Source: Floccifex porci (GTDB lineage Bacteria; Bacillota_I; Bacilli_A; Erysipelotrichales; Erysipelotrichaceae). Taken from it: DNA of 40,681 nucleotides. Location: NCBI RefSeq assembly GCF_009696175.1, contig NZ_VUMM01000017.1:1-40681 (forward strand), read 5' to 3'. The position numbers were made by a program, and so were the translations under genes. The notes below the pieces were generated by a model that worked only from the letters and a program-made list of their open reading frames with translations, was not told the origin of the DNA and did no database searches. This document shows, in pieces, positions 1 to 40,681 of this stretch; position 1 is the stretch's first letter, and each line of letters begins with the position of its first letter.

Positions 1-73
1 ATTGCTTGTATGATATTCCTTGTTTTCGTTTCTTGTAAATTTCGATTTTTTGTTCTCTTGTAAGCTTTCCCAT
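1..73 (-). CDS. IS3-family transposase OrfA, N-terminal fragment
   Basis: Twenty-four codons are visible, reading MGKLTREQKIEIYKKRKQG and then ISYKQ before the window edge. The pattern LTREQKIEIYKKRKQG-S is the first helix of the helix-turn-helix found at the N-terminus of IS3/IS150 OrfA proteins, which bind the element ends and are joined to the OrfB integrase by frameshifting. The start ATG (minus strand, 73-71) has a good Shine-Dalgarno GGAGGTT at 84-90. Only the first part of the gene is present because it runs off the left end of the window. The family call rests on the N-terminal motif and the terminal repeat just upstream. Confidence 0.72.
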   Translation of the reverse strand, partial: MGKLTREQKIEIYKKRKQGISYKQ

Positions 74-119
74 AAAGAAAATGAACCTCCTTAATTGGAA
101 GTCCAATTTTTGGGGTTCA
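1..119 (-). mobile_element. IS3-family element, left end (partial)
   Basis: On the minus strand the sequence begins TGAACCCC-AAAAATTGGAC at position 119 and is followed by an AAGGAGG Shine-Dalgarno site and a transposase start at 73. A similar layout (TGTACCCTCC-AAACTGGACA, AAGGAGGG, ATG) begins at 40560 at the other end of the window. A TG-starting terminal repeat with a short leader before OrfA is the usual form of IS3/IS150-group elements. The body of the element lies outside the window to the left, so length and completeness cannot be judged. The exact tip at 119 is inferred from the TG start and from the similarity to the right-hand element. Confidence 0.7.
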
Positions 120-232
120 TTTCAAAAAAACATATTTCCTTTTATTTTATTTATACAGGGAAATACTTTTACAAAGATAAATTATATAGAATTGATGTGT
201 CAAATCGTGTTTGTCAGGCAGAAAAAGCACAA

Positions 233-592
233 TTGAATTTTACATATTATCCAGTTTATGATGTATTGAAAAAATCTAAATTTCGTGCTTCTTTTCATTT
301 AAAAGAATATGATCAACAATATATAAAAGAAAAGGGAATGGATGTAATGACTAGACATGCCTATGATTTTATTGTTCAGAGATTGAAGTATAAATTGATC
401 AATGATGGAAAACAGACGCCAATGAAAGGGCATCCGGTTTTTATTGCGATGCATGCATGTGCCTGCTGCTGCAGAGGATGCTTACATAAATGGCATCATA
501 TTGATTCAAACATGGTTTTAGAAGAAGAACAGATAAATACAATTGTTTCAATTTTAATCAATTGGATCGTTTTAGAATTAGAATGCATATAA
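233..592 (+). CDS. DUF4186 family protein
   Basis: About 119 residues of unknown function. The recognisable core has FRASFHLKEYDQQYIKEKG, then NDGKQTPMKGHPVFIAMHA, then a Cys-rich segment CACCCRGCLHKWH, then an acidic helix ending in an ILINWI tail. These are the hallmarks of DUF4186, whose members are about 110-120 residues and whose conserved Cys/His cluster suggests metal or redox chemistry that has not been established. The frame stays open upstream into the IS3 terminal repeat (a TTG at 95), so the original N-terminus may have been altered by the insertion. I chose the in-frame TTG at 233 because it gives the family's usual length, but its ribosome binding site is weak and the start is uncertain. 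No neighbour explains its role. Confidence 0.65.
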   Translation: MNFTYYPVYDVLKKSKFRASFHLKEYDQQYIKEKGMDVMTRHAYDFIVQRLKYKLINDGKQTPMKGHPVFIAMHACACCCRGCLHKWHHIDSNMVLEEEQINTIVSILINWIVLELECI

Positions 593-619
593 AAAATGAG
601 AATATTTGTAGGAAAGGGC

Positions 620-648
620 TTTAAAAAATTAAAAAAAAACAATATAAT
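620..648 (+). promoter_or_regulatory. Probable sigma-A promoter of nifJ
   Basis: TTTAAA at 620-625, a 17-base spacer and a perfect TATAAT at 643-648 lie 40 bases before the nifJ start. The -10 box is strong and the -35 box is weak. Confidence 0.45.
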
Positions 649-687
649 TAATTTGTATGTGAAAATAATAAGGAGGAAGTTATTATC

Positions 688-3600
688 ATGCCTAGAGCAA
701 GAAAATCGATGGATGGAAATCAGGCTGCGGCTCATGTTGCGTATGCATATACAGAAGTGGCTGCGATTTATCCAATCACTCCATCAAGTCCAATGGCTGA
801 CTTTGTGGATCAATGGTCTGCTGCTGGATTAAAAAACATTTTTGGTAATCAGGTTGTTGTCAGTGAATTACAATCTGAAGCCGGAGCTGCTGGTGCCGTA
901 CATGGTTCATTGGCAACAGGTGCTTTAACAACTACATTCACTGCATCTCAAGGATTATTATTAATGATTCCTAACATGTATAAAATTGCAGCTGAACAAT
1001 TACCTTGTGTATTTGATGTATCAGCTCGTACAGTTTCTACACATGCATTAAATATTTTTGGAGATCATTCCGATGTTTATGCTTGTCGTCAGACTGGTTT
1101 TGCGATGTTATGTGAAACAAACCCACAGGAAGTTATGGATTTAAGTCCAGTGGCACATTTGGCTGCCTTAGAAGGAAAAGTTCCTTTTATCAACTTCTTT
1201 GATGGATTCCGTACATCTCATGAAATTCAGAAAATTGAAGAATGGGATTACCAGGATTTAAAAGAAATGTGTCCAATGGATGCTGTTAAAGCATTCCGTG
1301 AACATGCTTTAAACCCAGAACACCCAACAATGCGTGGTTCTCATGAAAATGGAGATATTTTCTTCCAGCACCGTGAAGCATGCAATAGCACATACGATGC
1401 TTTACCAGCTGTTGTTGAAAAATACATGGGTAAAATCAATGAAAAATTAGGAACAAATTATGATTTGTTCAATTATTATGGAGCACCAGATGCTGACCGT
1501 GTAATCGTTGCAATGGGTTCTATCAATGACGTAATTGAAGAAGTTATTGATTACTTAACAGCTAAAGGTGAAAAAGTTGGTGTGATCAAAGTTCGTTTAT
1601 ATCGTCCTTGGTCATCTAAACACTTGTTGAAAGTATTGCCTGCTACAGCTAAAAAGGTGGCTGTATTAGACCGTACAAAAGAACCTGGTTCATTAGGAGA
1701 TCCTTTATATCTGGATGTTGCCACAACTTTACGTGAAGCAGGATTAAATGACATCGTATTAAATGGTGGTCGTTATGGATTGGGATCAAAAGATACTCCT
1801 CCTTCAAGTGTATTCGCAATTTATGAAGAACTGAAGAAAGACAATCCAAGACCTCGTTTCACAATTGGTATCGTTGACGATGTCACAAACTTATCTTTAC
1901 CAGAAGTAAAACCAGCTCCAATCACTTCTGCACCTGGAACCGTAGAATGTAAATTCTGGGGATTAGGTGGAGATGGTACAGTTGGTGCCAACAAAAACTC
2001 TACAAAGATCATTGGTGACCATACAGATAAATATATCCAGGCTTATTTCCAGTATGACTCTAAGAAAACAGGAGGAATCACAATTTCTCACTTACGTTTT
2101 GGAGATAACCCAATTCGTTCACCATATTACATCAATCAGGCTGACTTTGTAGCTTGTCATAACCCTTCTTATGTTGTTAAAGGATATAAGATGGTTCAGG
2201 ATGTTAAACCTGGTGGGGTATTCATGATCAACTGTCAGTGGTCAGATGAAGAACTGGAAAAGAATTTGAATGCAGAAGCAAAAAAATATATTGCCGACAA
2301 CAACATTCAGCTGTATACAATCAATGCCATTGATAAAGCCATTGAAATTGGAATGGGTAAACGTACAAATACAATCTTACAGGCTGCATTCTTTAAATTA
2401 GCTAATGTAATGCCAATTGATCAGGCTGTAGATTATATGAAACAGGCAGCTAAAAAATCTTATTCGAAAAAAGGTGATGCTGTCGTAGAAATGAACTATC
2501 GTGCTATTGATGCCGGTGTTGATGCGACTCATAAAGTGGAAGTACCAGCTTCATGGTCTAATCCAGCTCCAGATGCTGCACCTGCAGAATTAAGCGGACG
2601 TCCTAAGACAGTTAAACTGGTAAAAGACATTATGAATCCGGTTGGAATCATGGATGGAGATTCTTTACCAGTATCGGCTTTCGTTGAAAATGCGGATGGA
2701 CAATGGGAAACAGGAGCTTCTGCTTACGAAAAACGTGGAACAGCCGTTATGGTTCCTGCATGGGATGCTTCTAAATGTATTCAATGTAACCAGTGTGCTT
2801 TTGTATGTTCACATGCGACAATTCGTCCATTCTTATTAACAGACCAGGAAGTTGCCAATGGTCCTGAAAATATGGTCGTTGCCGATCTGAAACCAAAAGC
2901 TGGTCAATACAAATACATTATGTCTGTTTCACCATTAGACTGTATGGGATGTGGTGAATGTATCACTGTATGTCCTACAAAAGCCATCGAAATGGTACCT
3001 CAGGCAGATCAGGCAGATCAGCAACCAGTATTTGATTACTTAGTAGCAAATATTTCTAAGAAAGATTCTGGATTTGCCGATACAACAGTTAAAGGTTCTC
3101 AATATAACCAGCCATTGTTAGAATTCTCTGGTTCTTGTGCTGGATGTGCTGAAACTTCATACGCTCGTTTAGTAACACAATTATTTGGTGAACAAATGTA
3201 TATTTCAAACGCAACTGGATGTTCTTCTATCTGGGGTGGACCAGCTGCAACAAGTCCATATACAGTAAATAAAGACACATTAAAAGGACCTGCATGGTCT
3301 AACTCATTGTTCGAAGACAATGCGGAACATGGTTTCGGTATGGCTTTAGGACAAAAAGTATTGCGTGAACAGACAATTGAAAAAGTAGCTGAATTAGCAG
3401 AAAACGGTTCTGAAGAATTAAAAGCAGCTTTTGCTAAATTCCTGGAAACAAAAGACGATACAAAAGCCAATACACCAGCTACAGCTGCATTGGTAGCTGA
3501 AATTGAAAAAGCAGATTCACCACTGGCAAGTGAAATTCTTGAAAAGAAAGATTACTTAGCTAAGAAATCTGTATGGATCTTTGGTGGAGATGGTTGGGCT

Positions 3601-4224
3601 TATGACATCGGATTCGGTGGATTAGACCACGTATTAGCTTCTGGTGAAAACGTAAACGTTATGGTATTCGATACAGAAATGTATTCCAATACTGGTGGAC
3701 AGGCTTCTAAAGCATCTAACGTTGGAGAAGTATGTCAGTTTGCTGCGGCTGGTAAAGAAATGAAGAAAAAATCTTTATCAGAAATCGCAATGAGTTACGG
3801 ATATGTTTATGTAGCTCAGATTGCATTAGGAGCTAACCCTGCTCAGGCAGTTAAATGTATTGCTGAAGCAGAAGCTTACAATGGACCTTCATTAATCATC
3901 GGATACGCTCCATGTGAATTACATGGTATTGCCAAAGGTGGAATGAACCACTGTCAGGATGAAATGAAGAAAGCCGTTGCTGCTGGTTACTGGAACTTAT
4001 TCTCATTTGACCCAGCTAAGAAAGCACAAGGAAAGAACCCATTCACATTAACTTCTAAAGAAGGTAAGTGGGAAGATTACCGTGCATTCTTAATGAATGA
4101 AGCTCGTTACGCTCGTTTAGTAAAACCATTCCCAGAAAGAGCTGAAAGATTGTTCACTAAGAACGAAGAATTAGCTAAAGAACGTTACGAACACTTACAA
4201 AAACTTGTTGAATTATATAAATAA
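688..4224 (+). CDS. nifJ: Pyruvate:ferredoxin (flavodoxin) oxidoreductase
   Basis: This 1178-residue single-chain PFOR oxidises pyruvate with CoA to acetyl-CoA and CO2 in the cytoplasm and passes electrons to ferredoxin or flavodoxin, the central step of anaerobic pyruvate metabolism. The order of domains is the standard one: N-terminal pyruvate-binding region with YPITPSSPMAD; the middle CoA/transketolase-like domains; two [4Fe-4S] ferredoxin motifs, CIQCNQCAFVC from about residue 697 and CMGCGECITVC from about 752; then the TPP-binding domain with SGSCAGCAETSYARL (about 814-828, a third cluster Cys pair) and GGDGWAYDIGFGGLDHV (about 966). The length matches the family. The ATG has a strong AAGGAGGAAG site 8 bases upstream. 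It is transcribed alone, from its own promoter to a strong terminator. Its codon use is markedly richer in optimal codons than its neighbours, which suggests high expression. Confidence 0.97.
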   Translation: MPRARKSMDGNQAAAHVAYAYTEVAAIYPITPSSPMADFVDQWSAAGLKNIFGNQVVVSELQSEAGAAGAVHGSLATGALTTTFTASQGLLLMIPNMYKIAAEQLPCVFDVSARTVSTHALNIFGDHSDVYACRQTGFAMLCETNPQEVMDLSPVAHLAALEGKVPFINFFDGFRTSHEIQKIEEWDYQDLKEMCPMDAVKAFREHALNPEHPTMRGSHENGDIFFQHREACNSTYDALPAVVEKYMGKINEKLGTNYDLFNYYGAPDADRVIVAMGSINDVIEEVIDYLTAKGEKVGVIKVRLYRPWSSKHLLKVLPATAKKVAVLDRTKEPGSLGDPLYLDVATTLREAGLNDIVLNGGRYGLGSKDTPPSSVFAIYEELKKDNPRPRFTIGIVDDVTNLSLPEVKPAPITSAPGTVECKFWGLGGDGTVGANKNSTKIIGDHTDKYIQAYFQYDSKKTGGITISHLRFGDNPIRSPYYINQADFVACHNPSYVVKGYKMVQDVKPGGVFMINCQWSDEELEKNLNAEAKKYIADNNIQLYTINAIDKAIEIGMGKRTNTILQAAFFKLANVMPIDQAVDYMKQAAKKSYSKKGDAVVEMNYRAIDAGVDATHKVEVPASWSNPAPDAAPAELSGRPKTVKLVKDIMNPVGIMDGDSLPVSAFVENADGQWETGASAYEKRGTAVMVPAWDASKCIQCNQCAFVCSHATIRPFLLTDQEVANGPENMVVADLKPKAGQYKYIMSVSPLDCMGCGECITVCPTKAIEMVPQADQADQQPVFDYLVANISKKDSGFADTTVKGSQYNQPLLEFSGSCAGCAETSYARLVTQLFGEQMYISNATGCSSIWGGPAATSPYTVNKDTLKGPAWSNSLFEDNAEHGFGMALGQKVLREQTIEKVAELAENGSEELKAAFAKFLETKDDTKANTPATAALVAEIEKADSPLASEILEKKDYLAKKSVWIFGGDGWAYDIGFGGLDHVLASGENVNVMVFDTEMYSNTGGQASKASNVGEVCQFAAAGKEMKKKSLSEIAMSYGYVYVAQIALGANPAQAVKCIAEAEAYNGPSLIIGYAPCELHGIAKGGMNHCQDEMKKAVAAGYWNLFSFDPAKKAQGKNPFTLTSKEGKWEDYRAFLMNEARYARLVKPFPERAERLFTKNEELAKERYEHLQKLVELYK

Positions 4225-4230
4225 AGTTTT

Positions 4231-4259
4231 ATGCCTGTAGATTCTACAGGCTTTTTTTT
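4231..4259 (+). terminator. Rho-independent terminator of nifJ
   Basis: GCCTGTAGA and TCTACAGGC form a near-perfect hairpin immediately followed by eight T residues, 8 bases after the nifJ stop. Confidence 0.9.
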
Positions 4260-4281
4260 GTATTATTAAAAAGGTGAGATT

Positions 4282-4968
4282 ATGAAATTTATGTTTGATT
4301 GTGATGACACTTTATACAATTGTCAACAGCCATTTATAAATGCTGTTGAAACTGTATTGCCAGAATTGTTAAAAATGGATATTTCTTCTTTATATGATTT
4401 ATATCGTAAAAAAGGAGATGAAATGTTTGATTCCATTCAGGATGGTTCACTGAATCCTTATACAGCAGGTATTTATCGTATATTGAATACTTTAAAGGAT
4501 ATACAGATTGATATTCCCTATTCAAAAGCAGAAACGTTTCAGAAAATATATAAAGAGAATCAGTATCGTATTCAAATGGATCCAGAATTTAAAGAATATC
4601 TTATAAATCATAAACATCAGTATGCGATATTAACCAATGGAGAAAATAATCATCAGAGAAATAAATGTAAAGCTTTGCAGGTGGAAGATTTTGTGGATCC
4701 ACTAAATATTTTTACTTCTGGTCAGATTGGTTATGCCAAACCGGATGTTAGAGCTTTTCATAAAGTATTGGAAGCAATGAATGAAAAAAGTGAAGACTGG
4801 TATTATATAGGAGACAATTATAAAAATGATATGGAGGGTGCTAAAAAAGCAGGACTGAAAACCATTCATTTCAATCGTCATCATACATTAGAAGGTCCAT
4901 GCAGTGATTATGTTGTATATTCAGAACTTGAATTAATGAAGCTAATGGATACATTCAATCGATTTTAA
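4282..4968 (+). CDS. HAD-superfamily hydrolase (YjjG-like phosphatase)
   Basis: A 228-residue cytoplasmic phosphatase of the haloacid dehalogenase superfamily. Motif I is FDCDDTLYN at the N-terminus (nucleophile Asp and the +2 acid Asp), motif II is ILTNG near residue 114, motif III Lys is in YAKPD near 153, and motif IV is GDNYKNDMEGAKKAG near 176, which supplies the Mg-binding acids. A helical cap lies between motifs I and II. This resembles YjjG/PynA nucleotide phosphatases, but substrate cannot be assigned from sequence. The start has AAGGTGAG upstream. The gene follows the nifJ terminator with only about 20 bases and may open the run of genes up to 9447. Confidence 0.85.
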   Translation: MKFMFDCDDTLYNCQQPFINAVETVLPELLKMDISSLYDLYRKKGDEMFDSIQDGSLNPYTAGIYRILNTLKDIQIDIPYSKAETFQKIYKENQYRIQMDPEFKEYLINHKHQYAILTNGENNHQRNKCKALQVEDFVDPLNIFTSGQIGYAKPDVRAFHKVLEAMNEKSEDWYYIGDNYKNDMEGAKKAGLKTIHFNRHHTLEGPCSDYVVYSELELMKLMDTFNRF

Positions 4969-5009
4969 TTATAAAATATGATATATTAATAATCTGAAAG
5001 GATAAAATT

Positions 5010-5849
5010 ATGTATATTTCAACCATTCATCAATTTGAATCTATACCGATATTAAAACAAAATGGAATTGATGCGATTATTGTAGGAATTCCAGATTTTT
5101 CAATAAGAAACTGTAATACCGTTTCTTTAGAAGATCTGAAGATCTGGAAAAAGGAATGTGATCGAAACAATTTAAAATTATATATCAATTTTCTTAAACT
5201 GATTCATGAACAGGAATTAGAAGAAGTAGAATTGACTTTGTCTTATTTAAAGGAAATAAAGGTGGATGGAATCTACTTTGCGGATGAAGGGATTTTGTAT
5301 ATCGCAAAAAAGCTTCATATGGAATCCATTTGTATTTACCAGCCAGAAACATTGATTACCAATTCAAATGATATTTTATTTTATTTAAATGAGGGAATAC
5401 AAAGTGTCAGTCTGGCTCATGAATTATCTTTAGAAGAAATAAGAAAAATTGCTTCAAAAAATCATTCATTTGAAATATTAATATCTGGATATTATTCCAT
5501 TTTATATTCCAGAAGACCTTTGATTTCGAATTATTTTAAAGCCATTCAAAAAGAAAAAGAGAAAGAACAATATACCCTTATTGAATCCACTCGTACTGGT
5601 AAAATGCCAATAGTGGAAGATGAAAATGGAACATATATTTTTAGTGAACAGCCTGTTGAAAGCTATGATCAGCTTGAAGAATTAAAGAAATTGAATATAG
5701 AACGTTTCCGTATCGATTCTATCTTCTTTGATGATCAGTGGACCATTGATGTATTAAGATCTTATCTTGAAAAGAAAAATTATATACCTGGATGTTCAAA
5801 ATGGTATTACCAGGAATCTATAAAAAAGAAGGAGAAAAAAGATGAATAA
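5010..5849 (+). CDS. trhP1: U32-family protein, TrhP1/YrrN-like
   Basis: A 279-residue TIM-barrel-like protein of the peptidase U32 family. It overlaps by 8 bases a second, longer U32 gene, exactly as yrrN-yrrO (trhP1-trhP2) are paired in Bacillus. In that organism the pair is reported to take part in prephenate-dependent hydroxylation of U34 in certain tRNAs. The region matching the U32 signature reads ILISGYYSILYSRRPLISNY and lacks the cysteines found in the partner, so this subunit is probably not the Fe-S bearing one. It is somewhat shorter than Bacillus YrrN (about 300 residues). The symbol rests on pairing and size; the biochemical role is inferred by homology. Confidence 0.7.
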   Translation: MYISTIHQFESIPILKQNGIDAIIVGIPDFSIRNCNTVSLEDLKIWKKECDRNNLKLYINFLKLIHEQELEEVELTLSYLKEIKVDGIYFADEGILYIAKKLHMESICIYQPETLITNSNDILFYLNEGIQSVSLAHELSLEEIRKIASKNHSFEILISGYYSILYSRRPLISNYFKAIQKEKEKEQYTLIESTRTGKMPIVEDENGTYIFSEQPVESYDQLEELKKLNIERFRIDSIFFDDQWTIDVLRSYLEKKNYIPGCSKWYYQESIKKKEKKDE

Positions 5850-7044
5850 AATTGAACTGTTAGCTCCTGCTGGAAACCTGGAAAAAGCGAAAATTGCGAT
5901 TTTATATGGAGCCGATGCGGTTTATATTGGAGGCAAACAATTCTCTTTGCGTTCCAGGGCTTCTAATTTTTCATTGGGAGAAATTAAAGAACTAGTGGAT
6001 TTTGCCAATGCACATCATTCACACGTTCATGTTACGGTTAATATGCTGCCTCATGAAGACGATCTGGATGGGTTAGAAGAATATTTAAAAAAATTAGATG
6101 AAATTGGTATTCATGCCATTATTGTAGCCAGTCCTTCGATTATGATGCTGGCAAAAAGATTAAATGTGTCTTACCAGGTACATGTCTCTACACAGCATTC
6201 ATCAACCAATTCCAAAGCGGTATCTTTCTGGAAAGAAAAAGGAATGGATAGAGTGGTACTGGCAAGAGAATGTCAAATGGAACAGATTGAAGAAATCTGT
6301 AAAAAAAATATATTGCCAATTGAAGTTTTTATTCATGGAGGTATGTGTATTTCTTATTCAGGTAGATGTGTTTTAAGCAATCATATGACATTAAGAGATG
6401 CCAATCGGGGAGGTTGTGCACAAAGCTGTCGATGGAAATATCATTTAATGGATTCAAACAGGGAAGTCAGTGATCCTCATAATTTATTTTCAATGAGTTC
6501 AAAAGACTTGCAGGCCGTTGATTTTATTGAATCGTTTATAAAAATGGGCGTTGCTTCTTTAAAAATTGAAGGAAGAATGAAATCCAGTTATTATCTGGCA
6601 ACTGTTGTTTCTTCTTATCGGCGTTTAATTGATTCCATTTATGAAAATGGCTATGCTTCAAAAGATATTATTGAACAGACAAAAAGAGAAATCGCAAAAG
6701 CGGAAAATCGTATGACCGGGCCTGGATTTTATAAAGGAATTCCAGATGAGAAAGTACAGCTTTATCAGGATCATGATGAAACGGTTACACAGGAATATGT
6801 GGCCTATGTACTGGATTATGATACAGATTCAAATTTTGCGACTTTACAGGTAAAAAATCATTTTGTTCCGGAGGGAACCTTTGAAATATTTGGACCTCAT
6901 ATTGTATCTACAAAAGTTTATATAGGAAGTGTATACGATGATAAAGATCAGCTTGTGGATATATGTAATAAACCAATGCAGATTGTGAAAACGAAATGGT
7001 CAGGTCCAATTGAAAAATATGCGATGATTCGAAAGATTCGATAG
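5842..7044 (+). CDS. trhP2: U32-family protein, TrhP2/YrrO-like (tRNA hydroxylation)
   Basis: A 400-residue U32-family protein. The N-terminus ELLAPAGNLEKAKIAILYGA leads into GADAVYIGG, and the U32 signature is intact: EVFIHGGMCISYSGRCVLSN near residues 165-184, followed by RGGCAQSCRWKY, which provides four cysteines suited to an Fe-S cluster. KIEGRMKSSYYLATVV follows, and a C-terminal beta-barrel-like extension completes the length normal for YrrO/YegQ. Family members once called collagenase-like proteases are now linked to ho5U34 formation in tRNA. The gene starts inside the end of trhP1 after AAGGAGAAAAAAG and lies 13 bases before proS, so the three genes are probably co-transcribed, which agrees with a tRNA-related role. 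Confidence 0.85.
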   Translation: MNKIELLAPAGNLEKAKIAILYGADAVYIGGKQFSLRSRASNFSLGEIKELVDFANAHHSHVHVTVNMLPHEDDLDGLEEYLKKLDEIGIHAIIVASPSIMMLAKRLNVSYQVHVSTQHSSTNSKAVSFWKEKGMDRVVLARECQMEQIEEICKKNILPIEVFIHGGMCISYSGRCVLSNHMTLRDANRGGCAQSCRWKYHLMDSNREVSDPHNLFSMSSKDLQAVDFIESFIKMGVASLKIEGRMKSSYYLATVVSSYRRLIDSIYENGYASKDIIEQTKREIAKAENRMTGPGFYKGIPDEKVQLYQDHDETVTQEYVAYVLDYDTDSNFATLQVKNHFVPEGTFEIFGPHIVSTKVYIGSVYDDKDQLVDICNKPMQIVKTKWSGPIEKYAMIRKIR

Positions 7045-7057
7045 AAAGAAGGTAATT

Positions 7058-8749
7058 ATGAAATTAAGCAAAAGTTTTTTTTATACATTAAGAGAAAATG
7101 CGAAAGATGAAGACAGCATTTCCAGTAATTTACTGGTGCGTTCGGGTATGATCAAAAAAACATCTAATGGGATCTATATGATTATGCCAATGGGAAAGAA
7201 AGTACTTTCTAAAATAGAAAACATAATTCGTGAAGAAATGGATGCCAAAGAGGCACAGGAACTTTTGATGCCTGCTTTAATTCCAGAAGATGTATATATT
7301 CAATCTGGAAGAAGAGAAGCTTTTGGTTCCAATATGTTCAGTTTAAACGATCGTTATGATAAACGATATGTATTAGGACCAACACATGAAGAATTGTTTA
7401 CTTTAGCAGCTTCTATGAATGGAAAAAGCTATAAAGATTTTCCTTATAATTTATATCAGATTCAGACTAAATATCGAGATGAAACAAGACCTCGCTATGG
7501 TCTGATACGTGTACGTGAATTCATTATGAAAGATGCATATTCTTTTGATATAGATTCAAATGGACTGGATGAATCTTATGTGAAAATGTACGATGCTTAT
7601 TGTCGTATTTTTGATCGACTGAGATTAAATTATAAAATTGTAAAGGCCGATACAGGGGCAATGGGTGGATTATTAAGTGAAGAATACCAGGCAATCAGTC
7701 AGATTGGAGAAGATGTAGTTGTAGGATGCCAAAACTGTGACTTTTCAAGCAATTTGGAGATTACAGAAGTTTTAGACGTGATGGAAGATGATCCGGCTCA
7801 AATGTTAGAAAAAGAAGTTGTATACACACCCGATGCGAAAACCATTGAAGAAGTGGCTGCTTTCTTTGGGAAAAGCACAAAAGATTTTGTCAAGACACTG
7901 GTTTATAGTGTGGATGGAAAAACATATGCTTTCTGTATTCCTGGAAATCGCGAATTAAATGAAACAAAAGTATTAAAGGCTTTGCATGCCAATGAAATGG
8001 AACTGGCTTCTTTTGAAGAAGTGGAAAGAGTAACGCATGCAAAAGTAGGCTTTGCAGGCCCTGTAGGAATTGATTGTCCAGTTTATATGGATCGTCAGAT
8101 TACACATATGAAAAACTTTATCGTAGGGGCCAATAAAAGTGACCATCATATGATCAATGTAAACTGTAAAGATTTTGAACCTGTTTCTATTTTGGATTTA
8201 TGTCAGGTACAGGAAGGAGATATCTGTCCAAAATGTCATAAGAAATTGATTTTTGATCATGGAATTGAAGTGGGAAATTTATTTAAACTAGGTACAAAGT
8301 ATTCAAAAACAATGAATTTATATTACACTGACCAGAATAACCAGTTACAGCCTGTTTGGATGGGATGTTATGGAATTGGATTGGAAAGATGTATGGCAGC
8401 TGTAGTGGAACAGCATCATGATGAAGCAGGAATTATCTGGCCTGAAGAAATTGCTCCTTTTAAAGTTGCCATTGTACAGATTTCAGATAAAGATGAAAAT
8501 CAGTGTAAAGTAGCCAGTGAAATGTATGATTATTGTATTTCAAAAGGATATGATGTATTATATGATGACCGTAAAGAAAGACCGGGCGTTAAATTCAAAG
8601 ATATGGAATTAATTGGAATCCCTTATCGTTTTACGGTAGGAAGAAAAGCCAGTGAAGGAATTGTTGAATTTGTTTCTCGTTATGATAATGAGAAAAAAGA
8701 AATGACAATTCCGGAAGCTCTTCAATTTTTAGATGAAAAATATAAATAG
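7058..8749 (+). CDS. proS: Prolyl-tRNA synthetase (bacterial type)
   Basis: A 563-residue class II aminoacyl-tRNA synthetase that charges tRNA-Pro. The catalytic core shows motif 2 as RPRYGLIRVREFIMKDAY (from about residue 134) and motif 3 as GCYGIGLERCMAAVVEQ (about 435). Between them lies the YbaK-like editing insertion that removes mischarged Ala, with IPGNRELNETKVLKAL and FAGPVGI; it is flanked by the Cys pairs CQNC and CPKC. The C-terminal anticodon-binding domain contains YDDRKERPGVKFKDMELIG. Length and domain order are those of ordinary bacterial ProRS. No T-box leader fits in the 13 bases separating it from trhP2, so expression depends on the upstream promoter. Confidence 0.97.
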   Translation: MKLSKSFFYTLRENAKDEDSISSNLLVRSGMIKKTSNGIYMIMPMGKKVLSKIENIIREEMDAKEAQELLMPALIPEDVYIQSGRREAFGSNMFSLNDRYDKRYVLGPTHEELFTLAASMNGKSYKDFPYNLYQIQTKYRDETRPRYGLIRVREFIMKDAYSFDIDSNGLDESYVKMYDAYCRIFDRLRLNYKIVKADTGAMGGLLSEEYQAISQIGEDVVVGCQNCDFSSNLEITEVLDVMEDDPAQMLEKEVVYTPDAKTIEEVAAFFGKSTKDFVKTLVYSVDGKTYAFCIPGNRELNETKVLKALHANEMELASFEEVERVTHAKVGFAGPVGIDCPVYMDRQITHMKNFIVGANKSDHHMINVNCKDFEPVSILDLCQVQEGDICPKCHKKLIFDHGIEVGNLFKLGTKYSKTMNLYYTDQNNQLQPVWMGCYGIGLERCMAAVVEQHHDEAGIIWPEEIAPFKVAIVQISDKDENQCKVASEMYDYCISKGYDVLYDDRKERPGVKFKDMELIGIPYRFTVGRKASEGIVEFVSRYDNEKKEMTIPEALQFLDEKYK

Positions 8750-8763
8750 AAAGAAGTGATTGT

Positions 8764-9447
8764 ATGAATGAGAATACATGGAATTCTCGTGTATCACAAC
8801 ATTCTCTTGTTGTGACTTTTGTCTGGATGGTAATTGGATTGCTGATTAGTGCCATTACATCCATTGTCTTTATTTCATCTGGATTTGTTTATTATTTCTT
8901 TACTTCAGGATTTTTAAGTATATTGCTGATGGTTGCTCAGATTGCTATCGTCATTGCCTTTAGTGCGCTTTTATATAGAGCCAGTTCTTCAACTTTAAAA
9001 GGACTGTTTATCTTATATTCGTTTACATTAGGAATTTCATTGACTCCAACTTTTCTATATTATGGATTAGGGATGGCTTATATTGCCTTTATTGTTACAG
9101 CTATCTATTTTGGATCTCTTGCAATCATTGGTTTTACAACAAAAAAAGATCTGACAAGTCTGGGTGTAATCTGTACCGGTGCTTTGATGGCATTGATTCT
9201 TTCCCAATTGATTTTAATGATTTTCCATGTTGCTGCTTTTGAAAGAGTCATCTGTTTTATTGGACTTCTGATATTTACAGGAATCACAATATGGGATATG
9301 AAACGTTTAAATCAATTGCTGTATTACAATGGTGGTATGGTTAGTGATGATTCAATTTCCATCTTTATGGCATTGCAGCTGTATTTGGATTTTATCAATA
9401 TTTTCTTATATGTTTTAAGATTATTGGGAAGTCGAAGAAACAATTAA
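8764..9447 (+). CDS. Bax inhibitor-1/YccA-family membrane protein
   Basis: A 227-residue integral membrane protein with seven hydrophobic segments separated by very short loops. The C-terminal segment contains ALQLYLDFINIFLYVLRLLG, the signature of the BI-1/YccA (UPF0005) family, preceded by the WDMKRL loop. Some members conduct Ca2+ in a pH-dependent manner, and in bacteria they have been tied to FtsH control, but the role here is unknown. The N-terminal 25 residues are polar and cytosolic. It starts 14 bases after proS and ends the run at a terminator. Confidence 0.85.
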   Translation: MNENTWNSRVSQHSLVVTFVWMVIGLLISAITSIVFISSGFVYYFFTSGFLSILLMVAQIAIVIAFSALLYRASSSTLKGLFILYSFTLGISLTPTFLYYGLGMAYIAFIVTAIYFGSLAIIGFTTKKDLTSLGVICTGALMALILSQLILMIFHVAAFERVICFIGLLIFTGITIWDMKRLNQLLYYNGGMVSDDSISIFMALQLYLDFINIFLYVLRLLGSRRNN

Positions 9448-9448
9448 G

Positions 9449-9470
9449 CAGAAGAAATTCTGCTTTTTTT
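9449..9470 (+). terminator. Rho-independent terminator after the BI-1 gene
   Basis: GCAGAA and TTCTGC form a short hairpin directly after the stop codon, followed by seven T residues. Confidence 0.8.
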
Positions 9471-9481
9471 AATTTTTTTTG

Positions 9482-9510
9482 TTGCATTATAGATGGAGTT
9501 TGGATATAAT
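9482..9510 (+). promoter_or_regulatory. Promoter of the tRNA-Cys/tRNA-Leu operon
   Basis: TTGCAT at 9482-9487, a spacer of exactly 17 bases and TATAAT at 9505-9510. The predicted transcript would start about 20 bases before tRNA-Cys. Confidence 0.75.
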
Positions 9511-9536
9511 AAATAGGCAGTTAATTAACTGTACAT

Positions 9537-9611
9537 GGTTCCGTAGCCAAGTGGCTAAGGCAATAGACTGCAACTCTGTGACCATCGGTTCGAATCCGAT
9601 CGGAACCTCCA
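9537..9611 (+). tRNA. tRNA-Cys (GCA)
   Basis: Full cloverleaf: acceptor GGTTCCG/CGGAACC, anticodon stem ATAGA/TCTGT closing loop CTGCAAC with anticodon GCA at 9570-9572, and T arm ATCGG-TTCGAAT-CCGAT. The discriminator is T and the CCA end is encoded (9609-9611). It is transcribed together with tRNA-Leu. Confidence 0.96.
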
Positions 9612-9617
9612 TCTTAT

Positions 9618-9704
9618 GGGGTCGTGGCGGAATAGGCAGACGCAACGGACTTAAAATCCGTTGGTGGTAACACCGTGAGGGTTCAAGTCCCTCCGTCCCC
9701 ACCA
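9618..9704 (+). tRNA. tRNA-Leu (TAA)
   Basis: A class II tRNA with a long variable arm (GGTGGTAACACC). The anticodon loop is CTTAAAA with TAA at 9652-9654 on stem ACGGA/TCCGT, the T arm is GAGGG-TTCAAGT-CCCTC, the discriminator is A and CCA is encoded. The D arm has the typical TGGCGGAATAGGCAGACGC. The acceptor GGGGTCG/CGTCCCC has a T-T mismatch at pair 5-68. Confidence 0.95.
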
Positions 9705-9714
9705 TTTTAAAATT

Positions 9715-9743
9715 AAGCTGATAAATAATCAGCTTTTTTTTTT
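9715..9743 (+). terminator. Rho-independent terminator of the tRNA operon
   Basis: AAGCTGAT and ATCAGCTT form a perfect 8-bp stem with a 5-base loop, followed by a run of T residues. Confidence 0.9.
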
Positions 9744-9770
9744 GCGTTTTTTAATACTTTTACGTATATA
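9742..9770 (+). promoter_or_regulatory. Possible promoter of the pilus operon
   Basis: TTGCGT at 9742-9747, 17 bases, then TATATA at 9765-9770. The match is moderate, and the -35 box overlaps the end of the tRNA terminator T-run. No better candidate lies before the pilus genes. Confidence 0.35.
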
Positions 9771-9790
9771 GTATACAGGAGGTAAGAATT

Positions 9791-9844
9791 TTGAAATATA
9801 AACGACGGTATAAATGTAAGGAGATTTTAAATGAAAAAATATAA
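9791..9844 (+). CDS. Possible 17-codon leader peptide of the pilus operon
   Basis: A TTG start at 9791 preceded by AGGAGG at 9778-9783 opens a short basic frame, (M)KYKRRYKCKEILNEKI. It runs through the Shine-Dalgarno site of the tip adhesin and stops just inside that gene (9842-9844). Such an overlap could couple translation of the leader to that of the adhesin. There is no homology support, and it could be a chance frame. Confidence 0.3.
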   Translation: MKYKRRYKCKEILNEKI

Positions 9845-12081
9845 ATGGATCCTAATGATATGTGTTTTATTATTTGTGACATCCTTGCCAATTGAAGCAA
9901 AACAGGGAAATATTGATTTTTCCACTTCGAAAGGATCTATGTCTGTAAGCAAGCAAGAATTGGATATTCTAAACGAATATAAAAATGGAAATACAGATAA
10001 ATATATCCTTCAAAGAAAAGAAATTGTTTCTCAAATCAATGCCTATTCTTATGTTGATGATCAGTATTTTATTACCGATCGTTATTATGATGACTATGAT
10101 TCCATTTCTATGCTGATCCCATTACAGGCTGCTATTTTAATACCACCGGATTTTACTTATGAAGAAAGTTTAAACGGCATCCAATTTTACTCTTTAACAC
10201 CAACGGTAACATATTTCTGGGAAAGTTCGATTGTATCCATTAAAACCCAATATGGAACTCTTACGATGAATGGTGGATTATGGGAAGTGGATGGAAAAAG
10301 AGCATTCTGTGGCAATGCCAATTTATCTCCTCCCAGACTGGGATATTCTTTGAATCAGCCAATAGATGTATCCTCCAATGAAAACTTAAGAAAAATCATG
10401 TATTATGGATATCTGTGTCCCCGGAGATCGTATTTTAGCTTCTGTTAATAATGATAAAAATAAAGCAGTAGTAATTACAAATGAGCTGGTATCCTATGCG
10501 TATTCAAAAACAACGGTTGCAGGAACTGCCACCAATGGAAATCATATGATAGTTAATGAATACAATTGGATTTTTAATTTACCCTCTCCTCCTTCAAATT
10601 TCAAAATCTATGCTGCAAGCTGTAATCAGACAGGAACAAACTGGCAAGGAATTACGACAAGTTGTCAGACTTTAATTTATTGGGAAATAGAAAATAAAGG
10701 AACAGTCACTTTAGAAAAAAATTCCTTGCTTCCTTCCATCACAGAAAATAACGATTGTTATTTTTTAGAACAAGCTGTATATGGAATATATACCGATGCA
10801 GCCTGTACAACTCTATTCACAACCATTTCACCCAATGAAACTCTCTCTTTAGATTCCAATACTTATTATTTAAAAGAAATAGAAGCTGGAAATGGATACG
10901 AAATCAATGAAGAAATCCTGTCTTTTACAGTTGAAAATAATACAGATAATAAAGTAAAAGTACACGATAAACCATTCTATCATAATAGTCCCCTTATTTT
11001 AAAAAAGAGAGACAGTCAAACTTATAATGGCATCTGTGATACTCAATTTAAAATTCAGTTTTATGGATTTAATTCTTATTCCTTGGAAGAATGTGAACAG
11101 ATGGAACCTTTAAAAACATGGGTCTTTAAAACCGATTCGAATGGTTGTCTTTATTTTGATGAAGATCATTTTGTGAGTGGAGATGAAATCTATAAAGATG
11201 ATGAAAACAACCCGATCCTTCCTTTGGGTACTCTCATTCTGGAAGAAAAAAAACCGGCACAAGGTTATCTAAAACAGGAACGAAAAGTACTGAAAAACAT
11301 TTGTGATACGGAATTCTTTTCTTATTCCATTTTTTATAATGATAAAAATGAATTCACAATTTATAAATATCAGGATCATACTCCGATTCCAATTAAAGAT
11401 ACTGTATTTGTTCATACCTTTAATGAAAAGGAAGAAAGACTGATAACGGATGAAAATGGCTGCATTCATATGGAAGGTTTAGAAATTGGAATGCATAGTT
11501 TACAGGAAGAAAAGGCGAATAAGCATTATCAGAATGAAAATATAAAATTAGATTTTGAAGTAAAAGAAGATGGAATCTATTTAGAAGATGAAAAAGTAAA
11601 CCAGGTAATATTTGAAAATAAAGTCAAAGATTTTTCTTTACAGATTCATAAAACCGATCCATTCCAAATGGATTTAGAAAACGTTACATTCACATTATTT
11701 AAAGATGAAGACTGTACACAGATCATGGATATACAAACAACAGATGAAAAGGGAATTTGTACATTTGAAGGTTTAGAAAACAATATGGTCTATTACTGTA
11801 AAGAAACACAAGGACTGGATGGTTATGAAGAAAATAATAATATATATGTCATTCGATTGAATTGTGTTCCTGTGTATGATCAATATGATATTACAATCAA
11901 TACAAATATTACTGATATTGATATAGAGAATCATATTATCCGAATGAATGTACTGAATACACCTGTAAAAAAATTACCAGTAACCGGTAATAATGGACAA
12001 TTGATGATTTTTTGTACAGGTACATTTTTAATGATTATTGTTTTAAGGAGAAAAAGAAATGAAAAAGAAAAATATAATTAA
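9831..12081 (+). pseudogene. Large LPXTG pilus tip adhesin, frameshifted
   Basis: Two frames, 9831-10448 and 10405-12081, make one protein of about 750 residues if one C is removed from the CCCC run at 10419-10422; the join then reads YYGYLCPGDRILAS. The N-terminus has a Lys-rich start and hydrophobic signal peptide. The first 300 residues, with AFCGN (Cys about 160), YYGY-PGD and a late CQTLIYWE, resemble a Cys-Gln thioester domain as found on pilus tips, but that call is tentative. At least four SpaA-type prealbumin-like repeats follow, with E-box variants such as YYLKEIEAGNGYEI and YYCKETQGLDGYEE. The end is a KLPVTG sorting signal, a hydrophobic segment and an RRKR tail. It is first in the pilus operon. 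The downstream frame has no ribosome binding site of its own, so a secreted product requires the frame to be restored. Phase variation, decay and a sequencing error are all possible. Confidence 0.8.
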
Positions 12082-13783
12082 AAAAATCGCAATTGCCTCT
12101 ACTCTACAACTTAGTTTAGGTGGTTGTATTCTAAACGCATTGAATACTTATCCGATCTGTGCCTATGAGAATATAAATACAGTCAATGGAATCGTAGACT
12201 ACAATAATGGACAGGCTAAAATTCGTATTTTACCAAATGGAAATCAGAGCCTTGTTTCAAAGCAGTTTGCCGTCTATAAACTGTTTCAGGCACAAATTTC
12301 AAATACTTCTATCAATTATTTCTATAATGAAGAATATAAAGATGTTATAGAGGATGTGGTTTCAAATCGACTTAATAAAGATTCTATCAGTGAATACGAA
12401 GTAATTGATTATATTCAGTCATTAGAAGATCATTCCTCCTCATTAAGAGAATTGATTGAAGAAATCCGTGATCAGCTTGTATCCCAGGGCTATTCCAGTG
12501 ATACATTTACAGTAACGAATACTTTAGAAGATGGTTCGATTGAAATTCAGGGATTGCAGCCAGGTTATTACATGATTGATGAAATTACCAGTGTACAAGA
12601 TACACACAGTGCAGCTTCTTTAATTTTACTGGATACTGCGGATGATTCTTGTGATATTCAGATTAAATCGGATTATCCTTCTATCATTAAAAAAATAGAA
12701 GAGGACGATTTAAATATTGGATGGAATGATATAGGGGATTATGAAATAGGGCAAAGTATTCCTTATAAATATGAAACATACATTCCTGATATCAAAGCCT
12801 ATAATACGTATAAAATGATTTTCCATGATATCATGGATGAAGCTTTAACTTTTGATTCAGATTCTGTACAGATTCAGATTTCAGATTCTGAAAAAACATA
12901 TACAGTACCATCCAATCAATACTCAATTGTAGAAAATACAGACAATGAAAGCTTTATTGTTCAGATTTCAGACATTAAGTCCATTATTGATCAGCAGTTT
13001 TCTAATGGATATGGACAGAAAGTATTGTTTACCTATAATGCTTATCTGAATGAAAAGGCAAAAGACAGATCTGGAAGAGCTGGATTTGAAAATAAGGTCG
13101 CATTGGAATTTTCAAACAATCCAGATACAGATGGAACCAATGATACCGGTATGACACCATGGGATAGTGTTGTATGTTTCACTTACCAGATCAATGCAGT
13201 CAAAACCAATGAAGAGAATCAGTCTTTACAAGGTGCAAAATTTCGCTTATATAGAGATGAAAATGGAACGCAGGAAATTAAATTAAAAAAAGTAGAGAAT
13301 GTTTATGTAGTTATGAATGAAGACTATCTGTCCAATGCGGAATCGGATGAAATGATTTCTGATGAAAATGGTCTGTTTAATATTTCCGGGTTAGATCAGG
13401 GAACGTATTATTTAAAAGAAACACAGGCTCCAGATGGATATCGTAAAATTCAGGATTCTATAAAAATTGTAATTACACCAGAATTTACAACCGATCGTAA
13501 CAGTTATTATGAAAATCAGGGAGCCAGTGACCAGGTATTAGAAACACTCAGTGCAAACTGTGAGATTAAACAATTTTTGAATGGACTGTTAAATAGTGGC
13601 AGCAAAGCTTTACAGACGGATGTTCAAACAGGTTCTATCCAACTAAAGATTGTTAACCAGACAGGTTCAAAATTACCTGTAACGGGTTCTAGTATGACAC
13701 TTATATTATTGGCAGGAGGAAGTTTACTGATGATTGCTGGTCTTTACAATTTGCGAAAACAGAAAAATGAAAAGCTGGATTAA
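12059..13783 (+). CDS. Major pilin, SpaA/FimA-type, LPXTG-anchored
   Basis: A 574-residue fimbrial shaft subunit. It has a Lys-rich N-terminus with a hydrophobic signal peptide ending near residue 36, an N-terminal domain, a central isopeptide-type region, and a C-terminal Cna_B-like domain with the E-box YYLKETQAPDGYRKI. The end is KLPVTG, a hydrophobic stretch and a KQKNEK tail. The segment SDYPSIIKKI after the first domain looks like the pilin motif whose Lys is joined to the next subunit's Thr by the class C sortase. The start ATG follows AAGGAG and overlaps the tip adhesin end by 23 bases. The following sortase overlaps its 3' end. This is known pilin architecture; the exact linking Lys is inferred. 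Confidence 0.88.
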   Translation: MKKKNIIKKIAIASTLQLSLGGCILNALNTYPICAYENINTVNGIVDYNNGQAKIRILPNGNQSLVSKQFAVYKLFQAQISNTSINYFYNEEYKDVIEDVVSNRLNKDSISEYEVIDYIQSLEDHSSSLRELIEEIRDQLVSQGYSSDTFTVTNTLEDGSIEIQGLQPGYYMIDEITSVQDTHSAASLILLDTADDSCDIQIKSDYPSIIKKIEEDDLNIGWNDIGDYEIGQSIPYKYETYIPDIKAYNTYKMIFHDIMDEALTFDSDSVQIQISDSEKTYTVPSNQYSIVENTDNESFIVQISDIKSIIDQQFSNGYGQKVLFTYNAYLNEKAKDRSGRAGFENKVALEFSNNPDTDGTNDTGMTPWDSVVCFTYQINAVKTNEENQSLQGAKFRLYRDENGTQEIKLKKVENVYVVMNEDYLSNAESDEMISDENGLFNISGLDQGTYYLKETQAPDGYRKIQDSIKIVITPEFTTDRNSYYENQGASDQVLETLSANCEIKQFLNGLLNSGSKALQTDVQTGSIQLKIVNQTGSKLPVTGSSMTLILLAGGSLLMIAGLYNLRKQKNEKLD

Positions 13784-14534
13784 TCGTATCCTCATTTTAT
13801 CTGGTTTTATCCTTTGTATGTTTCCATTTTTCAGTTCTATTTTCCAGAATATAAATCAGTCAAAGGTTATATCTACCTATTTTAAAGAAATTGAAGATTT
13901 CGATCCAAATGAAATCGCAAAACAGATTCAAAAAGCCAGAGCGTATAATGAATCTTTTTACAATGGATATAGAATGGATTATGAATCAATCTTGAATTTT
14001 ACATCAAATGGAATGATGGGGCAGATTGAAATTCCAAAAATACAATTATCTTTACCGATATATCATGGGGTAAATGAAGATGTTCTCTCCATTGGAGCTG
14101 GGCATCTTCCATCCTCCTCATTTCCAGTGGGTGGAACCAGTACAAGAAGCATTTTAACAGGTCATACCGGATTGGCCAGTGCAAAATTATTTACCCGACT
14201 GGATGAATTAGAGAAGGGAGACCTGTTTTATATTTATGTAGGAAAAGAAGTTCTTGCGTATAAAGTAAAAGATATTCAGGTTATTGAACCAGAACAATTA
14301 GATCAGCTGGAAATTATAGAAGGATTTGACATAGTTTCTTTAGTTACATGCACTCCATATGGAATTAATACCCATCGTCTTGTTATCAATGGATATCGTA
14401 CAGATTATCAGAAGAAACAGAAAGAAAATATAAAAAAGAAATGGATATCCAATCGAGAAACGATATTTGTTCTGATACCTGCTGTTTTACTGCTTTTTTA
14501 TATAAGGTATGGGAAACATTATGAAAACATTTAA
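13767..14534 (+). CDS. Class C sortase (pilin polymerase)
   Basis: A 255-residue membrane transpeptidase that cleaves the LPVTG motif between Thr and Gly and joins pilins through Lys. It has an N-terminal membrane segment, the core IEIPKIQLSLPIYHGV, the catalytic TGHTG (His about 133), VTCTPYGINTHRLVINGYR (Cys about 195, Arg about 204), and a C-terminal membrane segment typical of class C. The DP-(F/W) lid motif usually found before the core is not apparent. I chose ATG 13767 (MKSWINR) inside the pilin 3' end; the frame is open back to TTG 13734. It is the only sortase in the locus and must serve both LPXTG substrates, with wall anchoring perhaps by a housekeeping sortase elsewhere. Confidence 0.9.
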   Translation: MKSWINRILILSGFILCMFPFFSSIFQNINQSKVISTYFKEIEDFDPNEIAKQIQKARAYNESFYNGYRMDYESILNFTSNGMMGQIEIPKIQLSLPIYHGVNEDVLSIGAGHLPSSSFPVGGTSTRSILTGHTGLASAKLFTRLDELEKGDLFYIYVGKEVLAYKVKDIQVIEPEQLDQLEIIEGFDIVSLVTCTPYGINTHRLVINGYRTDYQKKQKENIKKKWISNRETIFVLIPAVLLLFYIRYGKHYENI

Positions 14535-15306
14535 AATTCTGATCGCAAGTTTACTTTGTATTGTATCCATATATGGACAATCCAACTTGTTTCTGTCGGT
14601 AGATTTTACTGGTATTGAGTCGAATACTTTTGGTATGTATAAAATCGCATCTTTTCAAAAGAATCAATTTATATCTTTTGAAACCGGTTTGGATCTGAAT
14701 CAGACTTTTACCAGCAATGAATTAGAAAATCTGGCAAGAGAATTATGGAATCCAGATAAAATAGAATATATTTTTGACAAAAACAATCCCAAATATGCTC
14801 TTGAAAAAGGCGTTTATCTTTTTAATTCTATAGAAGGAAAGAATGAACCGATTCTAATTTTTCTAAAAGATCGGGATGTGACCATTCATCCAAAAATAAA
14901 ACAGGACTATCCTATTTTAAAAGTAATAAAAGTAGATGAAAATGGAAATCGAATAAGGAAATCAGCTGTCTTTTCTTTATGTGATGGAGATATTTGTATA
15001 GAATCAAAAAAGACAATTGATGGGATGGCCTCTTTTACGATTCCAAAGGGATCCTATATTCTTAAAGAAGTAAAAGCACCTGATGGTTATGTTTTATGTT
15101 CCGATAATATTTCAATTGAATGGGATGGTATCCAGTTTAAAGTGAATGATCAGATACAAAACAGAGAAGCAACCGTTTCTGTAATCAATGAGAGAAATAA
15201 AGTATCTACTTCTGTTTTTATTCCTTTCGGTCTCTGGATGTTATATGGCATAGGAAGCATAATATTTTTAATTTCTCTGTCTTTTCTATATAATAAAATC
15301 AGGTGA
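14521..15306 (+). CDS. Small SpaA-domain pilin, membrane-anchored, no LPXTG
   Basis: About 261 residues. It has a signal peptide, an N-terminal pilin-like domain with DYPILKVIKVDENG (a YP-x-LK-type pilin motif), and one SpaA/Cna_B-like fold with the E-box YILKEVKAPDGY. The C-terminal hydrophobic segment is followed by YNKIR. No LPXTG-like sorting motif precedes that segment, so it is probably held in the membrane rather than the wall. Its position after the sortase and its size suit a basal or minor subunit, an inference from gene order. An in-frame ATG at 14509 is an alternative start. It overlaps the sortase end. Confidence 0.65.
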   Translation: MKTFKILIASLLCIVSIYGQSNLFLSVDFTGIESNTFGMYKIASFQKNQFISFETGLDLNQTFTSNELENLARELWNPDKIEYIFDKNNPKYALEKGVYLFNSIEGKNEPILIFLKDRDVTIHPKIKQDYPILKVIKVDENGNRIRKSAVFSLCDGDICIESKKTIDGMASFTIPKGSYILKEVKAPDGYVLCSDNISIEWDGIQFKVNDQIQNREATVSVINERNKVSTSVFIPFGLWMLYGIGSIIFLISLSFLYNKIR

Positions 15307-16220
15307 TGAATATGGAAAGAATATTTAAATTTGAATCAAAACAGGATGGTCTGGAATTAGAAGGTATTTACATGGAACCTGAAAACAAGAAGAAAGCCAT
15401 TATTCAGATTGTTCATGGTATGGCAGAACATAAAGAACGATATTTGCCTTTTATGCGGTATCTATGTAATCAGGGATATGTAGTTGTGATTCATGATCAT
15501 AGAGGACATGGACAAAGTATCAAGCATACAGATGATCTGGGTTATTTTTATGATGAAACAGGTACATACATTTATTTAGATGCTCATGATATAGGGATGA
15601 AGTTTAAAAAAGAATACAACCTTCCTCTTTATTTAATGGGGCATTCTATGGGTTCTTTAGTAGTTCGAGAAGTTTGTAAATACTTTGATAAAGACATTGA
15701 TAAATTGATTGTATGTGGTTCTCCTTCAAAAAATGATGCGATTGAATCGGCAATCACATTAACGAAATTTTTAATGAAACTGTAGGGTAAGAAACACAGA
15801 AGTTCATTGATTCAACATATCGCATTTTCTTCTTATTCAAAAAGATTTAATGATTCATTAGAAAATACATGGTTAAGTGAAAATAAAGAAAATGTATATA
15901 CATACAATGAAGATCCTTTATGTGGTTTTACTTTTACCTTAAATGGATTTTTAAATTTATTTTCATTAATGAATGATGTTTATAATGCCAGTCAGTGGAA
16001 ATGTGATCATAAAGAACTGCCAATTCTATTTATTGCAGGAGAAAAGGATCCTTGTATTGATACAAAAGAAAAATGGATCGAAGCCCAGAACTTTTTAAAA
16101 CAGTTGGGATATCAATCCATTCAAAATCATTTATATGAAAATATGAGACATGAAATCTTAAATGAAAAAGAACATGAAATCGTATATAAAGATATACTTG
16201 ATTTTTTAGAATCAGAATAA
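15306..16220 (+). pseudogene. Alpha/beta hydrolase (monoacylglycerol lipase-like), internal stop
   Basis: A serine hydrolase of about 304 codons interrupted at codon 160 by TAG (15783-15785). The frame before and after is the same, and both halves belong to one lysophospholipase/monoacylglycerol lipase-like protein: IVHGMAEHKERY and HDHRGHGQS, then the nucleophile elbow GHSMGS (Ser about 114), all before the stop; AGEKDPCID (Asp) and MRHEIL (His) after it. The upstream fragment therefore lacks the Asp and His of the triad and should be inactive. The downstream part has a possible start at ATG 15807 but no clear ribosome binding site. It follows the pilin gene directly (the ATG overlaps its TGA) and ends at a strong terminator, so it is probably the last gene of the pilus transcript. 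Confidence 0.85.
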
Positions 16221-16236
16221 TCTGATTCTTTTTTTA
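16208..16236 (+). terminator. Rho-independent terminator after the hydrolase
   Basis: AGAATCAGA and TCTGATTCT form a perfect 9-bp stem with loop ATAA that contains the stop codon, followed by a T-run. It ends the pilus/hydrolase transcript and overlaps the 3' end of the convergent gene. Confidence 0.9.
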
Positions 16237-17094
16237 TAGAAGAATCATCAGTATGCCAGATAAGACAGCTGTAATATATAAAATAATAAATACTTTTACT
16301 ATATTTTCTTTACTGGCACCATATCGAATCAGACATACCAGACCTAAGCCGGCATTCGTGATTAGACCAGCTAGTAGAGATCCAAAGGATATACCGGAAA
16401 TTGTATAAAGCTGTGCCAGTATAACGGTAATGGCACAATTGGGAATGAATCCAAATAAGGCGGTAATAAAAGGCTGGAAAATCGATTTTGATAAAAGTAT
16501 CGTCTCCATTTTCTCCACTCCGATTGCTTCAATGCACAGTGTTAATACTAAAGAAGTAATAAATATAAATATATAAATTTTTAAAGATCTTATTAATGCA
16601 CTGATGTATAAAGGATATTGTGTATAACAGCAGGGACATGCATTACTGGTATCGTCTTCTTCATAGTCTTCTTCCTCTTCCATGGTTTCAAAACGAATAA
16701 TTTTCTGTTTTCGAACAAGAATAAAGTCCACAATGTATCCTACAGTTACTGCAATCACAAATTTACAGAGAATCAGCTTTATTAGGGATGAAAATAAAGA
16801 AGGATTGGATAATAATACCGGAATGGCTTCATCACTGGTTGCGATCATTACAGCAATCAAAGTACCCATAGTGATATTCTTTTGAAGAAAGAGCATACTG
16901 GCCAGTATACTGAATCCACACTGGGGAATCAAACCCAATATTGCGCCAAATAAGGGTCCATATTTCTGTAAAGAATAAAACATGGAATCATCACTTGTTT
17001 CTTTTCTTTCAAATATTTCAAGTATACAGTATGTTATATATAATAAAGGAAGCATGATCCATGTATCATGGATAATTTCTAAAAATATTTCCAA
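16234..17094 (-). CDS. ArsP_2-like putative heavy-metal/metalloid exporter
   Basis: A 286-residue polytopic membrane protein with two related halves, each with a GxIPxC motif: LGLIPQCGFSILAS near residue 57 and FGFIPNCAITVILAQ near 215. An acidic, Cys-containing cytoplasmic loop (EEEEDYEEDD then CPCCY) lies between them. This two-half pattern fits the ArsP_2 family (PF11449), annotated as a putative arsenic or heavy-metal exporter and sometimes as a manganese transporter; the substrate is unknown. The CPCC motif in the loop may sense or bind metal, which is inference. A TTG start is chosen because GAGGTGA lies 4 bases before it and no in-frame ATG does better. It has its own promoter. Confidence 0.65.
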   Translation of the reverse strand: MEIFLEIIHDTWIMLPLLYITYCILEIFERKETSDDSMFYSLQKYGPLFGAILGLIPQCGFSILASMLFLQKNITMGTLIAVMIATSDEAIPVLLSNPSLFSSLIKLILCKFVIAVTVGYIVDFILVRKQKIIRFETMEEEEDYEEDDTSNACPCCYTQYPLYISALIRSLKIYIFIFITSLVLTLCIEAIGVEKMETILLSKSIFQPFITALFGFIPNCAITVILAQLYTISGISFGSLLAGLITNAGLGLVCLIRYGASKENIVKVFIILYITAVLSGILMILL

Positions 17095-17111
17095 AATATC
17101 ACCTCGGATTT

Positions 17112-17139
17112 ATTTTACACAAAACTATAGAAAAATCAA
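17112..17139 (-). promoter_or_regulatory. Probable promoter of the ArsP_2-like gene
   Basis: On the minus strand: TTGATT (17139-17134), 16 bases, TAAAAT (17117-17112), 18 bases before the TTG start. It lies between the terminator of the AI-2E gene and this gene. Confidence 0.45.
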
Positions 17140-17149
17140 AAATAAAGAA

Positions 17150-17171
17150 TAAAAAAAGAGCTTACGCTCTT
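17150..17171 (-). terminator. Rho-independent terminator of the AI-2E-family gene
   Basis: On the minus strand AAGAGC-GTAA-GCTCTT is followed by seven T residues; the stem overlaps the stop codon. Confidence 0.85.
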
Positions 17172-18312
17172 AAGAAGAAATGATTTTCTTTTTCTGTTTT
17201 AATTTCAGCTCGGTATATTCTTTTATTGTAGTATAAATCAGGGCAAAAACAGGAACACCTAAAAACATTCCTAAAACACCAAATAGACCACCACCAACGG
17301 TAACCGAGAATAAGATCCAGAATCCATTGATTCCTAACTGGTCTCCTAAAACAATTGGTTTAATGATATTTCCATCAATTTGCTGTAAGATCACAATAAA
17401 AATCATAAATCCAATGGCATAGATTGGTTTGATCAGTAAAAGTAAGAATATAACCGGTATCGCACCTAAAAATGGACCAAACATTGGAATGATATTGGTT
17501 ACTCCTATAATTAAACCAATCATTGGAGCATATGGAATTTTAAAAATCAGCATACCAATATAACATACCAGTCCAATAATTGTTGAATCAATAATGCTTC
17601 CAATAATGAATTTTTCAAAAATATCTTTGGCATCATTGACCCATAAACATAAATAATCTGCTAAACTGTCATTTAATAGAATATAGTTAAATTTTTTAAA
17701 GAATTTCTGTAAAGATTCATGATCCAGTAAGATATAGACTCCAGATACAATAGATAAAATAAAATCAAAGGTTCCACTGATAAATGCATAAGAGTAATTG
17801 GCAATCTTGGGAATAAATTTTGTGATATATTCTGTAATACGTGCAGTCAGATTTAAATCGGCTAAAATTTTTTCAATTTGGGCTGCATCCAGTTTTAAAT
17901 AAGTAGAAATTTTGTATATGAATTTTACTAAAGTCTGTCCATATTCACCAATATTCTGTATAAAAATCTGGAAAGAATCCAATATAGCAGGAACTGATAT
18001 CTGTAAGAAAAAGAAAATAAATAAAATCGCAACAATAAATACAATTAAAGTAGATACTAAACGTATTCTTCGATTGGATAAATGCAAAGATCGCATTTTC
18101 ATTTTATGTTCAAGCCATGCTTGTGGTTTATGTAAAATAAAAGCAATTCCTAAACCTAAAATGAAAGGGAAGAGTAAATTTAATATAAATTTAAAGACAT
18201 TCAGTATATTCTGTAATTTCAAAAGTATAAGAAATATTAATGCGACGATCAATAAAGATGAAGAATAAACAATAATTTGTTTTTTCATATCGGGCGTAAT
18301 TTTTTGTTTCAT
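17170..18312 (-). CDS. AI-2E family transporter (PF01594)
   Basis: A 380-residue integral membrane protein with two N-terminal membrane helices, a third near residue 70, a long amphipathic cytoplasmic stretch, and a cluster of C-terminal helices containing IIPMFGPFLGAIPVIFLLL and GVTNIIPM. This is the UPF0118/PerM/YdiK layout. Members have been linked to AI-2 export and to Na+/H+ antiport; the substrate here cannot be told. The end is rich in Lys. I chose ATG 18312-18310 because it has GAGG 9 bases upstream; a TTG two codons earlier is also in frame. It is transcribed alone and divergently from trmH. Confidence 0.85.
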   Translation of the reverse strand: MKQKITPDMKKQIIVYSSSLLIVALIFLILLKLQNILNVFKFILNLLFPFILGLGIAFILHKPQAWLEHKMKMRSLHLSNRRIRLVSTLIVFIVAILFIFFFLQISVPAILDSFQIFIQNIGEYGQTLVKFIYKISTYLKLDAAQIEKILADLNLTARITEYITKFIPKIANYSYAFISGTFDFILSIVSGVYILLDHESLQKFFKKFNYILLNDSLADYLCLWVNDAKDIFEKFIIGSIIDSTIIGLVCYIGMLIFKIPYAPMIGLIIGVTNIIPMFGPFLGAIPVIFLLLLIKPIYAIGFMIFIVILQQIDGNIIKPIVLGDQLGINGFWILFSVTVGGGLFGVLGMFLGVPVFALIYTTIKEYTELKLKQKKKIISS

Positions 18313-18343
18313 AATCAAAACCTCGAGTAAATTTTATCACAAC

Positions 18344-18373
18344 TGGAAAAATAATTCTTAAGAAGTTATAATA
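18344..18373 (+). promoter_or_regulatory. Possible promoter of the trmH-family gene
   Basis: A perfect TATAAT at 18368-18373 with TGGAAA 18 bases upstream. The -10 box ends only 5 bases before the ATG, so transcription from it would give an almost leaderless mRNA. Confidence 0.4.
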
Positions 18374-18378
18374 TTTTT

Positions 18379-19098
18379 ATGAAATATTTATATGAAGGAA
18401 CTATATCCTGTAAAGCTATTTTAGAAAATAAAAATCGAAATTGTAGATGTCTATATGTAGATAGTAAAAAAAGAACCAGAGATTTTCGTTATATTATTCA
18501 GCTGGCAAAAAAAAGAAATGTAAAAGTACAGATATGTAATCGAAGTGAACTGGATGCCTTATGCGATGGTACAAAACATGGAGGAATGCTTCTGGAAGCA
18601 GATCTTTGTACAAAAAGAAAACTGGAAAACATATCTTCTGGATTTAATGTTTATGTAGATGGAATCGAAGATCCTTATAATTTAGGAAGCATTTGTCGAA
18701 CTTTATATGCCAGTGGAGCTAAAAGTTTAATATTACCTTTAAGAGACTGGTCTTTTGCGGATAAAACGATAGTAAAAGCCAGTGCAGGAGCTTTTGAAAA
18801 GATGGACATTTACTGGATCGAAAAAGAAGAACAACTGATTCATTGCTGCAGGGAAAAGGACATTCCTTTGTACTGTGCACATAGAAAAGATGCAATCTCA
18901 TTATATGAAATGAATTTTCCAGAAAGTTTTGTACTGGCTTTGGGAGGATCTTTTAGAGGATTGAGCTCTCTTGTCTGTGAAAACAGCAGCCAGAATATTG
19001 TGATTCCTTATGGAAATGATTTTAAAAATGCATTGGATGCTCCCAGTGCCATTTCTGTTCTTTCTTTTGAAATATTAAGACAATCAAAATGGCAGTAA
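18379..19098 (+). CDS. TrmH/SpoU-family RNA 2'-O-methyltransferase
   Basis: A 239-residue SPOUT methyltransferase that uses S-adenosylmethionine to methylate a ribose 2'-OH in tRNA or rRNA. Motif 1 is VDGIEDPYNLGSICRTLYA (from about residue 94), motif 2 is LALGGSFRGLSS (about 190), and motif 3 is IVIPYGNDFKNALDAPSAIS (about 211); these form the trefoil-knot cofactor site. The N-terminal 80 residues match the substrate-binding domain usual for RlmB-like proteins, although the motif 3 core NALDAPSA differs from the standard SLNVS. The exact target is not assignable. No Shine-Dalgarno site precedes the ATG. Confidence 0.82.
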   Translation: MKYLYEGTISCKAILENKNRNCRCLYVDSKKRTRDFRYIIQLAKKRNVKVQICNRSELDALCDGTKHGGMLLEADLCTKRKLENISSGFNVYVDGIEDPYNLGSICRTLYASGAKSLILPLRDWSFADKTIVKASAGAFEKMDIYWIEKEEQLIHCCREKDIPLYCAHRKDAISLYEMNFPESFVLALGGSFRGLSSLVCENSSQNIVIPYGNDFKNALDAPSAISVLSFEILRQSKWQ

Positions 19099-19110
19099 TG
19101 CCATTTTTTT
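19087..19110 (+). terminator. Rho-independent terminator after the trmH-family gene
   Basis: AAATGGCA and TGCCATTT form an 8-bp stem around the stop codon (loop GTAA), followed by four further T residues. It would separate trmH from priA. Confidence 0.8.
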
Positions 19111-19127
19111 ATGATATAATAAGGACT

Positions 19128-21242
19128 ATGAAAATAAATGTATATGTAGAAACACAGGCAATGGAATTAAACAAACCCTTTACTTATTTATGTAATGAAC
19201 AAGTATATGTAGGGTGTCGTGTAAAGGTTCCATTTGGATATAAAGACTGTATTGGAATTGTAACAGAAATAAACGTTACCTCTTCTGTTCAAAATCTAAA
19301 AGAAGTAAAAGAAGTGATCGATCGTACACCCTTACTGAATGAAGAATTGATGAATTTAGCAAAGTGGATGTCAAATTATTATGTGGCACCGCTTATTTCC
19401 TGTTATAAAACAATGTTGCCACCGGCTTTAAAACCTTCTTCTACATATGCATCAATCGTATATGAATCATGGGCCTTTAAAAAGGAAAGCCAGATGCCTT
19501 TGACAAAACATCAGCAGGAATTGATTCAATCGATTTCTTTTCCCATTAAAGCTAGTGAATTTCGTAAAATCTGTAAATCCTGTGCAAAAGCTTTAATTGA
19601 TAAAGGATATGTTGAAATCCGTCAACTGGAAAAGAATCCAAAACTGGTATCTTCTTCTGTAGATTCTCAATTTTCCTTAACGAAACAGCAGAAAGATGCC
19701 ATTGACAAGATTACGCAATCTTCTCAAACTTATTTTTTATTACATGGAGTAACGGGTTCAGGAAAAACAGAAGTCTTTTTACAATTGGCCAGTCAAGCAC
19801 TGCAGCAGGGAAAACAGGTACTGATACTGGTTCCAGAAATTGGTTTGACACCTATGATGATTGAAAGAGTGAGTGCTCGCTTTGGATCGGATATTGCCAT
19901 CTATCATTCACAATTAAACAATCAGGAAAAGTATTCTCAGTATAAACTGGTAAAAGAAAATAAAGTAAAAATTGTAGTTGGAACGCGTTCCAGTATTTTT
20001 ATGCCTTTTTCAAACTTAGGTTATATTCTTATGGATGAAGAACATGATTCTTCTTATAAACAGGATAATAGTCCGCGTTATCAGACAAAGGATATTCTGA
20101 TTCAAAGAGCCAGAGTGCATCATTGTAAAGTTGTCATGGCTTCAGCTACACCTTCTTTAGAAGCGTATGCACGTGCTTATAAAGGAAATTATGAACTGGT
20201 TTCATTGAATCAAAGAGTGAATCAGAAGATGCCAGATATTCATTTAATTGATATGCGAAAAGAAAAATCTATGAATGGTTTATCCAGTACTTTAATTCAG
20301 AAAATTGAACAATGTTTATCCAGAAAAGAACAGGTGATTTTATTACTGAATCGAAGAGGATATTTACCAGTTGTTAAATGCAGTACATGCAATGAAGTGA
20401 TGACTTGTCCAGATTGTGGAATAGCTTTAACGTATCATAAAGATTCACAGTCTTTGATCTGTCATTGTTGTGGAAGAAGCTTTTATTTCAAATCGGAATG
20501 TCCCAAATGCCATGGGCATCAGTTTTATCAGCTGGGTATGGGAACCGAAAAACTAGAAGAAAAAATATCGGAATTGTTTCCAGAAGCTCGAATCATTCGA
20601 ATGGATGCAGACAGTACTCGAAAAAAAGGGGCACATGAGAAGATTCTAAAAGAATTTGAAACCAGAGGGGACATTTTAATTGGAACCCAGATGGTGGCCA
20701 AGGGGCTGGATTTTGCCCGTGTGACTTGCGTTGGAATTCTACAGGCAGATCTGGCAATGGTCCGAAATGATTTTTCCTCTTCTGAAATTGCTTATCAGCT
20801 GCTTGAACAAGCCTCTGGTCGAGCTGGAAGAAGCGATAAAGCTGGAAATGTATACATTCAGACTTTTGAACCCGATCATTTTGTGATGAAATGTGTACTA
20901 TCCCATAATTATCTTTCTTTTTTTCAACAGGAGATGAAATATCGCCATTTAGGTCATTATCCACCTTATGTTTATTTATGTACTTTAATATATATTCACA
21001 AAGATCTTAATAAAGCTTTTGAAATCGCAAATAAAGAAAAAGAATTTCTGAATTCATTAAAAGTATTAGGTCCAATAGAAATTCATTCTCGAAAAGATGG
21101 AAAAAGAGTTCGTCTGGTCATAAAATCAAATACAAAAGAAGAATTAAATCAGAAAATTAAAGAATGTTTTACATATCATTCTTCTTTAAAAACAAATGTA
21201 AAACTGGATATTAATATGTATCCAAACCGATTGGAGGATTAA
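19128..21242 (+). CDS. priA: Primosomal protein N' (PriA helicase)
   Basis: A 704-residue superfamily 2 3'-5' DNA helicase that reloads the replisome at stalled forks. An N-terminal DNA-binding domain is followed by Walker A GVTGSGKTEVF (about residue 219), Walker B LMDEEHDSSYK (about 301), motif ASATPSLEA, a Zn-binding region with four CxxC pairs (CSTC, CPDC, CHCC and CPKC, about 423-465), and GTQMVAKGLDFARV in the C-terminal helicase lobe. The start ATG 19128 follows AAGGA and gives the normal N-terminus MKINVYVET; a longer frame upstream runs through the trmH terminator. It begins a tightly packed run; the def and fmt genes that often sit between priA and rsmB in Bacillota are absent. Confidence 0.97.
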   Translation: MKINVYVETQAMELNKPFTYLCNEQVYVGCRVKVPFGYKDCIGIVTEINVTSSVQNLKEVKEVIDRTPLLNEELMNLAKWMSNYYVAPLISCYKTMLPPALKPSSTYASIVYESWAFKKESQMPLTKHQQELIQSISFPIKASEFRKICKSCAKALIDKGYVEIRQLEKNPKLVSSSVDSQFSLTKQQKDAIDKITQSSQTYFLLHGVTGSGKTEVFLQLASQALQQGKQVLILVPEIGLTPMMIERVSARFGSDIAIYHSQLNNQEKYSQYKLVKENKVKIVVGTRSSIFMPFSNLGYILMDEEHDSSYKQDNSPRYQTKDILIQRARVHHCKVVMASATPSLEAYARAYKGNYELVSLNQRVNQKMPDIHLIDMRKEKSMNGLSSTLIQKIEQCLSRKEQVILLLNRRGYLPVVKCSTCNEVMTCPDCGIALTYHKDSQSLICHCCGRSFYFKSECPKCHGHQFYQLGMGTEKLEEKISELFPEARIIRMDADSTRKKGAHEKILKEFETRGDILIGTQMVAKGLDFARVTCVGILQADLAMVRNDFSSSEIAYQLLEQASGRAGRSDKAGNVYIQTFEPDHFVMKCVLSHNYLSFFQQEMKYRHLGHYPPYVYLCTLIYIHKDLNKAFEIANKEKEFLNSLKVLGPIEIHSRKDGKRVRLVIKSNTKEELNQKIKECFTYHSSLKTNVKLDINMYPNRLED

Positions 21243-21243
21243 T

Positions 21244-22446
21244 ATGCGCTATTGGGTATATCGTGCATTATATGAAGTGATTGTGCATCAGGTTTATTCA
21301 AATCTGTATTTAAAAAACAATCTGTATCAAGTTGATTGTAAAGATCAGGCTCTGGCAACCAATATATTTTATGGAACCATTCAGAATTACAGTTTTTGTC
21401 AATATGTATGGAAACAGTATGCTCACTATAAAGTCAGTGATAAAATAGATGTATTATTGTCAATGAGTGTTTATCAGCTTATATTTTTAGATAAAGTACC
21501 ATCTTATGCCATTGTCAATGAAGCTATTGAAATTGCGAAAAAAGAAGAGCCAAGATCTAAAGGATTTGTGAATGCGATCTTAAGAAAAATTAATAAAAAT
21601 AAAATTAACTATCCAGAAAATGAATTTAATCGTTTAAGTATTCAATATTCTTTACCAGTATGGTTATTAAAAATGTGGGATAAACAATATGGATCGATGC
21701 AGATGAGAAATATGCTTCCATACTGCAATCAAATCATGCCTCTGTATATACGATACAATCCCAATTATACATTTGAAACAACTTATGAACACATATGTGG
21801 AACTTTATATAAAACAAATTTAAATCAGATTGCGAACAATCAATTGTATAAAGATGGAAAAATTTCTGTACAGGATGAAGGATCGTATCAGATCTGTTTA
21901 TTTTTAGATATAAAAGAAAATATGAATGTGCTAGACTGTTGTGCTGCTCCAGGTACAAAATCTATGGCAATTGCAGAAATGCTGCATCATAGTGGACATG
22001 TGGACTGTATTGAACTGCATGAACATAGAAAAGAATTAATTGAAAAAGACATACAAAGACTTTCTTTAAACAATGTCTCCTGTTTCTGTCAGGATGCCAG
22101 AGATTTAAGTTCTTTTTTAGAATACGATCGAGTCTTATGCGATGTACCTTGTAGTGGATATGGTGTATTATCCAGAAAACCGGATATCAAATTAAAAATG
22201 AAGCCAGAAGATATGGATACATTGATTCCTTTACAGTATGAAATACTGGAAAGTGCATCAAAACATGTAAAAAAAGGTGGCATTCTTGTTTATTCCACTT
22301 GTACAATAAATAAGAAGGAAAATGAAAAACAGATAGAAAAATTTATAGAGAATCATTCCAATTATGAATGTTTAGAAATGAAAACCATTTTTCCTCAAAA
22401 AGAAAAAGATGGATTTTATATGGCAAAATTAAAACGAATAGATTAG
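21244..22446 (+). CDS. rsmB: 16S rRNA m5C967 methyltransferase RsmB
   Basis: A 400-residue S-adenosylmethionine-dependent enzyme that makes m5C967 in 16S rRNA. The N-terminal 130 residues form the NusB-like RNA-binding domain (YAIVNEAIEIAK, SKGFVNAILRKI). The methyltransferase domain has VLDCCAAPGTKSMAIAEM near residue 225, VLCDVPCSGYGVLSRKPD near 298 and YSTCTI near 350, with the two Cys that act in catalysis and product release. Normal family length is about 430-450, so it is slightly short. It starts one base after the priA stop, which implies translational coupling. Confidence 0.95.
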   Translation: MRYWVYRALYEVIVHQVYSNLYLKNNLYQVDCKDQALATNIFYGTIQNYSFCQYVWKQYAHYKVSDKIDVLLSMSVYQLIFLDKVPSYAIVNEAIEIAKKEEPRSKGFVNAILRKINKNKINYPENEFNRLSIQYSLPVWLLKMWDKQYGSMQMRNMLPYCNQIMPLYIRYNPNYTFETTYEHICGTLYKTNLNQIANNQLYKDGKISVQDEGSYQICLFLDIKENMNVLDCCAAPGTKSMAIAEMLHHSGHVDCIELHEHRKELIEKDIQRLSLNNVSCFCQDARDLSSFLEYDRVLCDVPCSGYGVLSRKPDIKLKMKPEDMDTLIPLQYEILESASKHVKKGGILVYSTCTINKKENEKQIEKFIENHSNYECLEMKTIFPQKEKDGFYMAKLKRID

Positions 22447-22455
22447 AGGGTTAGA

Positions 22456-23496
22456 ATGAAAAGCTTATACGATTTAAATTATGAACAAATGCAGAATATG
22501 GCTCTTGAACATGGATGGAAAGCCTTTCGTGGACATCAGATCTTTCAATGGCTGTATCGCTCAAGAGTATCCGAGATAGATGAAATGTCAAATCTGAGCA
22601 AAGAAACAAGAGAAGTTTTAAAAGAAGAATTTGAAATGAATCCATTGACATTGATTCGTAAACAGGTCAGTCATGATGGAACCACTAAATTTCTGTTTCA
22701 GACAAAAGATGGAAGTTTACTGGAAAGCGTTATGATGATTTTTGATTATGGACGAAGTGTATGTGTTTCTTCTCAGGTGGGCTGTAATATGGGATGTGCT
22801 TTTTGTGCTAGTGGATTGACTAAGAAAAAAAGAAATCTGACCAGTGGAGAAATGTGTGCACAGGTTGTTTATGTTCAAAAAGAGCTGGATCAAAGAAACG
22901 AGAGACTGTCTCATATTGTGGTAATGGGAACGGGGGAACCATTTGACAATTACGATGAAGTGATGAATTTTTTATCCACTGTCAATCATGATAGAGGACT
23001 GGGAATTGGCTCAAGACATATTACCATTTCAACCTGTGGTGTGGTGAATCGAATCTATGATTTTTCAAATGAACATACTCAGTACAATCTTGCCATTAGT
23101 TTACATGCACCCAATGATGAATTGCGAAGTCAATTGATGCCCATTAATAAAGCTTATCCTTTAGATGAATTGATGAAAGCACTGGATTATTATTCAAAAG
23201 AAAACAATCGAAGATTAACTTTTGAATATATATTATTAAAGGGAGTCAACGATCAGCCAATTCATGCGAAACAATTATCAAAATTATTAAAAAATCGGAA
23301 TGCTTATGTCAATCTGATACCATACAATAATGTGGATGAAAAACAGTTTAAAAGTGTAAGTTATCAGGAAGCGATGGTTTTTTATGATTATTTAATGAAA
23401 AACAATGTTCGCTGTACAATACGGAAAGAACATGGAAACGATATAGATGCTGCCTGTGGTCAGCTAAGAATAAAAGAAATGAGAAAGGGACAGTAA
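22456..23496 (+). CDS. rlmN: Dual-specificity RNA methyltransferase RlmN
   Basis: A 346-residue radical-SAM enzyme that makes m2A2503 in 23S rRNA and m2A37 in some tRNAs. The 4Fe-4S motif is CNMGCAFC (Cys 110, 114, 117), followed by VVMGTGEPFDNYDEVM, GSRHITISTCG and NLAISLHAPND. A C-terminal Cys in DAACGQLR (about 334) fits the residue that carries the transient methyl group. The length is standard. It starts 9 bases after rsmB with a GAGGG-type site and sits in the conserved rsmB-rlmN-prpC-prkC order of Bacillota. Confidence 0.97.
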   Translation: MKSLYDLNYEQMQNMALEHGWKAFRGHQIFQWLYRSRVSEIDEMSNLSKETREVLKEEFEMNPLTLIRKQVSHDGTTKFLFQTKDGSLLESVMMIFDYGRSVCVSSQVGCNMGCAFCASGLTKKKRNLTSGEMCAQVVYVQKELDQRNERLSHIVVMGTGEPFDNYDEVMNFLSTVNHDRGLGIGSRHITISTCGVVNRIYDFSNEHTQYNLAISLHAPNDELRSQLMPINKAYPLDELMKALDYYSKENNRRLTFEYILLKGVNDQPIHAKQLSKLLKNRNAYVNLIPYNNVDEKQFKSVSYQEAMVFYDYLMKNNVRCTIRKEHGNDIDAACGQLRIKEMRKGQ

Positions 23497-23497
23497 G

Positions 23498-24247
23498 ATG
23501 AAAGTATTTGCGAATTCCGATGTTGGATTGGTCCGAAAAGTAAATGAAGATGATTATTGTGTTTTTCAAAACAACAATCAAGACTGGCTGGCAGTTGTCT
23601 GTGATGGAATTGGTGGAAATGCGGCAGGTGAAATCGCAAGTCACATTGTGATTTCGGTATTAAGAGATGCTTTCTTACAGGCTCCTGTTTTTCAAAAAGA
23701 TGTACAGGTCAATCAATGGCTTCATAAAAATTTAAATAAAGCCAATGATAAGATTTTTTCGGAAAGTATAGAACATGAAGAATATAAGGGAATGGGAACC
23801 ACATGTGTCGGTATTTTAATCACAAAAATTGGGAGTTATATTTTTAATGTTGGGGATTCTCGTATATATGCGGATTATTCCGATGGTCTGATTCAGATGA
23901 GCGAAGACCATAGTGTCATTGCTCAACTTTTAAGAGAAGGGAAAATTACCATCGAACAGGCAAAAACTCATTTACAGAAAAATACATTAACCAATGCATT
24001 AGGCATCTGGCACTTATTTCGAATCGATATTAATAAAATACAGTCAAATTATAAATATGTACTGGTCTGCAGCGATGGTTTACATGGTTATGTAGAACAC
24101 AAAGTTATACAGAATATTGTAGAAAGCGAAAAATACAGTCTGCAGGATAAAGTAAACAGTTTAATTCTGGAAGCTCGTTTAGCTGGTGGACTGGACAACT
24201 GTACGGTTATTCTGTTTGATAATAGATTGGATGAGCCATATGATTAA
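23498..24247 (+). CDS. prpC: PP2C-family protein phosphatase (partner of PrkC)
   Basis: A 249-residue Mn/Mg-dependent Ser/Thr phosphatase that reverses phosphorylation by the adjacent kinase. Family motifs are all present: NEDDY near residue 16, VCDGIGGNAAGEIAS near 34 (metal-binding Asp), GMGTTCVGILI, FNVGDSRIY, EDHSV, LVCSDGL near 190 and GGLDNCTVI near 228. It has no membrane segment. It starts one base after rlmN and its end overlaps the start of prkC by 8 bases (ATGATTAA). Confidence 0.95.
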   Translation: MKVFANSDVGLVRKVNEDDYCVFQNNNQDWLAVVCDGIGGNAAGEIASHIVISVLRDAFLQAPVFQKDVQVNQWLHKNLNKANDKIFSESIEHEEYKGMGTTCVGILITKIGSYIFNVGDSRIYADYSDGLIQMSEDHSVIAQLLREGKITIEQAKTHLQKNTLTNALGIWHLFRIDINKIQSNYKYVLVCSDGLHGYVEHKVIQNIVESEKYSLQDKVNSLILEARLAGGLDNCTVILFDNRLDEPYD

Positions 24248-25880
24248 AACTATATCCAATCGCTATGAAATATTATCCTTGATTGGTCAGGGAGGGATGG
24301 CCGATGTTTATATGGCAAAAGATACGATACTGAATCGTGTTGTTGCTATTAAAATCTTAAGAGAAAAATTAAGCGAAGATGCGATGACTCTGGTTCGCTT
24401 TCAAAGGGAAGCCAGTGCTGCCAGTCGCATTTCTCATCCCAATGTCGTAGATATATATGATGTAGGCGAATACAATGGCATGCATTATATTGTCATGGAA
24501 TATATAAAAGGACATACATTAAAACAGCTGATTGCCAAAAGAGGAGCTTTATCTCAGCAGGAAGCTTTATATATCATGAAACAGCTGACCAGTGCGGTTT
24601 TATGTGCTCACCAGGCGAATATTATTCATCGAGATATTAAGCCACAAAATGTGATTTTAAAAGATGATGGAACGGTAAAGATTACCGATTTTGGAATTGC
24701 GATTGCCAGCAATTCGGTACAGTTAACATCAAATAATACAGTAATGGGTTCAGCTCACTATCTGGCACCTGAAACGGCACAGGGAAAAGAACCCAATCCA
24801 CAGGTGGATATTTATTCATTGGGAATTGTGTTTTTTGAATTGTTGAGTGGTTCAGTTCCGTTTCGAGGAAGTACACCAACCGAAATTGCGATACGTCATT
24901 TAAAAGATCCAATGCCATGCATAAGAGATTATAATCCACAAATTGCTCAATCGGTTGAAAATATCATTTTAAAAGCAACCGCAAAAGATCCTGATGATCG
25001 ATACAAAAATTGTGCTGAAATGTTATACGATCTGGAACATTGTCTGGATCCAGAATATCGCAATGTGAAACGTTTAAATCTGAATAAAAAAGTAACGAAT
25101 TTAGATTTACATAATGGTAAAGTAGAAGTTGAATACGAAGCGAAAAAAAGAAATTTAAGACCTGTAATTGCAGGTGTACTGATTGCCAGTCTTTGTGTTG
25201 CGTTAATTGTTCTGATCCTGCTGGTCAGTGGAATTGTTCGTATTCCTGGATTTTTAAATTATGAAGTCATGCCCGATATTTTAGGTTTAAGTCAGCAGGA
25301 TGCCATCGATATATTGAAGGAAGAAAATTTTGATACCGAGTTAATTGTATTCAAATACGATGTCAGTGATGAATATAATAAAGGAGAAGTAATCTCTTCA
25401 AGTTATAAAACGGGTGATATCGTTAAGAACAATAAAAAATTTACCATTACTTTATCTAAAGGACCTAGTTTCTTAGTGGAAGACTATACCGGTTTATATA
25501 TTACAGATGTTTTGAATGAGTTTGAAAAAGAAGGAGTTCAATTAAATATTAAAATTGAATACGAAGGAAAAAAAGATACCAATCCAGGTATTATTCTTCA
25601 GCAGAAAGATTTAAAAGTAGGACAGAGAATTGATCCGGATGCCAATGAAACAATTACATTTATAGTATGTGAATATCCAACGATTAAAATTTCAAAAGAT
25701 TATATTGGTAAAGATGTTCAGCAGGTAAAAGAAGAATTGAATGAATTAGGAATTGCGGTTGTGTTAAAACCAGCTGTAAGCAATCCCGTTTATTATACCG
25801 TTGTACAAATTGATCCAGATGTAGGAAGTACTTATACACAGGAAGGGACAGATAGTGTAGTAACACTTTATTATGATTAA
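24240..25880 (+). CDS. prkC: PASTA-domain Ser/Thr protein kinase PrkC/Stk
   Basis: A 546-residue membrane kinase that senses cell-wall fragments or lipid II and controls growth, wall metabolism and translation. The cytoplasmic kinase domain has IGQGGMADVYMAKD, VAIKIL (Lys38), IIHRDIKPQNVIL (Asp132), ITDFGIA and an activation segment ending GSAHYLAPE. One membrane helix lies at about 306-330, followed by three extracellular PASTA repeats (from about 340, 410 and 480). The start ATG 24240 is chosen because it gives the usual MIKTISNRYEIL; the frame extends upstream but antiparallels no family sequence. The catalytic residues are complete. Confidence 0.97.
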   Translation: MIKTISNRYEILSLIGQGGMADVYMAKDTILNRVVAIKILREKLSEDAMTLVRFQREASAASRISHPNVVDIYDVGEYNGMHYIVMEYIKGHTLKQLIAKRGALSQQEALYIMKQLTSAVLCAHQANIIHRDIKPQNVILKDDGTVKITDFGIAIASNSVQLTSNNTVMGSAHYLAPETAQGKEPNPQVDIYSLGIVFFELLSGSVPFRGSTPTEIAIRHLKDPMPCIRDYNPQIAQSVENIILKATAKDPDDRYKNCAEMLYDLEHCLDPEYRNVKRLNLNKKVTNLDLHNGKVEVEYEAKKRNLRPVIAGVLIASLCVALIVLILLVSGIVRIPGFLNYEVMPDILGLSQQDAIDILKEENFDTELIVFKYDVSDEYNKGEVISSSYKTGDIVKNNKKFTITLSKGPSFLVEDYTGLYITDVLNEFEKEGVQLNIKIEYEGKKDTNPGIILQQKDLKVGQRIDPDANETITFIVCEYPTIKISKDYIGKDVQQVKEELNELGIAVVLKPAVSNPVYYTVVQIDPDVGSTYTQEGTDSVVTLYYD

Positions 25881-26727
25881 TATGGAAACAGGAACAATCA
25901 TTAAAATGATTTCAAACCAGTATACAATTGATACAGGAAATGGAGAAATCATCGCAAAACCAAGAGGAAAAATGAGATTGAATCAGTCTCCTGTAGTAGG
26001 AGATGTTGTACAATTTGAAAAAGTGGATGATTCGTATCGGATTCATTCCATTGAACCAAGAAAGAATAAACTATTACGGCCTTCCATTTCCAATGTAGAT
26101 CAGGCTTTAATAGTGACCAGTCTAAAAGATCCTGATTTTTCAGATCATTTATTGAATCGTTTAATTTTTCTGGTTTCTTTATCTCATGTAAAACCAGTTA
26201 TTGTCATCACAAAAATGGATCTGATAGAAGATTGTAAACCTTATGAAGATGAATTAAAAAAATATGAAAAAGCGGGGTATCCGATCTTTTATTCTTATCC
26301 AGGCTATAATGAACAGGCATTGATGGAATTGATTGATGGAAAAATCAGCGTTTTATGTGGTCAGTCTGGAGCAGGAAAAAGTTCTTTATTAAATCGTTTA
26401 GATCCTTCTTTCCAGCTTCAGACACAGGAAATATCAAAAGCTTTAGGTAGAGGAAAACACACAACCAGACATTGTCAGCTTCATAAAATTCGCAATGGAT
26501 GGGTAGCGGATACCCCAGGATTTTCCAGCCTGGATTTTAATTATATGGATACATCCCATTTAGATGAAGTAATCCTGGATTTTCAGCCTTTTTTGAATCA
26601 GTGTCGATTTAAAGACTGTATTCATATAAATGAACCTGATTGTGCCATCAAAAATGCAGTATCCGAAAAATTGATCAATGCTTCTATTTATGAAGATTAT
26701 AAGCAGATAAAGGAGAATAAAAAATGA
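25873..26727 (+). CDS. rsgA: Ribosome small-subunit GTPase RsgA
   Basis: A 284-residue circularly permuted GTPase that helps mature the 30S subunit. An OB-fold forms the N-terminus. The permuted G motifs come in the order G4 VITKMDL (near residue 114), G1 GQSGAGKSSLLNRLDP (near 163) and G3 DTPGFSSLD (near 211). A C-terminal zinc site follows with CRFKDCIHINEPDCAI. The start overlaps prkC by 8 bases with the same ATGATTAA junction as prpC/prkC; ATG 25882 is an alternative. In Bacillota rsgA normally follows prkC, as here. Confidence 0.95.
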   Translation: MINMETGTIIKMISNQYTIDTGNGEIIAKPRGKMRLNQSPVVGDVVQFEKVDDSYRIHSIEPRKNKLLRPSISNVDQALIVTSLKDPDFSDHLLNRLIFLVSLSHVKPVIVITKMDLIEDCKPYEDELKKYEKAGYPIFYSYPGYNEQALMELIDGKISVLCGQSGAGKSSLLNRLDPSFQLQTQEISKALGRGKHTTRHCQLHKIRNGWVADTPGFSSLDFNYMDTSHLDEVILDFQPFLNQCRFKDCIHINEPDCAIKNAVSEKLINASIYEDYKQIKENKK

Positions 26728-27383
26728 ATGAATGTATTATAGCCCCTTCTGTATTGTCTATGGATTTTTCAAAAATGCAGAAACAGACACAAATTTTAAA
26801 TCAATCACAGGCGAAATGGCTTCATTTTGATGTGATGGATGGACATTTTGTGCCGAATATTACATTTGGTGCATCTATCTTAAAAGGATTTAAAGAATCC
26901 AGTTCTCTTTATCTGGATGTACATCTGATGATCAGTGATCCAGTAAAATATTTGTCCGATTTTAAAAAAGCAGGGGCCAATCAGATTACTGTACATGTGG
27001 AATCATTCTCAAATGATATAAAAAAGATAGAAGAAGCCATCCGCTTGATTCACGAACTAGGATGTGATGCAGGTATTACATGTAGACCCAATACACAAAT
27101 AGAATCATTTGAATGTTTATTGGACTGTATTGAAACATTCCTTGTGATGAGTGTGGAACCTGGTTTTGGTGGACAGACTTTTATGGAAAATCAACTGGAG
27201 AAAGTCAGATGGCTGAAACAAAAAAGAGAAGAAAAAGGGTTATCGTATCGAATTGAAATTGATGGAGGAATCAATTCTGAAACGGCGAAAAAATCAAAAG
27301 AAGCTGGATGTGATACATTAGTGGCTGGTTCTTATATATTTAAAAATGACATTGAAGAAACAATAAGGGAGCTATTAAAATGA
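26724..27383 (+). CDS. rpe: Ribulose-phosphate 3-epimerase
   Basis: A 219-residue TIM-barrel enzyme that interconverts ribulose 5-phosphate and xylulose 5-phosphate in the pentose phosphate pathway. Motifs are APSVLSMDFSKM at the N-terminus, HFDVMDGHFVPNITFG near residue 34 (metal ligands and the first catalytic Asp), VHLMI, MSVEPGFGGQTF near 140 and EIDGGIN near 174 (second catalytic Asp). The ATG overlaps the rsgA TAA/ATGA junction by 4 bases. Confidence 0.97.
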   Translation: MNECIIAPSVLSMDFSKMQKQTQILNQSQAKWLHFDVMDGHFVPNITFGASILKGFKESSSLYLDVHLMISDPVKYLSDFKKAGANQITVHVESFSNDIKKIEEAIRLIHELGCDAGITCRPNTQIESFECLLDCIETFLVMSVEPGFGGQTFMENQLEKVRWLKQKREEKGLSYRIEIDGGINSETAKKSKEAGCDTLVAGSYIFKNDIEETIRELLK

Positions 27384-27982
27384 GCACTGCATATTTGATT
27401 ACTCCTTTATCAAAAAAAATTCCTGTAGATGAAAATGCACACTATATAGGAGTGGATGCGGGAAGTTATCGTATTCTGGAACAGAATCTGAAAATTGAAT
27501 ATGCGATAGGGGATTTTGATTCTATGTCTGAAAAAGAACTGCAAGGATTAAAAAAAATATGTCCAGTTTATCAATATCCTGTGATGAAAGATGAAACCGA
27601 TAGTGAACTGGCGGTATTAAAAACTTTTGAAAAATATGACACTGTGATATTATATGGTGCTTTAAGTGGAAGATTGGATCATACAGTATTAAATATAAGC
27701 TTAATGATTCAAAAATATCCCAGTATTATTTTAATGGATGAAACACAGAAAGTAAGGGTGTTAAAAAAAGGAAGGTATGAATTGAAAAAAGATTATAAAA
27801 ATATTTCTTTTTTTGCACTGGAAGAATCAGAAATTTCATATTCTGGATTTTTATATTCTTTAGATCATAGAAAAGTATCAATCAGTGATTTATATTTAAC
27901 TTCAAATTCATTGATTCAGGAAAAAGGAATTGTAGAAATTCATTCAGGTTCTTTATTATGTATACAAACAAATGAAAAATAA
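27380..27982 (+). CDS. thiN: Thiamine diphosphokinase
   Basis: A 200-residue enzyme that transfers pyrophosphate from ATP to thiamine, giving the TPP cofactor that nifJ product PFOR needs. Motifs are YIGVDAGSY, IGDFDSM near residue 49, DETDSELAV near 69 and YGALSGRLDHTVLNIS near 93, the usual substrate-binding loops. The C-terminal beta domain is divergent but of normal length. It overlaps rpe by 4 bases (ATGA) and ends the operon at a strong bidirectional terminator. No TPP riboswitch is visible in front of it. Confidence 0.93.
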   Translation: MSTAYLITPLSKKIPVDENAHYIGVDAGSYRILEQNLKIEYAIGDFDSMSEKELQGLKKICPVYQYPVMKDETDSELAVLKTFEKYDTVILYGALSGRLDHTVLNISLMIQKYPSIILMDETQKVRVLKKGRYELKKDYKNISFFALEESEISYSGFLYSLDHRKVSISDLYLTSNSLIQEKGIVEIHSGSLLCIQTNEK

Positions 27983-27985
27983 AAA

Positions 27986-28010
27986 AAACAGCTTAAACAG
28001 CTGTTTTTAT
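27986..28010. terminator. Bidirectional terminator between thiN and rpmB
   Basis: AAACAGCT and AGCTGTTT form an 8-bp stem with a 5-base loop, flanked by an A-run before and a T-run after. It can therefore end thiN transcripts on the plus strand and rpmB transcripts on the minus strand. Confidence 0.85.
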
Positions 28011-28017
28011 GTGTGAA

Positions 28018-28197
28018 TTAAATTAATCCCTTTTTCTTTAAGGTTCTTAATGTACGAGCACTCACACGTTTCTTTTCTCCATTAATAGTAACTTGTTGTA
28101 AGTTAACATTCCATTTACGGCGTGTTGCACGTAAAGAGTGAGAACGTCTATTTCCAGTTAAAGGACCCTTACCAGATACTTCACATACTCTTGACAT
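28018..28197 (-). CDS. rpmB: 50S ribosomal protein L28
   Basis: A 59-residue basic ribosomal protein read from the minus strand. It begins [20 protein letters not shown], has the middle segment [19 protein letters not shown] and ends RTLKKKGLI. This is the whole normal bacterial L28, including the LTGN-RSH region. The start has a perfect GGAGGA site 12 bases upstream. It stands alone between its own promoter and the bidirectional terminator. It keeps one Cys near the N-terminus but not the Cys pairs of zinc-binding L28 types. Confidence 0.96.
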
Positions 28198-28241
28198 CTT
28201 TCCTGTCCTCCTTTTTTTTCATATTACGCAATCGCTTATTA

Positions 28242-28270
28242 ATAATATCATTCTCAATCTATTTTTTCAA
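28242..28270 (-). promoter_or_regulatory. Promoter of rpmB
   Basis: Minus strand: TTGAAA (28270-28265), exactly 17 bases, TATTAT (28247-28242). Confidence 0.6.
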
Positions 28271-28284
28271 GAATAAATTTCAGT

Positions 28285-28313
28285 TTGTTCAATGCTTATT
28301 ATAGTGTTATAAT
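28285..28313 (+). promoter_or_regulatory. Promoter of mraY-murD-uppP
   Basis: TTGTTC at 28285-28290, 17 bases, TATAAT at 28308-28313, 23 bases before the mraY start. It is divergent from the rpmB promoter and does not overlap it. Confidence 0.6.
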
Positions 28314-28336
28314 ACAGTGAAAAGGAGTCTGAGAGT

Positions 28337-29299
28337 ATGGTCTATATTATAGGATTTTTCACAACATTATTATGTGTTATTTTAATTATGCCAAAAACCA
28401 TTGATTTTTTACATAAAATAAAATTTGGTCAGACCGAAAGAGAAGAAGGACTGGATTCTCATAAAAAAAAGAATGGTACCCCTACAATGGGTGGTATTGT
28501 CTTTATTCTTATACCGGTTATTATTTATTTAATTACTTATTTTGCTGGATTTATACCAATGGATCTGAATGCTGTGATTTTATTGCTGGCCTTTATAGGA
28601 TATGGTCTGATTGGATTTATTGATGATTATATAATTGTTGTTAAAAAAGATAATCAGGGATTAAAACCAAAAACTAAATTTCTGATGCAGTCTATTTTAG
28701 CCATTGTATTCTTTCTGTTATACAGAACCAATTCGTCTTTATCTTTATGGATTCCTATCTGGGATAAAACCATACCACTAGGATTCTTATATTTTTTCCT
28801 GATTTTTATTATGTTTACAGCAGAAACCAATGCCGTTAATCTGACTGATGGATTGGATGGATTGTGTGCTGGTCAAATGATCATTGCACTGGTTCCTTTT
28901 GTAGTCTTTGCCTTTTTACAGGGACTTACTCAAATTGCTTATATTCTGATCCTTGTCATAGCAGCCTTGCTGGGATATTTAAAATTTAATAAACATCCAG
29001 CTAAAATATTTATGGGGGATACTGGATCTCTAGCATTAGGTGGAATTTTTGCGGCTACAGGAATGGTATTAAAACAGGAAATCCTGCTGGTTCTGATAGG
29101 TCTTGTATTTGTAGTGGAAACGTTAAGTGTTATTATTCAGGTTACTTATTACCGAAAAACGAAAAAACGTATTTTTAAAATGGCACCGCTTCATCATCAT
29201 TTTGAAATGTGTGGATGGAACGAAACCCAGGTCGTACATCGTTTCTGGCTGGCTGGATTGATTTGTGCGATTGCTGGATTGTTGATAGGAGTTATATAA
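28337..29299 (+). CDS. mraY: Phospho-N-acetylmuramoyl-pentapeptide transferase
   Basis: A 320-residue membrane enzyme with about ten helices that moves phospho-MurNAc-pentapeptide from UDP to undecaprenyl phosphate, making lipid I. Motifs are GTPTMGGIVFIL near residue 47, FIDDYIIVVKKDNQGLKPK near 94 (the Asp pair), NAVNLTDGLDGLCAG near 168 and MAPLHHHFEMCGW near 281. The length is normal. The ATG follows AAGGAG. It is followed after one base by murD, as in dcw clusters, but without the usual preceding genes. Confidence 0.96.
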   Translation: MVYIIGFFTTLLCVILIMPKTIDFLHKIKFGQTEREEGLDSHKKKNGTPTMGGIVFILIPVIIYLITYFAGFIPMDLNAVILLLAFIGYGLIGFIDDYIIVVKKDNQGLKPKTKFLMQSILAIVFFLLYRTNSSLSLWIPIWDKTIPLGFLYFFLIFIMFTAETNAVNLTDGLDGLCAGQMIIALVPFVVFAFLQGLTQIAYILILVIAALLGYLKFNKHPAKIFMGDTGSLALGGIFAATGMVLKQEILLVLIGLVFVVETLSVIIQVTYYRKTKKRIFKMAPLHHHFEMCGWNETQVVHRFWLAGLICAIAGLLIGVI

Positions 29300-29300
29300 T

Positions 29301-30623
29301 ATGTCAAATGTACTGGTTATTGGAGCGGCTCGTAGTGGTATTGCCGTAAGTAAATTATTAAATTCTAAAGGATATCATGTGCTGTTAACAGACATGAAAG
29401 AAATCAAAGAAAAAGAGGAACTGATTCTAAATGGAATCGAAGTCTTTGATGGTGGACATCCAGATACATTAAAAGAATTGGATTATGAATTTGTAGTGAA
29501 AAATCCAGGAATTCCTTATCGTGTAGAATTCATTCAGTTTTTTCTAAAAAAACAGATTCCAATCTATACAGAAATTGAAATCGGATATCGTTTTGCCCCA
29601 GAATTTCAATATGGAGCGATTACAGGAACCGATGGTAAAACGACAATTACTACATTACTGTATGAAATGTTAAAGAAAAAAGGAAATGCACTGGTTGCCG
29701 GAAACATAGGTACACCTTTATCCGAACTTGTTTTCGAACATGGAAATGAAAAAAGAGATGTTGCCATAGAATTGAGCAATTTTCAACTGTTAGGAATGTC
29801 TACCTTTAAACCAGTTGTTTCCACTGTTTCCAATTTAGCACCCGATCATTTAGATTATATGGATTCTTTAGAAGAATATTATATTTCTAAAATGAAGATT
29901 TATGAAAATTGTGACAATAATGATTATTTTATACGGAATGTAGATGATGAAAATATCATGAAATACGCAAAAGACATTCCTTGTCAGATCATTGATTTCT
30001 CATTAAAGAGAAAAGATGTAGACTTATATATAAAGGATCATTATGCGTATTATAAAGAAATTCAATTATTTGATATAGACGATTTAAAAATAGTAGGAGA
30101 TTTCAATTGTGGAAATGCGATGATGGCAAGCTGTATGGCTTATATAATGGGAGTTTCATTAACTGACATTCAGGATGTGATTTCTTTCTTTAAAGGAGTG
30201 GAGCATCGAATTGAATATGTTGCAACCATAAATAATGTACGTTATTATAATGATACAAAAGCCACTAATACGCATGCTGCCTGTGCAGCCTTATCGGCTT
30301 TTCATAACAATTTAATTTTATTGTGTGGGGGAAAAGATAAACATATTTCTTTTGATGATATGAAAGCATTCGATCATCAAATAAAACATTGTTTTTCATT
30401 TGGTCAGACAAAAGATAAGTTTAAAGATATTTTTACTCATCAGACTTCATGTGAAACGATGCAAGAAGCTTTTGAAAATGCAGTGGCATTGGCAAAACCA
30501 GGGGATGTAATCTTGTTGAGTCCTGCTTGTTCAAGTTTCGATCAATTTAAAAACTATGAAGTGCGTGGAGAAATCTATAAACAGCTGGTTTTAGATTACG
30601 CTAAGAAAAGGAGTCAGGAATGA
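29301..30623 (+). CDS. murD: UDP-N-acetylmuramoyl-L-alanine:D-glutamate ligase
   Basis: A 440-residue Mur ligase that adds D-glutamate to UDP-MurNAc-L-Ala in the cytoplasm. The N-terminal UMA-binding Rossmann fold has VLVIGAARSGIAVSKLL. The central ATPase domain has AITGTDGKTTITTLL near residue 107, LELSNFQL-type IELSNFQL near 157 and LAPDHLDYMDS near 175. The C-terminal domain has YYNDTKATN near 313, LLCGGKDK near 342 and LLSPACSSFDQF near 408. It starts one base after mraY and overlaps uppP by 4 bases. Confidence 0.96.
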   Translation: MSNVLVIGAARSGIAVSKLLNSKGYHVLLTDMKEIKEKEELILNGIEVFDGGHPDTLKELDYEFVVKNPGIPYRVEFIQFFLKKQIPIYTEIEIGYRFAPEFQYGAITGTDGKTTITTLLYEMLKKKGNALVAGNIGTPLSELVFEHGNEKRDVAIELSNFQLLGMSTFKPVVSTVSNLAPDHLDYMDSLEEYYISKMKIYENCDNNDYFIRNVDDENIMKYAKDIPCQIIDFSLKRKDVDLYIKDHYAYYKEIQLFDIDDLKIVGDFNCGNAMMASCMAYIMGVSLTDIQDVISFFKGVEHRIEYVATINNVRYYNDTKATNTHAACAALSAFHNNLILLCGGKDKHISFDDMKAFDHQIKHCFSFGQTKDKFKDIFTHQTSCETMQEAFENAVALAKPGDVILLSPACSSFDQFKNYEVRGEIYKQLVLDYAKKRSQE

Positions 30624-31444
30624 GTTTCATTATTGATTTAATTAAAACTATCATTTTAGGAATCGTCCAGGGAATTACAGAATGGTTGCCCGTAAGCAGT
30701 ACAGGGCACTTAATTCTATTTGATAGTTTATGGCCGCTTACACCTCCTGAATTTTTTAATGTATTTAAAGTGGTTATACAATTTGGAAGTATATTAGCGG
30801 TTCTGTTCTTATACTTTAAAAAATTAAATCCATTTGATCCTTCAAAATCAAATAAACAGAAGAAAGATACATTTAGTTTATGGGGTAAAGTCATTGTTGG
30901 AGTGATTCCTGCTGGGATTATTGGATTGTTGCTGGATGATATTATTGATGGATATTTATCCGCAAATTTTGTGATTGCTATCACTTTAATTGCTTATGGT
31001 ATTATCTTTATTATAGTGGAAAAAAATCCAAAACCTGTGACCATTAATAAATTGGAGCAAGTGGATTATCTAACCTCTTTAAAAATAGGATTTTTCCAAT
31101 GTCTTGCATTGATACCAGGAACATCTCGATCCGGAGCCACTATTTTAGGGGGCCTGCATTGTGGGTGTTCAAGATACGTAGCCAGTGAATTTTCTTTCTT
31201 TATTGCCATTCCAGTAATGGCAGGAGCCAGCTTATTAAAAATAGTTAAATATATTATGGGATTTGGTTTCTTTAGTTTCAGTCAATTGGTTTTATTAATT
31301 ATAGGAACATTCATCAGTTTTATTGTCAGCATATTTGCGATACGAACTTTATTGAATTATGTACGTAAACATAATTTTACAGTTTTTGGATATTATCGCA
31401 TCGCATTAGGTATATTTGTCTTATTATTTTTCTATATATTATAA
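30620..31444 (+). CDS. uppP: Undecaprenyl-diphosphatase (BacA type)
   Basis: A 274-residue polytopic membrane phosphatase that converts undecaprenyl diphosphate to the monophosphate carrier used by MraY; overproduction confers bacitracin resistance. The two active-site motifs are GITEWLPVSSTGHL near residue 17 and ALIPGTSRSGATILGG near 160. There are seven to eight hydrophobic segments. It overlaps murD at ATGA and ends the operon at a terminator. Pairing carrier recycling with mraY in one operon makes functional sense and is not the common dcw arrangement. Confidence 0.95.
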   Translation: MSFIIDLIKTIILGIVQGITEWLPVSSTGHLILFDSLWPLTPPEFFNVFKVVIQFGSILAVLFLYFKKLNPFDPSKSNKQKKDTFSLWGKVIVGVIPAGIIGLLLDDIIDGYLSANFVIAITLIAYGIIFIIVEKNPKPVTINKLEQVDYLTSLKIGFFQCLALIPGTSRSGATILGGLHCGCSRYVASEFSFFIAIPVMAGASLLKIVKYIMGFGFFSFSQLVLLIIGTFISFIVSIFAIRTLLNYVRKHNFTVFGYYRIALGIFVLLFFYIL

Positions 31445-31449
31445 AAGAG

Positions 31450-31473
31450 TCTATTCAATCGAATAGATTTTTT
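31450..31473 (+). terminator. Rho-independent terminator of the mraY operon
   Basis: TCTATTC and GAATAGA form a 7-bp stem with loop AATC, followed by TTTTTTTT interrupted by no other base until the A at 31475. Confidence 0.8.
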
Positions 31474-31503
31474 TATTTCAAAATGGAATATATCATGTAA
31501 TAA

Positions 31504-31533
31504 TTAACATAAATAATAATTTATCAGTATGAT
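31504..31533 (+). promoter_or_regulatory. Possible promoter of the first Rpn-type gene
   Basis: TTAACA at 31504-31509, 18 bases, TATGAT at 31528-31533. The predicted transcript contains two Shine-Dalgarno sites, one before the 11-codon frame at 31564 and one before the Rpn start at 31623. Confidence 0.4.
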
Positions 31534-31563
31534 AAAATTGAAGAAAGAAAAGGAGAATCTGAT

Positions 31564-31599
31564 ATGTTTAAAGTCCGGCGGTATTCATTCATAAACTAA
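31564..31599 (+). CDS. Possible 11-codon upstream open frame
   Basis: AAAAGGAG precedes an ATG that opens MFKVRRYSFIN and a stop, 24 bases before the Rpn start. It has a good ribosome binding site but no homology. It may be a leader peptide or the remnant of a degraded gene. Confidence 0.25.
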   Translation: MFKVRRYSFIN

Positions 31600-31622
31600 A
31601 TTTAAAAAAAGGAGATGAAAGA

Positions 31623-32491
31623 ATGAACCCGCGGAAAAGAAACAATATTTAGACGCCATTAAAAAATTCAGACCCATTGATGATACTTTTATGAGAATTC
31701 TATTTCGCAAGAATACTTCTTTAGTACAAAGAATATTAAATATAGTATTTCAAACCAAAGATATCGAAATAGAAAGATTGGATACTCAGGTAGACCTGAT
31801 CAAAAGTCATGATTCTAAATCCATAAGACCGGATGTACTGGCAATCGATCAAAATAAAAATTATTATGATATAGAAATTCAAAGAGATTCAAAAGAAGCC
31901 AGTTCAAAAAGATGTCGATACTATACATCTATTCTGGATGTAGAATTTATGAAACCTGGAATGGATTATGAAAAGCTTCCTAAGATATATATGATCTTTA
32001 TTACTGAAAAAGACTATTACCAAAAAGGAAGAGGCTTATATAAAATCCAGAAAGGTATAGAAAATCATCCGGATCTAAAATATGAGGATGAAGTATATAT
32101 TTTATATATAAATGGTCAATATACAGGAGAAGATGAATTAGGTTATTTAATGCACGATTTTAATTGCAGTGACTATAGAGATATGATTCTTGAAGAAATG
32201 AGAGAATCGGTTAAAAAACTTAAGACAAATGAAAGTGAGGTTGAAAATATGTGTCAGATCATGGAAGAACTGGTAGAAAATGGAAGACTTCAAGGTTTAA
32301 ACGAAGGAATTATTACTGGAAGAAAGGAAGGAATTCTTTTAGGAAAAACAGAAGGAATTCTTTTGGGAAAAATAGAAGAAAAAAAAGCCACAGCCCACAA
32401 TTTATATGAAATGGGATTAGATTTGGATAAAATCGCAAAGGCTTTAGACAGTACTATCAATCAGGTCAAAGAATGGCTTTCAATTCACTGA
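31623..32491 (+). pseudogene. Rpn-type PD-(D/E)XK nuclease/transposase, N-terminal frameshift
   Basis: The product is an Rpn/YhgA-like protein (PD-(D/E)XK nuclease family transposase, PF12784 type). The active-site pattern is intact: RPDVLAID followed by YYDIEIQRD (Asp then Glu-x-Gln). The C-terminal third is charged and has GLNEGIITGRKEGILLGKTE-type Gly-Lys-Glu repeats and a short helical end. The Shine-Dalgarno site (AAAAAGGAG, 31606-31614) points to ATG 31623, but that frame stops after nine codons. The conserved N-terminus EKKQYLDAIKKFRPIDDTFM is in a second frame that has no start. One extra A after ATGAA would join them (MKPAEKK...). An internal start at ATG 31691 would lack the conserved FRPIDDTF segment. 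Rpn proteins are DNA nucleases linked to recombination and phage defence. Confidence 0.75.
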
Positions 32492-32502
32492 TAGTAAAAA
32501 AG

Positions 32503-32535
32503 GCAAGGATCTAAAAGATGATCCTTGCTTAATTT
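32503..32535. terminator. Bidirectional terminator between the Rpn gene and trpS
   Basis: GCAAGGATC and GATCCTTGC form a perfect 9-bp stem with an 8-base loop. An A-run precedes it (T-run for the minus-strand trpS transcript) and TAATTTTT follows it on the plus strand. Confidence 0.8.
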
Positions 32536-33519
32536 TTATAGAGTAAATCCAACTTTTTTATAAACTTTACGAATTTTTTTATTCGCAATGTAATTTGCTT
32601 TTTCTGCACCTTGTTTCAATACTTCGTCAATTTTTCCACTTTCAATAATCGCTTTATATTTAGATTGTAAATCGGTTAAGAAATCAAAAATAGTTTGTCC
32701 AATTTCTTTCTTTAATTCACCATATCCTTTTCCCTGATAGCGAGATACGATACTTTCAATTGGTTCATTTGTAAGAACGGATTGAATTGTTAATAAATTT
32801 GATATTCCTGGCTGATTTTCAGGATCGTATTGAATGATTCCGATAGAATCGGTAACTGCAGACATAATCTTTTTACGAGCTACATTTGGATCGTCTAATA
32901 AATCGATGGTTCCTTTTGGATCGGTTACGGATTTTGACATCTTTTTTGTTGGATCCTGTAAAGAACATATTTTTTGACCTACACTTGTTGTGAGTGGTTT
33001 AGGGATTTTGAATGTGTCCGAATAACGATTGTTAAAACGTTCTGCCAGATCACGAGTCAATTCAACATGCTGTGTCTGATCTTTACCTACCGGAACATAA
33101 TCTGCATCGTAAAGTATAATATCACCAGCCATTAAAGGTGGATAAGTAAACAATCCAGCTGTGATTCCGGATTCTCCTTTAGCTGTTTTATCTTTGTATT
33201 GTGTCATACGCTGTAATTCTCCAACATAAGAAGTACAAGTCATGACCCATCCTAATTTTGCATGTGCATCTACATCACTTTGTAAAAACAGAGTGGTTTT
33301 TTCTGGATCCAATCCACAGGCTAAATATAAAGCAATCAGATCTTTAGTATTTTTTCTTAATTCTTTTGCTTCAATGGGAACTGTAATGGCATGTAAATTG
33401 GCAATAAAGATAAACAATTCATATTCTTCCTGATATTTAATAAATTGAGAAATCGCTCCAATATAATTTCCTAAATGTAATCGACCGGTAGGTTTTATTC
33501 CACTAACCATTCTTTCCAT
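32536..33519 (-). CDS. trpS: Tryptophanyl-tRNA synthetase
   Basis: A 327-residue class I aminoacyl-tRNA synthetase. The ATP-binding signature HIGH appears as LHLGNY within SGIKPTGRLHLGNYIGA near residue 5, and KMSKS is intact as KKMSKS near 193. Other Trp-RS motifs are VPVGKDQTQHVELTRDLA near 143 and the AMIDOT-like LFTYPPLMAGDI near 123. The length is that of compact bacterial TrpRS. The ATG follows AGGAGG. The 138-base gap to spx leaves no room for a T-box, and no T-box sequence is visible. Confidence 0.97.
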   Translation of the reverse strand: MERMVSGIKPTGRLHLGNYIGAISQFIKYQEEYELFIFIANLHAITVPIEAKELRKNTKDLIALYLACGLDPEKTTLFLQSDVDAHAKLGWVMTCTSYVGELQRMTQYKDKTAKGESGITAGLFTYPPLMAGDIILYDADYVPVGKDQTQHVELTRDLAERFNNRYSDTFKIPKPLTTSVGQKICSLQDPTKKMSKSVTDPKGTIDLLDDPNVARKKIMSAVTDSIGIIQYDPENQPGISNLLTIQSVLTNEPIESIVSRYQGKGYGELKKEIGQTIFDFLTDLQSKYKAIIESGKIDEVLKQGAEKANYIANKKIRKVYKKVGFTL

Positions 33520-33544
33520 AATACAACCTCCTCTTATCTAAAAG

Positions 33545-33572
33545 ATTATAGCACCTAATTGATATTATTCAA
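33545..33572 (-). promoter_or_regulatory. Promoter of trpS
   Basis: Minus strand: TTGAAT (33572-33567), 16 bases, TATAAT (33550-33545), about 26 bases before the start codon. Confidence 0.6.
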
Positions 33573-33580
33573 AGTCTATA

Positions 33581-33609
33581 TTGACACTAGTAGAAAAGAA
33601 TGTTATGAT
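33581..33609 (+). promoter_or_regulatory. Strong sigma-A promoter of the spx-family gene
   Basis: Consensus TTGACA at 33581-33586, exactly 17 bases, TATGAT at 33604-33609. Its last base is the first base of the CIRCE-like inverted repeat. Confidence 0.8.
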
Positions 33610-33635
33610 TAGCACGCAGAGAAGAAGAGTGCTAA
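33609..33635 (+). promoter_or_regulatory. CIRCE-type operator (predicted HrcA site)
   Basis: TTAGCACGC, nine bases, GAGTGCTAA. The CIRCE consensus is TTAGCACTC-N9-GAGTGCTAA, so 17 of 18 half-site positions match and the spacer is exact. It covers the expected transcription start of spx, where HrcA binding would repress. Known sites sit in front of groESL and hrcA-dnaK. Confidence 0.8.
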
Positions 33636-33657
33636 TTTCGTCGAAAGGAGTGGTCTT

Positions 33658-34101
33658 ATGGTTCTATTGTATACATCTCCAGGGTGTGCAAGCTGTCGTA
33701 AAGCAAAACAATGGTTAAAAGACAATAACATTGAGTTTGTTGAAAAAAATATATTTACTACCTTATTAAATAAAGAGGAAATTAAATATATTTTGTCTCG
33801 ATGTGAAAATGGTACAGAAGATATCATTTCTGTTCGTTCAAAAGCATTTATGGCTTTAAAGAAAGATATTAATGATTTATCTTTAAATGAATTAGTGGAA
33901 CTGATTCAGAAAAACCCATCGATTTTAAAACGGCCTATTTTAATTTCTAAACAAAATTTAGTAGTAGGATATGATTCAGATGAAATAACGACAATGATTC
34001 CTTCTGAATTAAGAAATATTATTTCAAATGCCTGTACAGGAGAATGTCCTAGTTTTGAATTGTGTGGAAATGTTTCAAAAGAAGTAAGTGCTAGACCTTA
34101 A
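33658..34101 (+). CDS. spx: Spx/ArsC-family redox transcriptional regulator
   Basis: A 147-residue Spx-family protein that binds the RNA polymerase alpha C-terminal domain and redirects transcription under thiol stress. The N-terminus LLYTSPGCASCRKAKQWL has the redox switch Cys10-x-x-Cys13. ENGTEDIIS contains Gly52, the residue needed for RNA polymerase contact in Bacillus, and LKRPILI contains Arg92. These positions align without gaps to classical Spx. The protein is about 16 residues longer than usual (131) and the extra tail has Cys126, Cys130 and Cys136 (CTGECPSFELC). The start has AAAGGAG upstream. It is monocistronic with its own promoter, CIRCE-like operator and terminator, so heat-shock control by HrcA is likely. 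ArsC-type arsenate reductase is excluded by the two-Cys start and RP context. Confidence 0.9.
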   Translation: MVLLYTSPGCASCRKAKQWLKDNNIEFVEKNIFTTLLNKEEIKYILSRCENGTEDIISVRSKAFMALKKDINDLSLNELVELIQKNPSILKRPILISKQNLVVGYDSDEITTMIPSELRNIISNACTGECPSFELCGNVSKEVSARP

Positions 34102-34107
34102 AAACAA

Positions 34108-34140
34108 AAGTAATACGGTTTGAACTGTATTACTTTTTTT
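34108..34140 (+). terminator. Rho-independent terminator of spx
   Basis: AAGTAATACGG and its complement CTGTATTACTT form an 11-bp stem with one G-T pair, followed by a T-run. Confidence 0.88.
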
Positions 34141-34172
34141 TGTATATATTGTTTATTTAAGTTTGTAAATCT

Positions 34173-34187
34173 TCGAAAACGCTTACT
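34173..34187 (+). promoter_or_regulatory. cre-like site upstream of ppdK (predicted CcpA site)
   Basis: TCGAAAACGCTTACT fits the relaxed catabolite-responsive element pattern WTGNAANCGNWNNCW except for C in place of the conserved T at the second position. It lies just upstream of the -35 box, a position from which CcpA can activate or repress. Confidence 0.4.
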
Positions 34188-34210
34188 TTTCATTGAGAAT
34201 GTTTACTTTT
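34181..34210 (+). repeat. Pair of 10-bp direct repeats in the ppdK promoter
   Basis: GCTTACTTTT at 34181-34190 and GTTTACTTTT at 34201-34210 differ at one base and begin 20 bases apart, about two helical turns. They flank the predicted -35 box and may bind a regulator on one face of the DNA. Confidence 0.45.
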
Positions 34211-34221
34211 AATGTTATATT
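34193..34221 (+). promoter_or_regulatory. Probable promoter of ppdK
   Basis: TTGAGA at 34193-34198, 17 bases, TATATT at 34216-34221. Confidence 0.5.
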
Positions 34222-34251
34222 ATTTCTATGAAGAATAACAAGGAGGAAGTT

Positions 34252-36879
34252 ATGTCAAAGAAATATGTATATCTCTTCAGTGAAGGTAATGCATCTATGC
34301 GTGAACTTTTAGGAGGGAAAGGTGCCAATTTAGCGGAAATGACAAATATTGGTTTACCTGTTCCACAAGGATTTACAATAACAACTGAAGCATGTACACA
34401 GTATTATGAGGATGGAAAAATTAACGATGAAATCATGAATCAGATTGAAGAAGGAATCGTTAAAATGGAAGAAATCACTGGAAAGAAATTTGGTGATTTA
34501 GAAAATCCTCTATTAGTATCTGTTCGTTCAGGAGCACGTGCAAGTATGCCTGGAATGATGGATACTATCCTGAATTTAGGATTAAACGAAGAAGTTGTTG
34601 AAGTTATTGCGAAAAAAACTGGAAATGAAAGATGGGCAAGAGACTGTTACCGTCGTTTTATTCAAATGTATTCAGATGTTGTCATGGAAGTAGGAAAGAA
34701 ATATTTTGAAGCTTTGATTGACAAAATGAAAGAAGAACGTGGTGTTACACAGGATATCGAATTAACTGCAGGTGATTTAAAAGAATTAGCCGATCAGTTT
34801 AAGGCTGAATATAAAGCTAAAATTGGGGTGGATTTCCCAGATGATCCAAAAGAACAGTTATATGGTGCCATTAAAGCCGTATTCCGTTCATGGGATAATC
34901 CTCGTGCCAATGTATATCGTAGAGATAATGATATCCCATTCTCCTGGGGAACAGCTGTTAACGTACAGGAAATGGCATTCGGTAACTGGTCCGATGAATC
35001 TGGTACGGGTGTGGCCTTTACAAGAGATCCAGCAACTGGTGAAAAGAAATTGATGGGTGAATTCCTGATCAATGCACAAGGAGAAGACGTTGTAGCTGGT
35101 GTTCGTACACCACAGCCTATTTCGGCACTAAAAGATGTAATGCCAGAAGTATTTGAACAGTTTGAAAAAGTCTGCAGCATTCTGGAAAATCATTATCATG
35201 ATATGCAGGATATGGAATTTACAATCCAGGACCGTAAATTGTATATGTTACAGACTCGTAATGGGAAACGTACTGCAAAAGCCGCTTTAAAAGTTGCTTG
35301 TGATTTAGTGGATGAAGGAATGATCACTCCAAAAGAAGCCGTATTAATGATCGATCCTCGTAACTTAGATACTCTATTGCATCCTACTTTTGATCAGAAA
35401 GTATTAAAAGAAACACCTGTTTTATCAAAGGCATTAGGAGCTTCTCCTGGGGCAGCAGCTGGTAAAATCGTCTTTACAGCAGAAGATGCCAAAGAATGGG
35501 CAGCTCGTGGAGAAAAAGTTGTACTGGTTCGTTTAGAAACTTCTCCTGAAGATATCGAAGGTATGAAATCCGCTCAAGGTATTTTAACAGTACGTGGTGG
35601 TATGACATCTCATGCAGCCGTTGTAGCTCGTGGTATGGGTACTTGTTGTGTATCTGGTTGTGGAGATATCACAATGGATGAAGAAAATAAACGCTTTACT
35701 TTAAAAGGAAAAGAATATAGAGAAGGAGATCCAATTTCATTAGATGGATCCACTGGTAATATTTATGATGGTATCATTCCTACAGTGGATGCGACAATTG
35801 GTGGAGAATTCGGCCGTATTATGGCATGGGCCGATGAATATCGTACTATGAATGTACGTACCAATGCGGATACTCCAAAAGATGCTGCTAAAGCCATTGA
35901 ATTAGGAGCACAGGGAATTGGTTTATGTCGTACTGAACATATGTTCTTTGAAGCCGATCGTATTGCTGCCTTTAGAGAAATGATTTGTGCGGATACTTTA
36001 GAAGAAAGAGAAAACGCACTGGATAAAATCTTACCAATGCAGCAGAAAGATTTTGAAGGATTGTTTAAGGCTTGTAAAGGATATCCAGTTACTATTCGTT
36101 TCTTGGATCCACCTCTACATGAATTCGTACCAACGGAAGAAGAAGACATTGCTTTATTAGCTGAGTCACAAAGAAAAACAGTGGAACAGATCAAAGCCAT
36201 TATTGATAGTCTACATGAATTCAACCCAATGATGGGCCATCGTGGTCTAAGACTTGCCGTAACTTATCCAGAAATTGCTAAAATGCAGACTCGTGCGGTG
36301 ATTCGTGCAGCTATTAATGTAAATAAAGAAAATCCAGAACTGAACATTTCTCCAGAAATTATGATTCCACTTGCAGGAGATGCAACAGAATTAAAATATG
36401 TAAAAGATATCGTTGTTGCTGTAGCGGATGAAGAAATTAAGAATGCAGGTGTTAAACTGGATTATGAAGTTGGAACAATGATTGAAATTCCAAGAGCAGC
36501 CTTAACAGCGGATGACATTGCCAAAAATGCAGACTTCTTCTGTTTTGGAACAAACGATTTAACACAGATGACATATGGATTCTCAAGAGATGATGCTGGT
36601 AAGTTCTTAAATGCTTATTACGATCGTAAGATCTTTGAACAGGATCCATTCGCAAAACTAGACCAGATTGGTGTTGGTAAATTGATGAAGATTGCCATTC
36701 AATTAGGAAAAGAAAGCAATCCAAACCTTCATTTAGGTATCTGTGGAGAACATGGTGGAGATCCAACATCTATTGAATTCTGTAATAAGATTGGATTGGA
36801 TTATGTATCTTGTTCACCTTATCGTGTACCAATTGCCAGATTGGCTGCCGCACAAGCTGCAATCAAACAAACAAAATAA
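34252..36879 (+). CDS. ppdK: Pyruvate, phosphate dikinase
   Basis: An 875-residue cytoplasmic enzyme that interconverts pyruvate, ATP and phosphate with PEP, AMP and pyrophosphate; anaerobes use it for PP-linked glycolysis or to make PEP. The N-terminal nucleotide-binding domain has GGKGANLAEM and VSVRSGARASMPGMMDT. The swivelling His domain has GGMTSHAAVVARGMG with the phosphorylated His at 454. The C-terminal barrel has LCRTEHMFF, MGHRGLRL and HLGICGEHGGD with the catalytic Cys at 831. These positions nearly equal those of the Clostridium symbiosum enzyme (455 and 831). ATG 34252 is the start because AAGGAGG lies 7 bases upstream; an ATG eight codons earlier would place that site inside the gene. 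An ISL3-like element lies directly after the stop, and no own terminator is seen. Confidence 0.97.
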   Translation: MSKKYVYLFSEGNASMRELLGGKGANLAEMTNIGLPVPQGFTITTEACTQYYEDGKINDEIMNQIEEGIVKMEEITGKKFGDLENPLLVSVRSGARASMPGMMDTILNLGLNEEVVEVIAKKTGNERWARDCYRRFIQMYSDVVMEVGKKYFEALIDKMKEERGVTQDIELTAGDLKELADQFKAEYKAKIGVDFPDDPKEQLYGAIKAVFRSWDNPRANVYRRDNDIPFSWGTAVNVQEMAFGNWSDESGTGVAFTRDPATGEKKLMGEFLINAQGEDVVAGVRTPQPISALKDVMPEVFEQFEKVCSILENHYHDMQDMEFTIQDRKLYMLQTRNGKRTAKAALKVACDLVDEGMITPKEAVLMIDPRNLDTLLHPTFDQKVLKETPVLSKALGASPGAAAGKIVFTAEDAKEWAARGEKVVLVRLETSPEDIEGMKSAQGILTVRGGMTSHAAVVARGMGTCCVSGCGDITMDEENKRFTLKGKEYREGDPISLDGSTGNIYDGIIPTVDATIGGEFGRIMAWADEYRTMNVRTNADTPKDAAKAIELGAQGIGLCRTEHMFFEADRIAAFREMICADTLEERENALDKILPMQQKDFEGLFKACKGYPVTIRFLDPPLHEFVPTEEEDIALLAESQRKTVEQIKAIIDSLHEFNPMMGHRGLRLAVTYPEIAKMQTRAVIRAAINVNKENPELNISPEIMIPLAGDATELKYVKDIVVAVADEEIKNAGVKLDYEVGTMIEIPRAALTADDIAKNADFFCFGTNDLTQMTYGFSRDDAGKFLNAYYDRKIFEQDPFAKLDQIGVGKLMKIAIQLGKESNPNLHLGICGEHGGDPTSIEFCNKIGLDYVSCSPYRVPIARLAAAQAAIKQTK

Positions 36880-36907
36880 TTTAAAAAACGGAGATTTTAA
36901 ATAATCC

Positions 36908-36991
36908 TGTGGATGAGCTCTAAACGATTTGTGGATATGCTTTAACCAGTTGTGTTGATAGCTTTAAATAATTGTGTGGATGAGCTTTAAA
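36908..36991 (+). repeat. Four phased 17-18 bp repeats at the left end of the ISL3-like element
   Basis: Degenerate copies of TGTGGATGAGCTTTAAA begin at 36908, 36930, 36951 and 36975. The spacing of 21-24 bases equals two helical turns, so all copies would face the same side of the DNA. Confidence 0.8.
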
Positions 36992-36996
36992 ATATA

Positions 36997-37051
36997 GTGT
37001 GATATTGTGATAAAAAGACGGTTTTGAACCGTCCAGTCACAAATCACACTT
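36997..37051. terminator. Long hairpin with minus-strand terminator after the ISL3-like transposase
   Basis: The core GACGGTT/AACCGTC (37017-37033) is followed on the minus strand by TTTTTA and ends the transposase transcript. Outer arms AGTGTGAT/ATCACACT and TTGTGA/TCACAA extend it to a 55-base imperfect hairpin, which may also block read-through from ppdK. Confidence 0.7.
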
Positions 37052-37053
37052 TT

Positions 37054-38396
37054 TTACATTGTATAACTGTCTTTTTTGTTTAAACAATACATGATTCTGT
37101 TTTTTGCTCTTTTTGAATTTGTGTATCCATATGCGTTATAGATTAAACGTTCGATCTGATTGTTCCTTGATTCTATGAAGCTGTTGTTGATTCTTCTGCT
37201 GTTTATAATTGTAAACGAATTGATAATTTCTTTGTTCCAGTTTATAAGTAGATTATAGAATTCATGATATTCTTCAATTCCTGAGTCTCCAAATTCCAAA
37301 ATCAAACCTGCCAGGCCTTTTTCTGCTTCTTCAAGTGAAGTGTTTCTGTTAAAGAAAATATATTTTTCTTTTAGTTCATAAGCCGTTTTTAAGTCAGGAA
37401 ATCTGTCGAATAGAATAGTAAGGATATCTCTGTAATTTAAATACCGCTTGAATCTTTTGTTGTATTTGGCTTTGTTGTCCAGGTCGAACCACTCTTGAAG
37501 ATATTTTTGAATTTGGTCAGCAGATACTGAATGTCTTCGTCCTGTGTTTCTCTTCGGCATCTTAAACGTACTTGATTAAAACCTTCGATGAGATGTTTTA
37601 GAACATGAAATGGATCCGCACATACGATGGCTTTTGGAAAATAGATATGGGCAATATCTCTGTAGTTATCGTACAAATCTATTGAAACATATTTTACGTT
37701 ATGCAATTCAGACTTATTTGTGTACTTATTCAATGTCTGAGCTCTTATTGCGGATAGGTAATTGGCAATATAGGCTTTTTTTCTATCAGGTAATACATCA
37801 ACAATCTCACCGGTAATAAAATCCATAAATATGCACATATAAAGAGAATCGTAATTTGACTGAGGAAAGAAGTGTTCATCGATAGAGAGTACTTCGGGAA
37901 GTGGTTTTCTTTTGATGTCTACATGTTTATCGAAAATCTGAATAACTTTTGTCACTGAAATATTGTATCTGGCAGCTACAGCAGAATATGTATTGGCTAC
38001 AAATTTAAGATCTTTTAATACGTTTATTTTTGTTTCCAGAGTAACAGATTCTCCTGTATTGATAAAAGGGTTCTTTTCACTGAAAGAAGAACTGCAATCT
38101 TTGCATAGATACCGGCGACGCTTGTAAAAGATTAAACATTTTCGATTAACCAGGGTTGAATGAATAAGTTTCCGCTTGGTAAAACCATTACCAACAATAT
38201 GACAAGAATCACAATAAGGGCACTTAAGGTTAGATAATGGTTTCAACTTCACGAAGAAATTTAGTGAGTGATCAGAATTTTTGATAGAATCAATAGATTC
38301 AATTTGATCGTAATTGATATTTAATATATCTGTGATAAACTTTTGATTGGATATTATAAAAATCCATCCTAGCATTATGATTTGTGACAATTTCAT
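37054..38396 (-). pseudogene. ISL3-family transposase, frameshifted
   Basis: Two minus-strand frames, 38396-37437 and 37560-37054, make one transposase of about 445 residues. The N-terminal zinc-ribbon has LKCPYCDSCHIVG and YLCKDCSSSF. The DDE core has LSIDEHFF (first Asp) and YVSIDLYDNYRDIA (second Asp) in the first frame and NNSFIESRNNQIERLIYNAY (Glu) in the second, followed by GYTNSKRAKNRIMY, typical of ISL3. The frames join as KFKKYLQEWFDLDN if one A is added to the A5 run (T5 at 37504-37508). A -1 event would be needed for a functional protein; no strong slippery heptamer is present, so inactivation by a one-base deletion is more likely. Confidence 0.85.
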
Positions 38397-38427
38397 TCTA
38401 TACTAGGAGGGATATTTTTATGAATAT

Positions 38428-38529
38428 ATCCACACAAATATTTAAAGGAAAACCACACTAATTGTGAAAGCTAATTTCAAGCTTCAAAATGCCAGATTTG
38501 TCCGCACAAATCTTTAAAGCCCATCTACA
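38428..38529 (-). repeat. Degenerate repeats at the right end of the ISL3-like element
   Basis: Copies of the complement TTTAAAGCTCATCCACA occur at 38513-38529 and 38441-38457, with partial ones ending at 38508 and 38434. The copies nearest one another are 21-23 bases apart, matching the left end. Confidence 0.55.
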
Positions 38530-38544
38530 ACACAAAATTATTTA

Positions 38545-38761
38545 TAGTGCTAGGTTTTTTTATTTTCTGATAGATATGTACTTACAGGCTGCTTAATGTA
38601 ACAAGAGATATTTATTACTAAAGGAGACCAACTACATAGACTTATCCAACTATAAATAAAAAATAGGAACTGGATAATACTCATCTTTAAAAGGATAAAG
38701 TCTTAAATTTAATAATTAGAATAAGGTTCTATTTTATTTTTACAGAATGAGAAAGGAGCGT
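38545..38761. other. Intergenic stretch without recognisable features
   Basis: About 217 bases of AT-rich sequence between the ISL3-like element and the XRE remnant. I see no gene, hairpin with T-run, or tRNA in it. The only possible signal is the AAAGGAG at 38752-38758 that precedes the remnant. Confidence 0.5.
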
Positions 38762-38999
38762 ATGATATTTTATCACAGATTTGCTTAATATAAGGGAAGG
38801 TTAACAAATATAAGAGCAAATGATATTGTGGACGTTTTTGAAGTTAGTGTAGATTGGATTTTATATGTTGATGAAGAAAAAATCCAATCAATAAAAAAGT
38901 GATTGACTGGTTATAAAATCACTCAGAATATAGAAAAGAAATTTGGGATAGAATTCATAATGAATTTAAAGATTGAATTATATGAAAGGAATGCGAAAT
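38762..38999 (+). pseudogene. Remnant of an XRE-type helix-turn-helix regulator
   Basis: After AAAGGAG an ATG opens MIFYHRFA and a stop; the same frame then reads GRLTNIRANDIVDVFEVSV followed by DWILYVDEEKIQSIKK. That resembles the end of a small XRE/Cro DNA-binding domain (typical wording RANDIA-VFGVSVDWILYGDE). Beyond it a second frame continues VIDWL, a stop, then NHSEYRKEIWDRIHNEFKD. The first helices are missing, so this is a decayed gene with an internal deletion, a stop and a frameshift. The fragment is too short for further classification. Confidence 0.5.
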
Positions 39000-39103
39000 G
39001 ATGTATAAAAACATATATTTACCGTAAAAGTAAGAAAATAAAATTAATTTATTTTTATAGTTTTTCCTGTTTTTTACGAATATAAATAACAGGAGGAATT
39101 AAA

Positions 39104-40039
39104 ATGATAGACTTAAAAAAAGATATTAATTTTCGTTATGTATTTGGAAAAAATGAAGAAAAAAATAGAATGGCTCTTTCTGCAATGATACAGGCCTTTA
39201 TTGGAGAAAAAGTAGAACATCTGCAGATTTAATCCAGTGAACTGAAAATGGATATGGAAAATGCCAAGGAAACAAGAATGGATATTCTGGCAAGCTTTGG
39301 TAAGGGAGAAAAAATCGATATTGAGATGCAGATGTGCAACAATAAGTATGAACTGGCACAGAGAATGACATTTTATGCCGGACAGCTGATTAGTTCACAG
39401 CTGGTAAAGGGAGAAGACTATTCCAAGGTGAAGAAAAGCTATATACTGTTTATACTGGATTTTAAATGGATTCAAAACGATGACCAGCTAGTACATATCT
39501 TTTTAAAGAAAGACAAGTGGAACAATGTATTATTTGAAACCGACTACTGTCCCTTTGTGATCGTAGAACTTCCAAAAGTAGAATATAAAAAAGAAATGAG
39601 CGTATCGGAAGAATATGCCTTTGTACTGAAATACAATCAGGATGAAAGATATCGTGATATAATAGAAGCGATAAAGAAGAAAGATAAAGGTATATGGAAT
39701 ATGTTGGAATGTGCAGATCAGATCAGACAGGATGAAAAAGAATGGCTGAAAAAGATAGAAGAAGAAAGAAATGAACTGGATCGAAACCAGAAAATTACGA
39801 ATGCCAGACTGGAAGGTTATGAAAAAGGCAAGAGTGAAGGTGAAACGATTGGAGAATCACGTGGAAAAGCTATGGGTGAAGCCATTGGAGAAACTCGTGG
39901 TAAAGAAGAAACAATGAACAAAAACATCCAATCCATGTATAAAAATGGTTGTGATATTGAATTTATCGCAAGAGTGTTGGAACAAGATATTGAATATATA
40001 GAACAAATCATTAAATCAAATTTACATGACAAGGTTTAG
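39104..40039 (+). pseudogene. Rpn-type PD-(D/E)XK nuclease/transposase with an internal stop
   Basis: ATG 39104 after AGGAGG opens MIDLKKDINFRYVFGKNEEK, a normal Rpn start, but TAA at 39230-39232 stops it after 42 codons. The same frame continues to 40039. The core has RMDILASF and IDIEMQM (Asp and Glu-x-Gln of the PD-(D/E)XK site), QRMTFYAGQL, a middle region for the family, then a charged coiled stretch with Gly-Lys-Glu repeats (GKSEGETIGESRGKAMGEAI) and an end resembling a small DNA-binding helix pair (YKNGCDIEFIARVLEQDIE). Restart at ATG 39248 would keep the nuclease motif but lose the first 48 residues. Known Rpn proteins act in recombination and phage defence. Confidence 0.8.
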
Positions 40040-40054
40040 AAGCCTTGTTTTTCT
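40029..40054 (+). terminator. Terminator of the second Rpn-type gene
   Basis: ACAAGG and CCTTGT form a short stem overlapping the stop codon, followed by TTTTTCTTTTT. An almost identical hairpin ends the downstream copy. Confidence 0.65.
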
Positions 40055-40126
40055 TTTTAAAAATTATACATTTTTTAGTCATTTTTATTTTTTATTACGT
40101 ATATAAAATAAAGGAGGTATTAAAAA

Positions 40127-40420
40127 ATGTATTATGAAAATGAAAAAGAATGGCTGAAGAAGATAGAAGAACGAAATGAACTGGATCGAAACCAGAAAAT
40201 CACAAATGCCAGATTGGAAGGTTATGAAAAAGGCAAGAGTGAAGGTGAAGCGATTGGCGAATCACGTGGAAAAGCAATAGGAGAAACTAATAATTTACGT
40301 AAAAACGTCCGATCTATGTATAAAAATGGTTGTGATATCGAATTTATCGCAAAAGTATTGGAACAAAACATTGAATGTGTAGAACAAATCATTAAATCCA
40401 ATTTATATGACAAGGTTTAG
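40127..40420 (+). CDS. Free-standing Rpn C-terminal domain protein
   Basis: A 97-residue protein with no nuclease motif. Apart from the first five residues (MYYEN) it is a close copy of the C-terminal part of the upstream Rpn protein: EKEWLKKIEERNELDRNQKI, LEGYEKGKSEGEAIGESRGK, MYKNGCDIEFIAKVLEQNIE and IIKSNLYDKV, with a few short deletions. It has its own AAAGGAGG site, ATG, intact frame and terminator, while the parent carries a stop. In published E. coli Rpn systems a small C-terminal protein made from an internal start inhibits the full-length nuclease; a similar antitoxin role here is an inference. It could also be a decayed relic. Confidence 0.7.
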   Translation: MYYENEKEWLKKIEERNELDRNQKITNARLEGYEKGKSEGEAIGESRGKAIGETNNLRKNVRSMYKNGCDIEFIAKVLEQNIECVEQIIKSNLYDKV

Positions 40421-40437
40421 AAGCCTTGTTTTTTTTA
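40410..40437 (+). terminator. Terminator of the Rpn C-terminal gene
   Basis: ACAAGG and CCTTGT stem followed by eight T residues, duplicated from the terminator at 40029. Confidence 0.7.
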
Positions 40438-40559
40438 AAAACTTTTTATAATTTTCATTTGAATTCCGCATATAAAATACAGAAAAATTATAAATGGATT
40501 AAAAAATGAATGGCCTAGAAAGATTATAAAAACCCATAAGCAATACAAAGTCTTTGATA

Positions 40560-40681
40560 TGTACCCTCCAAACTGGACAATAAGCCAGTAAGGAGGGTTT
40601 TTATATGAAGTATACATGGCAGTTTAAACTTGAATGTGTAAAGAATTATAAGAAAGGCATTACTACACCTGTACCTGAATA
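40560..40681 (+). mobile_element. IS3-family element, left end (partial)
   Basis: The terminal repeat begins TGTACCCTCC-AAACTGGACA at 40560, followed by a leader with AAGGAGGG and the OrfA start. It resembles the element reading out at the left edge of the window but has a different sequence. The body lies outside the window. Confidence 0.75.
40605..40681 (+). CDS. IS3-family transposase OrfA, N-terminal fragment
   Basis: Twenty-five codons are visible, reading MKYTWQFKLECVKNYKKG then ITTPVPE. The pattern of an F-K-LECVKNYKKG first helix is typical of the N-terminal helix-turn-helix of IS3/IS150-type transposases. The ATG lies 8 bases after a strong AAGGAGGG site. The gene is cut by the end of the window. 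The protein is not the same as the one at the left edge. Confidence 0.7.
   Translation, partial: MKYTWQFKLECVKNYKKGITTPVPE

Follow-up and report, generated by a model that had tools for sequence, protein, structure and literature searches.

A predicted HrcA operator (CIRCE) at the spx promoter of Floccifex porci and its sister species

The window, i.e. the whole stretch of DNA analysed, is 40,681 nucleotides of a Floccifex porci contig (NZ_VUMM01000017.1), and it contains two divergent genes separated by an intergenic gap of 138 bp. On the minus strand, trpS (nt 32536–33519) encodes tryptophan–tRNA ligase (TIGR00233, 367 bits) and is preceded by its own promoter-like site, TTGAAT-16-TATAAT (nt 33545–33572, minus strand). 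On the plus strand, spx (nt 33658–34101) encodes a protein of 147 amino acids. Its promoter consists of the −35 hexamer TTGACA (nt 33581–33586) and the −10 hexamer TATGAT (nt 33604–33609), which match the consensus in 11 of 12 bases, are separated by a 17 bp spacer and include a TG preceding the −10. The final base of the −10 is shared with an inverted repeat at nt 33609–33635 (plus strand), the end of which lies 22 bp from the spx start codon. A ribosome binding site, AAAGGAG, is located at nt 33644–33650. The gene is followed by an intrinsic terminator-like hairpin (nt 34106–34137, plus strand), and spx is therefore probably transcribed alone as a single-gene unit.

The product of spx scores 152.8 bits against NF002459 ("transcriptional regulator Spx"), above the cut-off of 123, so that its earlier assignment to the Spx family holds. 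The best matches among solved structures are Spx chains, with E values down to 7.7e-35. The CxxC motif, Gly52 and Arg92 are functionally important in Spx, and the translation and its alignment to Spx show all of them to be present, the CxxC as C10-A-S-C13. Judged by these matches, the product is a bona fide Spx, and by homology it would bind the C-terminal domain of the RNA polymerase alpha subunit. The alignment to the PDB chains of Spx stops near residue 120 of the protein. The tail carries a Cys-x3-Cys-x5-Cys-Gly-like motif, for instance CNPSCPNYxxCG, that was seen in all the Spx orthologs printed from the family, one variant of which ends in CA and not CG. At the matching position B. subtilis Spx has the tail that is read by ClpXP and YjbH. 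The cysteine-rich tail might bind a metal or serve as a further redox switch.

The inverted repeat reads TTAGCACGC-AGAGAAGAA-GAGTGCTAA and is a CIRCE, with 17 of the 18 arm bases and the exact spacing of the consensus used here, TTAGCACTC-N9-GAGTGCTAA. The sole mismatch is a T to G change at arm position 8. The original prediction had placed a 17/18 CIRCE on the start region of a consensus promoter, and this is confirmed in both respects, with the operator starting where the −10 ends. With a transcription start about 7 nt past the −10, the operator would span approximately −7 to +20. It is the only match in the window at three or fewer mismatches, and shuffled sequences average 0.03. From base composition, 0.0011 sites with one mismatch or fewer are expected per 2.02 Mb genome, and 1.4e-7 per upstream region of 250 bp. 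In a scoring matrix made from the 12 other CIRCE sites of the genome, with the spx site left out, the operator obtains 26.9 bits; the 12 sites range from 22.8 to 28.5, and the next-best position in the window reaches 7.1. Inspection by eye and a scan of the upstream region found no second, degraded CIRCE near the spx −35.

A repressor that would read this operator is encoded in the same genome. One intact hrcA was found (PF01628, 192 bits; TIGR00331, 315.6 bits against a cut-off of 197.2), located in the gene order hrcA-grpE-dnaK-dnaJ with two CIRCEs in front. A search of the whole genome at three or fewer mismatches yielded 13 CIRCE-like places, while the reversed control pattern yielded 2. 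The 12 sites other than that of spx precede groESL (2), hsp20A (2), clpB (2), htpG (2), hrcA (2), hsp20B (1) and ftsH (1), and the motif is thus highly specific for chaperone or protease operons in this genome. The groESL, hrcA, clpB, htpG and hsp20A promoters have two CIRCEs, and spx has a single one, as do ftsH and hsp20B. At the paired promoters the −35 TTGACA often lies inside the upstream CIRCE and the downstream CIRCE adjoins the −10. The spx operator corresponds to these downstream copies. It joins the promoter through TATGATTAGCACG, which closely resembles the TATAATTAGCACG of htpG, and GAGTGCTAA then follows. Promoters with the −35 TTGACA inside an upstream CIRCE (TTAGCACTTATATGTTGACAGTGCTAA) and a second CIRCE at the −10 recur across the family; examples are G000 C7:20287–20356, C40:29068–29140 and C40:36637–36705, and others occur in other genera. 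As for ctsR, the genome has no match to PF05848 or PF17727, and among the control genomes only Lactococcus matched either model. The CtsR models likewise gave no match in the Bacillus subtilis control genome, although this organism has ctsR; their sensitivity is thus limited, and the missing match does not firmly establish that ctsR is absent.

The same specificity extends beyond this genome. In seven other genera, every one of the 40 CIRCE loci retrieved stands before groES, hrcA, clpB, htpG, hsp20, ftsH or lon, the last of these at one locus (genome G025). CIRCE is therefore nearly free of false positives in the family, and the case of spx is strengthened. The view that CIRCE is known almost only before groE and dnaK operons does not hold here, given the clpB, htpG, hsp20, ftsH and lon targets, and HrcA looks like a general proteostasis repressor in this Erysipelotrichaceae-type family, as far as its operators reveal. 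In one genome (G043), three hsp20 genes (C19:93512, C21:114471 and C21:205146) carry the same CIRCE at the same spacing, TTAGCACTCAACACTTTACAGTGCTAA or its complement, which suggests a recent duplication of the CIRCE-hsp20 unit.

The spx operator recurs in the sister species (G003), the closest relative, whose Spx and HrcA are 86% and 78% identical to those of F. porci. There, TTAGCAGGCAGAGAGGATGAGTGCTAA precedes spx, likewise 22 bp from the ATG. The two species share 17 of the 18 bases of the CIRCE arms, 7 of 9 in the loop and 18 of 22 in the leader; all six bases of the −35 are kept, the spacer between −35 and −10 agrees in 11 of 17 positions and the upstream intergenic alignment in 44 of 69, and the spx coding DNA is 81% identical. 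The identity of the arms is consistent with retention of the operator. Since the loop and the leader are also fairly conserved, a single species pair does not prove selection on the arms alone. Outside the two sister species the repeat was not found before spx: the best matches have 8–9 mismatches in three other congeners, 5 mismatches (178 bp from the start codon) in 25 other genomes of the family, and 7–9 mismatches in 40 further family members. A pattern joining GTGCTAA to the Spx N-terminus matched only the two sister species among 314 genomes of the order, and a similar pattern applied to 395 genomes of the class matched the genome of the window and one chance case lacking CIRCE. These scans need an exact GTGCTAA and the Spx motif, of which the stricter form used for the order occurs in 32 of 40 orthologs, and they are not exhaustive. 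The chance case of the class scan, in a genome of another family (G354), was rejected as an independent gain, for its GTGCTAA is a chance occurrence and its best CIRCE has 6 mismatches and lies inside a coding region. In two congeners (G001 C144 and G004 C149) a distant Spx/ArsC-type paralog is found directly upstream of a CIRCE-ftsH unit; this CIRCE was rejected as an spx operator, being downstream of the paralog and belonging to ftsH. The simplest history would be that the operator was gained once, in the ancestor shared by both sister species, and the gain looks recent. The proposed membership of spx in the HrcA regulon thus stands as a prediction, on the strength of hrcA, the proteostasis-only company of the other sites, the equal score and the sister species, but among the genomes covered it does not reach beyond these two species, and one refuting outcome named with the original prediction, a repeat not conserved before spx orthologs, is thereby partly borne out.

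We consider it likely that the repeat is a working CIRCE that keeps spx under HrcA repression, and that spx is switched on along with the chaperones when HrcA loses its activity. A bound HrcA dimer would sit over the end of the −10 and the transcription start of spx and thereby block RNA polymerase, as it presumably does at the CIRCE nearest the promoter of htpG, clpB and hsp20 in this genome. In B. subtilis, HrcA needs GroE and is inactive once unfolded protein titrates GroE, which is established according to a review (PMC10212131). A similar titration in F. porci, with GroE occupied by unfolded proteins under heat, would leave HrcA no longer kept active, and spx would be derepressed along with groESL, dnaK, clpB, htpG, hsp20 and ftsH. 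The Spx so produced would then act via RNA polymerase alpha, and an effect on the Spx regulon may be anticipated.

A weaker form of this proposal overlaps with it and is possible, though we hold it to be unlikely as the full account. HrcA would bind with only a small effect, the level of Spx being set mainly by ClpXP proteolysis and its basal level tuned by CIRCE. Such a division fits B. subtilis, where, according to the same review, YjbH-ClpXP acts on Spx after translation and the transcription of spx responds to PerR, SigB and SigM (PMC10212131). However, the cysteine-rich tail of the family is unlike the solved Spx chains, and proteolytic control may differ here. In the opposite direction, the GroE-HrcA switch might be the main heat input to Spx in this lineage, replacing the route through YjbH-ClpXP and protein stability, with the cysteine-rich tail adding a redox or metal input; this stronger form we regard as doubtful.

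Alternatively, the match could have arisen by chance or be in decay, and play no part in HrcA control of spx. Its absence before spx elsewhere in the family is what would be expected in that case. Nevertheless, this is quite improbable at the background rates given above, per genome and per upstream region, and the repeat is kept at the same position in the sister species despite the divergence of the spx coding DNA. The position of the repeat between promoter and start codon would also suit a hairpin in the leader RNA of spx, acting on mRNA stability or translation in place of a DNA operator. This is highly improbable, since the expected start site falls within the left arm and would leave nearly all of that arm untranscribed; moreover, the sequence itself, beyond mere pairing, is that of the HrcA operator. 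That the CIRCE serves trpS, divergent and close as it is, has the least probability of all and is rejected on geometry, because the −35 of the trpS promoter-like site (nt 33572–33567) lies over 35 bp from the CIRCE and points away from it, and the CIRCE adjoins the −10 of the spx promoter.

HrcA repression of spx, returned to as the preferred explanation, would mean that the folding load sensed by GroE sets, at the level of transcription, both the supply of chaperones and a global thiol-stress regulator. A shortage of folding capacity should then raise the production of Spx, which is a master regulator of oxidative stress. The locus also offers a case of regulon growth, in which one operator has apparently been gained before one regulator gene and the operator-free congeners serve as natural controls. 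In addition, the survey documents HrcA sites of the family before clpB, htpG, hsp20, ftsH and sometimes lon. The spx CIRCE is predicted to be a real but lineage-limited rewiring, found in two closely related species, which we find convincing and modestly surprising.

The literature naming CIRCE, HrcA and spx together was seen to contain no account of spx being controlled by HrcA, within a search that mostly covered papers open without subscription, and the review on B. subtilis does not name HrcA among the regulators of spx (PMC10212131). A CIRCE before a global regulator (rpoH) and the control of an spx-named gene by a heat-shock repressor were known before; the HrcA site at spx would be the new element. 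One close likeness is to HrcA/CIRCE of B. subtilis (groESL and hrcA-grpE-dnaK-dnaJ), with which the present system shares the operator consensus and spacing, the repressor family, the location of hrcA within the dnaK operon and an operator at the transcription start region. The regulon here differs in adding clpB, htpG, hsp20, ftsH and, in two species, spx. In the Mollicutes, the passages of PMC5138195 describe expanded HrcA regulons comprising the dnaK operon, clpB and lon. As in the present family, Clp and Lon genes belong to the regulon and some of them have a pair of CIRCEs, whereas those passages mention no spx, htpG, hsp20 or ftsH target.

Two other systems resemble the proposed wiring. 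In Geobacter sulfurreducens a CIRCE precedes rpoH (PMC545781), which is likewise a cascade from HrcA to a global transcription regulator, although the target is sigma-32 rather than Spx and the organism belongs to another phylum. In Lactobacillus plantarum, according to PMC3842655, spx1 is listed as a member of the CtsR regulon and is up in a ctsR mutant; the gene is named in the text and missing from Table 1. A heat-shock repressor thus appears to act on an spx-named gene there as well, but the repressor is CtsR, not HrcA, and spx1 is likened to spx by gene name only. Finally, proteotoxic stress also raises Spx in B. subtilis under heat, through YjbH-ClpXP, as the review relates (PMC10212131). 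The link in that organism is the stability of the Spx protein, whereas here it would be transcriptional, through HrcA.
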